Assembly: GCA_027023305.1 (NCBI GenBank)
Contig: JALVVR010000048.1
Coordinates: 109,579 to 173,578 of the forward strand
From: Campylobacterales bacterium
GTDB taxonomy: Bacteria; Campylobacterota; Campylobacteria; Campylobacterales; QNZT01
Direction of reading: 5' to 3'
DNA length: 64,000 nucleotides
In this document: in pieces, positions 1-64,000 of the stretch
Numbering within the stretch: the first letter of the stretch is position 1
How the letters are laid out: the number at the start of each line of letters is the position of its first letter
Translations under genes and position numbers: made by a program
The notes under the pieces: model-generated
Databases searched by the model: none
What the model was told of the DNA's origin: nothing
Seen by the model: only the letters and a program-made list of their open reading frames with translations

Positions 1-39
1 ATCATGACATACAATGGTGAATGTGAAAGTGGAGAGTAA
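1..39 (+). CDS. 3' end of an upstream gene (partial)
   Basis: The first 39 bases form an open frame of 12 codons ending in TAA at 37-39 (tail IMTYNGECESGE). It is read in frame with the window edge and is followed by non-coding sequence and a large hairpin at 125-161, which fits the end of a transcription unit. The fragment is too short to identify. That it is a gene at all is inferred from the hairpin and the clean stop. Confidence 0.35.
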   Translation: MMTYNGECESGE

Positions 40-124
40 TTTTTGCTTTCTCATACACTATTTATCATCGATATAACAATGACTATAGTTCAACAACAGT
101 TCACCATTCCAAAAACTAAAGACT

Positions 125-161
125 CTACTTCATCGACAGATTTATCTGTTCGATGAAGTAG
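125..161. terminator. 17-bp hairpin downstream of the truncated first gene
   Basis: The arms CTACTTCATCGACAGAT (125-141) and ATCTGTTCGATGAAGTAG (144-161) are complementary apart from one bulged T at 149. The outer 12 bp are perfect. No clean U-tract follows, so it may be a terminator that works in either direction, an mRNA-stabilising 3' structure or a cruciform. It is the strongest structure between the partial first gene and htrA. Confidence 0.5.
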
Positions 162-218
162 ATATTAACTCAAATAATAATTATTGTTAATTGTTGTTAA
201 TCTTTGATTTGTTTATGA

Positions 219-260
219 TTAATCCCTATCCTCTATACTTCTTTTTGTGAAGAAATTCAT
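219..260 (-). CDS. possible 13-codon leader or micro-ORF
   Basis: On the minus strand an AAAGGAGG Shine-Dalgarno stands four bases before an ATG (258-260), opening a 13-codon frame (MNFFTKRSIEDRD) that stops at 219-221. The ribosome site is better than most in the window. No longer ORF follows it on this strand, so it would be a stand-alone peptide divergent from htrA or a chance match. No function is claimed. Confidence 0.15.
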   Translation of the reverse strand: MNFFTKRSIEDRD

Positions 261-308
261 CTTACCTCCTTTAAAAGATTTTAAGAGTTCTCCGAGTGGG
301 GCTCTTAA
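234..308 (+). promoter_or_regulatory. htrA promoter and 5'-UTR hairpin
   Basis: TATACT at 234-239 is the best -10 candidate upstream of htrA and would give a leader of about 90 nt. The leader contains an inverted repeat, TTAAGAG at 281-287 and CTCTTAA at 302-308, with a GC-richer loop. The Shine-Dalgarno AAGGA lies just before the ATG at 338. The rest of 40-337 shows nothing else except the hairpin at 125-161 and the possible micro-ORF. Confidence 0.3.
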
Positions 309-337
309 GATTATAAAACAAGCAAAAAGGAAACTTC

Positions 338-1732
338 ATGAAAAAAACAATAATTCTTTCAAGTTTAGTAGTATCACTATTTTCAAACGAAGTAAAATTT
401 AACTTAGTTGATAAAAATCCTTCTCATGTTATACCAACAAATAATAAACAAGTACTTTCATATAATAGTGCTATAAAAGAAGCAGTAAAATCCGTAGTAA
501 ATATTTCAACTAAAACAAATATAAAAATAACAAAAAACTTTGCTGTGCCAAATCTACCATTTCCAAAAGAATTTATGGAACCACTTTTAAAAAGTCTTCC
601 TCAGTCAAAATCTCTAAAAGCTCTAGGTTCTGGAGTTATCCTTACAAGTGATGGATATATAGTAACAAACTCTCATGTAGTTCATGGAGCTGATGAAATA
701 AAAGTAACTCTTCCACATAGTAAAAAAGAGTACAAAGCAAAGATAGTAGGGATAGATAGTGATAGTGATCTCGCCGTCATAAAAATAGAAACATCAAACT
801 TAACTCCTATAAAGATAGCAAACTCAAAAGATTCATTAGTTGGTGATGTAGTATTTGCCATCGGAAATCCTTTTGGAGTAGGCGAAACTGTAACAAGTGG
901 TATCATCTCAGCTTTAAACAAAAACAGAGTAGGACTAAATCAGTATGAAAACTTTATCCAAACAGATGCCTCTATAAACCCAGGAAACAGTGGTGGGGCT
1001 TTAGTAGATAGTAGAGGAGCTTTGATAGGTATCAACAGTGCCATCATCTCAAAAAGTGGTGGAAACAATGGTATAGGACTTGCAATCCCTGCAAATATGG
1101 TTGTAAATATCACAAAAAAACTTATCGAAAAAGGAAGAGTTGATAGAGGATATATAGGTATAAGTATAAGTGATGTTACAAAAAATCTCGCTTCTATTTA
1201 CACTCACAAAACAGGAGCTGTAGTCGTGGATATAGAAAAAAACTCTCCTGCTTTTAAGTATGGTCTAAAAAGAGGAGACCTTATATATGAGATAAATGGT
1301 AAAGCCATACCAGATGCCCCTACTCTAAAAAGCACTATTGGAGCTTTTTCCCCAAAAAGTAAAGTTTTGATGAAAGTAGAAAGAAATAAACAAGATATAA
1401 CTATAAATGCCATCTTAGCAAATAAAAACAATGAACTAAAATGCACTCTAAACCACAATCTTGACGGACTAAATCTATCAAGTATAACAAATGAACTAAG
1501 ATACCAGTACAGAATCCCAAGGGATATAAATGGAGTCTTGATAACAGACATAAAACCAAATTCACTAGCCGAAGAAATAGGACTTCAAGTTGGAGATGTT
1601 ATAATACAAATCGAAGACACAAAGATAAAATGTATAGAAGATATAAAAAGTATATTTTCAGCTCATCAAAATATGCCAAAAAGAGTTTATGTAAACAGAT
1701 ACGGTGAAATTTTGATGTTTGTTATAAAGTAG
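338..1732 (+). CDS. htrA: HtrA/DegP-family periplasmic serine protease and chaperone
   Basis: A 464-residue S1C protease that degrades or refolds damaged periplasmic proteins. A short hydrophobic signal peptide covers residues 1-16. The trypsin-like domain (about 45-260) has a complete triad: H113 in TNSHVVHGAD, D144 in DSDLAVIKI and S218 in NPGNSGGAL. Two PDZ domains follow (about 265-360 and 375-464). The length matches family members of about 470 residues. The start has an AAGGA site and leads straight into the signal peptide. It lies 8 nt upstream of a response regulator and kinase, the arrangement seen at the Campylobacter htrA-cprRS locus, so the two-component system probably handles envelope-related signals. 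Confidence 0.95.
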   Translation: MKKTIILSSLVVSLFSNEVKFNLVDKNPSHVIPTNNKQVLSYNSAIKEAVKSVVNISTKTNIKITKNFAVPNLPFPKEFMEPLLKSLPQSKSLKALGSGVILTSDGYIVTNSHVVHGADEIKVTLPHSKKEYKAKIVGIDSDSDLAVIKIETSNLTPIKIANSKDSLVGDVVFAIGNPFGVGETVTSGIISALNKNRVGLNQYENFIQTDASINPGNSGGALVDSRGALIGINSAIISKSGGNNGIGLAIPANMVVNITKKLIEKGRVDRGYIGISISDVTKNLASIYTHKTGAVVVDIEKNSPAFKYGLKRGDLIYEINGKAIPDAPTLKSTIGAFSPKSKVLMKVERNKQDITINAILANKNNELKCTLNHNLDGLNLSSITNELRYQYRIPRDINGVLITDIKPNSLAEEIGLQVGDVIIQIEDTKIKCIEDIKSIFSAHQNMPKRVYVNRYGEILMFVIK

Positions 1733-1740
1733 GGAAAAAC

Positions 1741-2421
1741 ATGATAAAAGTTTTGATGATAGAAGATGATTTAGAGTTAGCAGAGATACTTTCAAAGTAT
1801 TTAAAAAAGTTTGATATAGAAGTAGAAGTAGCAGAAGAACCTTATATAGGGCTTTCTATGTTAGAGGTTAACAAATACGAACTTTTGATACTAGACCTTA
1901 CTCTCCCTGGACTTGATGGACTTGAACTAATACCAAAAATAAGAGAGTTTAGCAACATACCTATCATCATATCTTCTGCAAGAGATGATATACTAGATAA
2001 AGTTATGGGGTTAGAGAGAGGAGCTGATGACTATCTTCCAAAACCATATAATCCAAGAGAACTTGAAGCTAGAATAAAAACTATTCTTAGAAGAAAAGCA
2101 AATGAACCTTCATGTGAGCATAAGAAAAAAGAAGAGATTTTTGAACTTAATGAAGATGCTATGCAGATAAGATTTAAAGGTAATCTATTAACTCTAACTC
2201 CAGCAGAGTATGACATCCTATCTATACTTATAAAAAGTAAAGGTGGAGTTGTTTCAAGAGATAGATTTTTGTATGAGAGCGAAAACATAGATGATGATAG
2301 TTCACTAAAAAACATAGATGTTATGGTATCTCGTATAAGAACAAAACTATCTAAAATAGACAACCAAAACTCATATATAAAACCAGCTCGTGGAGTAGGA
2401 TATCAACTGATAGTGGCATAG
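1741..2421 (+). CDS. OmpR-family response regulator (CprR-like)
   Basis: A 226-residue DNA-binding response regulator. The receiver domain (1-115) shows the acidic pocket E8-D10, phospho-acceptor D52 in ILDLTLPG and the conserved lysine K101 in LPKPY. A winged-helix effector domain occupies about 130-224 (TPAEYDILSIL, VSRIRTKL). It sits 8 nt after htrA and 4 nt before a histidine kinase, so the three are almost certainly co-transcribed. The synteny with Campylobacter jejuni htrA-cprR-cprS makes a CprR orthologue likely. The regulon cannot be read from the sequence. Confidence 0.9.
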   Translation: MIKVLMIEDDLELAEILSKYLKKFDIEVEVAEEPYIGLSMLEVNKYELLILDLTLPGLDGLELIPKIREFSNIPIIISSARDDILDKVMGLERGADDYLPKPYNPRELEARIKTILRRKANEPSCEHKKKEEIFELNEDAMQIRFKGNLLTLTPAEYDILSILIKSKGGVVSRDRFLYESENIDDDSSLKNIDVMVSRIRTKLSKIDNQNSYIKPARGVGYQLIVA

Positions 2422-2425
2422 TTTT

Positions 2426-3679
2426 ATGTTTAAAAAAATTTCTATTACCACTTTTATAAACCTACTCTTTGTATTTTCTTTTATATCAACCATTATCGCT
2501 TTTATATTTTTTTTAGAATGGGATAAAAACAGATTTTCTACATTTTTACAACAAAGATATGCAGTTGTCTCAAACACTATACTAACTGAACTACAATTTT
2601 TACCAAATAACCAAAGATTGGAGCAAATATACAACCACTTTTCCCTAAAAAGTATAAACTCATCAGCAGAAGTTTTAGAGATATTAAAAAAAGGGAAAGT
2701 TTTATACATACAAGAAACTAGACTAGGTAGAGTTAGAATTTTAAAATTTAGACATAAAAACTTTATTTTTATCCAAAATATAGGCTATAACCTCATGCTA
2801 GAAGACTTGATGGCAAACAAAAGATCAAAAATAGCCCTATTTTTATTTGCTCTCATGACAGGAATTATGTTTTTCTTATACATAGTCTTTATAAAAAAGC
2901 TAATCCCCCTAAGCCGACTAAATGCTCAAATAGAAGAGTTTGCAAATGGAAATCTACAAATAAAAATAGCCGACTATGGGAAAGATGAAATAGGTCAAAT
3001 AGCTAACAGCTTCAAAAAAGCAATAAGTTATATAAATGAACTAATCGAGTCAAAAAATCTTTTCATGAGAAACATGCTTCATGAACTAAAAACTCCTATC
3101 ACAAAGGGGCGAATAATAGCCGAATCCATAGAGGATGTAGAGGATAAAGAGATCCTAATAAGAGCCTTTGAAAGGATGAACGAAATCATCTCAAACTTAG
3201 CCCAAATAGAAAAACTTACCCTAAAAACTCAAAAACTAGAACCAACCAGTATAAAACTCTCAACTCTCATAAATGAAACAAAAAAATTACTCTTAGTAGA
3301 TGAAAAAAATGAGTGCATTCATGAAAAGTACAAAGATATAAAACTATCAGTTGATCCAAACTTGTTTAGTATAGTGCTAAAAAATCTCATAGACAATGGT
3401 AAAAAATTCTCTCCAGATAAGAGTGTAACCATAAAAGCAGATGAGGAAAAAATAGAGATTATTTCAAAAGGAGAAAAGTTGAAAGAACCTCTAAGCTCTT
3501 ATATAGAACCTTTTGCACAAGGTGAAAAGAGACAAAGTGGATTTGGTTTGGGACTTTATATAGTGAAAAAGATTTTAGATTTACATCATTTTGATTTTAG
3601 CTATTTTTATAAAGATGGGAAAAATCACTTTGTTATAAACTTTTCACACTGTAAAGTTTCTTATCCAAAACTTGCATAA
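2426..3679 (+). CDS. membrane sensor histidine kinase (CprS-like)
   Basis: A 417-residue kinase, partner of the preceding regulator. Transmembrane segments at about 9-30 and 135-157 flank a small periplasmic sensor region. A HAMP linker (about 158-210), the H-box with H219 in NMLHELKTPITKG, an N-box (NLIDNGKKFS) and a G-box (GFGLGLYIVKK) follow. The start at 2426 is 4 nt after the regulator stop and has no clear Shine-Dalgarno, so translation is probably coupled. The last 47 nt overlap the convergent gene that ends at 3633, so the C-terminus is encoded antisense to its neighbour. Confidence 0.9.
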   Translation: MFKKISITTFINLLFVFSFISTIIAFIFFLEWDKNRFSTFLQQRYAVVSNTILTELQFLPNNQRLEQIYNHFSLKSINSSAEVLEILKKGKVLYIQETRLGRVRILKFRHKNFIFIQNIGYNLMLEDLMANKRSKIALFLFALMTGIMFFLYIVFIKKLIPLSRLNAQIEEFANGNLQIKIADYGKDEIGQIANSFKKAISYINELIESKNLFMRNMLHELKTPITKGRIIAESIEDVEDKEILIRAFERMNEIISNLAQIEKLTLKTQKLEPTSIKLSTLINETKKLLLVDEKNECIHEKYKDIKLSVDPNLFSIVLKNLIDNGKKFSPDKSVTIKADEEKIEIISKGEKLKEPLSSYIEPFAQGEKRQSGFGLGLYIVKKILDLHHFDFSYFYKDGKNHFVINFSHCKVSYPKLA

Positions 3680-4157
3680 CTTCACTAAGATGTGGACTCA
3701 TAGGCAAATCTTTACTATTTAGGATTTTTTTAGCTAGTTTAAAATCACTAACTTCGACAGCACTATAAAGTGCATTTACTTGAAAAAGGTTAGGCACTTT
3801 TCTACCAACATCTTGCAAAGATTGATATAGATTTATATACCTTATATACTCTTTTTGTTCATATAACTCTTTAAGTTTTAAAACTATTTTTTCACTAAGT
3901 TCTTTTTTATAAACCCTACCCACAACCTCTTTTAAAATCTTATCATTTGGATTTATAGAAAATATCTCCTCTGATAACTTAACTATCATCTTTTTGTTAC
4001 CAGTTTTATAAAAGTAAGTCAAAAGTAACTCTCTAGATTTTATATCATTTGGATGATTTTGAGAGTAAGCGAGTAAAAAATCTTTATCATAACTTCCTAT
4101 CATTTCAGCATTTAAAGCTGTAAACAATATAAAAAACATAAAAAACAAACTCTTCAT
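3633..4157 (-). CDS. secreted TPR-like protein of unknown function
   Basis: A 174-residue protein with a signal peptide (residues 1-17, ending TALNA) followed by alpha-helical hairpins of tetratricopeptide type (NPNDKILKEV, LAKKILNSKDLPMSPH). It is probably periplasmic. The start has a CGGAGT ribosome site. It is transcribed convergently to the histidine kinase, with a 47-nt overlap, and divergently from cysK across an 84-nt gap. TPR proteins of this size usually act as binding scaffolds; no specific role can be assigned. Confidence 0.7.
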   Translation of the reverse strand: MKSLFFMFFILFTALNAEMIGSYDKDFLLAYSQNHPNDIKSRELLLTYFYKTGNKKMIVKLSEEIFSINPNDKILKEVVGRVYKKELSEKIVLKLKELYEQKEYIRYINLYQSLQDVGRKVPNLFQVNALYSAVEVSDFKLAKKILNSKDLPMSPHLSEVMQVLDKKLYSVKSL

Positions 4158-4214
4158 GATACTCCGATTTAAAATAATTTCACTTCTATATCGGCAATAT
4201 ATGTAAAACTTTAA

Positions 4215-4223
4215 TGCTATAAT
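4215..4223 (+). promoter_or_regulatory. extended -10 promoter of cysK
   Basis: TGCTATAAT is a perfect extended -10 element (TGnTATAAT), the main sigma-70 signal in Campylobacterota. It lies 18 nt upstream of the cysK ATG at 4242, and an AGGAG ribosome site stands between them. Confidence 0.55.
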
Positions 4224-4241
4224 TAAAAAAAGGAGTTTTTT

Positions 4242-5153
4242 ATGATAGAAAAAAACATAACCAACCTTATCGGTAATACACCACTTATCAGACTCAACAA
4301 AATCTCCAATGATTTAGGAGTAGAAATAGTTGCAAAATGTGAGTTTCTAAACCCAACAGGCTCGATAAAAGATAGAGCTGCACACTTCATGATAAAAACT
4401 GCTCTTGAAAATAAAACTATAAACAAAGATACAACTATCATAGAGCCAACAAGTGGAAATACAGGTATTGCCCTAGCGAGTATTTGTGCTAGTTTAGGTA
4501 TAAAGATAATCCTAACTATGCCAGAATCTATGAGCCTTGAGCGAAGAGCTATCCTAAAAGCTTATGGTGCAAAACTTGAGCTTAGCCCAAAAGAAAAAGG
4601 TATGAATGGAAGTATAGAGTTAGCCAAGCAACTACAATCTAAAATACCAAACTCCATCATCCTACAACAGTTTGAAAACCCAGCAAATGTTAAGGCTCAC
4701 ATCCAAACAACTGCTCCAGAAATCATAAATCAAACGAATGGAGATTTTGACTACTTTGTAGCTTCCATCGGAACAGGAGGAACATTTACAGGATGCAGTA
4801 AAGTTTTTAAAGAAAAAGTAAAAGATATAAAAACCATAGCAGTTGAGCCTAAAAACTCTCCAGTTTTAAGTGGAGGAATCCCAGCCCCACACAAAATCCA
4901 AGGTATAGGTACAGGTTTTATCCCTAAAATAGTTGATACTACCTTGATAGATGAAGTTATAACTGTAACAGATGAAGAAGCTTTTAAAGAAGCAAGAAAC
5001 TTAGCAAAAGATGAAGGGCTACTAGTAGGTATAAGCTCAGGAGCAAATATTTCAGCATGTAAAAAAATAGCAAAAAAATATAAACCAAAAAGGATAGTTA
5101 CAATCCTGCCAGATACGGGGGAAAGATACTTAAGTAGTGGGCTTTTTAAGTAA
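4242..5153 (+). CDS. cysK: cysteine synthase (O-acetylserine sulfhydrylase)
   Basis: A 303-residue PLP enzyme that makes L-cysteine from O-acetylserine and sulfide. The Schiff-base lysine is K43 in NPTGSIKDRA, and the phosphate-binding loop is SGNTG at 71-75. The MPESMSLERRAILKAYGA segment and the C-terminal glycine-rich loop (GTGGTFTG) are typical of the CysK/CysM family. Length and motifs are intact. It has its own extended -10 promoter and AGGAG site. The RDD gene follows 16 nt later and is probably co-transcribed. CysM-type substrate use cannot be excluded. Confidence 0.92.
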   Translation: MIEKNITNLIGNTPLIRLNKISNDLGVEIVAKCEFLNPTGSIKDRAAHFMIKTALENKTINKDTTIIEPTSGNTGIALASICASLGIKIILTMPESMSLERRAILKAYGAKLELSPKEKGMNGSIELAKQLQSKIPNSIILQQFENPANVKAHIQTTAPEIINQTNGDFDYFVASIGTGGTFTGCSKVFKEKVKDIKTIAVEPKNSPVLSGGIPAPHKIQGIGTGFIPKIVDTTLIDEVITVTDEEAFKEARNLAKDEGLLVGISSGANISACKKIAKKYKPKRIVTILPDTGERYLSSGLFK

Positions 5154-5169
5154 AATAAAGGATAACTAA

Positions 5170-5709
5170 ATGTATAAAGAAAATGATGAAATATCACTAA
5201 ATAAAAAAGCATGGTCAAGATACTTTGCAAGAATAATAGACATGACAGTAGGAATAACAATAATAGGTATTATCGTGGGGATTTCACTAAATATTTTAAA
5301 CTTTTATGGATCTGCAATACATATACCTGATATACTTATGACTGTACTTTTAAGCATAATCTACTTATTGATTGAACCAATTATGATTTCTAAGTTTGGA
5401 ACAACACCATCAAAAAAACTATTTGGTATAAGTATTATTTCTTCAAATAATGAATACTTAAACTACTCAATAAGTATGCAAAGAGGTTTTTTTATGTGGG
5501 CAAAAGGGCTAGCCTTTACTATTCCAATAATATCCCTTATCGCACTATCTATAACTTACAGTAATTTTACAAACGAAGGAGTTACATCTTGGGATAAATC
5601 TTGTGATGCAAAGGTTATACATAAAAAAATTAGTAAGTTTAGATTTATTATAGGCATTATCCTTTGGATTTTAACTGTAGTATTCAATATACTTATGATT
5701 AGTAGTTAA
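5170..5709 (+). CDS. RDD-family integral membrane protein
   Basis: A 179-residue membrane protein. The RDD signature is visible as the Arg and Asp in SRYFARIIDMTVG (about residues 16-28), followed by three or four hydrophobic segments (about 25-45, 55-75, 105-130, 155-178) and the family motif GTTPSKKLFGI between helices 2 and 3. It follows cysK by 16 nt and ends 9 nt before a convergent gene. RDD proteins are mostly of unknown function, and some are linked to ion transport, so no substrate is proposed. Confidence 0.8.
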   Translation: MYKENDEISLNKKAWSRYFARIIDMTVGITIIGIIVGISLNILNFYGSAIHIPDILMTVLLSIIYLLIEPIMISKFGTTPSKKLFGISIISSNNEYLNYSISMQRGFFMWAKGLAFTIPIISLIALSITYSNFTNEGVTSWDKSCDAKVIHKKISKFRFIIGIILWILTVVFNILMISS

Positions 5710-5718
5710 ACTAACTTA

Positions 5719-7689
5719 TTATCTACCCCTAATCTTTTCTATCTCTTTTTCAATCTCTTTTATACTATCAACCTCTTTAAAACAAGTTTGAAGTCCACAA
5801 AGTAAGTATCTTTTTTCATCTTCTATAGCAACTTTATAAACAAACGGATACTCAACCTTGATATGAGAGTATAAACTATCTTTTTTAGCTTTAACAAGAT
5901 AAACATCATCCTTCATCATTAAAACTACCCTCATAGCAGATGGATAATAGTGAGGAAGTTCATTTAAAGTTTTAGAGTAACTATCTATCGTCTTTTTGAC
6001 TTTTACTTGTAGTTTAAAATCTCCCTTTATAGCACTAAGTTTTAGAAGATTTTCCAAGTTAGTAGAAAGTGGACTTTTATAGTTGTTATCCTCTATATTT
6101 GCATAGCTTTCAAACTCATCATCTGACTCTCTCCAAGCCCCATCTTTATAAAAAAGTTCTACACTCTTATATGTAAGCTTTTCAAACAAAGCTAAATACT
6201 TCTCATCCAAAGTTACTTGATAAGCCTCAAACAAAGCATCACTCAAAAATGCATAATCCTCCAAAATCGCTTTTTGTGTAGGCTTGTGAGGTAGCAAAGT
6301 TTGATGATATAAAACATCATCTTTATACATAAGAGCCAAAAGTGAATCCAAACTATTTTTAGCTTTTTTCGTATAACCACACTCAAACAAAGCTTTGATA
6401 TATAAAGCATTCCAAGCTGTATTTATTTTTTTATCTATAAATGGATACTCTTTTTTATCTCTCATATATGAAAGCAACTCTTTTACTTTACTACTTACTT
6501 TTTTATCATCCAAAATATGAGGATTTGAGTACTCTCCATCAAAGTTTCCATCCTCTTCTATCCCAAAGTGATATAAAGCCTCTTTTGCCTCTTTTTTACT
6601 AACTCCATTTTTTACTAAATACTCCAAAGTCTCATCATAATCATAGATAAAAAAGGATCCTTCCTGCTTTTTCCCATCCTCATCTTTACTATCTGCATCA
6701 CTTGCACTAAAATAAACTCCATCATGTTTAAATCTTCTATCTATCTCTTTAACACTCTCATCTATCACTTTTTTAAAAAGAGGATTTTTAGTTATCTTAT
6801 ATCCTAAAGCATAAGCACTCAAAAGCTCTGCATTAGTATAAAGCATCTTTTCAAAGTGAGGTATCTCCCACCTCTCATCTACACTATATCTGTAAAATCC
6901 ACCATCTATTTGGTCATAAATCCCACCTTTTGCCATAGCTTTAAGCATATTTGTAGCCATAGAGAGTGCAACTTTGTCTTTTGTTAATTGGTATAAATCT
7001 AAAAGTAGCTCAATAGAGTTTGCTTGGGGAAATTTTGGCGAAATAGAAAATCCAAAATTTTTAAAGTCATATATGCTTTTAAAACCTTTGATGGTTTTTA
7101 ATTCTATCTTTTTATCTAGCTTCTCCTTAGGTTGTTTTAAAGTTTGATATTTTTTTATAACTTTTTCTATCTCATCTGCACTTTTTTGAAGCTCACTTCT
7201 ATCATGATGAGCAAAAAAATTCAAAAGATGTAAAAGTCCCCGTGAACCATATCCACTATTTTTAGGTATATATGTTCCAAAAAAAAGTGGCTTCATATCA
7301 GAAGTTAATATTACTGTCAAAGGCCAACCACCACCTTTTTTGTTTAGGATTCGATAACCCAACTGATAAAAGTTATCCACATGAGGCATCTGCTCTTTAT
7401 CTACTTTTATGCTCACATAGTACTTGTTTAAAAGATTTGCAACTTCTTTGTCTTCAAAACTTTCATGTTCCATCACATGACACCAATGACAAGTACTATA
7501 CCCAATAGATAAAAAAATAAGTTTTTTCTCTTTTTTAGCCTTTTTAAAAGCCTCATCTCCCCACTCATACCAATCAACTGGGTTATCTTTGTGTTGAAGC
7601 AGGTAAGGTGATAGAGAATTTTTAAGTTGATTTGCCAAAATTTTCCCCTCTCCAAGAAGTATAATTAAAACAAAAAATAAGTTTTTCAT
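5719..7689 (-). CDS. DUF255 thioredoxin-like / YyaL-family protein
   Basis: A 656-residue protein of the YyaL/spermatogenesis-associated protein 20 family. The N-terminal thioredoxin-like domain (about 20-180) has the characteristic [14 protein letters not shown] motif and a following VKVD-type strand. The rest resembles the (alpha/alpha)6 barrel of N-acylglucosamine 2-epimerases and glycosidases. Unusually, residues 1-19 form a hydrophobic signal-like segment ([11 protein letters not shown]), suggesting export, whereas many family members are cytoplasmic. The start is backed by AAGGAG. The biochemical role of the family is not established. Confidence 0.85.
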
Positions 7690-7731
7690 GTTTTCTCCTT
7701 GAAGAGAGTTTAACTAAGTATGATTAATAGA

Positions 7732-8121
7732 TTATACTCTAAAAACATCTATATTTAAACCTTTTATAACTCTATAATGTTTATCATTTGCACTGTGTAA
7801 AGTAAGTCCATAGTTTGTTGCAGTCGCCCCTATAAGTGCATCAGCTAACTGCATAGAGTGGCTTAAAAAATACTCTTCTACATAAAAAAGTGCCTTTGCA
7901 GAGATTTCTTCACTTATATACAAAGTCTTAACATCCCAACTTTTTAAAGTATTTTTTAAGATTTTTAACTCATTTTTATTTCTCATACCTTGAACTAACT
8001 CCATGTAAGTTACAGATGAGATAAAAAAACCATTTAAACTATGTATCAAATCATAAGCTTTTTGTTCTCCTCTAAGATACCATATCAAAATATCAGTATC
8101 AACCAAATCCTCATATATCAA
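7732..8121 (-). CDS. PIN-domain toxin (VapC-like)
   Basis: A 129-residue PIN-domain ribonuclease-type toxin. The acidic catalytic residues appear at D8/D10 (DLVDTDILIWYL), E41 (YMELVQG), D94 (LADALIGA) and D113. The start is a TTG that overlaps the antitoxin stop in the sequence TTGA (8121-8118), so translation is coupled to the antitoxin gene. VapC toxins cut specific tRNAs or rRNA, but the target here is unknown. All acidic positions are present, so it is probably active. Confidence 0.85.
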   Translation of the reverse strand: MIYEDLVDTDILIWYLRGEQKAYDLIHSLNGFFISSVTYMELVQGMRNKNELKILKNTLKSWDVKTLYISEEISAKALFYVEEYFLSHSMQLADALIGATATNYGLTLHSANDKHYRVIKGLNIDVFRV

Positions 8122-8357
8122 AACTCTCGCCCTCTTCTAAGCTCTCTTACATAACTATCTACATCTGTTAAAGACTCCCTATCTTTCCAAATACCAAAAA
8201 GTTTATTCTCTTTATTTTCTGTAAATTCATTTTCTTCATAAGGGATAAGTTTTGCTTTTGGTTTGTTTCTATAAGTTATGATTATATTTTCTTTTTTACT
8301 TAATACATCAAATAACATTGAGATGTTAAATCTCAAATCTTTCGCAGTTACAACCAT
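8118..8357 (-). CDS. Phd/YefM-like antitoxin of the PIN toxin
   Basis: A 79-residue protein with a Phd/YefM-like N-terminus (VTAKDLRFNISMLFDVLSKK, then a beta strand IIITYRNKPKAKLIPY) and an acidic, probably disordered C-terminus that would bind the toxin. It overlaps the PIN toxin gene by 4 nt. The start ATG at 8357 has an AAGGAT site. Such antitoxins normally repress their own promoter through the N-terminal domain. Pairing with a PIN toxin is the usual VapBC arrangement. Confidence 0.8.
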   Translation of the reverse strand: MVVTAKDLRFNISMLFDVLSKKENIIITYRNKPKAKLIPYEENEFTENKENKLFGIWKDRESLTDVDSYVRELRRGREF

Positions 8358-8411
8358 AATATATCCTTAAAGTTTATACTTCAATTATATACTATGATTA
8401 TTAAAAATAAA

Positions 8412-8885
8412 TTATACTATCTCTATTGACTCTATCTTATCACCTTGTCTAATACTATCAAGTACATCAAAACTTTTCTCATCATCATCTTTTATCCCAC
8501 CAAATACAGTGTGAACACCATCAAGATGTGGACACTCTACAAAGCAGATAAAAAACTGACTTCCACCTGTATTTCTTCCAGCATGAGCCATTGATAAAGC
8601 TCCTCTTTTGTGAACAGAAGTGTTTTTATCACACTCACAAGCAATTGACCAATCTGGTCCACCAGTTCCAGTTCCATGAGGACAACCACCCTGAGCCATA
8701 AATCCAGGAATAACTCTATGAAAGTTTAAACCATCATAAAATCCACTTTTAGCTAAGTGAGCAAAGTTTGCTACTGTATTTGGAGTTTCATCCTTATAAA
8801 GCTCTATCTTTATATCTCCCTTTTCAGTATGAATCACTGCACCTTTCACATCTTTTATCTCATTTAAGTCATATTCTTTTAGCAT
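8412..8885 (-). CDS. cyclophilin-type peptidyl-prolyl cis-trans isomerase
   Basis: A 157-residue single-domain cyclophilin that speeds proline isomerisation during protein folding. The catalytic signature FHRVIPGFMAQGG lies at 55-67, with H56-R57 and the substrate-pocket Q65, and the second motif is SMAHAGRNTGGSQFFI. There is no signal peptide, so it is cytoplasmic (PpiB-like). The start has a TAAGGA site. It stands alone, divergent from the dihydroorotase-like gene. Confidence 0.9.
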   Translation of the reverse strand: MLKEYDLNEIKDVKGAVIHTEKGDIKIELYKDETPNTVANFAHLAKSGFYDGLNFHRVIPGFMAQGGCPHGTGTGGPDWSIACECDKNTSVHKRGALSMAHAGRNTGGSQFFICFVECPHLDGVHTVFGGIKDDDEKSFDVLDSIRQGDKIESIEIV

Positions 8886-8958
8886 TTAATTTTCCTTATA
8901 TTTTTTTGGAAGATAATTATAGTAAAATATCCTAAGAGAGAAACAAACTGGAGAGTTC

Positions 8959-10140
8959 ATGACAGTCATAAAAAATATAAAACTACCAAACGAAGAGATA
9001 ACAGATATAGCCATAAAAGATGGCACAATAGAAAAAATAGAAACAAATATCTCTTTGCCAAATACAAAAACCATAGATGCAAACCTCTCCTATGCTCTTC
9101 CTCTCATGATAGATCTAAACATAACTCTAAGAGACAACACTCTAAGTATAAAAAACTTGGATGAACTAGAACAAAGAGCCTTGTCAGCTGGGTTTAGTAC
9201 AGTAGTAACAAATGTATATATAGAAGAAAAAACATCACTAGAGCTTTTAGTAAAAGAGCTTAAAAACAGAGAGCTAAACTTCATACTCAAAGTTGATGGA
9301 TTAAATCATGAAGCTAGACTAAACAATATCTCTATCCTCTTAAAAGCAGGGGCAAAAGTTATCTTTGAAAACTCTGACATTAGCACAAACAACATAAGAA
9401 GACTTATCCAGTATGCTCTTATGCACAAAACCCCACTATTTGTATTTTGTCAAAACAGAGCTTTAAATGATGCAGGAGTCATGAATGAAGCTGATATGTC
9501 TTTTGAGTTAGGGCTTCCTGGAATGTTGAAGATAGGAGAGATAAGTGAAGTTGCAAAGATGGCTTCTATGAGTGAGTACTACAAAACACCTACTCTTTTT
9601 CAAACTATCTCTACAATCCAATCAATCCAAAATATACAAAACACAAAGAAAAATTTCAAAGATCTTTTTACTGAAGTCTCTATCCATCATCTTTTAAAAA
9701 CAGATGACTCATGCAGAGATTTTAACACTTCTGCAAAGATAAATCCACCTCTAAGAGGGAAAGAGCAACAACTCTCCCTCCTAAAAGCTCTAAGTGATGG
9801 AAAGATAGACACTCTAACTTCTCTCTTCTCTCCACAATCTATAACAAATAAAGATTTACCATTTGAAAAAGCAGAGTTTGGTATAGATGAGATAGAAGAG
9901 TTTTTACCACTAGCTTACACATTTCTTGTAAAAAGTGGTATTATTTCCATGGAAAAGCTAGTAGAGTTAACTTCAAAAAATCCTGCAAAAATACTAAACA
10001 TAGAAGAAAACTCTCTTGAAGTTGGAAAGAGTGCAAAGTTTTTACTATTTAATCCTAACATATCTAAAACTTATAGCAAAAAAAATTCAATATATTTTAA
10101 TGACAAAATATTTGGAGAAATTACCACCAAAATAAGCTAA
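8959..10140 (+). CDS. dihydroorotase homologue lacking the metal site (PyrC'-like)
   Basis: A 393-residue amidohydrolase-fold protein with dihydroorotase sequence landmarks (GVMNEADMSFELGLPG, NPPLRGKEQQ, NPAKIL) but without the catalytic metal ligands. The HxH of strand 1 is replaced by DLNITLRD, the HCED region reads FCQN, and the ATDHAPH region reads TSLFSPQ. In other bacteria such pseudo-dihydroorotases act as structural partners of aspartate carbamoyltransferase (PyrB); that is known for the family and inferred here. pyrB is not in this window. The start has a GGAG site. It ends just before a hairpin that covers the next gene's ribosome site. Confidence 0.85.
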   Translation: MTVIKNIKLPNEEITDIAIKDGTIEKIETNISLPNTKTIDANLSYALPLMIDLNITLRDNTLSIKNLDELEQRALSAGFSTVVTNVYIEEKTSLELLVKELKNRELNFILKVDGLNHEARLNNISILLKAGAKVIFENSDISTNNIRRLIQYALMHKTPLFVFCQNRALNDAGVMNEADMSFELGLPGMLKIGEISEVAKMASMSEYYKTPTLFQTISTIQSIQNIQNTKKNFKDLFTEVSIHHLLKTDDSCRDFNTSAKINPPLRGKEQQLSLLKALSDGKIDTLTSLFSPQSITNKDLPFEKAEFGIDEIEEFLPLAYTFLVKSGIISMEKLVELTSKNPAKILNIEENSLEVGKSAKFLLFNPNISKTYSKKNSIYFNDKIFGEITTKIS

Positions 10141-10142
10141 AA

Positions 10143-10193
10143 AAAATCCTTTTTTTGCCGATTAAACTAGTAGCAAAAAAGAAAAAGGATTTT
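10143..10193 (+). promoter_or_regulatory. hairpin that covers the ribosome site of the receiver gene
   Basis: AAAATCCTTTTTTTGC (10143-10158) pairs with GCAAAAAA (10073 + 0 offset: 10173-10180) and, after a GAAAA bulge, with AGGATTTT (10186-10193). The right arm contains the AAAGGA Shine-Dalgarno of the GTG-started gene at 10197, so the structure would hide it. It may also act as a weak terminator for the dihydroorotase-like gene. Confidence 0.4.
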
Positions 10194-10196
10194 CAA

Positions 10197-10604
10197 GTGC
10201 AAATAAAAGAATTAGCAGATTTAACATCCTCTGTGTCTATCTTATACATAGAAGATGATAAACATTTAAAAGAACAAAACCAAGAATTGTTTCAAAATCT
10301 ATTTAAAATAGTTGATATAGCTGATAATGGAGTTGATGCTATAAAATTATATGAAACAAATAAATATCAACTGATTATAACAGACATAAATATCCCACTT
10401 TTAAGTGGTATCAATGTCATAAAACAAATAAAAGACAAAAAACCTTTACAAGCTATCCTTGTAACATCAGTATTTAGAGAGTATGAGCTTAAAAAAGAAC
10501 TTGAAGATTTGGATAACATCCACTATCTAACAAAACCTTTGGAGACAAAAACCCTACTAAAAGAGATAGAGGTTATAGTAAAAAATTTGCTTACTTTTGC
10601 TTAG
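10197..10604 (+). CDS. single-domain response regulator (CheY-like receiver)
   Basis: A 135-residue protein made only of a receiver domain: acidic pair in LYIEDDKH, phospho-acceptor D63 in IITDINIP, a serine/threonine switch in ILVTSVF and the lysine in YLTKPLE. There is no output domain, so it probably works by protein-protein contact. GTG at 10197 is chosen as start because AAAGGA stands 7 nt before it; a frame-extending TTG lies 42 nt upstream without a ribosome site. The 3' end overlaps the convergent gene by 14 nt. No partner kinase is adjacent. Confidence 0.8.
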   Translation: MQIKELADLTSSVSILYIEDDKHLKEQNQELFQNLFKIVDIADNGVDAIKLYETNKYQLIITDINIPLLSGINVIKQIKDKKPLQAILVTSVFREYELKKELEDLDNIHYLTKPLETKTLLKEIEVIVKNLLTFA

Positions 10605-11727
10605 AACAGTTCACTTTTTCCCACAAAAGTTTGGCATCTTCTACTTTTACTTTTGTTTCCACACTATCATATACTGGTGGCAACTCCACTAAAGTGGCAT
10701 TTGCATCTTTTACAACTTTGCTATAAACTAAATCTATATCATTTGGCTTAACAACTCTTTTGATAGTTGTTGCAGGTTTTTCTACCTTAGATACTTTCAC
10801 AGTAGCTACTTTTGCTTCTTTTTTCTTTTTACAGATAGAAAGTCCTGTTGATTCACTATTTTTTAAAGCAATTTTAGCCCAGTAAAACTTATCTACCAAC
10901 CTATTTTTGAAAGTATATATACTTTTTTTAGGAGCTATAACTCTCCTAGTTACAATAGGTTCATAAATAAGTTTTTTTATACTGAAAACTTTAAAGGTTG
11001 GTGGAAATTTTATCACTTTTGTATATGGTGGCTTTATCATGACTCTCTTAGTGATATTTTTATAAACAGCTGGTTTTTTCACTAAGCAAACTTTGCCCTC
11101 TCTTGTAACATACTCTCGGCTTTCAGGAGTAACTAAAAACTTTATAACTTTAGTCTCATAAATAGCTGAAGTTTTTATGATTTTTTTATATGCAGGTTTG
11201 ATTAAAACTCTCTTTTTCTCTATCTTAAACTTAGGAGGTGCAACATCTATTATTTCATAAGCTTGCTTGGAAATATACTCTTTTTTGACTTCTTCTTCTC
11301 TATACTTAGCAAACTCTTGCAAACACTCACCTACCTTTAAGTCATCCAAATTTGCACCCTCTTTTTTTGCAAACTCTTCATAAGCTTTACTAAGAGAAGT
11401 ATTTGAATCTTTTAAGGTAAAAAACAAACTATCTTTAGTTAGTAAAATATTTTTATCTACGATCTTAAACTCAGCTTTTTTACTCTTTATATCGATGTAA
11501 CTTGGAGATAAGACTATCTTCTTACTATCTTTATCAAACTTAGCTTTAGTTATATTAAAATCTTTTGATTTTTTCTCCACCTCTATCAATTCTTTTTTAG
11601 TTACAAACTTTGCAGGTAGTACAATCTTTTGATAGCACTCTCCAACTTTTGCATCTTTTAAAGATGACAAGTACTCCCCATTTACAATACTAAATAAAGA
11701 TACAAAAACTAAAAGAACTTTAATCAA
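10591..11727 (-). CDS. secreted repeat protein of unknown function
   Basis: A 378-residue protein with a signal peptide (1-17, FVSLFSIVNG). The body is made of degenerate repeats of about 30 residues shaped like PAxYKxxxKRVxIKPPYxKV (examples: KPAVYKNITKRVMIKP, PPVYDSVETKVKVEDA). Similar repeats occur in some OmpA-type envelope proteins, but no OmpA domain is present here. It is rich in Lys and Val and is probably periplasmic. The likely start is a TTG at 11727 with a TAAGG site 8 nt upstream. No function is proposed. Confidence 0.7.
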   Translation of the reverse strand: MIKVLLVFVSLFSIVNGEYLSSLKDAKVGECYQKIVLPAKFVTKKELIEVEKKSKDFNITKAKFDKDSKKIVLSPSYIDIKSKKAEFKIVDKNILLTKDSLFFTLKDSNTSLSKAYEEFAKKEGANLDDLKVGECLQEFAKYREEEVKKEYISKQAYEIIDVAPPKFKIEKKRVLIKPAYKKIIKTSAIYETKVIKFLVTPESREYVTREGKVCLVKKPAVYKNITKRVMIKPPYTKVIKFPPTFKVFSIKKLIYEPIVTRRVIAPKKSIYTFKNRLVDKFYWAKIALKNSESTGLSICKKKKEAKVATVKVSKVEKPATTIKRVVKPNDIDLVYSKVVKDANATLVELPPVYDSVETKVKVEDAKLLWEKVNCSKQK

Positions 11728-11828
11728 TCAAAAAACCTTACAATGAAATATAAGATATTATACTTTTTTTACTAGTTTTGAAAATAAATAATCCTACTGT
11801 TAGTTTATTTTAAATCTAATTTAAGTTA

Positions 11829-11846
11829 TGCTAAACTTTTGTCATG
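11829..11846 (+). promoter_or_regulatory. candidate leaderless promoter of the SPOR-like gene
   Basis: TGCTAAACT at 11829-11837 is a TGn-type extended -10 with a weak hexamer. Exactly 6 nt separate it from the ATG at 11844, and no Shine-Dalgarno is present. This matches stronger cases at 23932, 45733 and 61689. Confidence 0.3.
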
Positions 11847-12245
11847 AAAACTTTAATATTTATAATATTTTTAACTTCAGCACTATATTCACAATCTATA
11901 AAGAAGATAGACTTTTCAAAAACCATCCTACAAGTAGGAGCTTTTAAAAATCAAAAAGTCCTCAAAAAACTACAAAGTAAACTATCTTCATACAACCTTT
12001 TTACAAAAGAAATATATGGCTACAAAAAACTTTTTGTCCTAAATCCAACAAAATCCCAAGTTTCAAAAATCAAAAAAATAGTACCAAAAGCATTTACACT
12101 CTCTTCTGCTAGTAAAAAAGAGATTTTCTCAGCAAACAACTCTTCTAAGAAAACTATTCAAGAGATAAAACTCAACTTAGCTCCACAGCAAGATGGACTA
12201 AATACTAAAACTATCATCAAAACAAGAAAGAAATTTTTTAAATAA
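11844..12245 (+). CDS. small secreted SPOR-like protein
   Basis: A 133-residue protein with a signal peptide (1-17, ending SALYSQ). The stretch KTILQVGAFKNQKVLKKL followed by a second basic strand resembles the peptidoglycan-binding SPOR fold (the xQVGAF strand then a helix). The C-terminal 50 residues are Lys/Ser rich and low in complexity. SPOR domains recruit proteins to denuded glycan at the septum; that role is inferred from one motif only. It stands between a divergent gene and ilvC. Confidence 0.6.
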   Translation: MKTLIFIIFLTSALYSQSIKKIDFSKTILQVGAFKNQKVLKKLQSKLSSYNLFTKEIYGYKKLFVLNPTKSQVSKIKKIVPKAFTLSSASKKEIFSANNSSKKTIQEIKLNLAPQQDGLNTKTIIKTRKKFFK

Positions 12246-12270
12246 TTGATTTAATTTTTTATTAAATCAA
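12246..12270. terminator. AT-rich inverted repeat after the SPOR-like gene
   Basis: TTGATTTAAT (12246-12255) and ATTAAATCAA (12261-12270) are perfect 10-nt arms with a TTTTT loop. They start right after the stop of the SPOR-like gene and precede the ilvC promoter. GC content is low, so a terminator is possible but not certain. Confidence 0.35.
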
Positions 12271-12312
12271 GAACTAAGTTTCTTTTAGTAAAATCGTCCA
12301 AAATTATATTGA

Positions 12313-13347
<1,035 letters not shown>

Positions 13348-13367
13348 AACTTAACAAGAGGTAAATC

Positions 13368-14168
13368 ATGGGAGAAGTTATAACCATAACATCCGGAAAA
13401 GGTGGAGTTGGGAAGTCAACTCTATCTGCAAACTTATCAGTAGCTTTAGCTCATCTTGATAAGAAAGTTGTAGCAGTTGACTTTGACATAGGACTTAGAA
13501 ATCTTGATATGATTTTAGGTCTTGAAAATAGAATAGTATATGATGTAGTTGATGTTATGGAGGGTAGATGTAACCTATCCCAAGCTCTTATAAACGACAA
13601 AAAAGCTAGAAACCTATACTTTATCCCAGCTTCTCAAACAAGTGATAAAAATATCTTAGATACTGATAAAGTTGCAAAACTTATCGAAGATTTGAAAAAA
13701 GATTTTGATTTTATTATCCTTGACTCACCAGCAGGAATAGAGGGTGGATTTGAACACTCTATCTTTTTAGCTGATCGTGCTGTAGTAGTAAGTACTCCAG
13801 ATGTTAGTGCAGTTAGAGATGCAGATCGTGTTATCGGTATCATAGATGCAAAAAGCCAAAAAGCAAAAGATGGTGATGAAGTTATCAAGTATGTAGTTGT
13901 AAATAGACTAAATCAAGAAATGGTAAAAAGAGGTGAAATGCTTAGTGTTGAAGATGTGCTTAGTATATTAGCTCTTCCTTTAGTTGGTGTTGTTCCTGAT
14001 GATAGACAAATCATCACATCTACAAATGAAGGTGAACCTATATTTTACAATGACAAATCTCTAGCATCAGAAGCTTACAAAAGGATTGCAAGAAGAATCC
14101 TTGGTGAAAAAGTTCCTATGCTAAATCTAGAGGAGCCAAAAGGCTTCTTTAAAAGGCTATTTGGATGA
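13368..14168 (+). CDS. minD: septum-site determining ATPase MinD
   Basis: A 266-residue ParA/MinD ATPase that positions the division septum with MinE. The deviant Walker A motif GKGGVGKST spans 10-18, and DSPAG forms the switch II region. The C-terminal amphipathic helix ([10 protein letters not shown]) anchors it to the membrane in the ATP form. The gene overlaps minE by 4 nt (ATGA). minC is not in this cluster, so it must be elsewhere or absent. Confidence 0.95.
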
Positions 14169-14404
14169 CACTATTTGAAAGAATTTTTGGTAAAAAAGAA
14201 AAAAGTGCTAACAAAGCAAAAGATAGATTAACAATCATGCTAGCTCAAGAAAGAGCTGATTGTGCTGTACCATACATTAACGATCTAAAAGAAGACTTGA
14301 TGAAAGTTATCCAAAAATACACAAAAGTTGGAGATATAAACATAAAAAGTGAACATAATCAAAACATAGATATGTTAGAAATAGAGATATCTTTAAACAA
14401 ATAA
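14165..14404 (+). CDS. minE: cell division topological specificity factor MinE
   Basis: A 79-residue MinE. The N-terminal MinD-activating segment ([10 protein letters not shown], about 23-32) and the beta-rich dimerisation part ([18 protein letters not shown]) are recognisable. It is slightly shorter than the E. coli protein (88 residues). The ATG overlaps the minD stop by 4 nt, which couples the two products. Confidence 0.92.
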
Positions 14405-14408
14405 AACT

Positions 14409-15269
14409 TTGTATAAATTTACAAGTATCTTACTATCTATCCTTCTATCTCTTCTTGTGGTAGATAACTTTTATTTTTCATCTAAAAAAGATTTAAAAGC
14501 ACACAAAGTTATCTCCTCAGAAGCTATAGATTTTAACAATACAACTACAAAAAATCCTCTACCTATCACAAAGCAAAAACCAATCCAAAAAGTGATAGTT
14601 AAAGAAATCAAACATAAAAAACACAGATACAACCATACTTTGATGATAATAATGGATGATATATCAACCCTAAAAGAAGCAAGAGAGATAAAAAAACTTC
14701 ACCTTAAAATCATCCCTTCTATTTTTCCAAAAACTTCCAATCATCCAAATACACCAAAAATAGCAAAAATGTTTAAATCTGTCATGATGCACTTGCCATT
14801 AGAAGCTACAAATTGGAAAAAACCAGAAAAAATCACTATAAATGTAAGGGATAATTTAAAAACAATAAAAGAAAAACTAAAAAAAGATTTAAGAGGTTTT
14901 TCAAACATAAAAGCTATAAACAACCACACAGGAAGTAAATTTACAGCTTTTAAAAAGGGATTTAAAGAAGTTATAAAAGAACTTAGAAAAAAACATATCT
15001 TTTTTATTGATAGTAAAACTACACCCAAAAGTAAATATATTGAAATTCAAAAAGAACTAGGAGAAAAAATATTTCAAAGAGACATATTTCTTGATAATAA
15101 CCAAAAAATAAGCTATATTAAAAACCAAATCAAAAAAGCTGTTAGATTAGCTAAGAAAAAAGGTTTTGCGATAGCTATTTGCCATCCTCATCCAAACACT
15201 TTTGAAGCTCTTAGCAAATCTAAAAAGCTTTTAAAAACTGTTAGGTTGGTAAATATAGATGAAATATGA
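14409..15269 (+). CDS. divergent polysaccharide deacetylase family protein
   Basis: A 286-residue protein of the YibQ-like divergent polysaccharide deacetylase family. A hydrophobic anchor at 4-21 precedes a basic linker, and the NodB-like domain starts at LMIIMDDISTLKEA (about 77). MMHLPLEA, NNHTGSKFT and AICHPHPNT are family landmarks. The only in-frame start is a TTG at 14409, 4 nt after the minE stop, without a strong ribosome site. It overlaps dprA by 11 nt. It probably acts on the periplasmic side; the substrate is unknown. An ilvC-deacetylase-dprA order is also found in Campylobacter. Confidence 0.8.
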   Translation: MYKFTSILLSILLSLLVVDNFYFSSKKDLKAHKVISSEAIDFNNTTTKNPLPITKQKPIQKVIVKEIKHKKHRYNHTLMIIMDDISTLKEAREIKKLHLKIIPSIFPKTSNHPNTPKIAKMFKSVMMHLPLEATNWKKPEKITINVRDNLKTIKEKLKKDLRGFSNIKAINNHTGSKFTAFKKGFKEVIKELRKKHIFFIDSKTTPKSKYIEIQKELGEKIFQRDIFLDNNQKISYIKNQIKKAVRLAKKKGFAIAICHPHPNTFEALSKSKKLLKTVRLVNIDEI

Positions 15270-16038
15270 AATAAATAAACTACAAACTATTCCTAAAGAG
15301 TTAGAGGATATAAAAACTCCTCCTAAATCTCTTTTTTATGTAGGAGATACCTCTTTGCTAGAGATGCCAAAGGTATCCATAGTTGGAACTAGAAGGCCAA
15401 ACTCATACACCAAAGATTTCACATTTTCTTTAGCAAAAGCTCTAAGTGATGCAGGAGTTTGTGTAGTTAGTGGTGGAGCTATGGGAGTAGATGCCTTAGC
15501 ACATCAAGGAGCATTTCCAAACACTATTTCAGTTTTAGCGAACTCATTAGATTTTTTTTATCCAGCTGTAAATCAAAAACTTTTATCTAATATATATGAA
15601 AACTCTTTAGCCCTCAGTGAATACGAAAAAGACTATAAAGCTAGACCATATAGCTTTGTAAATAGAAACCGACTTGTCGTAGCTTTGGGAGAAGTTTTAG
15701 TAGTAACCCAGGCTGATGAAAATAGTGGGAGTCTCAGAAGTGTAGAATTTGCTCTAGATCAGGGAAAAAAGATATTTGTCCTACCACAAAGACTAAGAGA
15801 AAGTGATGGCACAAATAAACTATTAAAAGAGGGAAAAGCAGATGTTATATATGATATTTCCACATTTATTTCACAATTTGGAACTAATATCAAACCTTCT
15901 AAAAAGGGTGAAGATGAAGAGTTTTTTTCAAAAAATCCATCCTTAGATGAAGCGATTCAAAAGTATGGTTCAAAGATATATGAACTAGAACTTGAAGGAA
16001 AAATACTCATAAAAAACTTAAAGGTTTATCTATCATGA
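15259..16038 (+). CDS. dprA: DNA processing protein DprA
   Basis: A 259-residue DprA, which loads RecA on incoming single-stranded DNA during natural transformation. The Rossmann-like core is complete (VSIVGTRRPN, VVSGGAMGVDALAH, NRLVVALGEVLVV, NSGSLRSVEFALDQGK). It is short compared with E. coli (374 residues): the N-terminal SAM-like domain is missing and only a minimal C-terminal helix bundle remains, as in other Campylobacterota. It overlaps its neighbours by 11 and 4 nt. Confidence 0.92.
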   Translation: MKYEINKLQTIPKELEDIKTPPKSLFYVGDTSLLEMPKVSIVGTRRPNSYTKDFTFSLAKALSDAGVCVVSGGAMGVDALAHQGAFPNTISVLANSLDFFYPAVNQKLLSNIYENSLALSEYEKDYKARPYSFVNRNRLVVALGEVLVVTQADENSGSLRSVEFALDQGKKIFVLPQRLRESDGTNKLLKEGKADVIYDISTFISQFGTNIKPSKKGEDEEFFSKNPSLDEAIQKYGSKIYELELEGKILIKNLKVYLS

Positions 16039-16430
16039 ACACAGCAAGTATAGATGTAGGACTTAAAAGGATAGGCTTAGCACTTTGCTTAAAAGGCTCA
16101 TCCATAGTTATCCCAAAAGAGGCAGTTTTAAGAAAAAACAGAAATCAAGCAGCACTTGATGTAAAAGAGTTTTTAGATGCTTGGATTATAAAGAGACTCA
16201 TAGTAGGACTACCAAAAGGTGGAAGTAGCGAAGATGAGATGAAAAGAAGGATAAAACACTTTGTATCTCTTATAAGATTTGATGGAGATATAGCTTATGT
16301 TGATGAATACGGAAGCTCCATAGAGGCAAAAGAACTTACAAAAGGAGTTTTTAAACATAAAAAAGATGGTAAAATAGACTCAATAGCTGCCAAATTGATT
16401 CTTGAAAGGTATTTAGAAATAAGCAAATAA
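16035..16430 (+). CDS. ruvX: RuvX/YqgF Holliday-junction resolvase-like nuclease
   Basis: A 131-residue RNase H-fold protein (Pre-16S rRNA nuclease / putative resolvase). The first acidic motif ASIDVGLKRIG carries the catalytic Asp, LIVGLPKGG and VDEYGSSIEA carry the other family motifs, and a final Asp lies in KKDGKIDSIAA. The family is implicated in 16S rRNA 5'-end maturation. The ATG overlaps the dprA stop by 4 nt, closing the minD-to-ruvX run. Confidence 0.88.
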   Translation: MNTASIDVGLKRIGLALCLKGSSIVIPKEAVLRKNRNQAALDVKEFLDAWIIKRLIVGLPKGGSSEDEMKRRIKHFVSLIRFDGDIAYVDEYGSSIEAKELTKGVFKHKKDGKIDSIAAKLILERYLEISK

Positions 16431-16495
16431 TTATACTCCAAGTAACATTACTTGTTGCAAATAGTAACCTTAATTCCTCTTTAAATTTTTTTTCA

Positions 16496-16538
16496 TTAAC
16501 TTTTATTAACTTTTATTAAAGTTAAGTAGTACTATAAT
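16496..16538 (+). promoter_or_regulatory. promoter of the Tat-exported peptidase with AT-rich direct repeats
   Basis: TATAAT at 16533-16538 is a consensus -10, about 35 nt before the ATG. Directly upstream the unit TTAACTTTTA is repeated in tandem (from about 16496), followed by TTAAAGTTAA. The repeats may be a regulator site or the periodic AT-rich upstream element typical of this phylum. Confidence 0.45.
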
Positions 16539-16572
16539 TTTACTTATAAAATAAAACTGGAGGAAAAACAAG

Positions 16573-17142
16573 ATGAATACAAAAAGTTTAGCAAGAAGAT
16601 CTCTTTTAAAAGGCTTAGGTGCAATTGCTATGTCATCTATTATTTTAAGTAGTAATGCCCATGCAAAAAGCACTAAAAGTAAAAAATTTCATAGATTAAA
16701 TCTTTTCAGTACTCATATACAAAAATCTTTCCATCCTAAAATCTTTACCAACTCAGGAAGTTTAGATGTTATGGGACTTTTTGAAGTTGATAAAGCAATG
16801 ATGGATTATCATGCATATCAAATAACTAGAATCGATTTAAGACTTGTAAATCTTTTATATAACATTAACTCTTACATCGGTTTTAATAGAAAGATAAATA
16901 TCCTTTCAGGTTATAGAACCCCACAAACAAATGCATACTTAAGAAGACATACTTATGGTGTAGCAAAACATAGTTATCATATAAAAGCTATGGCTGTTGA
17001 TGTGCATATTGATGGCATGAGATTAAGTCGTGCTAAAGATATAATAAGAGGTATAAACCATCACGGTGGAGTTGGCTACTATCCAAATAGTGGATTTATC
17101 CATACAGATGTTGGACCAAAAAGAAATTGGGTAACTTTATAG
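16573..17142 (+). CDS. Tat-exported DUF882 / M15-like murein peptidase
   Basis: A 189-residue YcbK-like protein. Residues 1-33 form a twin-arginine signal (R8-R9 in LARRSLLKG, then a hydrophobic stretch ending NAHAK). The metallopeptidase core has the LAS-type zinc ligands H136 and D143 (HIKAMAVDVH) and H177 (GFIHTDVGPKRNW). The family trims peptidoglycan cross-links or stem peptides. The start has a strong GGAGG site. Export through Tat implies that the zinc may be inserted in the cytoplasm. Confidence 0.85.
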   Translation: MNTKSLARRSLLKGLGAIAMSSIILSSNAHAKSTKSKKFHRLNLFSTHIQKSFHPKIFTNSGSLDVMGLFEVDKAMMDYHAYQITRIDLRLVNLLYNINSYIGFNRKINILSGYRTPQTNAYLRRHTYGVAKHSYHIKAMAVDVHIDGMRLSRAKDIIRGINHHGGVGYYPNSGFIHTDVGPKRNWVTL

Positions 17143-17160
17143 GGTAGTTTCCTACCCTAT
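17139..17160. terminator. bidirectional hairpin formed by two stop codons
   Basis: ATAGGGTAG (17139-17147) and CTACCCTAT (17152-17160) are perfect arms around TTTC. The TAG stop of the DUF882 gene (17140-17142) lies in the left arm and the TAG of the convergent YgiC-like gene (17152-17154) in the right arm. Confidence 0.6.
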
Positions 17161-18333
17161 CATATGAGCTACAAACTTACTCATATCATCAAGTATCAAG
17201 CTTTTTGAACTTCTAAATCCAAGCCCGCACCCTTCATAAGCAAAAAATACACCAGCTTGGTAAAGATTATTTTCCTTATCTCTGTTTAGATTTGTAAACT
17301 CTTGATATATAACTGGAAAATTTTCATAATCCCCACTACTTTTTTCTAAAACTTTGCCACTCTCATCAAAAATTTCAACATTTCCACCCTCTCTTCCAAA
17401 AATAGGTTTTTTAACAAATTTCTTATCCTTTAAAGGTTCAAATGAACTCTCTAAAAGTAAAGGATGATTTGGAAACAAATCCCATAAAATCTTCAACATT
17501 GCTTTGCTTTGAAACATCAAAGTATATGCTGGGTTTAAGATGATAGCTTTTTTATTTTCTACAATCCTTGTCAAAAGTGAAGCCAACTCACCCTCTTCTA
17601 TCGATATATCTTCCCAAGGGATAAGTTTAAAAAGATATTCATACTCTTTTTCTTTATAAAAAATACCATCTTCATCAAACTCTACCTCATCAATACATGC
17701 AAACTCGCACTCAAATCCAGCATCTTCAGCGATAGATTTTAGATATACAGTTGTATTTTCATCCTCTTCATAGCCACGAACACAGCTAAAAAGTATCTTC
17801 CAACCATCATAATACTCATCAAACTTTTCAACACTCTCTTCCAAAGTAACAAGTCTTTTAAAGTTATCTATCAAACTATCATGAAGATTGTTAAACTGTT
17901 TACTGTCATCTAATCCCTCTTTTTTCAATACAGCCCACTGTATCAAAGATGTTTCTACTAAAGAAGTAGGTGTGTCAGCATTAAACTCCAAAAGCTTTAA
18001 AGGCACTCCATCAACCCCACCAGCAAAATCAAATCTTCCATATAGATGCCAGTGAACATCATTTTCCCAACTAAGCTTTACTATCTCTTGTAAGTTAAAA
18101 GGTATCCCTATCTCATCTAAAAGATTGTTTTCTATCACATACTCTCCAGCTTCTACATACATATCGTAAAGCTCATTACTAGCTTCATAAAATGCCATAG
18201 CTTCAACTTCACTGATTTTAACTATGCTATCAACCAAATAACTACTTCCATCACTATCAGTATGCCAAGAAAATCCTATCCCTTCCAAATACTCTTTTGT
18301 AAGAGAAGTTTTTACTTTAAGACTCTCTATCAT
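17152..18333 (-). CDS. glutathionylspermidine synthase-like ATP-grasp ligase (YgiC/YjfC-like)
   Basis: A 393-residue protein with the C-terminal synthetase fold of glutathionylspermidine synthase. Landmarks are the FDFAGGVDGVPLKLLEFNAD segment, TPTSLVET, NPAYTLMFQSKAML and KPIFGREGGNVEI with the ATP-grasp glycine loop. The amidase half of the E. coli bifunctional enzyme is absent, as in YgiC and YjfC. It overlaps the upstream YgiB-like lipoprotein gene by 4 nt (ATGA). The substrates of YgiC-type enzymes are unknown; ligation of an amine to a peptide carboxylate is the family reaction. Confidence 0.85.
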   Translation of the reverse strand: MIESLKVKTSLTKEYLEGIGFSWHTDSDGSSYLVDSIVKISEVEAMAFYEASNELYDMYVEAGEYVIENNLLDEIGIPFNLQEIVKLSWENDVHWHLYGRFDFAGGVDGVPLKLLEFNADTPTSLVETSLIQWAVLKKEGLDDSKQFNNLHDSLIDNFKRLVTLEESVEKFDEYYDGWKILFSCVRGYEEDENTTVYLKSIAEDAGFECEFACIDEVEFDEDGIFYKEKEYEYLFKLIPWEDISIEEGELASLLTRIVENKKAIILNPAYTLMFQSKAMLKILWDLFPNHPLLLESSFEPLKDKKFVKKPIFGREGGNVEIFDESGKVLEKSSGDYENFPVIYQEFTNLNRDKENNLYQAGVFFAYEGCGLGFRSSKSLILDDMSKFVAHMIG

Positions 18334-18968
18334 CCACCAAAACCTCTGCTTCTAAAACCTCCACCAAAAAATCCACCACTCCTTCTGCTTCTTGTACTGC
18401 TTTTTTTCATAAATCCACTTCTTCTACTAGCTCTTGCTTTTTTAGCTTTGTTAAAACTGTTTACACTTCTATTATAAGTAGATGGTGATTTATAACTACT
18501 TTTTCTTCTTTGTTGATAATTTTGATTGTTAAAAAGCTTACTTCCTATCCAACTCCCAAGTACTGCTCCAGCTGCACTTGCGAGTATAGTCTCTCCCAAA
18601 CTCATGCCACCCATACCAGAGTTTACACTAGGATTTGTTAAAGGTGAAGTTCCATTGTCTATTTTTTTAGCTTCCTCTTTTACAAGAGTATCTAACTCCT
18701 CTTTAGTTAAAATCTTCTCTTTACCATCTAAAGTTTTCAGTATAACTCTTGTTTCATCTGAAGGATACTCATTTACTATCTTATACTGCTTTGGAGCTAC
18801 TTCTTGTATCACAACAAAAGCATTTTGTTTTTGATTTGCCTCACTAAAAGCTCTGCTATCACCTTTTTGATTATTTTGAGGTGATTCACAACCTACAAGT
18901 CCTACAACAAGCATAGCACCAATTCCACCAACTATTGAATAATCCCTAATTTTTTTAATATGTTTCAA
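18330..18968 (-). CDS. YgiB-like (DUF1190) lipoprotein
   Basis: A 212-residue protein with an N-terminal lipobox (VVGLVGCESP, Cys at about 27), a Gln/Asn-rich region, a glycine-rich hydrophobic patch (ASAAGAVLGSWIGSKLF) and a Ser/Arg/Gly/Phe tail. The same architecture and Gly-rich C-terminus occur in E. coli YgiB, which also precedes ygiC, so the pair is very probably ygiBC-like. The start is a TTG at 18968 with an excellent GAGGAGG site. Low complexity limits certainty. Confidence 0.7.
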   Translation of the reverse strand: MKHIKKIRDYSIVGGIGAMLVVGLVGCESPQNNQKGDSRAFSEANQKQNAFVVIQEVAPKQYKIVNEYPSDETRVILKTLDGKEKILTKEELDTLVKEEAKKIDNGTSPLTNPSVNSGMGGMSLGETILASAAGAVLGSWIGSKLFNNQNYQQRRKSSYKSPSTYNRSVNSFNKAKKARASRRSGFMKKSSTRSRRSGGFFGGGFRSRGFGG

Positions 18969-18970
18969 AT

Positions 18971-20128
18971 CTACTCCTCCTCAACTCTTTCTATAAGCTC
19001 TTTTGCTCTGTCTTGTGATCCTTGCCCAAAAGTTAAAACAACTGCCATTCTTCTACCTTTATGACTCTCAGGCTTTCCAAAGATTCTTAAAAAACTGTTT
19101 TCACTAAAGACAGTCTCATCAACTTTAAAAGTAGGCTTTACACTCTCCTTAGTAGATTTATAAGCTGCACTAGCACCCTCTCCATAAAATATAAATCCCA
19201 AAGGAAGTCCTAAAACTGCTCTTACATGAATCGCAAACTCACTCTGGCTTTGTGTTATCATCGTAACCATTCCAGTATCATGAGGACGAGGGCTTACTTC
19301 ACTAAAGAAAATCTCATCATCTTTCACAAAAAGCTCTACTCCAAAAATACCTCTTCCACCAAGTCCATCAGTAATCTTTTTCGCTACCTCTTTTGCTTTT
19401 TCTATCGCTACATCACTCATTTGCATTGGTTGCCAAGAGTAGATATAATCCCCATCTTTTTGGACATGACCTATCGGCTCACAAAATACAGTTTCATTTT
19501 CAGTTCTAGCTGTAAGCAAAGTTATCTCATAATCAAACGGAACAAACTCCTCAACTATAAGCTCACTTGCATCTCCTCTAGCCTCTTTTGCCTCTTCCCA
19601 AGAAGCTTCCAAGTCATCTTCACTTCTAGCAATACTTTGCCCATGCCCACTACTACTCATGACAGGCTTTATCACACAAGGAAATCCTATCTCTTTGCTT
19701 GCCTCTTCTAACTCTTCAAAACTCTTTACAAACTTATAAGCACTTGTTTTAAGCCCTAACTCCTCTGCTGCAAAAACTCTGATATTTTTTCTATTCATAG
19801 TTTTGTTTACTGCCTCAGCATTTGGGATAACATTAAACCCCTCTTTTTCAGCTTCAAACAAAGCTTCTATACTAATAGCCTCTATCTCAGGAAGTATATA
19901 ATCAGGTTTTTCTCTTCTTATAACTTCTAAAACTTCATCTTTGTTTTGCATATCTATTACATATGACTTGTTTGCAACTAAGTGAGCAGGAGCATTTTCA
20001 TAATTATCCACTGCCACTACCTCTACTCCTAGTCTGTTAGCCTCTATCGCTACCTCTTTCCCTAGCTCTCCACTTCCTAGAAGTAGTATCTTTGTACTGT
20101 TACTTTTTAATGGTGTTGTAAACATCAT
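18971..20128 (-). CDS. purT: formate-dependent phosphoribosylglycinamide formyltransferase
   Basis: A 385-residue ATP-grasp enzyme of purine synthesis that formylates GAR with formate and ATP. The N-terminal [16 protein letters not shown], the [18 protein letters not shown] loop and [14 protein letters not shown] are diagnostic of PurT. It starts 3 nt after moeA and ends 3 nt before the YgiB-like gene, so it belongs to a minus-strand run from moaD. Use of formate rather than formyl-THF suits an organism with formate metabolism. Confidence 0.95.
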
Positions 20129-20130
20129 GA

Positions 20131-21342
20131 CTAAAAGTCCTCCATATCTAATATTCTTACTTTATCGCCCTTTTTAAGCTCCTTTTGCTCTACATCAACT
20201 CTAACAAGTGCTACATCTCCCAACATATTTGTCAGTATCGCACTTGTTCCACTTTTTTTGCAGGAAAAATCAATCATATACTCTCCATCTTCTATACTCA
20301 AACTACCTGCATGAAACTCTGTTTTATGAGTCTTTTTCTTAAAATTATTTTTCAAAGTTGCTTTTTTATACTTTAACTCTCCATTAAGTCCCATCATACT
20401 TCTTATCAAAGGTATAACATAAAGTATAAAAGTTACAGTCGAGCTATATGGAAACCCAGGAAGTGCTACTATAAACTTTTTGCCAATCTTTACTATCTTT
20501 ATATGTTGCCCAGGTTTTAAGCTAACACCCCTAGTAATATAATCTGCTTCAAAATCCTCTAATATCAACTTTACAAAATCATAATCCCCAACACTAACTC
20601 CACCAGTTGTTACAACTATATCACATCTACTAAGTAAGTTTTGCATCGCTTCTTTTATAGAGTCTTTATCATCTCCTATCAAAGAGTGTCTTACAACTTC
20701 TGCTCCCTCATTTTTTGCCAAAGATTCTAAGACGAACTGATTTGAACTTCTGATTTGAGCATCATTTGTTTGTATATCTCCAACATCAAGTATTTCACTT
20801 CCAGTACTTAAAACTCCAACAATTGGTTTAGCAAAAACTTCTACTTGGGAGATATTTAAACTAGCCATTACCCCAATATCAGCAAAATTTAACTTACTTC
20901 CAGACTTTATCAAAACTTCACCCTCTTTGAAGTTTTCACCTACTTCTCTAACATTTTTACCAAAACTTACCTCTTCTTTGATAACTATATATCCATCTTC
21001 TACTTCCACAAACTCAATAGGTATAAGAGTATCACCACCACTAGGCATAAGTGAACCTGTAAAAGTTTTGATACAAACTCCACCTATTACTTCTTCTTTG
21101 TTATCACTTCCAGCAGGATTATCTCCTAAGATTTTTATCTTTCCTAAACTCAAATCTTCATGCTTGATAGCATAACCATCCATAGCAGAGGTAGGATAAG
21201 CAGGTGAGTTAAAAGTAGCTACTATATCAGTTGCTAAAACTCTCTCAAAAGCATCACTTAAAAAAACTCTCTCTTTTAACTTAGGCTTTTCACTAGCATC
21301 TCTCAATGCATCTAACGATTCTTCAAATGGCACAAACTTCAT
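20131..21342 (-). CDS. moeA: molybdopterin molybdenumtransferase
   Basis: A 403-residue MoeA that inserts molybdate into adenylylated molybdopterin. Visible landmarks are [12 protein letters not shown], the MoCF-binding domain ([24 protein letters not shown]), KPGQHIKI and [12 protein letters not shown]. The start overlaps the moaE stop by 4 nt. Gene order moaD-moaE-moeA gives the last steps of molybdopterin assembly in one operon. Confidence 0.95.
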
Positions 21343-21776
21343 GATAACACTCCACTATTTTCTAACTTTATTCCTCTTTTTTTAACAAAAACTCTTTCTC
21401 CATCTCTCATATCATACTTCCAAATAGGAGCATTAGCTTTAAAATCCTCTACAAACTTATTAATCATCTCTAAAGAAACTCTTCGCTTAGGTGAAGAAAT
21501 AGCACACATAAATGAACTCTCATGTAAAAGTACATCTCCAACAGAGTGAGCCATATAAACCTCAGCCTTCACCTCTCTTAACTCATCTTGCCACTTTGAA
21601 AACCACTTCTCTAAGATAGGCTCATAAATATCAAAACTAAGCCCATCTATATCATCCTCATCTCGCACTATCCCAACAAAAGTTATCAAAGCTCCATGGT
21701 TCTTGTCTTTGACTATATCAAACCAATTGTTTTGGATAGATTTTACATCTAAATTACCTTTGTGAAGTTCTAGCAT
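21339..21776 (-). CDS. moaE: molybdopterin synthase catalytic subunit MoaE
   Basis: A 145-residue MoaE that transfers sulfur from MoaD thiocarboxylate to precursor Z. The conserved GALITFVGIVRD, YMAHSVGDVLLHE and the C-terminal lysine-rich APIWKYD region are present. ATG at 21774-21776 is chosen because GGAGG stands 6 nt before it inside moaD; the frame is open 15 codons further upstream but without a ribosome site. It starts 1 nt after the moaD stop. Confidence 0.93.
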   Translation of the reverse strand: MLELHKGNLDVKSIQNNWFDIVKDKNHGALITFVGIVRDEDDIDGLSFDIYEPILEKWFSKWQDELREVKAEVYMAHSVGDVLLHESSFMCAISSPKRRVSLEMINKFVEDFKANAPIWKYDMRDGERVFVKKRGIKLENSGVLS

Positions 21777-21777
21777 T

Positions 21778-21999
21778 TTAACCTCCACATACAGGAGGAA
21801 GAAGTGAAACCTTATCCCCATCTTTCAATTCTACATCCAACCCAGCAACTATCTCATCATTAACAGCCACTGCCAAAGATTCCAACCACTCTTTTAAACT
21901 TTCATCTTTTTTTAATATCTCTTTTAACTCAGATAGATTTTTTATATCTACTTCTAAAGGTTCTTTTGAAATAGGTCCTAAGAACTCAACTTTTACCAT
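21778..21999 (-). CDS. moaD: molybdopterin synthase sulfur carrier subunit MoaD
   Basis: A 73-residue ubiquitin-like sulfur carrier. It ends in the obligatory Gly-Gly (PPVCGG), which is thiocarboxylated before sulfur transfer by MoaE. The KDGDKVSLLPPV motif and length fit the family. It is the first gene of the minus-strand run moaD-moaE-moeA-purT. The start has an AGGAAGAG site. Confidence 0.93.
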   Translation of the reverse strand: MVKVEFLGPISKEPLEVDIKNLSELKEILKKDESLKEWLESLAVAVNDEIVAGLDVELKDGDKVSLLPPVCGG

Positions 22000-22053
22000 T
22001 TGCTCTTCCTTTATTTTTTTTGATTATACTTAGCTAAAACTTTTATAGAGGTT

Positions 22054-22728
22054 ATGGAAACACAAATGATATTACTTGGCAAAATAGAGTATATAAACTT
22101 AGCTCCATTTCATGTGTTTTTAAAACGATATATAAGTAACACTCAAACTAAACAATCTATAAACTACCATAAATCCTACCCAGCTAAGATAAATAGATTA
22201 TTTAAAAAAAGAAAAGTAGATGCTGGATTTATCTCAAGTGTTGAAAGTTTTAGAGGAAGTTTTAAAAGATTTGATGTGGGAATAGTAGCAAAAAAAGAGG
22301 TTAGAAGTGTTTTAGTCAAAAAAGGAGAGGTAAAAACTGACTCTGAATCAGCCTCTTCAAACATGTTAGCTAAAGTTTTAGGTATAAAGGGAAAAGTTAT
22401 CATAGGTGATAAAGCTTTAAAATCATACTTACAAAATCCTAAAGCTTATCAAGATTTATGCACACTTTGGTATGAAAAAGAAGCTCTTCCATTTGTCTTT
22501 GCAAGATTTTGTGCTAACAAACATAGCTCTTTTTATAAAACCCTCATAAAAAGATTTATCTCTTCAAACAAAAAAATCCCTCAGTATATACTAGAAAAAT
22601 ACTCAAAAAAAAGTGGTGTTTCAAAAAAAGATATAAAAGAGTATCTAACTCTCATCTCTTATGAGATAAATCACAAAGAGCAAAAAGCTCTTAAGCGATT
22701 TTTTAAACTTACATCCCAGGGATTCTAG
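22054..22728 (+). CDS. mqnA: chorismate dehydratase (futalosine pathway)
   Basis: A 224-residue MqnA, the first enzyme of futalosine-dependent menaquinone synthesis, turning chorismate into 3-(1-carboxyvinyl)oxybenzoate. GKIEYINLAPFHVF, the AGFISSVES pocket and TLWYEKEALPFVFA are family landmarks of this periplasmic-binding-like fold. The first ATG (22054) has a GAGG site only 2 nt away; a second ATG at 22066 is possible. The last 20 nt overlap the convergent SQR-like gene. Campylobacterota rely on this pathway. Confidence 0.88.
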   Translation: METQMILLGKIEYINLAPFHVFLKRYISNTQTKQSINYHKSYPAKINRLFKKRKVDAGFISSVESFRGSFKRFDVGIVAKKEVRSVLVKKGEVKTDSESASSNMLAKVLGIKGKVIIGDKALKSYLQNPKAYQDLCTLWYEKEALPFVFARFCANKHSSFYKTLIKRFISSNKKIPQYILEKYSKKSGVSKKDIKEYLTLISYEINHKEQKALKRFFKLTSQGF

Positions 22729-23872
22729 GTATTTTACCTAACTTTGAGTTTTTACAGTACCATCCCCATCCCTTTTTAAGCCAATGTCCTATAACAGGCA
22801 TAGGTATCATTTTGCCACCTTTATTATCTCTATAAACAAAAGATGCTCCATTCCCACTATCCATGACACAAAGGATATTTATATGTTCTTCATAACCTTT
22901 TCTATCACTGCTACCTTTTAGCTTTTGCTCTAAATTGTAAGCTACATTTCTTGCCATAACTTCTGCTATATGCCCCTGTTTTGCTCTCCAATCAGGACCT
23001 TCTAGTGCTACACTATCTCCAATAGCATAAACATTTTCTTTTCCTTCTGCTTCGCAAAAATCATTTATCTTTATAAGTCCAGCTTCATTTAGAGCTAAAT
23101 CACTACTTTTAAATACATCATGACCATTTCCTGCAGGAATAAACATAGTAAAATCACTCTCAAGCTTACTATCATCTTCAAAAACTATACCATCAGCTTC
23201 AAATCTTTTCATCTTTTTACCAAAATGCTTTTTGATATCTAACTTATTAAAAAAAACATCCATCATCTTTAAAGCTTGTTCTCCCATTCTAGCTCCTGGT
23301 TTTTCCATAGGTGCAAAGAAAGTTAACTCAAACTCATCTCTAATCCCTAGTTTTTTTAGCTTATTGTGTACATTAAAAAGTACCTCAAAAGCTGGACCAC
23401 CTCGGACATTGCTACTATCTTTAGGATTTCCACCAAATCCCATAGCTATCTTTCCACTTCCTTTTTTGATAAGCTCATCAATTTTCTCTTTTATCTTGAT
23501 AGAATCTTCTGGCTCTCCACAGATAGATAAAAAGTTTTCGCTACCAACATGGCTCATCTTTCCACTTCCGATAGCAACTATCAAGTTTTCATACTCATAA
23601 CTTTCATTTTCACAAACAACTTTGTTTTGACTACTTTGTATCTCTTTTACTTCATCAACTATCAACTCAAATCCATGAGCTTCACTCAAATCCTTTAACG
23701 GCACACAGATATCTTCAAACTCAGCCTCACTTGTTGGTATCCAAATAGAAGTAGGATAGATATAAAAATAATCACGATTTGAAATCATAGTAGTCGCAAA
23801 ACCTGCTTTTCTTAGATATATACAAGCCTCTACTCCTGCAAATCCTCCACCAAGGACTAAAACCTTTTTCAT
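22709..23872 (-). CDS. sulfide:quinone oxidoreductase-like flavoprotein
   Basis: A 387-residue two-dinucleotide-binding flavoprotein. FAD binds at VLVLGGGFAGVEA (4-16) and the second Rossmann/FAD motif is VYAIGDSVAL (281-290). Cys118 and Cys335 (ILCVMDSGNG) match two of the redox cysteines of SQR enzymes; the third cysteine near 156-160 is absent, as in some SQR types. The C-terminal amphipathic GHWLKKGWGWYCKNSK could dip into the membrane. It probably oxidises sulfide and reduces quinone, but flavocytochrome-c sulfide dehydrogenase-like or NDH-2-like roles are alternatives. GGGG site before the ATG. Confidence 0.75.
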   Translation of the reverse strand: MKKVLVLGGGFAGVEACIYLRKAGFATTMISNRDYFYIYPTSIWIPTSEAEFEDICVPLKDLSEAHGFELIVDEVKEIQSSQNKVVCENESYEYENLIVAIGSGKMSHVGSENFLSICGEPEDSIKIKEKIDELIKKGSGKIAMGFGGNPKDSSNVRGGPAFEVLFNVHNKLKKLGIRDEFELTFFAPMEKPGARMGEQALKMMDVFFNKLDIKKHFGKKMKRFEADGIVFEDDSKLESDFTMFIPAGNGHDVFKSSDLALNEAGLIKINDFCEAEGKENVYAIGDSVALEGPDWRAKQGHIAEVMARNVAYNLEQKLKGSSDRKGYEEHINILCVMDSGNGASFVYRDNKGGKMIPMPVIGHWLKKGWGWYCKNSKLGKIPRIPGM

Positions 23873-23928
23873 AACTTCCCCTTATAATTATTATTAGTAT
23901 AATATCTTAGCATATTTTTTATATATTT

Positions 23929-23946
23929 TGTTATAATCAAATCATG
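23929..23946 (+). promoter_or_regulatory. extended -10 promoter of waaC, probably leaderless
   Basis: TGTTATAAT at 23929-23937 is a perfect extended -10. Six bases separate it from the ATG at 23944, so the usual start point (about 7 nt downstream of the hexamer) is the A of the ATG. No Shine-Dalgarno is present. A second TATAAT at 23898-23903 could give a 34-nt leader, also without a ribosome site. Confidence 0.55.
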
Positions 23947-24900
23947 AAAATAGCTATAGTCAAACTCTCTGCAATGGGAGACATCATACAATCAGCATTT
24001 ATTTTACAATACATCCATCAACACTTTCCTGATACAAAGGTTGATTGGATTGTAGAAGATAGTTTTGCTCCTATTTTAGAAAACAACCCACACCTTCATG
24101 ATATAAAAAGAGTAAATCTAAAATCTATAAAAAAATCTCCACTAAATATTTTTAGAGAGATAAAAAAGATAAAAAAGTATGCAAAAGAAAACTACGACTT
24201 TGTAATAGATTTACAAGCAAATATAAAATCAGCTATCACCTCAAAACTGCTATCCAAAAATGTTTACGGATATGATAAAAACTCAGCTAGAGAAAAAGAA
24301 GCTAGCTGGTTTTACTCAAAATCTTTTGATATACCATATCACTTAAACACCATAGATAGATATAGGCTTTTGATAAACTCAGTATTTGATATAGAGATAA
24401 AAAAAGAAGATGTATTAAACAAAAAGCCTTATCTCTTCTCTAAAACTGACAAAAATTTTGGTTCAGAAGTTGTCTTTATCATAGGAGCTAGTTGGAAAAG
24501 CAAAATTTACCCAAAAGAAAAAGTAAAAAAAGTGATAGAATCTCTTGATACAAAAGTTACAGTTCCTTACTCAAATGATAAAGAGTATGAGTTTGCCAAA
24601 AGTTTAGGAGATGTAGAGGTAGTTAAATTAAACCTAGATGAACTAAAAGCCCTCATATCAAATGCAAAGTTAGTCATAGGAAATGATACAGGTCCTACAT
24701 ATATAGCATGGGCAAACAACATCCCTAGCATAGTACTTTTTGGACCAGTTCCACCTAATAGAGTATATGGCGATGAAAAAACTCTGCTTTTAAAATCTCC
24801 CACAGAGGTAAATCCATATAAACTAAACAGAGAAGACTACTCTATCAAAGAGATAGATGAAAACCTAATCATAAAAGAAGCAAAAAGGTTACTTTCATGA
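23944..24900 (+). CDS. waaC: lipopolysaccharide heptosyltransferase I
   Basis: A 318-residue GT9 glycosyltransferase adding the first heptose to Kdo of lipid A core. The N-terminus KLSAMGDIIQSAFIL and the acceptor motif NDTGPTYIAWANNIPSIVLFGP are typical of WaaC. It probably works on the inner face of the cytoplasmic membrane. It opens an operon of five genes joined by 4-nt overlaps: waaC, GT9, antitoxin, toxin, waaF. Confidence 0.9.
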   Translation: MKIAIVKLSAMGDIIQSAFILQYIHQHFPDTKVDWIVEDSFAPILENNPHLHDIKRVNLKSIKKSPLNIFREIKKIKKYAKENYDFVIDLQANIKSAITSKLLSKNVYGYDKNSAREKEASWFYSKSFDIPYHLNTIDRYRLLINSVFDIEIKKEDVLNKKPYLFSKTDKNFGSEVVFIIGASWKSKIYPKEKVKKVIESLDTKVTVPYSNDKEYEFAKSLGDVEVVKLNLDELKALISNAKLVIGNDTGPTYIAWANNIPSIVLFGPVPPNRVYGDEKTLLLKSPTEVNPYKLNREDYSIKEIDENLIIKEAKRLLS

Positions 24901-25796
24901 ATATCCTCATAACTCGTCATGATAAGATAGGAGACTTTTGTACTACACTTCCTATGATAAAAGTTTTAAAAAAGCAAACAAATCACAAAATATTTGTTCT
25001 AGTTTCAAAGGTAAACTATGACTTTGCAAAAAACTTTGATTTTATAGATGAAGTTGTTTTATATGAGGATAAGCCTCTAAAGTTAGCCAAAAAACTAAAA
25101 AAACTAAATATCGATACTTCTATCTCAGCCTTTATAGATACTAAACTCTCTTTTGCCCTTTTTTTAAGTGGTATAAAAACTAGAATTGCACCAGCTACAA
25201 AGATAGCTCAAATCTTTTTCAACAAAAAAGTAAAACAGAGACGAAGTGAAGTAAAGATGAGTGAATATGAGTACAACTTAGAACTTTTAAAAGCCTTTGA
25301 TAAAAATTTAGACTTAACATATACTCCACCCATTTTAGAACTAAAGCAAAACAGAGAATACATAGTAGTTTTTCATCCTGGATTTGGTGGAAGTAGTGAT
25401 GGAAACTTAAAACTAGAAGATTATCTAAACTTAGCCAAGTCCATAAAAGACAAAACAAAAGTTGTCTTTACCTTTGGTCCAGATGACAAAACATCAGAAG
25501 CATTTGTAAAAAACAATAGTGATTATGAAATCAAAAATAACTTTAAATCTATTTGGGATTTTACACTTTACTTATCAAAAGTAAAACTATTTATATCTAC
25601 ATCTACTGGACCTATGCACTTAGCAAGTCTATCCAACACCCCTACTCTCTCCTTTTTTGGAGATAGCAAGTTTGCAAGTTTTAAAAGATGGAAACCAGAG
25701 AGTAGCGAAGAGGTACAAAATAACTTTTTAGTTAGTGAGAATTATGATAAAATACTCTTTAAAGAGATTATTAAAAGATTAAAGGAAATTGTATGA
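24897..25796 (+). CDS. GT9-family glycosyltransferase (heptosyltransferase-like)
   Basis: A 299-residue GT9 protein. RHDKIGDFCTTLPMIKVLKK is the N-terminal nucleotide-sugar fold start, and STSTGPMHLASLSNTPTLSF is the heptosyltransferase motif. It differs enough from WaaC and WaaF that the sugar and position cannot be fixed; a third core heptose is likely. The ATG overlaps the waaC stop by 4 nt, and its own stop overlaps the antitoxin start by 4 nt. Confidence 0.85.
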   Translation: MNILITRHDKIGDFCTTLPMIKVLKKQTNHKIFVLVSKVNYDFAKNFDFIDEVVLYEDKPLKLAKKLKKLNIDTSISAFIDTKLSFALFLSGIKTRIAPATKIAQIFFNKKVKQRRSEVKMSEYEYNLELLKAFDKNLDLTYTPPILELKQNREYIVVFHPGFGGSSDGNLKLEDYLNLAKSIKDKTKVVFTFGPDDKTSEAFVKNNSDYEIKNNFKSIWDFTLYLSKVKLFISTSTGPMHLASLSNTPTLSFFGDSKFASFKRWKPESSEEVQNNFLVSENYDKILFKEIIKRLKEIV

Positions 25797-26011
25797 TAAA
25801 ATTAAAAATAGACAATCCTGAGATTGAAAAATTTTTTGGTAAAAGCGATGAAGTTCTTAAAGCTCTTGATTTCTTAGTAAAAAATGATATAGACTATAAA
25901 AATCATATACCTTCTTGGCATATAGAAGAATTAGAAAAAAGGGAAAAAGAGTTTTTTGAAAATCCTCATGCAGGAAATGATTGGGATAAGATTAAGGCAA
26001 AATATATATGA
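25793..26011 (+). CDS. antitoxin of a RelE/ParE-type pair
   Basis: A 72-residue acidic protein. It has an N-terminal strand-helix region (MIKLKIDNPEIEKFFG) and a C-terminal helix with HIEELEKREKEFF, the shape of addiction-module components that wrap a RelE/ParE toxin. It overlaps the upstream glycosyltransferase and the downstream toxin by 4 nt each. AAGGAAAT site before the ATG. Assignment rests mainly on the neighbouring toxin. Confidence 0.75.
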   Translation: MIKLKIDNPEIEKFFGKSDEVLKALDFLVKNDIDYKNHIPSWHIEELEKREKEFFENPHAGNDWDKIKAKYI

Positions 26012-26301
26012 AAATTATTCTTCATCCTCTATCAGAACAAGATTTAGATGAAAGTATAAAACACTATGAAGAAATAGACAAAAACTTAAAAGAAAAATTT
26101 ATAAAAGAGTTAGATTTTACTTTTAACCAAATAAAACTTAATCCAAAATTATACCCTTTAGTAACAACTTACTCGCATAAAAAAGTTATGCAGAAGTTCC
26201 CTTATATTGTTTACTATACTATTTATGATAATACTATCAATATTTTAGCTATATTTCATACAAGTAGAAATCCTTATACATTAAAAAAGAGATTATCATG
26301 A
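26008..26301 (+). CDS. RelE/ParE-family toxin
   Basis: A 97-residue protein with the RelE/ParE fold sequence: HPLSEQDLDESIKHYEE helix hairpin, LDFTFNQIKLNPKLYP, and the C-terminal FPYIVYYTIYDN-INILAIFHTSRNP strands. Family members either cut mRNA on the ribosome (RelE) or poison gyrase (ParE); the sequence here leans towards ParE/RelE hybrids and the target is not known. It overlaps antitoxin and waaF by 4 nt, so it is embedded in the lipopolysaccharide operon. Confidence 0.85.
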   Translation: MKIILHPLSEQDLDESIKHYEEIDKNLKEKFIKELDFTFNQIKLNPKLYPLVTTYSHKKVMQKFPYIVYYTIYDNTINILAIFHTSRNPYTLKKRLS

Positions 26302-27224
26302 AAATATTTATTGAAATCCCAACTTGGCTTGGAGATGCCATCATGACAACTCCTGCTATAGAAAATCTTTTAAAAACATATCCAAAGGCAGAGGTTACGA
26401 TTTTTGGCTCTTTTGTTTCTACTGAGGCTTTAAAAAAGCATCCTCAAATAAAAGAAGTTATAGTAGATGAAAGCAAAAAAGCAAGGTGCAGGATTTGTTG
26501 GATATATAAAAAGGCTAAAAGTTTAGGGAAGTTTGATAAAAGCTTTACATTTAGAAGAAGACTTTATCCAACTATTATGCAGTTTTTTTTAAACTCAAAA
26601 GAGAAGTATATATATAAAAGATATACAAAAGAAACTAGACATCAAGTTTTAAGATACAATGACTTCATAAACAACTCTTTAGAAAAAGTAGCTTATGCAA
26701 AAGATTTAAAACTCTATCATGACAGAAAAGTTTATAAAAAACCAACTTTAGGATTAAACCCAGGTGCTACTTATGGAAGTGCAAAAAGATGGTACCCAGA
26801 TAGATTTGCAAAAGTTGCATCAGCTCTGCATAAAAAGTATGATATCATAATCTTTGGTGGACCAAATGAGATAGAAATGGCAAAAGAGATAGAAGAAAAC
26901 TTACTTAAAGAAGGTGTACTAAACTTCCAAAACTTAGCTGGAAAAACAACTGTAACTGAGCTTATTGAGCATATAGCAGGACTTAGCCTTTTTATCACAA
27001 ATGACAGTGGACCTATGCACATAGCAGCTGCTTATAAAGTTCCAACTATCGCTCTTTTTGGTCCAACAAAGTGGGATGAAACAAGCCCTTGGAAAAATCC
27101 AAATGCCAAAATAATAAAAAAGAATTTAGATTGTATGCCTTGTATGAAAAGAAGTTGCCCTTTAAAGAGTCATGAGTGTATGGATTTGATTGGGGTAGAA
27201 GATATATTAGAAAATTTAATTTAA
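26298..27224 (+). CDS. waaF: lipopolysaccharide heptosyltransferase II
   Basis: A 308-residue GT9 enzyme adding the second heptose. PTWLGDAIMTTPAIENL at the start, NPGATYGSAKRWYPDRFA, TNDSGPMHIAAAYKVPTIALF and the C-terminal cysteine cluster (CMPCMKRSCPLKSHECM) are typical of WaaF. The ATG overlaps the toxin stop by 4 nt. It is the last gene before the GC-rich palindrome pair at 27233-27311. Confidence 0.92.
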   Translation: MKIFIEIPTWLGDAIMTTPAIENLLKTYPKAEVTIFGSFVSTEALKKHPQIKEVIVDESKKARCRICWIYKKAKSLGKFDKSFTFRRRLYPTIMQFFLNSKEKYIYKRYTKETRHQVLRYNDFINNSLEKVAYAKDLKLYHDRKVYKKPTLGLNPGATYGSAKRWYPDRFAKVASALHKKYDIIIFGGPNEIEMAKEIEENLLKEGVLNFQNLAGKTTVTELIEHIAGLSLFITNDSGPMHIAAAYKVPTIALFGPTKWDETSPWKNPNAKIIKKNLDCMPCMKRSCPLKSHECMDLIGVEDILENLI

Positions 27225-27232
27225 ACTATTTT

Positions 27233-27311
27233 CACATGGGGGGGTGACCCCATGTGTACCACCAGGGGAAAGCCTCTATCAAGTACATGGGGAGTCATCC
27301 CCCCCCATGAC
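27233..27311. repeat. GC-rich double palindrome (REPIN-like or bidirectional terminator)
   Basis: Two palindromic units face each other. Unit 1 has CACATGGGG (27233-27241) and CCCCATGTG (27248-27256). Unit 2 has ACATGGGG (27285-27292) and CCCCCCCCATG (27299-27309). The units are inverted copies of each other around a 23-nt spacer, so the whole can fold into a stem of about 27 bp. It contains a run of 7 G and a run of 8 C. It fills the gap between convergent waaF and the calcium-repeat lipoprotein gene. It could be a terminator or a mobile palindrome pair. Confidence 0.6.
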
Positions 27312-27324
27312 ACTATGCTCTTGT

Positions 27325-28983
27325 CTACTTTACATATCCAGTAGCAGCTCTGAAGTGAATCCCATTGCCACCTGATGTACTATTTATCTGATTTACACTA
27401 GCATCAGACTGTATATCTACTTCACTACCAAAGGCTAACTCATAAGCATGTATCCCTGTGTCTGGAATAAATTCGCATATTGTATTTGTATAACCTGTAG
27501 GCATATTCTTATCATTAACTGCCAATGTATTTTTTACAGTTATACAACCATTACTTACAGAAGTTTTAACATCTCTTAGGTTCTGAAAGTTTGTAAATGT
27601 TGGCACAGATATCGTAGCATTTACATCTGGTAAATCACTATTCCCTATTAATGTTTTTGATTCATCGACAGATACAGTATCAACTTTATCCTGACCAGCT
27701 ACAAACTCAACTTTATCATGATTTCCATCAGTATAAACTGCTAAATATTTTGACATCCAAAAACCATATTTATTATTATCATGTTTACCTTTTGGTACAT
27801 ATACAAAACCTGCTTTTACTAACTTATCACCATCTGGAGTTTGAGTTATCCAAGCTGTATAAGCTTTATTTTGAATATCTGCTTTAGTATCAGCATCTAA
27901 AACTGTTGATTTCGGTGCTATTCCTCCATTTAATGGATCTGTACCAGCATCTTTTTCTGTTACATTTGGTCTCTCATCTCCATCACTATCATTATACTTA
28001 TCTTTTGCATCAATAATTCCATCTTTGTTATAATCTGCAGGAGTTTGACACCTTGAATCACCATAATTTTGTTCTATAGCACTTTTGCCATTTAAAACCC
28101 AAATGTTATTTCTTATAGGATTATCTTTTTCTAAATCTGTAGTATTATGCACCACACTTAAAACATCATCATAGAAATTATTTGTAACCTCTTCAATATC
28201 TATACTATCAGCTACTCCCTCTACTTTTCCATCATTATTTTTTTTATAAAATTTTTTAGTTGAATCAAAAGTTCCACAAACTTCTATACCATCAGTAACA
28301 CCATCACCATCACTATCTTTAAGTTTAGGGTCTGTTTTACTTTTTTTAACCTCATAACCATCACTTAACCCATCTCCATCATAATCAGAATTTTTTGGAG
28401 AAAGACCTCTACCTAATTCATCTCCATCTTTTAAACCATCTTTATCAGTATCAGGATTTGTTGGATCTGTTTTATACTTAGCAAGTAAAACCTCATCACC
28501 ATCACTTACACCATCATCATCACTATCAGGATTTGTTGGATCTGTTATATATGATGATTTATCTCTATTTGGATGAACCCTATCATTTATATTTGTAACT
28601 TCATCTCCATCCAATAATCCATCACCATCAGTATCAGCATTCATTGGTTTTGTACCTATACCACAATTTTTATAATTTGAAAGTGCAGCTACTCCTACTT
28701 CACAACCATCTATCAATCCATCATGATCACTATCTGGATCATTTATTAATGTTCCTGCCTGTTTTTCATCAGCATCTGGTAAATAATCACAATCTGTATC
28801 ATTTGTTCCTGCACCACAATTTGCATTTCTAGTCCCTGGTATAGATGAACTACCTGGTAGATGTCCCGAATCTTTAGCTTCTTGTACACTTATCCCAGCT
28901 CTATCCTTACCACATCCTTGCAAACTTAGCAAAACTGCACATGTTGCTACTGATATTAAACTACCTTTTATTATATTTTTCAT
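27325..28983 (-). CDS. calcium-repeat (thrombospondin type 3-like) lipoprotein
   Basis: A 552-residue lipoprotein. The signal ends in lipobox LQGC with Cys24. Residues about 45-230 contain at least eight DxDxDGxxDGxE-type repeats, each able to bind calcium (DPDSDHDGLIDGCEVG, NPDSDDDGVSDGDEVL). A C-terminal domain (about 360-552, with GFWMSKYLAVYTDG and GIHFRAATGY) resembles formylglycine-enzyme-like surface modules but is not clearly assigned. ATG at 28983 is preferred because AGGAGG precedes it. It follows the OmpA gene by 1 nt and is probably surface-exposed together with it. Confidence 0.8.
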   Translation of the reverse strand: MKNIIKGSLISVATCAVLLSLQGCGKDRAGISVQEAKDSGHLPGSSSIPGTRNANCGAGTNDTDCDYLPDADEKQAGTLINDPDSDHDGLIDGCEVGVAALSNYKNCGIGTKPMNADTDGDGLLDGDEVTNINDRVHPNRDKSSYITDPTNPDSDDDGVSDGDEVLLAKYKTDPTNPDTDKDGLKDGDELGRGLSPKNSDYDGDGLSDGYEVKKSKTDPKLKDSDGDGVTDGIEVCGTFDSTKKFYKKNNDGKVEGVADSIDIEEVTNNFYDDVLSVVHNTTDLEKDNPIRNNIWVLNGKSAIEQNYGDSRCQTPADYNKDGIIDAKDKYNDSDGDERPNVTEKDAGTDPLNGGIAPKSTVLDADTKADIQNKAYTAWITQTPDGDKLVKAGFVYVPKGKHDNNKYGFWMSKYLAVYTDGNHDKVEFVAGQDKVDTVSVDESKTLIGNSDLPDVNATISVPTFTNFQNLRDVKTSVSNGCITVKNTLAVNDKNMPTGYTNTICEFIPDTGIHAYELAFGSEVDIQSDASVNQINSTSGGNGIHFRAATGYVK

Positions 28984-28984
28984 T

Positions 28985-30139
28985 TTATCTTCCTCCTTCA
29001 ACTGCATGTGGATATGTTAGACTTACTTCTATTCTTCTGTTTAGTGCCATACCTTGTTTTGTACCATTTGAAGCTATCGGATCATTTTCTCCTCTACCTT
29101 CTGTACTAAGTCTATTTGCACTAACTCCCAAGTTTATCAATGCTTTTTTAACTGATTCTGCTCTTTTTTTAGACAACACCATGTTATAATCAGCTGGTGC
29201 TCTACTATCTGTATGTCCTGTTATATGTACTTGACTACCTTTATGATCTACTAAAAATTTAGCAAATTTTCTAACTTTTCTCATACTATAGTCTGTGATA
29301 TGAGCAGAGTTTGTTGCAAAGTGGATTCTCAAAATCGCTTTTACAGGACAACCTTTACTATCTACACTAAAATCACACGGAGTAGCTGGACACTGATCAA
29401 CACTATCTTCTACACCATCTCTGTCTGCATCTGGTAAATCAGTTTTTATAGGGCACTCTGACTCTGAGAAAGAAACTGGTGCTGCTTGTTCTACAACAGA
29501 TTGTACAACCACTGGACATCCATCAGCTCCTACACTTTGTCCTAGTGGAGTATTTGGACATTTATCAAGTCTATCTATAACACCATCTTTATCACTATCA
29601 GCCACTACTTGTCTAACTCTAGGTTGAGCTTTTCCACCAAAAGGCATAGCAAGACCAACCTCAGCTATAAACTCATTATTCTCTTTATCACCACCTAAAA
29701 TCTGTAAAGCTTTTAACTCTGCTTTTGCTTTTACATTTTCAGTAATGCCTATGCCTAGACCACCACCACCTTGGATAAATGGATGAGATTTAAAACCATA
29801 TCTAGAGTTTGTTACAGACTCATAACCCAAACCTCCTAAAAGATATGGATTTACTGCATTTCCCTCTGTTATATCAAAAACACCATTTACTGATGTTTTT
29901 AATAGTGAAGTTGGAACCTCAGCTTCACTATCTGCAATATCTACATACTCAAAATCAAACCTTGGTTTAATCTCATAATTATTTAACTGTAGGTTCAATC
30001 CAAATGTTCTATTTCTCATTTTTATACTCGGCTCATTCTTTATAGAAGTAGCACCAAATGTAACACCAAGTTCATAAGGTTGTTCACTACCACAAAGAAG
30101 AGAAGCAGCTAAAACTGAAAACAAAGCTATTCTTTTCAT
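28985..30139 (-). CDS. OmpA-family outer membrane protein with calcium repeats
   Basis: A 384-residue protein with a signal peptide (MKRIALFSVLAASLLCGS), an N-terminal eight-strand barrel (about 20-180), two thrombospondin type 3 repeats with paired cysteines (DSDKDGVIDRLDKCPNTP, DADRDGVEDSVDQCPATP) and a C-terminal OmpA peptidoglycan-binding domain (IHFATNSAHI, ITGHTDSRAP, NRRIEVSL). ATG at 30139 is chosen because AAGGAAAG stands before it and the signal peptide starts there. It anchors outer membrane to cell wall, and the adjacent lipoprotein shares the calcium repeats. Confidence 0.93.
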   Translation of the reverse strand: MKRIALFSVLAASLLCGSEQPYELGVTFGATSIKNEPSIKMRNRTFGLNLQLNNYEIKPRFDFEYVDIADSEAEVPTSLLKTSVNGVFDITEGNAVNPYLLGGLGYESVTNSRYGFKSHPFIQGGGGLGIGITENVKAKAELKALQILGGDKENNEFIAEVGLAMPFGGKAQPRVRQVVADSDKDGVIDRLDKCPNTPLGQSVGADGCPVVVQSVVEQAAPVSFSESECPIKTDLPDADRDGVEDSVDQCPATPCDFSVDSKGCPVKAILRIHFATNSAHITDYSMRKVRKFAKFLVDHKGSQVHITGHTDSRAPADYNMVLSKKRAESVKKALINLGVSANRLSTEGRGENDPIASNGTKQGMALNRRIEVSLTYPHAVEGGR

Positions 30140-30260
30140 CTTACTTTCCTTTTTTAAGTTTTTTTTCATATTGAGCACTATATATGAAAAAAGTTTAAAT
30201 AAACCTTAAAAAGATTAAATAATTAAAATTTTTTTTACTTTAGTTAGAGATAGGTTAAGT

Positions 30261-31145
30261 TTAAAAAGTAATTATATTTTTTAAGTTTTTTTTTATATTA
30301 GATATTTTTGTAGGAAATTGGCTATCATTAAAGGTGATTTGTCTCTTTGCCAAGCCCCAGGTATTTGTAGATATTTTTTCTTCTAATCCCTTTATGTCGA
30401 GTTTTCCATCTAAATATGAAAGAGTTTCTATCAATCCTATTGCTTTTAGAGGAATATTATTTCGTCCATATTTCTTTTGTAAAAAATATACTTCTTCTAT
30501 TAAGCCAATTTTAATCATAAGCTTAGTTCTTAAGGATATTTTTTTTCTTAAATCTTCTCTATTTACTTCTATATTGTAGATTTTTAGGTCTTTTAATAGT
30601 GGTTTTCTTTGATTATTTAAGAAAACTTTTGTTGGAACTTCATTTTTACTTAAAAATATTTCGTACCATTTTTCTATCCTATATTTATCAGTTTTAGATA
30701 TTTTTAAAGCATATTCCCTATCAGTTTTCTTAATAAACTCATAAGCCAAACTTAAATCTTTAATCCTACCTTTAACTTCATGTTTAATTTCTGGTGTAAT
30801 ATTTAAATTTTCACTTAGTCCATCTATCATAGATTTTAGATAAAAAGAGCTTCCACCTACTATGATAAGATTTTTATCATCTTTCAGACACTTTAGTTTT
30901 GCCTCTTTATATATATCAAAAAACTTTACCACACTAAACTCTTCATCAACTCTCACCACATCTATCCCAAAATGAGGTATGCCATATCTCTCTTCAAAAG
31001 TTGGCTTTGCTGAAGCTATATCCACTTCCTTATATATAGAAAGACTATCAAGTGAAAGTATATATGCATTATGCTCTTGTGCAACTTCGACTGCCAGTGC
31101 AGTTTTTCCAGATGCAGTAGGTCCTATTATCGCTATCTCTTTCAT
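30261..31145 (-). CDS. miaA: tRNA dimethylallyltransferase
   Basis: A 294-residue MiaA that adds an isopentenyl group to A37 of tRNAs reading UNN codons. The P-loop GPTASGKTA (8-16), the LSLDSLSIYKEVDIASAKPT substrate loop and IVGGSSFYL are present. It is the last gene of a minus-strand operon starting at the speE-like gene and overlaps the upstream phosphoesterase gene by 4 nt. C-terminal part is slightly short. Confidence 0.93.
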   Translation of the reverse strand: MKEIAIIGPTASGKTALAVEVAQEHNAYILSLDSLSIYKEVDIASAKPTFEERYGIPHFGIDVVRVDEEFSVVKFFDIYKEAKLKCLKDDKNLIIVGGSSFYLKSMIDGLSENLNITPEIKHEVKGRIKDLSLAYEFIKKTDREYALKISKTDKYRIEKWYEIFLSKNEVPTKVFLNNQRKPLLKDLKIYNIEVNREDLRKKISLRTKLMIKIGLIEEVYFLQKKYGRNNIPLKAIGLIETLSYLDGKLDIKGLEEKISTNTWGLAKRQITFNDSQFPTKISNIKKNLKNIITF

Positions 31146-31840
31146 GAAAAATACTTCTTTCTAGCTTTTAGTGAAAAAAGTTTATAGTTTTTAGTATCAA
31201 AATCTTTAAATTTTATAGCACTTAGTTTTCCTCCATAAACACAACCAGTATCTATCCCCACTGCATACTTCTCAACTTTTGGCTTTTTAAAAGGATGATG
31301 TCCAAAAACAACAAAGCCCTCTCTGCCATCATAAACCTCACTCCAAAATTTGTATCTTCCTTCAAAATCATGCCAAGGTATTGGTTCTAAATTTTTGTTA
31401 TAAAATCTTATTAAAGTAATTTGTTTTTTATCTGATTTAGATAATTTTTTTAGATTTATACCAAGAGGAATCCCCCCGTGAACAATAGTTATACCTTTTA
31501 TTTTTATAAAATACGGTAAAGATTTCAAAAACTTTATCTCACTTTTTTTGATATTTTTTAGTATCTGAGCTTCCCAAGGCTTTATATCTTCTAAAACACT
31601 CTCATCCTCTTTATACATCTTATATAGTTTTAAAATCTTCTCTTCATTATTTCCTCTAACAGTTAAGATTTTATTTTTCATGATATATCTCAAAGCTTCC
31701 AAGTTGAAAGGACCTTTGTTTAGTATATCTCCTACAACTACCTCTATATCATCTTTTTTCAAGTTTACTTTCTTTCTAAGAGCTTTAAACTCACTAAGAC
31801 ATCCATGAATATCTCCATAAACAACTAAACTTTTACTCAT
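31142..31840 (-). CDS. metallophosphoesterase (PrpA/ApaH-like)
   Basis: A 232-residue calcineurin-like phosphoesterase. Metal ligands appear in YGDIHGCLSEF, VVGDILNKGP, VRGNNEEKIL, VHGGIP and GHHPF, the set shared by Ser/Thr phosphatases and diadenosine tetraphosphatases. The usual GDxVDRGP reads GDILNKGP, so the Asp of that motif is kept but the Arg is changed. It overlaps the MATE gene by 8 nt and miaA by 4 nt. Substrate not determined. Confidence 0.85.
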   Translation of the reverse strand: MSKSLVVYGDIHGCLSEFKALRKKVNLKKDDIEVVVGDILNKGPFNLEALRYIMKNKILTVRGNNEEKILKLYKMYKEDESVLEDIKPWEAQILKNIKKSEIKFLKSLPYFIKIKGITIVHGGIPLGINLKKLSKSDKKQITLIRFYNKNLEPIPWHDFEGRYKFWSEVYDGREGFVVFGHHPFKKPKVEKYAVGIDTGCVYGGKLSAIKFKDFDTKNYKLFSLKARKKYFS

Positions 31841-33092
31841 ATCGCCAACTCCTAAGCCAAATCATTTGATAAATTCCTCTTGATAAAAAGAAAAGACAAA
31901 AACTAAAAAACAGTCCAAAACCTAGATAGTAAAATCCTAAAAAAACTAAAAAGCCAACCAAAACACTATCTCTTAAAACTTTTGACATAGTTAGCCCAAC
32001 TAAAATCCCATCATATATATAACTCATAAACCCAAGTATCGGAACTAAAACAAAATACCACTTATACTCATCTACCATCTCTATAACTTTTAAATCACTA
32101 ACAAAAATATATGAAATTTGTTTTAAAAATAAAAAGTAGATTATACTAAAAATCAAAGCAACCACAAAACCATATATAAGACTTAAATTTATAGCTTTTT
32201 TCATGCTTTTAAAATCCCTAGCTCCAAAATACTTCCCAACCAAACTCTCACTAGCATTTGCAAAGCCATCTATCCCATAAGCACTCCAAGTCAAAAACTG
32301 CATAAATACAGTTGCTACTGCTAAAACTAAACTTCCCTCTTTTGAGGCTAGAGAATAAAAAATATTTAGAGATAGAGTTAAAGCAATAGTTCTTATAAAA
32401 AGATTTTTATTTATATGAAAAAAGTTTAAAAGCTTTGATTTATTAAATACTTTGTGATAAATCACCTTATAAAAATCATATTTTCTCAAAAACCAAAAAC
32501 CAACTATCACTCCTAAATACTGGCTCATCATTGTCCCTAATGCAACTCCACTTATCCCCATATCCTCATGATAGACAAATATATAGCTAAAAATAGCATT
32601 TGAAAGATTTATTGTTATTGTCATGATAAGTGGAATCATAGAGTTTGAAACTCCAAAGTACCATCCTATAAGTACAAAGTTTATCAAAGCACCAAGCACT
32701 GCATAAACTCTTATATCAAAATACTCACTTATAAAATCTTTATATTCACCAGCATTTAAAAAGTAAATCGCAAACTCTTTGATAGGAGTTTGAAACAAGA
32801 AAACTAGCATCGCCAACAAAACTGCTAAACTCAAAGCCCTATATAATGTAAGACTAACCTCTTTTTTATCCCCAGCTCCAAAACTTTGAGCAGTAATCCC
32901 AGTAGTACCCATCCTAAGAAAGTTAAAACTACCATACAAAAAGACAAATATCATACTTCCAAGGGCAATAGCTCCGAGATGTTTAGCAGATAGATGTCCC
33001 ATCAAGGCAACATCTATTGAAGAAGATAGTGGGATAGTTATATTGCTTAGGATATTTGGAATACCTAGCCGAAGAATTTTGTTATGCATCAC
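31833..33092 (-). CDS. MATE-family efflux transporter
   Basis: A 419-residue membrane protein with about 12 hydrophobic segments. The N-terminal LGIPNILSNITIPLSSSIDVALMG region and TTGITAQSFGAGD, FANASESLVGKYFGA loops identify the multidrug and toxic compound extrusion family (DinF/NorM-like), which exports cationic compounds using proton or sodium gradients. It overlaps dapF by 11 nt and the phosphoesterase gene by 8 nt. Confidence 0.88.
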   Translation of the reverse strand: MMHNKILRLGIPNILSNITIPLSSSIDVALMGHLSAKHLGAIALGSMIFVFLYGSFNFLRMGTTGITAQSFGAGDKKEVSLTLYRALSLAVLLAMLVFLFQTPIKEFAIYFLNAGEYKDFISEYFDIRVYAVLGALINFVLIGWYFGVSNSMIPLIMTITINLSNAIFSYIFVYHEDMGISGVALGTMMSQYLGVIVGFWFLRKYDFYKVIYHKVFNKSKLLNFFHINKNLFIRTIALTLSLNIFYSLASKEGSLVLAVATVFMQFLTWSAYGIDGFANASESLVGKYFGARDFKSMKKAINLSLIYGFVVALIFSIIYFLFLKQISYIFVSDLKVIEMVDEYKWYFVLVPILGFMSYIYDGILVGLTMSKVLRDSVLVGFLVFLGFYYLGFGLFFSFCLFFLSRGIYQMIWLRSWRYE

Positions 33093-33834
33093 TTAAGGAT
33101 ATAGAAGTTTCAAAAACTCTCTCAACTCTTCCTTTAAAAAATATACTCCCATCTTTGATACTCAAAACAAGTTCTTCTCCACTTGTAGGATAAACTTTTG
33201 TAATCTCTTTTACACTACCTTTTAAGTATGCGGTATAAAAAGATGCTGCCATTCCCGTTCCACAAGCAAGAGTCTCATCCTCAACTCCTCGTTCATAAGT
33301 TCTCACTCTTAAAAAGTTATCCTCTACTTTTACAAAGTTTACATTTGCATTATGTCTATATCTCATGACACTTGCTAACTCTTTACTATACTCTTCCAAA
33401 TCCTCTACAAAAGTGACCAGATGAGGAACTCCAGTATCAAAAAAATACCACTCCCTTCCATCATCAGTAAACTTTTGCTTTAACTCTTTTGGACGAGTAA
33501 GTTCAATCTCTACTACATCTTCTTCAACTTCACACTTTATCTCTCCAGCACCACTTAAAAACTGATGCTCTTTTGAAGCTAATCCATTTGTTACTGCATA
33601 GTGAGCTGCAGCTCTTGAGCCATTTCCACACATATCTGCTAAACTTCCATCACTGTTGTAAAACTCCCACTCATAAGCTAACTCTTTGTGATGAACTAAA
33701 ACTATAAGTCCATCAGCACCTACTCCTCTTTGTCTATCACAAAGTTTTTTTGCTAACTGTGTTCTATCTTTTTTTAAGAATGAGTGAAAGATAACAAAAT
33801 CATTTCCACTTGCATTATATTTTGAGATTAACAT
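33082..33834 (-). CDS. dapF: diaminopimelate epimerase
   Basis: A 250-residue PLP-independent epimerase converting LL- to meso-diaminopimelate for lysine and peptidoglycan. The two catalytic cysteines are in DMCGNGSRAAA and LACGTGMAAS. KYNASGNDFVIF marks the N-terminus. It overlaps coaE by 20 nt; AAGGA precedes the ATG. The order coaE-dapF in one operon ties cofactor and wall-precursor synthesis. Confidence 0.95.
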   Translation of the reverse strand: MLISKYNASGNDFVIFHSFLKKDRTQLAKKLCDRQRGVGADGLIVLVHHKELAYEWEFYNSDGSLADMCGNGSRAAAHYAVTNGLASKEHQFLSGAGEIKCEVEEDVVEIELTRPKELKQKFTDDGREWYFFDTGVPHLVTFVEDLEEYSKELASVMRYRHNANVNFVKVEDNFLRVRTYERGVEDETLACGTGMAASFYTAYLKGSVKEITKVYPTSGEELVLSIKDGSIFFKGRVERVFETSISLSDA

Positions 33835-34438
33835 ACTTTTTCCTTATATAGTCTAAAAACTTTTCTACTTCTTTTTGAAGCTCTTTTAAACTTCCACTAT
33901 TGTCTATGACATATTTTGCTCTTTTTTTCTTCTCTTCAATGTCCATCTGAATATCAAGGATATTTTTTACAATCTCTCTTTTTGTTTCATCAGCTTCATA
34001 TCCTCTTTTTAAAACTCTCTCCCACTGTTTTTCTTTAGGAGTATAAACCACCGCAACTTCTTTTAGCTCTTGATAGTTTCCACCTTCAAAATAAAGTGGT
34101 ATATCCAAGATGTAAGGTACACCCTGCTCTTCACAAAGAGAGGCTTCATCTTTTATAATCTCTTTTATCTTAGGATGTAAAAACTCTTCAAGCTCTCTTC
34201 TTTTCTTTTCATCATTAAAAACTATTTTTCCAAGAGCCTTTCTATCAAATCCCTCTTCATTCATCAAAGAAGTTTCAAACATCGCTTCAAGCTCTTTAAC
34301 ATACTTAACCAAAAGATTATGAGTAATAGCATCTGCATCTATAATCTTAAATCCATAAAGCCTTAAAAGTGAACCAACAGTACTTTTTCCTGTCCCGATA
34401 CCACCTGTTATGACTATTGCATGCGAGAGAGACTTCAT
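33815..34438 (-). CDS. coaE: dephospho-CoA kinase
   Basis: A 207-residue kinase for the last step of coenzyme A synthesis. The P-loop ITGGIGTGKST lies at 10-20, the IIDADAITHNLL motif binds dephospho-CoA, and IPLYFEGG is in the CoA domain. It starts 3 nt after the speE-like gene, with only a weak ribosome site, and overlaps dapF by 20 nt. Confidence 0.93.
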   Translation of the reverse strand: MKSLSHAIVITGGIGTGKSTVGSLLRLYGFKIIDADAITHNLLVKYVKELEAMFETSLMNEEGFDRKALGKIVFNDEKKRRELEEFLHPKIKEIIKDEASLCEEQGVPYILDIPLYFEGGNYQELKEVAVVYTPKEKQWERVLKRGYEADETKREIVKNILDIQMDIEEKKKRAKYVIDNSGSLKELQKEVEKFLDYIRKKYVNLKI

Positions 34439-34441
34439 AAA

Positions 34442-34999
34442 CTAGTTCTTTGCGATACCCAATAGTGCTTTGTGAACATAAGTTGGCTTTACAAATGAAG
34501 CTACATGAACATCACTATTATAATACTCCAACCCATCCATCAAATCTGCTCTTTGAAGATTTATATCAGCTGTTGGATGATACTTCTTTGAAGCACATAT
34601 CAGAGTAAAACTTCCAAGCTTACATGCGTAGTTATATGGCATAGCTATATAGAAGTTCTTTCCAGCTACTTTTAAAAGCTCTTTATGCTCTTCTAAGTTA
34701 GCTATATAACTTCCACCATCACTCACCATCACTCCATCACTTTTTAAAACTCTAGCAACCTCATCAAAAAACTTCTCACTCTCCTCTATACCATCTACAA
34801 AAAGCAAGTCAAACTTAGCACTATCTTGAAGCTCTATCTCTCCCTCTTTGATAACCACAAGATTTTCAACACACTCATGTTTTTTTATCTCATCACTAAA
34901 TCCACAACTCTCACTAACTACTAAAACATCTTTAGGCTCTTTATGAGTATTTACCCCAACATGAACCATCATTTCACTATAAACTCTGTCTTTTTGCAT
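34442..34999 (-). CDS. degenerate spermidine synthase-like protein
   Basis: A 185-residue protein resembling the methyltransferase fold of spermidine synthase (SpeE) but much shorter than the usual 280 residues. EMMVHVGVNTHKEPKDVLVV aligns with the SpeE segment before its GGGDGG loop, yet the loop reads SESCGFS, and the catalytic DSTDP region reads VDGIEES. The C-terminal NLQRADLMDGLEYYNSDVH keeps the SpeE-like YY signature. It is probably not an active aminopropyl transferase. It is the first gene of the coaE-dapF operon; AAGGGG precedes its ATG. Confidence 0.7.
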   Translation of the reverse strand: MQKDRVYSEMMVHVGVNTHKEPKDVLVVSESCGFSDEIKKHECVENLVVIKEGEIELQDSAKFDLLFVDGIEESEKFFDEVARVLKSDGVMVSDGGSYIANLEEHKELLKVAGKNFYIAMPYNYACKLGSFTLICASKKYHPTADINLQRADLMDGLEYYNSDVHVASFVKPTYVHKALLGIAKN

Positions 35000-35074
35000 A
35001 TTTTCCCCTTATACATATATAAGCAAAAATTTTATCTAAATTTTATAAAAACTCACAACTTGACTTTTCCTACA

Positions 35075-35098
35075 TTTTTCTATAAAATTATAGAAAAA
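35075..35098 (+). promoter_or_regulatory. palindromic operator over the -10 of the RHH/GNAT pair
   Basis: TTTTTCTATAA (35075-35085) and TTATAGAAAAA (35088-35098) are perfect 11-nt arms around AA. A TATAAA/TAAAAT -10 lies inside, and the AAGGAT site and ATG at 35111 follow at once. Such a palindrome is what a ribbon-helix-helix antitoxin would bind to repress its own operon. Confidence 0.5.
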
Positions 35099-35110
35099 AA
35101 AGGATAGCTT

Positions 35111-35371
35111 ATGTCAGCTCAAATATCAGCTTATGTATCTGATGAAACAAAAGATAGATTAGAACAGTATAGCTCTAACTATGGAGTTAAAAAAGCATAC
35201 TTGATAGAAAGTGCCATAAACCACCATCTTCAAGCACTTCATGAAATACCTGAAGAATTTATACTATCTACTAACATTAAGATAACTGACAATTCTTATC
35301 AAAAGATTCTTGACACACAAGACACTCCTTCCACTCCAACACAAGAGTTAAAAAGACTTTTAAGTGATTGA
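35111..35371 (+). CDS. ribbon-helix-helix antitoxin
   Basis: An 86-residue protein. The N-terminus SAQISAYVSDETKDRLEQYS is a ribbon-helix-helix strand and first helix, and VKKAYLIESAINHHLQAL is the second helix; the C-terminal tail (about 50-86) is Thr/Pro rich and should wrap the toxin. It overlaps the GNAT gene by 8 nt. Likely represses its own promoter through the palindrome at 35075-35098. Confidence 0.8.
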   Translation: MSAQISAYVSDETKDRLEQYSSNYGVKKAYLIESAINHHLQALHEIPEEFILSTNIKITDNSYQKILDTQDTPSTPTQELKRLLSD

Positions 35372-35882
35372 GATTAGAGCCTTAAAAAAAGATGATAATA
35401 TAAATAACTTTTCTAGTGGAAATCTCGAACTAGATTATTTTTTTCAAAGATTTGCTGGACAAAATCAGTTTCGACACTATATAGGAGTTACCTATGTAGC
35501 TTTATACAAAGATGAAATCATAGGTTTTATATCTGTAAATTCTTCATCTCTACTAAATAAAAATTTTTCTAAAAAACTACCAAACTACCCTCTTCCAGTT
35601 CTAAACTTAGCTAGACTTGCAGTAGATAAAAGATACCAAAATCAAGGAATAGGTAAAAAACTATTAAAATTTGTCCTTATGTTATCCATAGAGCAAAAAA
35701 ATAGATTTGGTTGTGTAGGCATAGTAGTAGATGCAAAAGTTGAATCTGTTGAATTTTATGAAAAATTAGGATTTTTTGAGATAGAAAGAGAGGAATTAAT
35801 AAGATATAAAAACACTACTACTATGTTTTTAGATATAAAAACTGTTGAAAAAGCTCTTCAAAAAAACTCACCACTAACATAA
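35364..35882 (+). CDS. GNAT-family toxin (TacT/AtaT-like acetyltransferase)
   Basis: A 172-residue GNAT acetyltransferase with the acetyl-CoA loop VDKRYQNQGIGKKLL and C-terminal SVEFYEKLGF. Pairing with an RHH antitoxin marks it as the toxin of a type II module; such toxins acetylate the amino group of charged tRNAs. The start is a GTG at 35364 that overlaps the antitoxin stop by 8 nt. The 3' end overlaps the convergent YchJ gene by 25 nt. Confidence 0.82.
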   Translation: MIEIRALKKDDNINNFSSGNLELDYFFQRFAGQNQFRHYIGVTYVALYKDEIIGFISVNSSSLLNKNFSKKLPNYPLPVLNLARLAVDKRYQNQGIGKKLLKFVLMLSIEQKNRFGCVGIVVDAKVESVEFYEKLGFFEIEREELIRYKNTTTMFLDIKTVEKALQKNSPLT

Positions 35883-36232
35883 AACCAAACTCCATCCTCT
35901 TTTAAAAACATACTCCTCTCATGTAAAACTCCACTTCCTAGCCTTGCTTTAAAAGTTACATAAGCCTCACAATCTGCATCTATAAACTCAACTATCTCAA
36001 GTCCTAAAAACTCTTCACTTTTACAAAACTTTTTTATATCCTCTTTTGTATCTAAAAAGTATGGGCTACTTTTATGAGTAGTTTTTTTGATATAATTAGC
36101 ATCTCCAACTGCATAAGCACTATATCTACTCTTCATGAGAGTCAAAGCATCTTTTGCTCTTGCTCCTTTATGAAATATTTGACAACATTTTTTATACTTT
36201 TTTCTGCTTCCACAAGGACATTTATTGTTCAT
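35858..36232 (-). CDS. YchJ-family SEC-C protein
   Basis: A 124-residue protein of the UPF0225/YchJ family. The SEC-C zinc motif CPCGSRKKYKKCC lies at residues 5-17, followed by a cystatin-like/NTF2-like domain (LMKSRYSAYAVGDANYI, LGLEIVEF, YVTFKARL). ATG at 36232 is chosen because GAGGAT precedes it; a longer open frame upstream has no ribosome site. It overlaps the HTH gene by 11 nt. Function unknown; SEC-C zinc knuckles bind partners such as SecB. Confidence 0.85.
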   Translation of the reverse strand: MNNKCPCGSRKKYKKCCQIFHKGARAKDALTLMKSRYSAYAVGDANYIKKTTHKSSPYFLDTKEDIKKFCKSEEFLGLEIVEFIDADCEAYVTFKARLGSGVLHERSMFLKEDGVWFYVSGEFF

Positions 36233-36467
36233 TTTTATCCTCACATACTAAATCAAAATCATCTATACACTCTAAAAAAACTGATAATTTCAATAAACTC
36301 TCATAAGCTATTTTCCCAGTTTGTTCAAACCTTTTTAGTGAGCCCAAACTAACCCCTGACCAAGTAGCCAAATCTCTTTGAGTATATCCTAACTCTTTTC
36401 TTCGTTTTTTATATTTCTTTCTAGTTTTTAAAAGTAAGTCTTCATAAGTTTGTAAAAGGGAACTCAT
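36222..36467 (-). CDS. XRE-family helix-turn-helix protein (HipB-like)
   Basis: An 81-residue DNA-binding protein. The helix-turn-helix is RKELGYTQRDLATWSGVSLG followed by a recognition helix (SLKRFEQTGKIAYESLLKL). The size fits HipB-type antitoxins, yet no HipA kinase gene follows, only the YchJ gene, which it overlaps by 11 nt. Either an orphan regulator or the remnant of a module. AAAGG precedes its start. Confidence 0.75.
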   Translation of the reverse strand: MSSLLQTYEDLLLKTRKKYKKRRKELGYTQRDLATWSGVSLGSLKRFEQTGKIAYESLLKLSVFLECIDDFDLVCEDKNEQ

Positions 36468-36537
36468 TTTAGCCTTTCATGATAAAATTAATTAATATTT
36501 TAGTCTTTTTTATTGTAACTAAAGATTAATAACCATT

Positions 36538-36546
36538 TGCTAAAAT
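36538..36546 (+). promoter_or_regulatory. extended -10 promoter of the gltX-like operon
   Basis: TGCTAAAAT is an extended -10 (TGn plus a 5/6 hexamer) 22 nt before the ATG at 36569, with an AAGGA ribosome site between. Confidence 0.4.
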
Positions 36547-36568
36547 CACAAAAAAACAAGGAAAATAT

Positions 36569-37627
36569 ATGTTAAGATTTTCAACATCTACAAAAGATGA
36601 CATGAGTTTAGATGAACTTAGAGTTGCTCTTAAAACTTACAAAACAGCCAAACAAAAAGATGAAAAATTTATAGTAAGACTAGAAGATGAAAATCCTGAG
36701 ATAGTTGAGTTTTTAAATCTTTTTGGTATCACTGCTGATGAGATCACTTATCAAACTCACAACCTAAAGTTTCATCAACAACTAGCAACAAAACTTTTGA
36801 TGGATAAAAAGGCTTTTAATTGCTTTTGTAAAGATAAAGAGTTAAAAAGTGGCTATCCCGAAACTTGTAAAAATCTCCCAGACTCTTATGTGATAGAAAA
36901 TGAAAGTCCATTTTCCGTACGAATAAAAAAGCCAGAAAATCAAAAAGAGATAGATGACTTCATAATCTTAAAAATAAACAAATACCCAACAAATGACTTT
37001 GCACTAGCAATAGATGATATGCTTAGTAACACAGACCAAGTTTTCACAAATGAGAAAAACAAAATAAATACTAAAAAGCAATCTCACATAAGAGAGTCTT
37101 TAGGGTATGATAAAAAGATAGAGTATATCTTCCTGCCATCCTTGCAAGATGCTCCAACTGCAAACTCACTTTTAGAGCAAGGATTTTTACCTGAAGCGAT
37201 AGCTGAGTATCTTAAAGAAGATGAAGATACATTTGATCTTACAAAACTTCAAACTATCAATCAAACTCATATCCCAAACCTAGACTCACTTAAACTTGCC
37301 TCCCTAGTTGGATTTAAAAGTAAAGATATAGGAGAGTTAGCTAAGCTGTACTCAAAAGAAGTTAGCACAATAACCCAGATAAAAGATAATATAGATAAAA
37401 TATTTTCACAAAAAATAGATGATGGATTAGAAGATATCAAAAGAGTTGTAAAAGATGCTCCACACTTTGAAAGTTATGCTGAGTTTGAAAAATATATCCA
37501 GCAAAAAATCAAAGACAATGAGCTTTCACAAAAGCTAACATTACTTTTAACAGGAGCTAATGAAAAAGCAAATCTGTCCGATATCTATCCATACATAAAA
37601 AACTATATCAAGGAGATAGCAAGATGA
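36569..37627 (+). CDS. degenerate glutamyl-tRNA synthetase homologue
   Basis: A 352-residue class I GluRS/GlnRS-like protein that lacks both class signatures. The N-terminus keeps MLRFSTSTKDDM and FIVRLEDEN in place of RFAPSPTG and FILRIEDTD, but the HIGH motif reads SLDEL, and the KLSKRxG region before LEQGFLPEAIAEYL reads QDAPTAN. It is about 80-110 residues shorter than active enzymes. The anticodon-binding part (about 240-352) seems kept. It heads the gltX-yggT-slt trio found in Campylobacter, so it holds the position of a normal gltX. An active copy must exist elsewhere. Overlaps yggT by 4 nt. Confidence 0.85.
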   Translation: MLRFSTSTKDDMSLDELRVALKTYKTAKQKDEKFIVRLEDENPEIVEFLNLFGITADEITYQTHNLKFHQQLATKLLMDKKAFNCFCKDKELKSGYPETCKNLPDSYVIENESPFSVRIKKPENQKEIDDFIILKINKYPTNDFALAIDDMLSNTDQVFTNEKNKINTKKQSHIRESLGYDKKIEYIFLPSLQDAPTANSLLEQGFLPEAIAEYLKEDEDTFDLTKLQTINQTHIPNLDSLKLASLVGFKSKDIGELAKLYSKEVSTITQIKDNIDKIFSQKIDDGLEDIKRVVKDAPHFESYAEFEKYIQQKIKDNELSQKLTLLLTGANEKANLSDIYPYIKNYIKEIAR

Positions 37628-37887
37628 TACTTATAGAAGCACTTTTAGGAACAGTTATATCAGTAATAAGCATATACATTTGGGTGGTAATCATAGCAGC
37701 CCTAATCACTTGGGTAAACCCAGACCCATCAAACCCAATAGTTCAAATCCTAAACAGATTAACAGACCCAGTTTATAGAAAAATGAGACAATTTTTCCCA
37801 ACAGTTATCGGAGGAATAGATGTTGCACCTATCATTCTTATCCTAGCATTACAGTTTTTACAACAACTACTTATAAGAATCATCTAA
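37624..37887 (+). CDS. YggT-family membrane protein
   Basis: An 87-residue protein with two hydrophobic helices (about 5-28 and 64-86) linked by the conserved WVNPDPSNPIVQILNRLTDP YRKMR region typical of YggT. Family members are linked to cell division and osmotic stress resistance. The ATG overlaps the gltX-like stop by 4 nt, and slt follows 1 nt later. Membrane location is certain from the sequence; function is not. Confidence 0.9.
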   Translation: MILIEALLGTVISVISIYIWVVIIAALITWVNPDPSNPIVQILNRLTDPVYRKMRQFFPTVIGGIDVAPIILILALQFLQQLLIRII

Positions 37888-37888
37888 C

Positions 37889-39352
37889 TTGCTAAAAACT
37901 CTAACTCTACTTATCCTATGGACAAGTTTTCTCTTTTCCGTGGGATTTAGTACCCTTGCCTCAAAGCCCGAAAGTATAGAAAAAGATTTTTACATCTATC
38001 TATATCTAAAAAATCATAACCTTTCAAAAAAAGATGCCCGTAAGCTTTTTAAAAATGTAAAGCACTTAAACAAAAAGCTAAAAGATGAGTTTGTAAAATA
38101 TGGCATACAAAAAACTAAAAGCAAATCAAGCTATCAAAAACCTAGCTTTTGCTATGATATAAATGAGTTTATAAAACAACCACCACATGAGTTTTTAAAA
38201 GTATTTTCTCATCTTTCAACTTGGCATATACAAAAGTATCTAAACTCTAATATCCCAAAATCATATATGCAAAGACTAGCCCAAGATAGAGGTTTTAATA
38301 CATTTGCAAAAAAAGTATTATCCTCAAATGCTATAAACCTAAGAAACTCTATCATAGGTATAAAATCCCCATATGCTAAAGCAGAAGCCTCCTTCTATCT
38401 TGCTATGTTTAACCTAAATAATAAAATCCTAACCACTTTTTACCTAAAACAAGCAAAAAGAAATGCACTGAGTCAGTTTAAAAAAGATCGTGCAACTCTT
38501 TGGTTATACTTAGTTACAAAAGATAAAAACTACTTAAAAAAGCTAACATATTCGCCAGAGTTAAATATCTACTCACTATATGCCTATGAAAACCTACAAA
38601 AAACTTTTAACAACTTAGTTACCTCGTTTAATTCAAAAAAGAAAAACCCTCACTTTAAAGTACAAAATCCTCTCTCTTGGGCTAATATAAGAGCTAAAAC
38701 TTACAAAAAGCTACACCATTTAACATACAAACAAAAGATAAATTATCTTTTTAAAAGATTTCAAACAAAAGAGAGTGAACCACATCTATCATACTTTTTA
38801 AAAGATATAAAACCAAATAACTACTTTTTGTTTTATCATGATGAGTATCTTAAAAATTACTCAAAAAAAAGAGAAGCTCTAATCCTTGCTATCGCTAGAC
38901 AAGAAAGTGAGTTTATCCCTACTGCTATATCTCCATCTTTTGCTTTGGGATTGATGCAGTTTATGCCTTTTTTAGTAGATCATACAGCAAAAAAACTAGG
39001 ATACAACAACTTTCAATACAAAGATATCTTCAATCCAAAAGTAGCTTATGAGTTTGCAAATGACCACTTAAACTTTTTGGAAAAACATCTCTATAATCCT
39101 CTTTTAGTTGCTTATGCTTACAACGGAGGGATAGGCTACACAAGAAGAAATATCCTCCAAAAAAACTACTTTAAACTAAACTCTTACGAGCCCTTTTACT
39201 CCCTAGAGATGATAACTCCAAGAGAAACTATGCACTATGCAAAAAAAGTACTAGCAAACTATGTAGTTTACTGCAACCTTTTAGGAATCCCTATAACAGT
39301 AACCGAGCTTTTAGAAAAACTAAAAGATATTGATAATAATCATAGCTTTTAA
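37889..39352 (+). CDS. slt: soluble lytic murein transglycosylase (Slt-like)
   Basis: A 487-residue periplasmic enzyme that cleaves the glycan strands of peptidoglycan, forming 1,6-anhydro-MurNAc. A signal peptide (1-18) precedes a superhelical region (about 20-330) and the SLT domain (about 340-480), with the catalytic Glu in ARQESEFIP, then ALGLMQFMP and AYNGGIGYT. The start is a TTG at 37889, 1 nt after the yggT stop. Shorter than E. coli Slt70 (645 residues) in the helical part. Confidence 0.92.
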   Translation: MLKTLTLLILWTSFLFSVGFSTLASKPESIEKDFYIYLYLKNHNLSKKDARKLFKNVKHLNKKLKDEFVKYGIQKTKSKSSYQKPSFCYDINEFIKQPPHEFLKVFSHLSTWHIQKYLNSNIPKSYMQRLAQDRGFNTFAKKVLSSNAINLRNSIIGIKSPYAKAEASFYLAMFNLNNKILTTFYLKQAKRNALSQFKKDRATLWLYLVTKDKNYLKKLTYSPELNIYSLYAYENLQKTFNNLVTSFNSKKKNPHFKVQNPLSWANIRAKTYKKLHHLTYKQKINYLFKRFQTKESEPHLSYFLKDIKPNNYFLFYHDEYLKNYSKKREALILAIARQESEFIPTAISPSFALGLMQFMPFLVDHTAKKLGYNNFQYKDIFNPKVAYEFANDHLNFLEKHLYNPLLVAYAYNGGIGYTRRNILQKNYFKLNSYEPFYSLEMITPRETMHYAKKVLANYVVYCNLLGIPITVTELLEKLKDIDNNHSF

Positions 39353-39366
39353 AAGTTTAAACTTTA

Positions 39367-39375
39367 TGATATAAT
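39367..39375 (+). promoter_or_regulatory. extended -10 promoter of the Uma2 gene
   Basis: TGATATAAT is a perfect extended -10, 29 nt before the ATG at 39405. AGGGAG stands just before that start. Confidence 0.5.
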
Positions 39376-39404
39376 CATGATAGTAAAAATAAAAGGGAGC
39401 TAAA

Positions 39405-39956
39405 ATGGGAGCTTTAAGAGTTGAAGATGCCTATCCTAGATATAGTTATGAAGATTACAAAAACTGGGAAGACCAGTGGGAACTTATAGATGGTATAGCC
39501 TATGCTATGGCACCTATGCCTATGCTTAAACACCAAAAGATTACAAACAAGATTGGAAGACAGCTTGATGAGATATTTGATGATTGCAAAAGATGCCAAG
39601 TTCTACAACCTGTTGACTGGAAAATAGATGAGCATACTATCGTCCAACCAGACAACTTAGTCATCTGCCACACCCCTACAAATGAGTACTACCTAACAAA
39701 AGCTCCTGAAATAGTCTTTGAAGTACTATCAAAATCAACTGCAAAAAAAGACTTAAGTGTAAAGTTTGAACTTTATGAAAAAGAGGGAGTTAAGTTTTAC
39801 TTTATCATAAATCCTAATGAGAGTGTCGCAAAAGTATATGAGCTAAAAGATGGAAGATACATAAAAGCAGGAGATTTTAGTGATGAAGTTTTTGAGTTTA
39901 GCATAGACAAGTGCGATAAAAAGTTAAGTTTTAATTTTAGTAGAATTTGGGAGTAG
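39405..39956 (+). CDS. Uma2-family (DUF820) putative endonuclease
   Basis: A 183-residue protein of the Uma2 family with a PD-(D/E)xK-type fold: QPDNLVICHTPTNE carries the Asp, IVFEVLSKSTAKKDLSVKF the Glu-x-Ser/Lys pair, and YFIINPNESVAKVYEL the core strands. Uma2 genes are abundant in cyanobacteria and rare in Campylobacterota. The natural substrate of the family is unknown. It has its own extended -10 promoter and a bidirectional hairpin after it. Confidence 0.85.
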   Translation: MGALRVEDAYPRYSYEDYKNWEDQWELIDGIAYAMAPMPMLKHQKITNKIGRQLDEIFDDCKRCQVLQPVDWKIDEHTIVQPDNLVICHTPTNEYYLTKAPEIVFEVLSKSTAKKDLSVKFELYEKEGVKFYFIINPNESVAKVYELKDGRYIKAGDFSDEVFEFSIDKCDKKLSFNFSRIWE

Positions 39957-39977
39957 GTTTTTTCAGTGAAAACCTAC
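39953..39977. terminator. bidirectional terminator between Uma2 and lipoprotein genes
   Basis: GTAGGTTTT (39953-39961) and AAAACCTAC (39969-39977) form a 9-bp stem with a 7-nt loop. It overlaps the Uma2 stop and serves the convergent lipoprotein gene as well. A short direct repeat TATTCACTATTCACT follows. Confidence 0.6.
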
Positions 39978-39996
39978 CTTAACTATTCACTATTCA

Positions 39997-40473
39997 CTAA
40001 ATAGCTTCCCTAAACCTTAAAGTAGTACTCCCATACACATCATGACTCAACACCAAACTTTTAACTCCACTCTGCTTAGGAAACTTTACCAAATAGTAGT
40101 GCGACCACTGATTTTTAAAAGGAACTAATTTTTTAAGCTCACTATCTTCTTTTAACTCTTTTTTATATATATAATTCTCTCCATTTAGAGTAAGTCTGTA
40201 TGCTTTGTTATTTAACCCATACTTGTTAGGTTCTTCAAAATCATCATCTATAAAAATACTTACTACAAAATACTCCCCATCATTATACTTACTATCCAAA
40301 CGATTTAGATAGGTTGCAAAAATTGAAGCTTTTATCTCCAATGAGTTATAAATCTCACCCTTTTTGCTATATACCAAACTCTCTTGAAGTACGGTATCTG
40401 GCTTTAAAAACGGCTCTTTTAAACTACAACCAACAAATAAAAATAGACTAAATACAAAAATTAATAACTTCAT
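39997..40473 (-). CDS. small lipoprotein of unknown function
   Basis: A 158-residue lipoprotein with lipobox FVGC (Cys16) after a hydrophobic signal. The body has alternating polar/hydrophobic strands (YFVVSIFIDDDFEEP, WSHYYLVKFP, KSLVLSHDVYGSTTLRF), suggesting a beta-sandwich. No family is recognised. The ATG has an AAGGAG site. It is divergent from mobB across 48 nt. Confidence 0.75.
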   Translation of the reverse strand: MKLLIFVFSLFLFVGCSLKEPFLKPDTVLQESLVYSKKGEIYNSLEIKASIFATYLNRLDSKYNDGEYFVVSIFIDDDFEEPNKYGLNNKAYRLTLNGENYIYKKELKEDSELKKLVPFKNQWSHYYLVKFPKQSGVKSLVLSHDVYGSTTLRFREAI

Positions 40474-40509
40474 GACAACTCCTTAACTTGTTTATAATAG
40501 CACAAGAGC

Positions 40510-40524
40510 TATAATAAATCTATG
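40510..40524 (+). promoter_or_regulatory. -10 promoter of mobB, probably leaderless
   Basis: TATAAT at 40510-40515 stands exactly 6 nt before the ATG at 40522, so the transcript is expected to start at the ATG. No Shine-Dalgarno is found in a suitable position. Confidence 0.5.
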
Positions 40525-41016
40525 AAATATTTAAGTAAAGCAGTAGCATTTAGTGGACCGTCAAATAGTGGTAAGACAACTTTGATAGAAAAACTATCAA
40601 ATATACTCTCTAAAGACAACAAAGTAGTTATCATAAAACATGATCCAAAAGATAAAGCAAAGTTTGATGTAGATGGAAAGGATAGTCATAAGTTTTTTGA
40701 AAGTGGTGCAGATACAGTTGTACTCTCTCCAACTAGAACAACTTACTTTTCACATCAAAGAAGAGAGGTTGAGGAAATAATAGAAGCTTTAAACTTTGAC
40801 TATCTTTTAGTAGAAGGTTTAAAAGAGATTAAACTCCCTCGTATTTCTATCTTTAGAAATGAAATAAACAAATCATATCTTCCCTACTCAAATGCCATAG
40901 CTATAGACGACTCAGTAAAAGCTCCAAGTGATTTAAAACTTGATGTGCTAGACTTAAACAACACAAACCAAATCCTAGAGTGGATAAACAAAAATGCAAA
41001 GGTAGTAAAATCATGA
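40522..41016 (+). CDS. mobB: molybdopterin-guanine dinucleotide biosynthesis protein MobB
   Basis: A 164-residue GTP-binding protein that assists MobA in making the bis-MGD form of molybdenum cofactor. The P-loop [17 protein letters not shown] lies at 8-24, [19 protein letters not shown] is the MobB signature, and LLVEGLKE follows. It is away from the moaDE-moeA cluster and joined to fbp by a 4-nt overlap. Confidence 0.92.
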
Positions 41017-41852
41017 ACGAAATATATGAAGCGATAAAAAGAAGTGCCATCAGAATAAAAGATGCAATCATAAACGAAGACACAGGTTATAGTGATAACA
41101 CAAACTCAACTGGAGATAACCAACTAAAACTAGACATACTAAGTGATAAAATCATAGAAGAAGAGTTTGTACACTTAACTGAGGTAAAAGAGTTAGCAAG
41201 TGAAGAAAAAGAAGATGCTCTAACACTTCACCAAAATGGAAAATACTTAATCGGATATGACCCACTAGATGGTTCATCACTAATAGATGTAAACCTAAGT
41301 GTTGGAAGTATATTTGGTATATACGAAAACGATTACAGTGGAAAGAGTTTAAAAAGTGCAGTTTATGTAGTTTATGGACCTAGAGTTGAACTAGTTATAG
41401 CTGGGGATGATGTAAAACTATATAGGCTGATTGATGGTGAGTTTAAGTTTATAAAAGTCATGAGACTAAACCAAGAAGGCAAGTTAAATGCTCCTGGGGG
41501 AACTCAACAACACTGGCCACCTCATCACAAAGAGATGATAGATGATATATTTAAAAGTGGTTATAGACTTAGATACTCTGGTGGAATGGTTCCAGATCTT
41601 CATCAGATTTTACTAAAAGGTGGTGGACTTTTTAGCTATCCAGCAACAACAGATGTACCAAATGGAAAGCTTAGGATGACTTTTGAAGTATTTCCTTTTG
41701 CTTTTGTATATGAAAAAGCTGCTGGAGAAGCGATAGATGGGAAGAAAAGACTGCTTGATTTAACTCCAAAACATATTCATGATACTACACCTTGCTTTTT
41801 TGGCTCACTTGAAGAGATAAAACTAGTAAAAGAAAGATATAATGGAAAGTAA
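41013..41852 (+). CDS. fbp: fructose-1,6-bisphosphatase class I
   Basis: A 279-residue FBPase of gluconeogenesis. Metal-binding residues lie in [19 protein letters not shown], with substrate-binding [12 protein letters not shown] and the C-terminal [11 protein letters not shown] motif. ATG at 41013 is preferred because it overlaps the mobB stop (ATGA); the frame is open 11 codons earlier but without a ribosome site. The protein is shorter than the E. coli enzyme (332 residues), as in other Campylobacterota. It overlaps the next small gene by 11 nt. Confidence 0.94.
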
Positions 41853-42045
41853 CCAAGAGGAATTAGATGAGTTTGAAAAGGACTTACAAGAGAAACTAAA
41901 ACTTCTCCAAGAATGCCAAAAATCAAATAACTTGGATAGTTGTCTAAAATGTGATAAAATACTTGATTGCGAAACAAGAGAAACTTATATAAAGGCAGTT
42001 TACATGAGTATGAATAAAGGTGCAACAGGAGGATTTGAGTTTTGA
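41842..42045 (+). CDS. small four-cysteine protein
   Basis: A 67-residue acidic protein with an N-terminal coiled helix ([20 protein letters not shown]) and cysteines in [12 protein letters not shown], giving four in about 22 residues and therefore a possible metal or iron-sulfur site. It overlaps fbp by 11 nt and the next gene by 4 nt. I do not recognise the family. Position within the fbp-prs stretch is the only context clue. Confidence 0.65.
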
Positions 42046-42239
42046 TAGGATTAAGATTTATATCAGGTATGCTAGTTGGGGCTCTTTTAACCTCTATCTA
42101 CTACAACCCACAAAAAACAAAAGAAATAGTAAATAAAGCAATAGACTTTATCTCAAAACAAAGTCAAGAGTTACCAAAGCATAAAGAACAGATAGAAAAC
42201 ACTTATCAAAAAGCCAAAGATTTACAGCAAGGTTGGTAG
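42042..42239 (+). CDS. small membrane-anchored protein (YtxH-like)
   Basis: A 65-residue protein with one N-terminal membrane helix (GLRFISGMLVGALLTSIYY) and a basic/acidic helical tail (KEIVNKAIDFISKQSQEL), the layout of YtxH-like proteins. The start is a TTG overlapping the previous stop in TTGA; AGGAGG stands about 13 nt upstream. Function unknown. Confidence 0.6.
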   Translation: MIGLRFISGMLVGALLTSIYYNPQKTKEIVNKAIDFISKQSQELPKHKEQIENTYQKAKDLQQGW

Positions 42240-42314
42240 ATAACTTACCTCTAAAAGTTTTTAAGTAACTATGTACTAAAATAGGAACATATATCAATCA
42301 AAAGGCAAAACAAA

Positions 42315-43244
42315 ATGAGAGGTTACAAAGTATTTAGTGGTACTGCAAACGAAGAGTTTTCAAAGTCAGTAGCAAAGTATCTATCTATCCCACTTTCAGA
42401 GGCTACTATAAAGAGATTTAGTGATGGAGAGATAAGTGTTCAGATAAATGAAAGTGTAAGAGGAAAAGATGTTTTTATAGTTCAATCGACTTGTGCACCA
42501 GCAAATGCAAATCTTATGGAACTTCTTATCATGACAGATGCTCTAAGACGTAGTTCAGCAAACTCTATCACAGCTATCATCCCTTACTTTGGATATGCTA
42601 GACAAGATAGAAAAGCAGCTCCAAGAGTTCCAATCACAGCAAAACTTGTTGCAAACTTGATAGAAACTGCAGGTATAGACAGAGTTGTTACTGTTGACCT
42701 TCATGCAGGACAAATCCAAGGATTTTTCAACATTCCAGTGGATAACCTTTATGGTTCAATAGTTTTTCAAGACTATATACAAAGAAAAAATCTTAAAAAT
42801 CCTATCATAGCTAGTCCAGATATTGGTGGAGTTGCAAGGGCAAGAGCTTTTGCTAAAAACCTAAATCTAGACTTAGTAATAGTAGATAAAAGAAGAGAAA
42901 AAGCAAACGAATCAGAAGTTATGAATATCATCGGAGATGTAGAAGGTAAAGATGTAATCTTGATAGATGACATGATTGATACAGCAGGAACTATGGTAAA
43001 AGCAGCAGCAGCCCTAAAAAATCAAGGTGCAACCTCTGTTATGGCATTTTGCACACACCCAGTTTTGAGTGGTCCAGCCTATGATAGGATAGAAAATGGC
43101 GAACTAGATGAACTTGTAGTAACAGACACTATACCACTAGCAAAAGAGAGTGATAAAGTTAAAGTTCTTTCTATCTCTAAAGTATTTGCAGAAGTTATAA
43201 GAAGAATCTACCACAACGAAAGTGTAAACGGACTGTTTGTTTAA
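42315..43244 (+). CDS. prs: ribose-phosphate pyrophosphokinase
   Basis: A 309-residue PRPP synthetase, which supplies PRPP for purine, pyrimidine, NAD, His and Trp synthesis. [19 protein letters not shown] starts the protein; [19 protein letters not shown] and [14 protein letters not shown] (PRPP loop) are visible. An AAAGGC ribosome site precedes the ATG. The stop shares one base with the lepA start (TAATG). Confidence 0.95.
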
Positions 43245-45037
43245 TGCAAAACAAGATTAGAAACTTCTCTATAATCGCCCATATAGACCATGGAAAAAGT
43301 ACCCTAGCAGATAGACTTATCCAAGAGTGTGGAGCTATCACTGAGAGAGAGATGAGTAGCCAAGTGATGGACACTATGGATATAGAAAAAGAGAGAGGTA
43401 TCACTATAAAAGCCCAAAGTGTTAGGCTAAAGTATGAGAAAGATGGGGAAATTTACACTCTAAACCTTATAGACACACCAGGTCATGTTGATTTTTCTTA
43501 TGAAGTAAGTAGAAGTTTAGCTTCAAGTGAAGGAGCTCTGTTGATAGTAGATGCTTCTCAGGGAGTAGAAGCTCAAACCATCGCAAATGTATATATAGCA
43601 CTTGACAATGACTTAGAACTAATCCCCGTAATAAACAAAATCGACCTTCCAGCAGCCGACCCAGATCGAGTAAAAGAAGAGATTGAAACAACTATCGGAC
43701 TTGACTGCACTGACTCCATAGAAACTAGTGCAAAAGCAGGTATCGGAATAAAAGAGCTTCTTGATACCATAGTTGACAGAATACCAGCTCCTGCTGGAGA
43801 TGAAAAAGCCCCTACAAAAGCTCTTATCTATGATAGTTGGTTTGATAGTTATTTAGGCTCTTTAGCACTTGTTAGAGTTTTTGATGGAGAGATAAAAAAA
43901 GGTCAAGAAGTTCTTGTCATGGGAACTAAAAACAAACATGAAGTTTTATCTCTTACATATCCACATCCCATAAAAGCAGTACCTACAAAGTCTATTAAAA
44001 CTGGAGAGATAGGTATAGTTTCTTTAGGACTTAAAACAGTTGGAGATTTGCAAGTTGGAGATACTATAACAGATGCTAAAAATCCTACTAAAAATCAGAT
44101 AGATGGTTTTGAAGAAGCTAAAAGTTTTGTATTTGCAGGTATATATCCTATTGAAACTGATAAGTTTGAAGACTTAAGAGATGCCCTAGATAAACTAAGA
44201 CTAAATGATGCTTCCCTAACCTATGAACCAGAAACTTCAACAGCACTAGGATTTGGTTTTAGAGTCGGTTTTTTAGGTATGCTTCATATGGAAGTTATAA
44301 AAGAGAGGTTAGAGAGAGAGTTTAACTTAGACTTGATAGCAACTGCACCAACAGTTATCTACAAAGTCATAAAAACTGACGGTGAAGAGATAGAGATACA
44401 CAACCCAAGCGAACTACCCCCAGTAAATGAGATGGACAAAATACTCGAACCCTATGTAAAAGCTACTATCCTAACTCCAACTGAGTTTTTAGGAAATATC
44501 ATAACCTTAGTAAATGACAAAAGAGGTATCCAAACAAAGATGGATTATATCACCCCTGAGCGAGTTTTACTAGAGTATGATATCCCTATGAATGAAATAG
44601 TAATGGACTTTTATGACAAACTAAAATCAGTTTCAAAAGGTTATGCTTCATTTGACTATGATCAAAGTGGATATAGAGAGGGAGACTTGGTAAAGCTAGA
44701 TATCAGAGTTGCTGGAGAAGTTGTAGATGCTCTCTCTATCATAGTTCCAAACTCTAAAGCTCTATCAAAAGGTAGAGAGTTTGTAAAAGCTATGAAAGAG
44801 TTAGTTCCAAGACAACTTTTTGAAGTAGCCATCCAAGCAAGTATAGGAAATAAAGTCATATCTCGTGAAACTGTAAAATCGATGGGTAAAAATGTTACTG
44901 CAAAGTGTTATGGTGGAGATATAACAAGAAAAAGAAAACTTCTTGAGAAACAAAAAGCAGGTAAAAAGAGAATGAAAGCTATCGGAAAAGTACAACTTCC
45001 CCAAGAAGCTTTCTTAACAGTTCTAAAGATAGATTAG
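43244..45037 (+). CDS. lepA: elongation factor 4 (LepA)
   Basis: A 597-residue translational GTPase that back-translocates stalled ribosomes. The G1 loop [10 protein letters not shown] is at 12-21, with DTPGHVDF and NKIDLP as further G motifs. The LepA-specific C-terminal domain is present ([20 protein letters not shown], containing YGGD). The start overlaps prs by 1 nt, and the flavoprotein gene follows 12 nt later. Confidence 0.96.
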
Positions 45038-45049
45038 TGGAGTAATAAA

Positions 45050-45652
45050 ATGTACGATGTAGTAATTATAGGTGGAGGAGCAGCTGGTGTTGGATGTGGA
45101 ATAACTTTAGCATCAGCAAATGGAAAATTTGAATGGGCAAAAAACAAAAGATACCTAATCCTAGATGCAAATGAAAGTGATTTAGAAAAAGCATCCCTAT
45201 ATAATGTACCTGTATTTGACTATGGTATAAGTGGTGAAAATGCTATAAAACAGATGAAAGACCATCTATCTTTTTTTCCATCTATCGAATTTAAAGATGA
45301 CCATGTCTTATCCATAACTGGTGGAAGAGGTGATTTTACTATACATACTTCATCAGCCAACTATAAAGCTGATATCATTGTACTTGCAACGGGTATGCAC
45401 AAGTTTGATATAGAAGGTTTAGATGTAGAGATAACTACTCATGACAAAGTTATGAAACCTGGTAAAATCAAGATAGAACATATAAATAACCGTGTAACTG
45501 ATGGGATATATGTAGCTGGACTTGCAAGTGGTGTAAAAACTATGTACCTGATAGCTGCTGGTGATGGAACTAAAGTAGCTTGTGATATATTTGAAGAGTG
45601 GACAGGTAAGCTTGCAGTAAGTCATGACTCCGTAAAAGATGCAATCTGTTGA
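45050..45652 (+). CDS. small thioredoxin-reductase-like flavoprotein
   Basis: A 200-residue protein with the FAD loop VVIIGGGAAGVGCGI (4-18) and the second FAD motif GIYVAGLASGVKTMYLIAAGDG. It is far shorter than thioredoxin reductase (about 310 residues), lacks the NADPH domain and has no CxxC, so electron transfer must differ. NAD(P)/FAD-dependent oxidoreductases of this short type are common in the phylum, with unknown partner. TGGAG precedes the ATG; it follows lepA by 12 nt. Confidence 0.75.
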   Translation: MYDVVIIGGGAAGVGCGITLASANGKFEWAKNKRYLILDANESDLEKASLYNVPVFDYGISGENAIKQMKDHLSFFPSIEFKDDHVLSITGGRGDFTIHTSSANYKADIIVLATGMHKFDIEGLDVEITTHDKVMKPGKIKIEHINNRVTDGIYVAGLASGVKTMYLIAAGDGTKVACDIFEEWTGKLAVSHDSVKDAIC

Positions 45653-45695
45653 TTTTTGAAACATTGTTTAATCTAAAACTATAAATTTATAAAAA

Positions 45696-45725
45696 AAAGT
45701 TAAAGTTTTTTTAATCTTTAACTTT
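45696..45725. terminator. AT-rich inverted repeat after the flavoprotein gene
   Basis: AAAGTTAAAG (45696-45705) and CTTTAACTTT (45716-45725) are perfect 10-nt arms with a 10-nt loop. It may end the prs-lepA unit or bind a regulator of the following gene, whose -10 begins 8 nt later. Confidence 0.35.
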
Positions 45726-45729
45726 AATC

Positions 45730-45747
45730 TGCTACAATTTCCTTATG
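45730..45747 (+). promoter_or_regulatory. extended -10 promoter, probably leaderless
   Basis: TGCTACAAT at 45730-45738 is an extended -10 with a 5/6 hexamer. Six bases separate it from the ATG at 45745, and there is no Shine-Dalgarno. Confidence 0.45.
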
Positions 45748-46515
45748 AAAACTTTACTTATACTTTTATTTTTGCCTTTATTATTGTTAGCAGAAGAAAA
45801 TCCTTTCGAGAAAAAACTTCCTTTTAAAGAAGCTATTATTGAGTATTCATTAGCTGGAAATCAAAAGGGAGTTGAAACTCTATATATAAAAGATTTTGGG
45901 AGACAAAAAGTTCTTTACACAAATACAAACTCAAAAATCATCTCAAAAGATAAAGAACAACTAAGAGTCATGACACCAAAATGGATATATAGTATTGATA
46001 AAAACTCTGATATTGCTAATAGAATTCCAAATTTAAACTATCTTTTATATATAAGATATCAAGAGCTTACTAAAGCAGAACAAGAAAAGGTTTTAAAAAA
46101 TTTAAAAACTATAAACTATCTACCTATCCAAGGAAGTAGATTTAAGATAGAAAAAAACTTTACTAAGATAAACAATATCTCATGCAATCAACTTATACAA
46201 AAGTCTAAAAAAAAATGCTATGGATATGATGGTTCTCTTCTTTTAAAATCAGAGATAAAGTTTTTAGGATTTAACAAATCAAAGATTCTTACAAATATCT
46301 TTGAAACCAAAGTTGATCCTGCCCTTTTTAATTTAAAAGATTATGAGATAAAAGACAACAAGATAAAAAGTGTTCAAGAGTATGAAAAATCAAAAAAGAT
46401 AATAGACTTTCTAAAAAGAAATATCAACAAAAAAACTATATTTGTAAAAACAAAAAACTCTCATGATTATAACCAAGACATACAAGAAGGAATAAAAGCT
46501 TTAAAGAAAATATAA
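45745..46515 (+). CDS. secreted protein of unknown function
   Basis: A 256-residue protein with a signal peptide (1-17, LLLLAEE). The body resembles DUF4412-like outer-membrane or periplasmic sheets: FKEAIIEYSLAGNQKGVETLYI, VMTPKWIYSIDKNS, then FLGFNKSKILTNIFETKVDP. Two cysteines (CNQL, KKCYG) may form a disulfide. No function is recognised. It ends at a perfect terminator hairpin. Confidence 0.7.
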   Translation: MKTLLILLFLPLLLLAEENPFEKKLPFKEAIIEYSLAGNQKGVETLYIKDFGRQKVLYTNTNSKIISKDKEQLRVMTPKWIYSIDKNSDIANRIPNLNYLLYIRYQELTKAEQEKVLKNLKTINYLPIQGSRFKIEKNFTKINNISCNQLIQKSKKKCYGYDGSLLLKSEIKFLGFNKSKILTNIFETKVDPALFNLKDYEIKDNKIKSVQEYEKSKKIIDFLKRNINKKTIFVKTKNSHDYNQDIQEGIKALKKI

Positions 46516-46519
46516 AAAG

Positions 46520-46552
46520 TTTTAAGTAAAGACTCTCGGTCTTTACTTAAAA
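46520..46552. terminator. perfect bidirectional intrinsic terminator
   Basis: TTTTAAGTAAAGAC (46520-46533) and GTCTTTACTTAAAA (46539-46552) are perfect 14-nt arms around TCTCG. It begins 4 nt after the stop at 46515, with A/T flanks on both sides, so it can stop transcription from either direction. Confidence 0.75.
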
Positions 46553-46580
46553 GAAATTAGGAAAAAGGAAAGGAAAAGGT

Positions 46581-46685
46581 TCCTCAATTACTTGAGGATC
46601 TCTATCTATAATAAGGGCACATCTAAAAGCTATGAGCTATGTATAGCTTTTAGATGTGCCCTCCGTATAGATACAAATCCTCAAG
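46581..46685. repeat. nested palindrome with two alternative folds
   Basis: Three stems stack around one loop: CTTGAGGAT (46591-46599) with ATCCTCAAG (46677-46685); TATCTATA (46603-46610) with TATAGATA (46666-46673); and the perfect 19-nt arms GGGCACATCTAAAAGCTAT (46615-46633) and ATAGCTTTTAGATGTGCCC (46643-46661). The left outer arm can instead pair upstream, TCCTCAA (46581-46587) with TTGAGGA (46592-46598). It lies between convergent genes. Possible structured RNA, mobile palindrome or terminator of the protease gene. Confidence 0.6.
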
Positions 46686-46709
46686 CAAAGAGTGTTCCAA
46701 CTTTAAAAA

Positions 46710-48689
46710 TTAGTACATAGAATCAAAGATTACTTTAGCAAAACTATCCATTTGTAACTTTTTCTTTAACTCTATATTAGAATTTGCTTTACTAAACATA
46801 GCCTTACTTGATGCAATAGCAAAATCACTTTTTGAACTTTGTAAGTTTTTGCCACTCACAACAAGTTTATACTCTCCTACTGGAAGATTATCAACCTCTA
46901 TTTGTTCTGTATTATCTACATGATTCTCACCTTTTGTGATATTTAAGCCACTTAAAACATAAGGATAATATTTATCGCCACTCTCTGTATTTACCAAATA
47001 ACAATCTATATCATTTACCAATGTCCTACCACCTGCACTATTTCCAGCTATATCAACCCAACTAATAGTAACTTTAAACTTTCCACTTGATTGTTTATAA
47101 AAACTATACTCCTTAACACCACCTCTAGCTATACTATCCATCTTTACTTTTTGTAAATCTTCATCTATCGTTTTTACTACATCCACTGCCTTTTTGGCAT
47201 CTATCATCCCAAAACCTGCATATATATCAGGTCCACTACTTCCTTTATCAACTGCTGTATTTAACAAAACAGCTTTTAAAAGATCTACTCTCATATCACA
47301 CCCACCATTTCCACACTCTGTCAAGTTTTTATACTCTTGCATAACCAAAGTTGCAAGTCCAAGTGCTGCAGGAGTAGCCATAGATGTCCCACTCATATAA
47401 GCATAACCTCCATCACTTGATGTAGAATATATACTACTTCCACCTACACTCAAATCAGGCTTTATTCTTCCATCATTTGTAGGTCCACTACTACTATAGT
47501 AAGCTACATCACTTGAGTTACTGTTCAATGCTCCAACAGTTATAATGTTTTTTGCATTTGCTGCACCTTTAATAATCCCAGTATCTGCATATCCACTTCT
47601 TCCTCTATCATTTCCTGCTGCTACAAACATAGTGATATATGGATTATTATAAATAACACTATCTTCACTACTAGCATCACTATTATAACTACCCAAATCA
47701 GCCCTATCAGTAAATCCATAAGAGTGGTTTGATACTAAGATTTTATCTTTATTGTATAAACTATTTAAAGCACTAGCAAAATATGCATCTTGATAACTGT
47801 AATTATAAATAATTGCTTCATTTGCCATACCTCTAGCATAACTATCAACTCCTTTTGCAGCTATGATCCCTGCTACATGAGTAGTATGTAAAGATAGTGA
47901 ACCTTTACCCACCCTATTTTTTACTCTACTTACTGCTCCCTCTTTGAATTCAACATGATCTCTCTTTGCTTGACCTTCATCTACTATCCCAACTTTTATA
48001 TTTGAACCATCAAGTCCTCCACTCCAAGCTTCTGTTGCATTTGTACTTCTTGCTGTATATATATCATCACTACTTATTTTTTTTGAAAACGGCTTTATCA
48101 AACCTATATCATGATACTTTGAGATATATTTTACAACACTTAGATTTGCCAAAGTTTCTATATCTATTCCAGCTATATTTAACTCTACTATATTAAAATC
48201 ATTGCTAACTTTTATTTTTGATGCATCTATTCCACTATTTAAAAGTATTGTTTTAAATTCACTCTCATTTAGTGATTTTAAAAGCTCAACTTTAACTCTA
48301 ATCACATCATTTAATGCTACATTTTTTAAATCATTTGATATTTTATATTTAAAATCTAACAGTGCAACACCATCTAAATCCTTAATACTATCTAGTAAAG
48401 TATCTATATCATTTCTACTACTTAATAGATAAAAACTATTTTCACCACTATAAGTAACACTCTTTGCCCCTAACTTATACAAAGTATCCTTTTGTACTCT
48501 ATTCAAAGGTTTGTAAGTTTTCACTACTACTGTTATATCCTTATCTTCACTATCTAAAGACTCTAGTGCATGAAGTGATAACTTCTTGCTAAACTCTACC
48601 CTCTTGCCACCAAGTTCCAAATCACTAGCATGAGATAATCCACTCAGTATTGCAGTACTTAAAGCTACACTTAAAATTGACCTTTTCAT
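46710..48689 (-). CDS. secreted subtilisin-like serine protease (S8)
   Basis: A 659-residue exported protease. After a signal peptide (1-20) and a pro-region (about 25-200), the S8 domain carries D237 (VGIVDEGQ), H271 (HTTHVAGIIAA), N360 (VAAGND) and S436 (MSGTSMATP). The aspartate motif reads DEG rather than DTG or DSG. A C-terminal beta domain (about 520-659, KVTISWVDIAGNSAGG, LPVGEYKLVVSG) resembles pre-peptidase sandwiches. It stands alone with a convergent neighbour on its 3' side. Confidence 0.9.
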   Translation of the reverse strand: MKRSILSVALSTAILSGLSHASDLELGGKRVEFSKKLSLHALESLDSEDKDITVVVKTYKPLNRVQKDTLYKLGAKSVTYSGENSFYLLSSRNDIDTLLDSIKDLDGVALLDFKYKISNDLKNVALNDVIRVKVELLKSLNESEFKTILLNSGIDASKIKVSNDFNIVELNIAGIDIETLANLSVVKYISKYHDIGLIKPFSKKISSDDIYTARSTNATEAWSGGLDGSNIKVGIVDEGQAKRDHVEFKEGAVSRVKNRVGKGSLSLHTTHVAGIIAAKGVDSYARGMANEAIIYNYSYQDAYFASALNSLYNKDKILVSNHSYGFTDRADLGSYNSDASSEDSVIYNNPYITMFVAAGNDRGRSGYADTGIIKGAANAKNIITVGALNSNSSDVAYYSSSGPTNDGRIKPDLSVGGSSIYSTSSDGGYAYMSGTSMATPAALGLATLVMQEYKNLTECGNGGCDMRVDLLKAVLLNTAVDKGSSGPDIYAGFGMIDAKKAVDVVKTIDEDLQKVKMDSIARGGVKEYSFYKQSSGKFKVTISWVDIAGNSAGGRTLVNDIDCYLVNTESGDKYYPYVLSGLNITKGENHVDNTEQIEVDNLPVGEYKLVVSGKNLQSSKSDFAIASSKAMFSKANSNIELKKKLQMDSFAKVIFDSMY

Positions 48690-48858
48690 TTTTCTTCCTT
48701 TATTTTCCTAATTTTTCTTTCCCTTGTAAACTAATTCGGTCAATTTTGGCTTAACAGTACAATTTTTCTTTACTTTTGTAGTTTTTTTTGCTTTTGTAAA
48801 TATTTTTTTACTAAAGGTAACAAATAATTAACTTGTAGGATATTAATCACTTATTTTG

Positions 48859-48864
48859 TATAAT
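48859..48864 (+). promoter_or_regulatory. -10 promoter of trpS
   Basis: A consensus TATAAT ends 22 nt before the trpS ATG (48887), and an AAAGG site stands between. The rest of 48690-48858 is AT-rich with T-runs and shows no other recognisable element. Confidence 0.5.
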
Positions 48865-48886
48865 CAATAAAAAGATAAAGGCAATC

Positions 48887-49849
48887 ATGAGAGTTTTAAC
48901 AGGAATCCAATCATCAGGAACTTTACATATAGGAAACTACTTTGGAGCTATCAAACAAATGATGGAGCTTCAAAACAGTAGTGATTTATATATTTTCATA
49001 GCAAACTACCACTCACTAAGTTCACTTAAAGATGCAGATGCAGTTAGGAAAAACACTATTGATGCAGCTATCACTTATCTCTCCCTTGGAATAGATCCAA
49101 ACAAAGTAACTATGTGGGTACAGTCAGATGTAAAAGAAGTATTAGAGCTTTACTGGATACTCTCAGCATATACTCCAATGGGGCTGTTAGAGAGAGCTCA
49201 TAGCTATAAAGATAAAGTAGCAAAAGGTATAGGAGCAAATCATGCTCTATTTTCATATCCAGTTTTAATGGCAGCAGATATACTATTGTATGATGCGAAC
49301 ATAGTTCCAGTTGGGAAAGATCAAATCCAACATGTAGAAATAACAAGAGATATAGCAGTAAAGTTTAACAATGAGCATGGAGATGTTTTAACTATGCCAG
49401 AGTTCAAGATAGATGAGACCGTAGCAACAGTTCCAGGAACAGATGGTGCTAAGATGAGTAAGAGTTATGGAAATACTATAGATATATTTTGTACTCCAAA
49501 ACAACTTAAAAAACAAGTTGGAAAGATTGTAACTGAGGCTGTTAGCCTAGAAGAACCAAAAGAGTGGAAAGATTGTAATGTTTACAACCTATGCAAACTC
49601 TTTTTAGATGAAGATGGACAAAAAGAGTTACAACAAAGATATAAAAAAGGTGGAGAGGGACATGGGCATTTTAAAATGTACCTAGCTGACTTGATTACTG
49701 ATGAGTTTAAAGAGGCAAGTGAAAAAAAAGAGTACTATGAAAACCACTTAGATGAAGTAAAAGAGATACTAGCTTTTGGGGCTGAGAAAGCAAGAAAAAA
49801 TGCAAGTAAAAAGATGGAAATAATAAGAGAGAAGGTAGGTATATTATAA
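48887..49849 (+). CDS. trpS: tryptophanyl-tRNA synthetase
   Basis: A 320-residue class I synthetase charging tRNA-Trp. The HIGH motif is H14-I15-G16 in SSGTLHIGNYFG and KMSKS lies at 189-193 (GAKMSKSYGN). The stop is immediately followed by serS, so the two synthetases are co-transcribed. Length is normal. Confidence 0.96.
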   Translation: MRVLTGIQSSGTLHIGNYFGAIKQMMELQNSSDLYIFIANYHSLSSLKDADAVRKNTIDAAITYLSLGIDPNKVTMWVQSDVKEVLELYWILSAYTPMGLLERAHSYKDKVAKGIGANHALFSYPVLMAADILLYDANIVPVGKDQIQHVEITRDIAVKFNNEHGDVLTMPEFKIDETVATVPGTDGAKMSKSYGNTIDIFCTPKQLKKQVGKIVTEAVSLEEPKEWKDCNVYNLCKLFLDEDGQKELQQRYKKGGEGHGHFKMYLADLITDEFKEASEKKEYYENHLDEVKEILAFGAEKARKNASKKMEIIREKVGIL

Positions 49850-51097
49850 ATGATAGATTTAAAACTGCTAGAGAAAGATTTTGAAAATACAGCAAATAAA
49901 CTAAAAAAGAAAAAAGTTGATGAAGAGCTTTTAGCCACTTTAAAAGATGAGTTCTCACTACTAAAATCAAAAAAAGCTAATCTTGAAGAACTCCAAGCAG
50001 AGCAAAACAAAAAAAGTAAACTCTTTCCACAGTACAAAAAAGAGGGAAAAGATATAGGAGAGTTAAAAAAAGAGTTAGAAGAAAATAAAAAGAAAATTCA
50101 AGAAGCTACAGAGATAGTTAGAGTTGTTGAAGAAAAACTTCAAAACATCGCTTTAAATATCCCAAATCTTCCAGATGACAAAGTTCCTGAAGGTGAAGAT
50201 GAAGAGGATAATATAGAGATTAAAAAAGTTGGTTCTCTTCCAAACTTTGACTTCACTCCAAAAGAACACTGGGATTTAGATAGTGAACAAAACATCATAG
50301 ACTTCAAAAGAGGAGTTAAGTTAGCAAAGAGTAGATTTTCAGTTTTAAAAGGTATTGGTGCAAAACTAGAGAGAGCTTTAATAAACTATATGCTTGATTT
50401 TAACAGACAAAGAGGTTTTGAAGAAGTTGTAGTTCCATATATAGTAAACAAAGAAACTCTTCAAGGAACTGGACAACTTCCAAAATTTGCTGACGATTTG
50501 TTTAAAATAGAAGATGAAGAACTCTATCTTATCCCAACTGCAGAAGTGCCAGTAACAAACCTTTTTAGAGATGAAATACTAAGTAGCGATGAACTACCTA
50601 TCTCTCTCACAGCATACTCAGCTTGTTTTAGAAAAGAAGCTGGAAGTGCAGGAAGAGATACGAGAGGAATGATAAGACAACATCAGTTTGATAAAGTAGA
50701 ACTTGTTTGTATAACAAAACCAGAGCAAAGTGATGAAGTATTTGACAAAATGGTATCTTGTGCAAGTGATCTTTTAACCTCTTTAGGACTTCCTCATAGA
50801 TTAGTAGAGCTTTGTGGAGGGGATTTGGGATTTAGTGCTGCTAAAACTATCGACTTAGAAGTATGGCTACCTGGACAAAAGAGATATAGAGAGATAAGCT
50901 CTATATCAAACACTAGAGATTTTCAAGCTCGTCGAGCAAAGATAAGATATAAAGATGGCAAGAAAAACATACTTGCTAATACACTAAATGGCTCATCTTT
51001 AGCAGTTGGTAGAACTCTAATAGCTATCATGGAAAACTATCAAAAAGAGGATGGTAGCTTTGAAATACCTCAAGTTTTGAAAAAATACATGGAATAA
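49850..51097 (+). CDS. serS: seryl-tRNA synthetase
   Basis: A 415-residue class II synthetase. The N-terminal coiled-coil arm (about 30-100, [28 protein letters not shown]) binds the long variable arm of tRNA-Ser. Motif 2 ([16 protein letters not shown], then [10 protein letters not shown]) and motif 3 ([14 protein letters not shown]) are intact. It starts directly after the trpS stop. Confidence 0.96.
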
Positions 51098-51100
51098 CAT

Positions 51101-53404
51101 ATGGCAGAAAATGAAGAGCTAGATGAAGTTATCCTTATTGATGATGAAATTGATGAGGAAGAAGAGCTACTTTTAGATAGTGATAAAGAAGAGCATAAAG
51201 AGAAAAAAAGCTCCAATACAACCAAATATGTCATCATCTCTATAATATCTCTTCTAATTTTGCTAGCTCTCATAGGTACATACTTTCTTTTAAACCAAGA
51301 TAAAGAGGAGATTGGATCTACTGAAACAAACTCCTCAAAAATACTTTCTAACATAAAAAAACATAAATCTTTTGCTAAACCTATGACAAACTTAGAATCA
51401 CTAACAAAAAAAGCTAATAACCTATACAATAGTGGTAAAAAAGAAGAAGCTTTAAAAATATACAAAAAGATATCTACTTTTCACAAATACTTATCTATCT
51501 TTAATCTTGGAGTATCAAGTCTTCAAAAAAATGATTTTAACAAATCTATAGGATATTTTGAAGAGTCTTTAAAGTTTGAAGAACTTAGCTTTGAAAGCTC
51601 TTTAAATCTTAGTATTTGCTATAAAAGTTTAAACAATCCTGAAAAATACAAACACTATCTAAACCAAGCAGATAAACTTGTGATAAACAAGTACAACTCA
51701 CCACTTTTTGACTACTACTATGCACTTATTTACTACTATAAAAACAAGCCTTTGGAGTCTATGATACTTTTAAACAAATACAAAGCTGCCTACTTTAGCT
51801 ATGATAAAAACCTTCTACTAGCAAAGGATTATATTTTGTTAAAAGATTATCCAAAAGCTCTCTCTCACCTTTTAAAACTAAAAGATAGTGACTATTATTT
51901 CACTATAGGGACACTTTACTCCAACTTTGGTAAGTATGATTTGGCACAAAACTATTTTATAAAAGCGATAAACTCAAAAAAAGATGTAGAAAAATCTCTA
52001 GTAGCTCTTAGTTTAGCTCAAAACAAGCTAGGAATGTTTGCTGATTGTAGTTCTACTTTAAAAACTATAAGCAAGAAACATCCAAAAGCTACAAAACTAT
52101 TTCCTATAACTGTAAAGATAAAAGAGTCTTTATATGACCCTGTAAAGGCTCAAAAAGAGTTTAAAAACTCTATATTTTCAGATAAATTCAACAAATACAC
52201 TCTACTGTTTTACTTTGCCCCTTATAAGCTATTTAACCCTGAGCAAACTAACTCTTTACTTAAAAGAGGTGTAAAAGAGATATATATAGATAACATAAAT
52301 TCTGCAGATAACTACCTCAAAAAAGCTTCAAACATATCTGAGATAAATACAAAGATAGTGCAAGGATTAAAACTTTTACAAAGTCATAAAGTATATGAAG
52401 CAAACAAGCTTTTTAAAAATCTTATCAAAATCTATCCAAATCACTCAATCTTACATTACAACTTAGCACTAAGTTATGCAAACATAAATGATTTCCAAAA
52501 TGCAAAAAAACACTTTGAGAAAAGTTACCTATTGGATAAAACAAACTATCTATCTGCTTTTTTCTCTGCTTTTAGCTCAATACTAACTAACAAAAAATTT
52601 GATGATAAAACTATACTAAATATTGTAAAAAACAACAAAAAACATACAAAACAGATAATCCTTCTGAACAAAATCCTACAAGATGACCCAACTATACACT
52701 TAAGAGATGAAAAAAATCTTACCTCTTTTGATTTAATACTAAACATCATACTCTCTAATCTATCAAACAATTATACAAACTATAAACTTTTTACAAAAAA
52801 ACTGCATATCATGATGCCAAAGGATTTAGTTACAAACATACTCTATGTTGACATGATTTCACAAACAAAAGATATAAAAGGTTATGCTAAAAATGTCCAA
52901 AACTATCTTGCAATAAAATCTTTAAATAAAAAACCTCTGCTTTATGGTGAAACTATTGCGAGAGAATTGTATATAAAAGTTTTAAATATAGCTGGTATAA
53001 CAAGATTTGCAAAAGAACTTTTAGAAAATGAACTTCCAACAAATCAAAACCAGATAGCACTTTTACAATCTTTAGCTTACACTTACATATATACAAAAGA
53101 TTATGAAAAAGCTTACAAAATATATAACAATCTTATTGACAACCTAAAAGTAGATGATCCACATACCCTACTTTTAGCTTCAGTTTCATCCATAGGAGCT
53201 AATCATCATGCAAATGCCATAGCACTTCAAGAGTTAGCAAATATAAACGACCGAACATTATTTGAAAGCAGATTTGCTTTAGGGATTCTTTATCAAGAGG
53301 CAAAAAATTTTGAGGGAGCTTCAATCCAATTTTTAAAAATAGGAAATAGTGGGTTTAAGCCAAAGTACTTTGACTTTGACTTAAGAAACAAGGCTCAAAA
53401 ATAA
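51101..53404 (+). CDS. single-pass membrane TPR protein
   Basis: A 767-residue protein. Residues 1-43 are strongly acidic (ELDEVILIDDEIDEEEELL) and should be cytoplasmic; one membrane helix follows (about 45-66). The rest is a long periplasmic array of TPR-like helical hairpins (LTKKANNLYNSGKKEEALKI, LNLSICYKSLNNPEKYKHYL and more, at least eight). It starts 3 nt after serS. Such scaffolds gather envelope or flagellar partners. Similar large TPR proteins appear later at 59403-61682; sequences differ. Confidence 0.8.
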   Translation: MAENEELDEVILIDDEIDEEEELLLDSDKEEHKEKKSSNTTKYVIISIISLLILLALIGTYFLLNQDKEEIGSTETNSSKILSNIKKHKSFAKPMTNLESLTKKANNLYNSGKKEEALKIYKKISTFHKYLSIFNLGVSSLQKNDFNKSIGYFEESLKFEELSFESSLNLSICYKSLNNPEKYKHYLNQADKLVINKYNSPLFDYYYALIYYYKNKPLESMILLNKYKAAYFSYDKNLLLAKDYILLKDYPKALSHLLKLKDSDYYFTIGTLYSNFGKYDLAQNYFIKAINSKKDVEKSLVALSLAQNKLGMFADCSSTLKTISKKHPKATKLFPITVKIKESLYDPVKAQKEFKNSIFSDKFNKYTLLFYFAPYKLFNPEQTNSLLKRGVKEIYIDNINSADNYLKKASNISEINTKIVQGLKLLQSHKVYEANKLFKNLIKIYPNHSILHYNLALSYANINDFQNAKKHFEKSYLLDKTNYLSAFFSAFSSILTNKKFDDKTILNIVKNNKKHTKQIILLNKILQDDPTIHLRDEKNLTSFDLILNIILSNLSNNYTNYKLFTKKLHIMMPKDLVTNILYVDMISQTKDIKGYAKNVQNYLAIKSLNKKPLLYGETIARELYIKVLNIAGITRFAKELLENELPTNQNQIALLQSLAYTYIYTKDYEKAYKIYNNLIDNLKVDDPHTLLLASVSSIGANHHANAIALQELANINDRTLFESRFALGILYQEAKNFEGASIQFLKIGNSGFKPKYFDFDLRNKAQK

Positions 53405-53577
53405 CTTAATTTTAGGAATCTTTGCTATACGATATAATTAATAAATAGTTGTCTAAAAAAGATATAGTATTGATTATGCTTTAGTGAAATAATATATTCT
53501 TTTAGATAAACTATATTTAAACAAAAAGCTATAAATATTATAAAATGATATATTTTATTTACAAATAAAAATCGTTT

Positions 53578-53586
53578 TGCTAAGAT
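53578..53586 (+). promoter_or_regulatory. candidate promoter of the restriction-modification operon
   Basis: TGCTAAGAT (extended -10, weak hexamer) is 26 nt before the ATG at 53613. Another TATAAT at 53433-53438 would give a leader of about 165 nt. The 208-nt gap 53405-53612 is otherwise very AT-rich with no clear regulator site. Confidence 0.3.
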
Positions 53587-53612
53587 TTTAAAAAATTTAA
53601 GGATACCTAGAA

Positions 53613-55742
53613 ATGAATTTAAAACAATACTATAATGAATTTGATAATAAATTTAATAATTTAAAATTTATAGATAAAAAGTTTTATGAAAATATGGGCA
53701 TTGTTGCATTTAATTCAAAAGCTAAGGTAAAAGATTCACAAAATAGATATAGTGAAGAATATATTAGAGCAAGATTTGTTTATGCACTTATTCATAGTGG
53801 TCTTTATCCAAAAGAATATATTTGTATAGAATTTGGTTTTCCCAAAGGTAATACAAAAACAAAATTAAAACCTGACATAGTAATATTTAAAAATAAGGAG
53901 TGGCAAAAAGATTTTAAAGAAGCTGTGTCTAATAAAAATTTTTCAAAAATTAGACAAAATATTTTAGTTATTTTTGAAACAAAAAAAAATAATAAATCAA
54001 TAGAAAATGCTATTGAAAATCAACTTCGTTCTGCCATGAATGAGAATGAATCAAAAGATAAAATATTTGGTATTTATTTTGATGATGAAGATGATATCTT
54101 AATATTTAAAAAGTTTGGTAATTCACCTATTAGAAGATTTAATGAAAATTTAGAAAGAAGTAGTGGTGGTATAACAAATTTAAATTTTGATAAGAGAGAT
54201 CTTTTAAATGAAATTCCATCATTTGAAGATTTTAAAAATAACAATGAAAGCATTTCAAATCTTGAAAAATTAACAATAGATTCTCTTGAAGCAATAGATG
54301 AAACAAATTTTGAAAAATTTATGTCTGTATTGAGTAAAGATGCTGATAGGATAAGACCAAAACATGAGGAAAGAGATTTAATTGTAGAGTTTTTAACATT
54401 AAAAGTATTTGATGAAAAACGAAGTAAAAGAGATAAAACAAATTTGTTATTTTATATTAAATCAAGTGAAATAAAAAAAGATGGTCTGGCAGAGCTTAGT
54501 TTTAGACAACGAATAATAAATCTTTATAAAGATGCTAAGAAAGAATATAAAACAATTCTTTCTAAACCATATTTTACTTATGATAAAAGTTTTAGACCTA
54601 GTGATGCAAACGAAGAAAGATTTTTAATAGCATTAGTGGAAAATTTTCAAAAACGAGCTATCCTAAAATCAAAAAATGAAAGTTTTAATCAGATTATTTT
54701 TAATAATTTTGGAAGTGAAAAACAAAAAGCAGATAAAGGACAATTTTTCACTCCTATTCCAGTTGTAAAAACAATTATTAAAATATTAAATCCAATTAAA
54801 AATGAAGAGCTGTGTGATCCTTGCTGTGGTATAGCAGATTTCCCAACTATGGCATTTAGACATTCATATAGAGATAAGGTTGATGATTTTCCAAATGCAA
54901 GTCATTATTATGGCTTTGATCTTGAACCCAATAATTTAAAATTAGCAGAACTAAATCTTGTACTAAATGGGGATGGTGGTGCTACACTTAAACAAATGGA
55001 TTCTTTATTTCAAAAAATGCTTATTTCTGGTGAAGTAAATAATATAGGAGAGTTTACAGATAAATTCTATGATACAAACTGGTTTCACAAAGATGATAGT
55101 GATAAAGATTTAAGAAAATTTAAAATAATAGCAACTAATCCTCCATTTGGTAAAGGTCGGGATTTATTAATAACTAAATCTAATAAATCAACAATAAACC
55201 TATATGAAACATATCATGAAAAACTTGAACTTGATACAAGGGGTAATAAGAAATTACCAAATAGTATGGATATGGGAGTTTTATTTTTAGAAAATAGCTA
55301 TAAATTGCTTGAAGCTGGTGGTAGGATGGGTATTGTTCTTTCCAACTCAATTGCAAGTATAAAAGAATGGGAAAGAGTTAGACTCTGGTTACTAGATAAG
55401 ATGAGGATTGTGGCATTATTTGATTTACCAGCAAATACATTTGGTGAGACAGGTGTTTCCACAACTGTAATAATTGCTTATAAACCAAAAGAAAATGAAC
55501 AACATTTATTAAATAATAATTATGAAATATTTATAAAAGAAATACAAAATCTCGGTTATAAAGTACATGAAAAACAAAGAATAGTTCAATTTAAACCACA
55601 ATTTATAATCAATGAAGAAACTTTTGAATTTACAAGTGACTTAAATGAAGATTTTACGGCTATGATAAAAGATTTTAAACAATATCTTCAAAGACAGGAA
55701 GAAGAAATAAAAGATGCTTTTCATTTAAAGGAGTTTGAATAA
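53613..55742 (+). CDS. BcgI-like restriction-modification protein (nuclease plus N6-adenine methyltransferase)
   Basis: A 709-residue protein joining two activities. The N-terminal domain (about 40-180) carries a PD-(D/E)xK nuclease: D88 in KLKPDIVIF and E122-x-K124 in IFETKKN. The methyltransferase (about 330-640) has KGQFFTP (375-381), the SAM loop LCDPCCGIADF (motif I, 402-406) and NPPFG (509-513), the class gamma N6-adenine type. A specificity gene follows with a 1-nt overlap, and no separate hsdR is present, so the layout matches BcgI-type systems that cut and methylate with one protein. Leucine codons and base composition are more AT-rich than its neighbours, suggesting recent acquisition. 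Confidence 0.85.
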   Translation: MNLKQYYNEFDNKFNNLKFIDKKFYENMGIVAFNSKAKVKDSQNRYSEEYIRARFVYALIHSGLYPKEYICIEFGFPKGNTKTKLKPDIVIFKNKEWQKDFKEAVSNKNFSKIRQNILVIFETKKNNKSIENAIENQLRSAMNENESKDKIFGIYFDDEDDILIFKKFGNSPIRRFNENLERSSGGITNLNFDKRDLLNEIPSFEDFKNNNESISNLEKLTIDSLEAIDETNFEKFMSVLSKDADRIRPKHEERDLIVEFLTLKVFDEKRSKRDKTNLLFYIKSSEIKKDGLAELSFRQRIINLYKDAKKEYKTILSKPYFTYDKSFRPSDANEERFLIALVENFQKRAILKSKNESFNQIIFNNFGSEKQKADKGQFFTPIPVVKTIIKILNPIKNEELCDPCCGIADFPTMAFRHSYRDKVDDFPNASHYYGFDLEPNNLKLAELNLVLNGDGGATLKQMDSLFQKMLISGEVNNIGEFTDKFYDTNWFHKDDSDKDLRKFKIIATNPPFGKGRDLLITKSNKSTINLYETYHEKLELDTRGNKKLPNSMDMGVLFLENSYKLLEAGGRMGIVLSNSIASIKEWERVRLWLLDKMRIVALFDLPANTFGETGVSTTVIIAYKPKENEQHLLNNNYEIFIKEIQNLGYKVHEKQRIVQFKPQFIINEETFEFTSDLNEDFTAMIKDFKQYLQRQEEEIKDAFHLKEFE

Positions 55743-57343
55743 TGAAAAGTTATATATCTAAAAATTTATTGATTAATAAAAAAGATATATTAAATAAAAA
55801 ATCTTTTCTTCCTAAAGATTATAGAATGATTGAATCAAACAATAGTAATTTTTATACAATTAATCAATATATTATAGAAGAAAAAGTAGGTGAACAAATA
55901 AATGTAGAAAATTATCTAACTTTTAATAGTGATTTTAAATTAATCACTATATCTAATATGGAGAATTTATTATTAGATTTTTCAAAAGGTGAATGGATTC
56001 CTCCAAAATTATATAAAAAATCATCAAAAAAAATCCGAAAAGGTGAATTTTTAATTAGTAGAAATGCTTCATTGGGAAAAATATCTTTTGTAAATAAAAA
56101 ATGCAATGCAATACTAAATGGTGGAATATCCAAACTACTTATAGATGATAAAAAAAAGTGGTATATCTTTGCCTTTTTTATTTCTAATTATGGAAAAGAT
56201 TACTTATCCCTATTAACTTCTGGTGGCGGTACACAACAAAATGCAAAAAGACAAAATCTTCTTGATGTTAAAATTCCTTTTCCAACTAGTTATAATCATG
56301 ATAATCCAAATGATATTGAGTTATTGGTATCTTTAATTACCCAAAATATAATTGATAAAGAAGAACAAATTAATTTTAAAAGAGAACAAATAGATAATTT
56401 TATAGAAAATGAATTGAAAAATCATCAAAAATCAAACTCTCAACAATATAGTTATCCAAAATTAAATTTATTAAAAAAAGAAATTAGACTTGATACAGGA
56501 TTATATGAAAAAGAATACCAACTAAATAATAATTTAATAACAAATTATATAAATGGGTATTTTAATATACCAATAGAAAAATTTAAAAGTGGATCTACTC
56601 CAAAAATAAGAATATTTAATGGTGGTAAACTTAATTACAATTGGGTTACACCTACAGATATTAAAGATTTTGGTTTTTACACTCCTATTGAAAAAATATC
56701 TATGCCAACAATCTATAATTTAACACAGGATGCTATTTTATTTATAAACAGAACTTCAAAAGGAAAAAAAGGTGAATATGTTGGGATATCTTGTTTTTAC
56801 GATTATAGTTACTATAGCAAGGGACACCATAACCAAGGTATATATAGAGTTGAGGATTTTTCAAAACTAGAGAAGTTATTTATAACAACTTTTATGAATA
56901 GTAAAATAGTGAGAAAAATTTGTGGAAGAGTATCAATCGGTTCAAAAATGAAAGAGATGAAATCTTATGATTTTTCTAAATTAAATTTTCCAAATTTTCC
57001 AATAAATAAACAAAAAAAAGTAGTAAAACATTATTACAATTATATAGATAACTTAAATGATATTACATTTGATAATTACTTAGATAAAAATAAAAAGCGA
57101 AATAATAAATTAGGTGTGTATCAGCTCTCTATTGAAATATTTACTTTGAAGAAAAAATTGGAAATAATAATTGATAAAATAATATTAAATAGTAAAATAA
57201 ATATAGAAGAGTATTTATTAGACAACAATACCTACCACCAAACAGGTAAACCTGTCGGTGAAGTCAATCATTATCTAGGATCTATAACAAACTTAAAACC
57301 AGCATATGCTTTACTATCTAGTTTAAAATCTCCACTTTTATAG
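55742..57343 (+). CDS. restriction-modification specificity (S) subunit
   Basis: A 533-residue HsdS-like protein that recognises the target site for the preceding protein. Two target recognition domains can be traced, each ending with a conserved KIRKGEFLISRNASLGK-type or NRTSKGKKGEYVGIS-type segment and a helical spacer (about 195-225 and 440-480). The start shares one base with the RM stop (TAATG). The last 73 nt lie antisense to the YfaZ-like gene, so the final 24 residues (GSITNLKPAYALLSS) are not typical of S subunits. High Asn and Lys content fits the AT-rich origin. Confidence 0.8.
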   Translation: MKSYISKNLLINKKDILNKKSFLPKDYRMIESNNSNFYTINQYIIEEKVGEQINVENYLTFNSDFKLITISNMENLLLDFSKGEWIPPKLYKKSSKKIRKGEFLISRNASLGKISFVNKKCNAILNGGISKLLIDDKKKWYIFAFFISNYGKDYLSLLTSGGGTQQNAKRQNLLDVKIPFPTSYNHDNPNDIELLVSLITQNIIDKEEQINFKREQIDNFIENELKNHQKSNSQQYSYPKLNLLKKEIRLDTGLYEKEYQLNNNLITNYINGYFNIPIEKFKSGSTPKIRIFNGGKLNYNWVTPTDIKDFGFYTPIEKISMPTIYNLTQDAILFINRTSKGKKGEYVGISCFYDYSYYSKGHHNQGIYRVEDFSKLEKLFITTFMNSKIVRKICGRVSIGSKMKEMKSYDFSKLNFPNFPINKQKKVVKHYYNYIDNLNDITFDNYLDKNKKRNNKLGVYQLSIEIFTLKKKLEIIIDKIILNSKINIEEYLLDNNTYHQTGKPVGEVNHYLGSITNLKPAYALLSSLKSPLL

Positions 57344-57852
57344 TTTGTATTTACTCTTCTAGCTCCTACATAGACATTTACATTTGGGATGATATTTGTA
57401 TCTAGTTCCACTCTATAGTCTCCATAGTTTTCACCATCTTGAAAAGTTAAAACACTTGGTGCATAATCAGCCTTTATACCAAGATAAGTTTCAGGAAGTC
57501 CCTCTAAGCCAAGTCTAGCTTTTGCACCAAAAGTTATAGGCATAGCTGTAAAACTATCAGCACCATTACTACTATGAACACCTTTTAAACCTATACTAAA
57601 CAAAAGATTTTGGTAGTTTATCGGAGAATTCTCTGCACTTACTCCTAATCCATAAAGATTTTTTTTAGCATTTAGATAGTTACCCTCTAGAAAAAAGTTT
57701 CTATACTCTGGAACATCAGTAAAATACTCTATAGAACTCTTACCCTCTATCTCAACATCATCTTGATTTATATTGATTCCTATTGAAGCTCTCTCAAAAC
57801 TAAACAAACTTGTTGCTACTAGTAACGAAACTAAGGAAATTTTCTTTAACAT
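57271..57852 (-). CDS. YfaZ-like outer membrane protein
   Basis: A 193-residue protein with a signal peptide (1-18) and about eight amphipathic strands (ASIGININQDDVEIEG, FFLEGNYLNAKKNLYGLG, VNVYVGARRVNTNY), ending in an aromatic strand (AYAGFKFVIDPR). The pattern fits YfaZ-type small barrels. AAGGAG precedes the ATG. Its 3' end overlaps the S gene by 73 nt; a short palindrome ACAGGTAAACCTGT lies just beyond its stop (57242-57255). Confidence 0.75.
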   Translation of the reverse strand: MLKKISLVSLLVATSLFSFERASIGININQDDVEIEGKSSIEYFTDVPEYRNFFLEGNYLNAKKNLYGLGVSAENSPINYQNLLFSIGLKGVHSSNGADSFTAMPITFGAKARLGLEGLPETYLGIKADYAPSVLTFQDGENYGDYRVELDTNIIPNVNVYVGARRVNTNYKSGDFKLDSKAYAGFKFVIDPR

Positions 57853-57897
57853 TTCTTACTCCTTGGTAATTTTTTTATATTTTAAGATAACTTTTAT

Positions 57898-57912
57898 TAT
57901 AGTTTGTTTATG
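57898..57912 (+). promoter_or_regulatory. -10 promoter of the binding-protein gene, probably leaderless
   Basis: TATAGT at 57898-57903 is followed by 6 nt and then the ATG at 57910; no Shine-Dalgarno is present. Same spacing as at 23932, 40510 and 45733. Confidence 0.4.
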
Positions 57913-59406
57913 AAATATTTAATTTTACTAATTTTTTTTATAAATAATTTAGTTTCGTCAAGTTTACACCTCTCAATTAGTTCTAGTCCAAGTAGATTAA
58001 ACCCTATGTTAGCGACTGATAGTGCTAGTAGTGAGATATCAGGATGGATTTTTAACTCATTAGTTGAATATGATAAAAATGGCACTATTATTCCAAGACT
58101 ATCATCAAGTTGGCACTTTATAGATGATAAAACCTTAATTTTTAAACTTAAAAAAAATATTAAGTGGAGTGATGGTAAACAATTTGGAGCAGATGATGTT
58201 GTCTTTACATACAAGCTCATAACCTCTCCAAAAATCTACACTCCATACTCTAATGAGTTTAGATATGTAAAATCAGTTGAGAAAATAGATGACTTTACCA
58301 TAAAGGTTACCTATAAAAAACCATATTTTAAAGCTCTAAATACATGGATGACCTCCATAGTCCCAAAACATATCCTAGAAAAGCAAAAAGATATTATGAC
58401 AAGTCCTTTTAATCAACACCCTATTGGAACTGGAGCTTATACCATAGATGGCTTTGAAGTGAGCAAAGATATAGTCCTAAAAGCTAATCCAAACTATTTC
58501 ATACATAAACCAAATATTGATAAAATCATATATCATTTTATTCCTGACCCATCAACCTCTTTTCTCATGCTAAAAACAAAAAAACTAGATGTAGGAGGAC
58601 TTACACCTCTTCAAGTCGAGAGACAATTAACAAAAGATTTCAAATCAACCTACAATATCTTTGAAAAAATGTCAAACTCATATACATACCTAGGTTTCAA
58701 CTTAAAAAACAAAAAGTTTCAAAATCCTCTAGTTAGAAAAGCTATCTCTATGGCGATAGACAAGCAACAACTCATTGATATACTTTTTTTCGGTCATGGA
58801 AGAGTTTGTAATGGTCCATTTATGCCAAAAACTTGGGGCTATAACAAAGATATAAAAACTCCTTACAATCCACAAAAAGCAAAAGAGTTACTTAAAGAAG
58901 CTGGATATACAAAAAAAAATCCACTTACTTTTACCATAACAACTAATTCAAACAATGATATAAGAGTAAATGCAGTTCAAATAATCCAATACCAACTAGC
59001 AAAAATAGGAGTAAAAGTAAAGATAAAAACTATGGAGTGGCAAGCTTTTTTAAATACTGTTGTCATGCCAAAAAACTTTGAAGCTGTAGTTCTTGGTTGG
59101 GGATTATCCATCTCTCCTGATGCCTACTCTATTTGGCATAGTGATGGAGCTAAAAAAGGTGGTTTTAACTTTGTTAGTTACAAAAACCAAAAAGTTGATA
59201 AACTCATAAAAAAAGCTGAAACAACTATCGATAAAAAATTACTATCTAGTTACTATAAAGAGATTTTCAAACTTATAGTAAATGACCACCCTTATGTCTT
59301 TTTATATATTCCAAACTCTATAACTGCTGTAAGTAAATCTATAAAAAATGTAAGCCCTAGTATCATAGGTATCATGCATAATGAGATTGATTGGATAAAG
59401 CCCTAA
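57910..59406 (+). CDS. oligopeptide/nickel-type ABC substrate-binding protein
   Basis: A 498-residue periplasmic solute-binding protein of the SBP_bac_5 (OppA/DppA/NikA) family. A signal peptide (about 1-17) precedes SSPSRLNPMLATDSAS, LVEYDKNGTIIPRLSSSW and the signature NIKWSDGKQFGADDVVFTYK. It lacks permease and ATPase genes next to it, so it serves a distant transporter or works alone. The ATG at 57910 is favoured over an in-frame TTG 6 nt earlier. Its last 4 nt overlap the convergent PflA-like gene. Confidence 0.88.
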   Translation: MKYLILLIFFINNLVSSSLHLSISSSPSRLNPMLATDSASSEISGWIFNSLVEYDKNGTIIPRLSSSWHFIDDKTLIFKLKKNIKWSDGKQFGADDVVFTYKLITSPKIYTPYSNEFRYVKSVEKIDDFTIKVTYKKPYFKALNTWMTSIVPKHILEKQKDIMTSPFNQHPIGTGAYTIDGFEVSKDIVLKANPNYFIHKPNIDKIIYHFIPDPSTSFLMLKTKKLDVGGLTPLQVERQLTKDFKSTYNIFEKMSNSYTYLGFNLKNKKFQNPLVRKAISMAIDKQQLIDILFFGHGRVCNGPFMPKTWGYNKDIKTPYNPQKAKELLKEAGYTKKNPLTFTITTNSNNDIRVNAVQIIQYQLAKIGVKVKIKTMEWQAFLNTVVMPKNFEAVVLGWGLSISPDAYSIWHSDGAKKGGFNFVSYKNQKVDKLIKKAETTIDKKLLSSYYKEIFKLIVNDHPYVFLYIPNSITAVSKSIKNVSPSIIGIMHNEIDWIKP

Positions 59407-61682
59407 GGCTCATCTATAAGTTTCAAACTTTCACTACAAAGTTTTTGCCACATCTTACTCTTTATATCTGTTCCACACTTTGTAAAAAACTCTTTAGCTT
59501 GTTTTATCTTTTTAAGTTTTAAACTAGCTTCACCTGCCAAGTACAATAGTTCTCCTTTTTGTGAATCGCTTTTACTTTTATCAAGATAAGCATCAGCAAA
59601 ATATTTCAATGCCTCATTATTCTTCCCTAATCTTACTAGTGATTGCACCAAAATAACATCTACCTGTACCGAGTAAGTATTTACTTTCAACTCTTTTTGT
59701 AAATTTAAAAGTTTTTTTGCATAGTAAATTATTAGTAAATTACCAGATTTCTTTCCTATTAAATAATTTATAGTTTTATAATAAACATCTAAGTTTTTTG
59801 ATTTCCTTGGAAAGAGTTTTTCTATCTTTTCAACAGAGTTAAAAATACTGTTTCTATCTTTTTTAGCATAGTAAATGTCAAATATATCATAATAAATATC
59901 ACTATACTTACTATTGTCAACATCCTCTATTTTTTTAAAATCTTTAAATAATTCTATCGCTTTATCATACTTTTCTAACTTAATAAAACTTTTTATAGCT
60001 AAATAATACCATTTAGCTATATTATCACTATGTGATTTTAAAAATTTAGAAGTTAACACTGAACTCTCTTTATAAAAAGCTAACCCATAATAACAATAAG
60101 CTAATTTATACAACCTATCAAAATTTTTAATAATAACTTTATATCTATCTACTAAATTTACTGCTTTACTACAACTATCTTTATCTATATAACTCTTAAA
60201 TAATTCATTTGCTGAAAAGTCAAGATATTTTGTTTCATTTATATCTTTTAACTTTTTTTCTAACTTTAAGATATCTGCATATTTTTTCTTTTCTTTTAAA
60301 AGCTCAACTTTTTTAATCAAAGCTTTTTTATAAATCGGATCTTTTGAATACTTTTTCATGACACTATCTATATCAGCTATTTTTTTACTAAAATTTGATT
60401 CTTTTACATCTATAAGCACTTTTTGCATTCTCTCATTAACAAAGTTAGCAAACTGCCCTTTTGGATACTCTTTTAAGTAAGCTTTATACTCTTTATAAGC
60501 ATCATCTTTTTCTCCTGCTCTATCTTTCCAAAAAGCTAAATTTTTTAAAAACTCTTCACTTTTCATCTTTTTTTTCAATATCTCAGCTATCCTAACTGCA
60601 TTTTTAAAATCTTTAAGAGATGCAAATCCTTTTGCTAACTTATAACTCTCTTTCTTATCTTTTAAAAAATATTTTTGATCTGAGTTTAGTATCTTATCTA
60701 TATATATTTTTGCATCTATAATCTTTTTATCTTTTAGTGAGTATTTTGTCAAAAGATATGCACTCTTTAATGCAATAGAGATATTTTTAGTATTATAAAG
60801 CTCATATTTGAGTATCTTGTAACTATCTGACCTTTTAGAATCAATATTATATAAAAATTTTGCCATCTCGATTTGTGAAAGTTCGCTATATTTATCATCT
60901 TTAAAACTATCATCTAATTTTTTAGCCAAATCTATAGCTTGTTTCTTCTTACCAATCTTAAATAATGCTTTTATCTTAATATACATAACTTTAGTAAAAT
61001 CACTACTTGATGGATACTTTTTTAAAAACTTATCGGAGATTTTAACTATATCACTATAGCTATACTTTTTATCTTTGGTTAGTAAAAGTTTGTCTAATGT
61101 CTCTAGTTTAAGTAAAAGTAGATCACTTTCAAAGTTGCTTCCTCTTTTAAGCTCTCTATCTATACTTCGTACAACAGAATAATAATCATTTTTTTTAACT
61201 AACTCTCTTATATAACTTAGTTTATTTGCATCCATTATTGTCATATCTGGTTTTAGATTTTCATCAAGTACCGAGATATAAAATTTATGAGGTTTATTAA
61301 GTTTTACATCAAAATTTAATCCTTTAAAATCTTTTTTTCCAAAAGTCTCATCATCACCTTTAAAAAATATGATATCTTTATAGTAGATATTATTGTTTTT
61401 AAATGAGACTATCTTATATTGATTTTTTGTTTTAAAGTATATATTTTTAGAAGTATAGAAGGAAAATAAATCAAAACTTTTACTTTCATTTTTATCACTA
61501 TTTACATCACAAGCTATGTTTTTTGACTGATCAAATCCAACAGCAGTATTACACTCTATTTTGTGACTATCTTTTAGATGGACTAAGTTATATGTCTTTC
61601 CTTCATACCTGAACTTAGTTATCTCTAAACTAAAAGAATTTAAATATATTGATAATAATATTAAAAATACAAAATTTTTCAT
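59403..61682 (-). CDS. pflA: PflA-like periplasmic TPR protein (flagellar motility)
   Basis: A 759-residue protein with a signal peptide (1-19), an N-terminal beta-rich domain (about 20-165, TKFRYEGKTYNLVHL) and a long TPR superhelix (about 170-750; KMKSEEFLKNLAFW, DKAIELFKDFKKI, AGEASLKLKKIKQAK). The size, layout and position beside a chemoreceptor gene and nuoN match PflA of Campylobacter, a scaffold of the flagellar motor ring. Sequence identity cannot be computed here, so the assignment rests on architecture and synteny. The start codon lies inside a perfect palindrome. Confidence 0.7.
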   Translation of the reverse strand: MKNFVFLILLSIYLNSFSLEITKFRYEGKTYNLVHLKDSHKIECNTAVGFDQSKNIACDVNSDKNESKSFDLFSFYTSKNIYFKTKNQYKIVSFKNNNIYYKDIIFFKGDDETFGKKDFKGLNFDVKLNKPHKFYISVLDENLKPDMTIMDANKLSYIRELVKKNDYYSVVRSIDRELKRGSNFESDLLLLKLETLDKLLLTKDKKYSYSDIVKISDKFLKKYPSSSDFTKVMYIKIKALFKIGKKKQAIDLAKKLDDSFKDDKYSELSQIEMAKFLYNIDSKRSDSYKILKYELYNTKNISIALKSAYLLTKYSLKDKKIIDAKIYIDKILNSDQKYFLKDKKESYKLAKGFASLKDFKNAVRIAEILKKKMKSEEFLKNLAFWKDRAGEKDDAYKEYKAYLKEYPKGQFANFVNERMQKVLIDVKESNFSKKIADIDSVMKKYSKDPIYKKALIKKVELLKEKKKYADILKLEKKLKDINETKYLDFSANELFKSYIDKDSCSKAVNLVDRYKVIIKNFDRLYKLAYCYYGLAFYKESSVLTSKFLKSHSDNIAKWYYLAIKSFIKLEKYDKAIELFKDFKKIEDVDNSKYSDIYYDIFDIYYAKKDRNSIFNSVEKIEKLFPRKSKNLDVYYKTINYLIGKKSGNLLIIYYAKKLLNLQKELKVNTYSVQVDVILVQSLVRLGKNNEALKYFADAYLDKSKSDSQKGELLYLAGEASLKLKKIKQAKEFFTKCGTDIKSKMWQKLCSESLKLIDEP

Positions 61683-61709
61683 AGGGATATTATGACATAA
61701 TATCCCTAT
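61681..61709. promoter_or_regulatory. perfect palindrome containing the pflA-like start codon
   Basis: ATAGGGATATTAT (61681-61693) and ATAATATCCCTAT (61697-61709) are perfect 13-nt arms around GAC. On the minus strand the ATG (61682-61680) sits at its 3' edge. TGTCATAAT there forms an extended -10 that ends 6 nt before the ATG. No ribosome site is present. Confidence 0.55.
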
Positions 61710-61722
61710 CTATTTACTTTTA

Positions 61723-62910
61723 TTACGCTATTGTTTCTTTTAAAATATTGTTTAATATGGAAAATACTTCTTTAGAACTATCTTCCATATATGCAAATGT
61801 ATTTTTCATTCTTTTATAATTAATCTCTTCATCATTTTCTTTTAGTAAATCAAAAATTTTCTGTGTAGTATCATGAACACCTGCATGATGATTATCTAAT
61901 TTATGAAAACTTGGTGCATTTGAAAAGTACTTTATACCATCTCCATCATTATACCATTTACCTAGTCTACAATTATTAGAATTTACAAACTTAAATGCAG
62001 GTTTTTTAACATATACAGATTTATATGTATTTACCTTCCATATTACATGATCTATTTTAGCTAAGTTCATAAATACACTATCAGATAAATTTGATAATTC
62101 TGTTAATGATTTACTAGTTAAATGATGTAAATCATGAATCTCACTGTTATAATCATTTGTATTTAAATGTATAGTATTTATTGTGCCATCTATTTCTTTG
62201 AACTCACTATGTGTATTTTTTATACTTTCCTGGATAGATTTTACAGTTTTTTCTATATCTGTAGCTACATAAGCAGTTTTATTTGCTAGATTTTTAACTT
62301 CGCTTGCGACAACAGCAAATCCTTTTCCTGCATCTCCAGCACTTGCTGCTTCAACTGATGCATTTAGTGATAGGATATTTATCTGCATAACTACTTCATT
62401 AATTTGAGCTATAAATTTCTCTATATTTACAGCTTTTTTTGATAAGTCATCTATAACTGAAGCTACGCTATGTGATTTAGAAAGTAACTTGTCCAAGTTT
62501 GTTACTATTGCTTCTATATCATTAAAAGCTTTTTTAAAGTTATTATCAACATCTGAAGATAGTTTTAAACTGTCTTTAGCTTTAGCTGTAGATTCAGCTA
62601 TATTTGATTGAATATCAATTAATGAATAAGCAAGATTTTCATTTTCAAACCCATATAATTCTAAAAGGTCTTTATACTGTAATTTAAAATCATCAGTTTT
62701 TTTCTCTTTATTATTCTCTTTTTCTTCACTTAACTTCCACTTCAAACTCTCAATCTCGTCATCTTTAAGCTTTATTTGCTCTTTATATTTATTAAGTTCA
62801 TCTTCTAAGAGTTTAATTGTTGACTCTTTTTTAGCTAAGTTTTCTTCAAACTCTAAACTTTTATCTTCAACAACTTCATTATCAGTGCTTGATTTAAAAA
62901 TTGATAACAT
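61723..62910 (-). CDS. soluble chemoreceptor with C-terminal CZB zinc domain
   Basis: A 395-residue methyl-accepting chemotaxis protein without transmembrane segments, so it is cytoplasmic. A coiled coil (about 15-70, LEDELNKYKEQIKLKDDEIESL) leads to the signalling domain (about 80-280) with NILSLNASVEAASAGDAGKG and FAVVASEVKNLANKTA at the hairpin. The C-terminal CZB domain has the zinc set: His in DHVIWKVN, Cys in NNCRLGKWY, and His in LDNHHAGVH. CZB receptors sense zinc or oxidants such as hypochlorite. It precedes pflA by 41 nt. GGGG precedes the ATG. Confidence 0.85.
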   Translation of the reverse strand: MLSIFKSSTDNEVVEDKSLEFEENLAKKESTIKLLEDELNKYKEQIKLKDDEIESLKWKLSEEKENNKEKKTDDFKLQYKDLLELYGFENENLAYSLIDIQSNIAESTAKAKDSLKLSSDVDNNFKKAFNDIEAIVTNLDKLLSKSHSVASVIDDLSKKAVNIEKFIAQINEVVMQINILSLNASVEAASAGDAGKGFAVVASEVKNLANKTAYVATDIEKTVKSIQESIKNTHSEFKEIDGTINTIHLNTNDYNSEIHDLHHLTSKSLTELSNLSDSVFMNLAKIDHVIWKVNTYKSVYVKKPAFKFVNSNNCRLGKWYNDGDGIKYFSNAPSFHKLDNHHAGVHDTTQKIFDLLKENDEEINYKRMKNTFAYMEDSSKEVFSILNNILKETIA

Positions 62911-63003
62911 ATTTACCCCTATATTGTATTTACAAAAGTAAATCGACAGTTCTTAAAATTATTTTAGTAATTTTGAAATAATTTGTAGATTTTAGGAGGT
63001 TTC

Positions 63004-64000
63004 CTAAAATCCACTCATTTTCACATATTCAGTGATTATTTTTAGCATTGGATTAGCCATAAATATAGCGAACAATGTTCCAGCAGCTGCAACACCTAAA
63101 ACAACTTTTAGTGAAGCAGAAGAGTTTTTAAGATAAATAGTTCCATCATTTGAGATTGGATCTTTTAAAAACATATAAACTACAAGTTTTAAGTAGTAGT
63201 AAACAGATATAGCACTATTTAATGCCATAATAAGTGCTAAACCAACAAATCCTGCATCAACAGCAGCACTCATGATATATAATTTTCCCCAAAACAGAGA
63301 AAAAGGAGGAACTCCTGCAAGACTTAACATAAACATACCCATAATAACTGCATTTACAGGCATTATAGCAATCATACCAGAAAACTTTTCATAAGGATGA
63401 TCAAATCTAGTTCCAGCCCAACCTTTTGATTTATGACGAGAAACCCAAAGCATAGTAAATGCTCCAAGGTTTGTAAAAGTAAATAGTACCCAGTATAAAA
63501 ACAGAGCAGAATTTGCTTGAGTTGTTCCTATAAGTATAGCACTCATAGCAAAACCAGCATGACTTATAGAACTATAAGCAAGCATTCTTTTAACACTTTG
63601 TTGAACAAGCGCCATTATATTTGTCAAAGTCATAGTTAATACTGCTACTAGATAAAGTACATCTTGTACCCAAACTACATTTGCATGAATCAAAAACTCA
63701 AACATTCTCATAGCAACTACAAATCCAGCTATTTTAGGAACAATTGACATATACCCAGCTAGTGCTGCACTAGCTCCTTCATAAACATCTGGTGTCCAAG
63801 TATGAAAAGGAACCATTGATAGTTTAAATCCAAAAGCTGCTATCATAAAAACTACACCCGTAAGTACAAAAGGAAGTCCAGCAAATCCTTTACTTCCCAC
63901 TACCTCTGCCATTTTGTGTATTTCTAAACTTCCAGTTGCATAGTAAAACATAACTGCTGCAAACACATAAAGTCCAGAGGCTAAAGCACCCATTGTAAAA
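63004..64000 (-). CDS. nuoN: NADH-quinone oxidoreductase subunit N (5' end outside the window)
   Basis: The frame is open to the window edge, so only the C-terminal part (about 331 residues of an expected 480-500) is visible. It shows repeated membrane helices and the antiporter-like signatures FKLSMVPFHTWTPDVYEGA, AYSSISHAGFAMSAI and a conserved Lys in the proton channel (LLLAGVPPFSLFWGKLYIM-like segment). NuoN pumps protons in complex I. The rest of the nuo operon should lie upstream. Order nuoN-chemoreceptor-pflA resembles Campylobacter. Confidence 0.92.
   Translation of the reverse strand, partial: FTMGALASGLYVFAAVMFYYATGSLEIHKMAEVVGSKGFAGLPFVLTGVVFMIAAFGFKLSMVPFHTWTPDVYEGASAALAGYMSIVPKIAGFVVAMRMFEFLIHANVVWVQDVLYLVAVLTMTLTNIMALVQQSVKRMLAYSSISHAGFAMSAILIGTTQANSALFLYWVLFTFTNLGAFTMLWVSRHKSKGWAGTRFDHPYEKFSGMIAIMPVNAVIMGMFMLSLAGVPPFSLFWGKLYIMSAAVDAGFVGLALIMALNSAISVYYYLKLVVYMFLKDPISNDGTIYLKNSSASLKVVLGVAAAGTLFAIFMANPMLKIITEYVKMSGF

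Follow-up and report, generated by a model that had tools for sequence, protein, structure and literature searches.

We analysed a window of 64,000 nt (the whole stretch of DNA taken from the Campylobacterales contig) in which an open reading frame related to glutamyl-tRNA synthetase (GluRS) lies next to yggT and an slt-like gene (Table 1). The frame starts with ATG and is preceded by AAGGA. The original prediction had placed it in the gltX-yggT-slt order known from Campylobacter, and the ORFs in the sequence follow this order, with gltX2 as the first gene. In the genomes compared, yggT was found immediately downstream of gltX2 at 117 of 117 loci whose gltX2 has lost its catalytic motifs (hereafter dead) and at 52 of 55 intact loci examined; yggT and gltX2 are probably in the same operon. 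Other ORFs were seen in the window as well. At 35111-35882, a small ribbon-helix-helix-like ORF overlaps a GNAT acetyltransferase-like ORF and resembles a GNAT toxin-antitoxin pair. At 53613-57343, an N-6 DNA methylase-like ORF is followed by a specificity-subunit-like ORF, in a type I restriction-modification layout.

Table 1. Coordinates of the gltX2-derived gene, of altered and kept sites within it, and of its downstream neighbours in the window.
Feature	Position	Strand	Basis
gltX2-derived gene, predicted pseudo-GluRS2, 352 aa	36569..37627	+	ORF call, PF00749, TIGR00464, alignment
Site of HIGH-type motif (HIGN in intact orthologues), now Ser-Leu-Asp-Glu, residues 13-16	36605..36616	+	alignment
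Zinc knuckle C85-x-C87 ... Y96-xxx-C100, kept	36821..36868	+	alignment
Site of RGEDHLSNT active-site motif, now TNEKNKINT, residues 160-168	37046..37072	+	alignment
Junction of KMSKR loop deletion, between Leu192 and Gln193	37142..37147	+	alignment
Site of basic KGKxxxxPLR stretch, anticodon-binding domain, here KDNELSQKLT (K396 to N, next residue E, R403 to T)	37511..37540	+	alignment
yggT; start codon overlaps gltX2 stop (ATGA)	37624..37887	+	ORF call, profile search
slt-like lytic transglycosylase (SLT domain), downstream in cluster	37889..39352	+	ORF call, profile search

The identity of the window protein was assessed by profile search and alignment. PF00749, the GluRS catalytic domain, matched it with E=5.6e-17. 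Its best matches in relatives were GluRS2 orthologues (E 8e-59 to 1e-40), and a C-terminal GluRS2 profile, which itself includes the window sequence, matched it with E 3e-46. By common descent and position at the same locus, the gene belongs to the GluRS2 orthologous group of Campylobacterales. Intact GluRS2 orthologues share with it the place upstream of yggT, the two-domain layout and the CxC...YxxxC zinc knuckle, at ~40-50% identity. Against the gltX model TIGR00464 the protein scored 95.1 bits (cut-off 289.95), which leaves it outside the active equivalog.

The predicted absence of HIGH and KMSKS, motifs expected of an active GluRS, was borne out: SLDE stands in place of HIGN, the KMSKR loop is deleted, and careful alignment brought up no intact motif. 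Compared with intact orthologues, PTYNF is changed to PTNDF (Tyr to Asn) and 10 residues are missing after 'RIED'. An alignment artefact was ruled out as the cause of motif loss, HIGN and KMSKR being at the same columns in closely aligned orthologues. Unlike intact GluRS2, the window protein has lost the HIGH, RGEDH and KMSKS signatures together with tRNA-facing basic residues, and charging would not be expected of it. GluRS2 of H. pylori charges only tRNA-Gln (PMC9976931); given the motif loss, glutamylation of tRNA-Gln by the window protein is not predicted.

The original reading had the frame and the fold residues persisting over 352 codons, and the ORF indeed proved to be real, with a full GluRS fold predicted. 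The AlphaFold2 model (62 sequences) reached a pLDDT of 92.0 and a pTM of 0.86, and its best PDB match was the T. thermophilus GluRS 1j09 (TM 0.82 by query), spanning both domains. The protein therefore combines lost catalytic residues with a fold kept by prediction, as a synthetase pseudo-enzyme does. Motif loss and the purifying selection found in dead relatives (see below) strongly support the pseudo-enzyme reading of the original prediction, the gene apparently deriving from GluRS2 of Campylobacterota, the enzyme specific for tRNA-Gln.

Campylobacterota had been said, correctly, often to carry two gltX genes, and the search for other copies yielded an intact GluRS1 elsewhere in the genome (460 aa, with HIGG and KLSKR). 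The genome (1.82 Mb, 73 contigs) encodes three PF00749 proteins: the product of the window gene, GluRS1, and a GlnRS. The last (752 aa, TIGR00440 693 bits) has HIGH, MSKR and a GatB/YqeY-like tail, and as a YqeY-tailed GlnRS it appears to be of a horizontally acquired type. It is encoded on a different contig from gltX2. In several families, the acquired GlnRS gene directly adjoins the dead gltX2, divergently in G036 (L298) and G053 (L299) and on the same strand in G040 (L300). GatB was also found in the window genome, and a profile search for AsnRS returned nothing above its cut-off; Asn-tRNA formation therefore presumably depends on GatCAB. As intact GluRS1, GlnRS and GatB are present, the Glu and Gln tRNAs of this genome should be chargeable without GluRS2.

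We surveyed 397 Campylobacterales genomes (≥85% complete) and detected GlnRS matches in 141. Among 144 GlnRS carriers examined, ~120 keep a gltX2 ORF next to yggT and ~20 are without the gene. The gltX2 of these carriers is usually a frame of 380-450 aa, nearly always motif-less and without stops. Relatives are thus not clearly decaying: internal stops were found in only one retained gene of a GlnRS carrier (G056). The gltX2 genes of G154 and G257 are truncated. Motifs were compared in aligned sequences extracted from 175 genomes, and KMSK was present in 9 of 123 retained genes from GlnRS-positive genomes versus 47 of 52 from GlnRS-negative ones (Fisher p~1e-27, uncorrected for kinship and with G241 reassigned). 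The five GlnRS-negative genomes with a broken GluRS2 (G011, G014, G016, G017, and G127) are drafts, 57-96% complete, and GlnRS was likely overlooked in most of them. The dead form occurs in Sulfurimonas indica NW8N, Malaciobacter halophilus DSM 18005 and many Sulfurimonas metagenome genomes; the intact form occurs in Aliarcobacter vitoriensis, Arcobacter vandammei, and A. cryaerophilus.

Individual genomes called for separate treatment. G241, an Arcobacteraceae-type draft, was rejected as a GlnRS-positive genome with intact GluRS2. Its GlnRS is open only if TAA/TAG are read as Gln, and the contig carrying it (G241:C171:7988-9214, L297) looks like a ciliate contaminant. In G058, a 96% complete genome in which GlnRS was not found, gltX2 is interrupted by a TAG stop or a frameshift (G058:C1:1540345-1541633), which may be genuine or a sequencing error. 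GatB was present in 75 of 80 GlnRS-positive genomes, with gltX2 kept or lost alike. Dependence on GatCAB was therefore rejected as uninformative about gltX2 retention, and GatCAB gains no support as a partner.

Judged from these motifs, GluRS2 usually looks dead where GlnRS is present. This opposes a suggestion by Dasgupta and Basu 2014 (PMC3927822). That paper gives both GluRS2 and GlnRS for 6 of 10 epsilon-proteobacteria and suggests that these GlnRS may be non-functional, GluRS2 being always present; its passages on these enzymes mention no loss of GluRS2 motifs, and KMSKS is absent from its text. It was the only relevant paper returned by an open-access literature search for inactive GluRS2 alongside GlnRS.

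The history of the dead form was estimated from a tree of 134 GluRS2 proteins with the motif columns removed. The tree follows families, and gltX2 has therefore mostly been inherited vertically; within families, dead copies stand among intact ones. There were 26 changes on the tree between dead and intact and 21 in GlnRS presence. Counted over phylogenetically independent pairs, GluRS2 death coincides with GlnRS in 8-13 cases (about 11) and runs against it in 0 (median p 0.0005), G241 still being counted as GlnRS-positive if sampled. A single origin of all dead copies was rejected (delta lnL 1786, p-AU 2.8e-5). The number of independent origins is approximate, because this is a quick tree with weak forks and long branches, that of the window gene included. 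GluRS2 thus appears to have died repeatedly and independently in relatives of Campylobacter that use sulfur and hydrogen, once they had acquired GlnRS. The likely cause, absent from the original prediction, is that a horizontally acquired GlnRS made GluRS2 redundant, the same death recurring in many lineages. A derived string, EKNKINT, and similar deletions are common to the window protein and to a dead GluRS2 from another family, L006 of G036. A shared origin of the two is unsupported by the tree and not rejected (p-AU 0.19); convergence or transfer may lie behind the likeness.

The columns that dead proteins have lost comprise HIGN, RGEDH, the loop with KMSKR and a number of basic residues, with no replacing consensus. 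The strongest constraint falls on three C-terminal segments (321-340, 361-380, and 421-431), in which conservation among dead proteins is about equal to that among intact ones. Of 115 dead proteins, 109 retain all three zinc Cys; the DDM residues are each present in >95%. The dead proteins are more acidic in six of six families compared, also with the motifs excluded: from intact to dead, the net charge outside the motifs went from -2.2 to -8.7 in one family (f1) and from +2.5 to -8.7 in another (f20). K396 of the GK..PLR stretch, which is Lys in the listed intact orthologues from GlnRS-less genomes, has given way to Asp or Glu in ~70% of dead proteins, and the tree shows 26 changes at this residue; GluRS1 of the window genome has the equivalent stretch KLGKLAQPIR. 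Lying in the anticodon-binding domain, this stretch would contact tRNA, and the window protein seems to have lost part of its tRNA-binding surface. The K396 change or a neighbouring acidic change is already found in most of the nine GlnRS-positive genomes with intact KMSK (G209, G252, G304, G342, G353, and G373); charge reversal may sometimes precede catalytic loss.

These charges bear on the possibility that the protein, without charging, continues to bind tRNA-Gln or tRNA-Glu and serves as a tRNA chaperone, delivery factor or sensor, in the manner described for SLIMP of insects. Such a role would suit the predicted fold, which includes the anticodon-binding domain, the retention of DDM and the zinc knuckle in ~95% or more of dead genes, and the basic residues still conserved in dead proteins (K332, K347, K355, K423, R301, and R305). 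However, net charge is down in every family compared, and the GK lysine has mostly turned acidic. The charge analysis demoted this explanation from the leading place, and we consider it doubtful, though worth keeping in view. Of the regulatory or tRNA-binding role originally proposed, the tRNA-binding part is thus disfavoured by charge loss and Lys-to-Glu reversal, and a regulatory or binding role not involving tRNA is left standing.

Selection was measured across relatives, as the original prediction had proposed, and proved to be purifying. In 24 pairs of dead genes with shared lesions, dN/dS was 0.11-0.36 (NG86; upper 95% bootstrap limits ~0.5 or less), and both protein halves were constrained; intact GluRS2 pairs gave 0.03-0.16 (NG86). 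Pairs whose lesions differ (G015/G017, G012/G016, G276/G382, and G203/G283) and the nearly identical pair G096/G228 were left out of this post-death estimate. A neutral simulation with the same synonymous distances produced 0 of 400 stop-free survivors for each of 14 genes. No close relative of the window species with gltX2 was found, and the dN/dS values cover related dead genes; from these genes and the open, well-predicted frame, we infer that the window gene is under selection too. A functionless pseudogene, caught before breaking during slow loss after GlnRS arrival, would be in keeping with the ~20 GlnRS carriers without gltX2, the stops in G056 and the truncations in G154 and G257. For the dead GluRS2 family, though, decay is already contradicted by the substitution pattern between lesion-sharing genes, the outcome of the simulation, the ~120 open frames and the conserved zinc ligands and C-terminal helices, and we hold it to be improbable.

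We give as little credence to a new enzyme, in which a rebuilt active site would perform ligase-like chemistry on another substrate. R3, D40, and DDM are kept, and R3 aligns with a glutamate-binding Arg of other GluRS, but the protein has lost the ATP-binding signatures of class I, and what replaces them varies from lineage to lineage without any column reaching a new consensus. Retention only in cis, an idle protein being translated for the sake of the overlapping yggT and slt, is very hard to credit: yggT does start within ~11 nt of the gltX2 stop at nearly all dead loci, but this explanation expects a dN/dS near 1, against the 0.11-0.36 observed, and 11 of 16 gltX2-less genomes searched still encode yggT beside slt.

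On balance, we lean towards a pseudo-GluRS2 kept for a second role, independent of tRNA and ATP, after GlnRS took over charging. GluRS2 would already have had this role, which would need neither ATP nor tRNA charging and would most likely lie in binding another protein or regulating it as a subunit. The horizontally acquired GlnRS would then have made charging by GluRS2 redundant, leaving the second role alone to be kept. Selection would also have weakened tRNA binding, perhaps since an inactive protein holding tRNA-Gln would compete for it with GlnRS. Against this reading, the role would be dispensable in some lineages, as ~20 GlnRS-positive genomes are without gltX2. In its general form, that GluRS2 has a hidden function and that each arrival of GlnRS strips away charging and tRNA binding, making the same pseudo-enzyme independently more than a dozen times, the proposal strikes us as evenly poised.

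Other synthetase relatives offer partial parallels. GluQ-RS (YadB) is likewise a GluRS-derived paralogue with a zinc knuckle, but with its active site kept and no anticodon-binding domain it is the reverse of the window protein, in whose model this domain is present. The window protein scored 54.7 bits against the GluQ-RS model TIGR03838 (cut-off 276.7) and falls outside that family. HisZ, the HisRS-like regulatory subunit of HisG, is a bacterial synthetase paralogue without aminoacylation that is kept for a regulatory role, and SLIMP of insects is also a retained synthetase relative without aminoacylation; both are reviewed in PMC9437257, where GluQ-RS is the sole entry for GluRS in the table. 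HisZ differs in being class II and having a known partner, whereas pseudo-GluRS2 is class I with many independent origins. SLIMP differs in being eukaryotic, class II and reported to keep tRNA binding.

Dead synthetase paralogues have been known as single cases. In GluRS2, one natural experiment has been run over and over, in at least six families and with intermediates, which allows a direct reading of the order of losses and of the retained surface. The automatic label 'glutamate--tRNA ligase' would be wrong for these genes in many genomes. The pattern indicates that, across a large group of bacteria, selection may act on a translation enzyme for a second, separate role.
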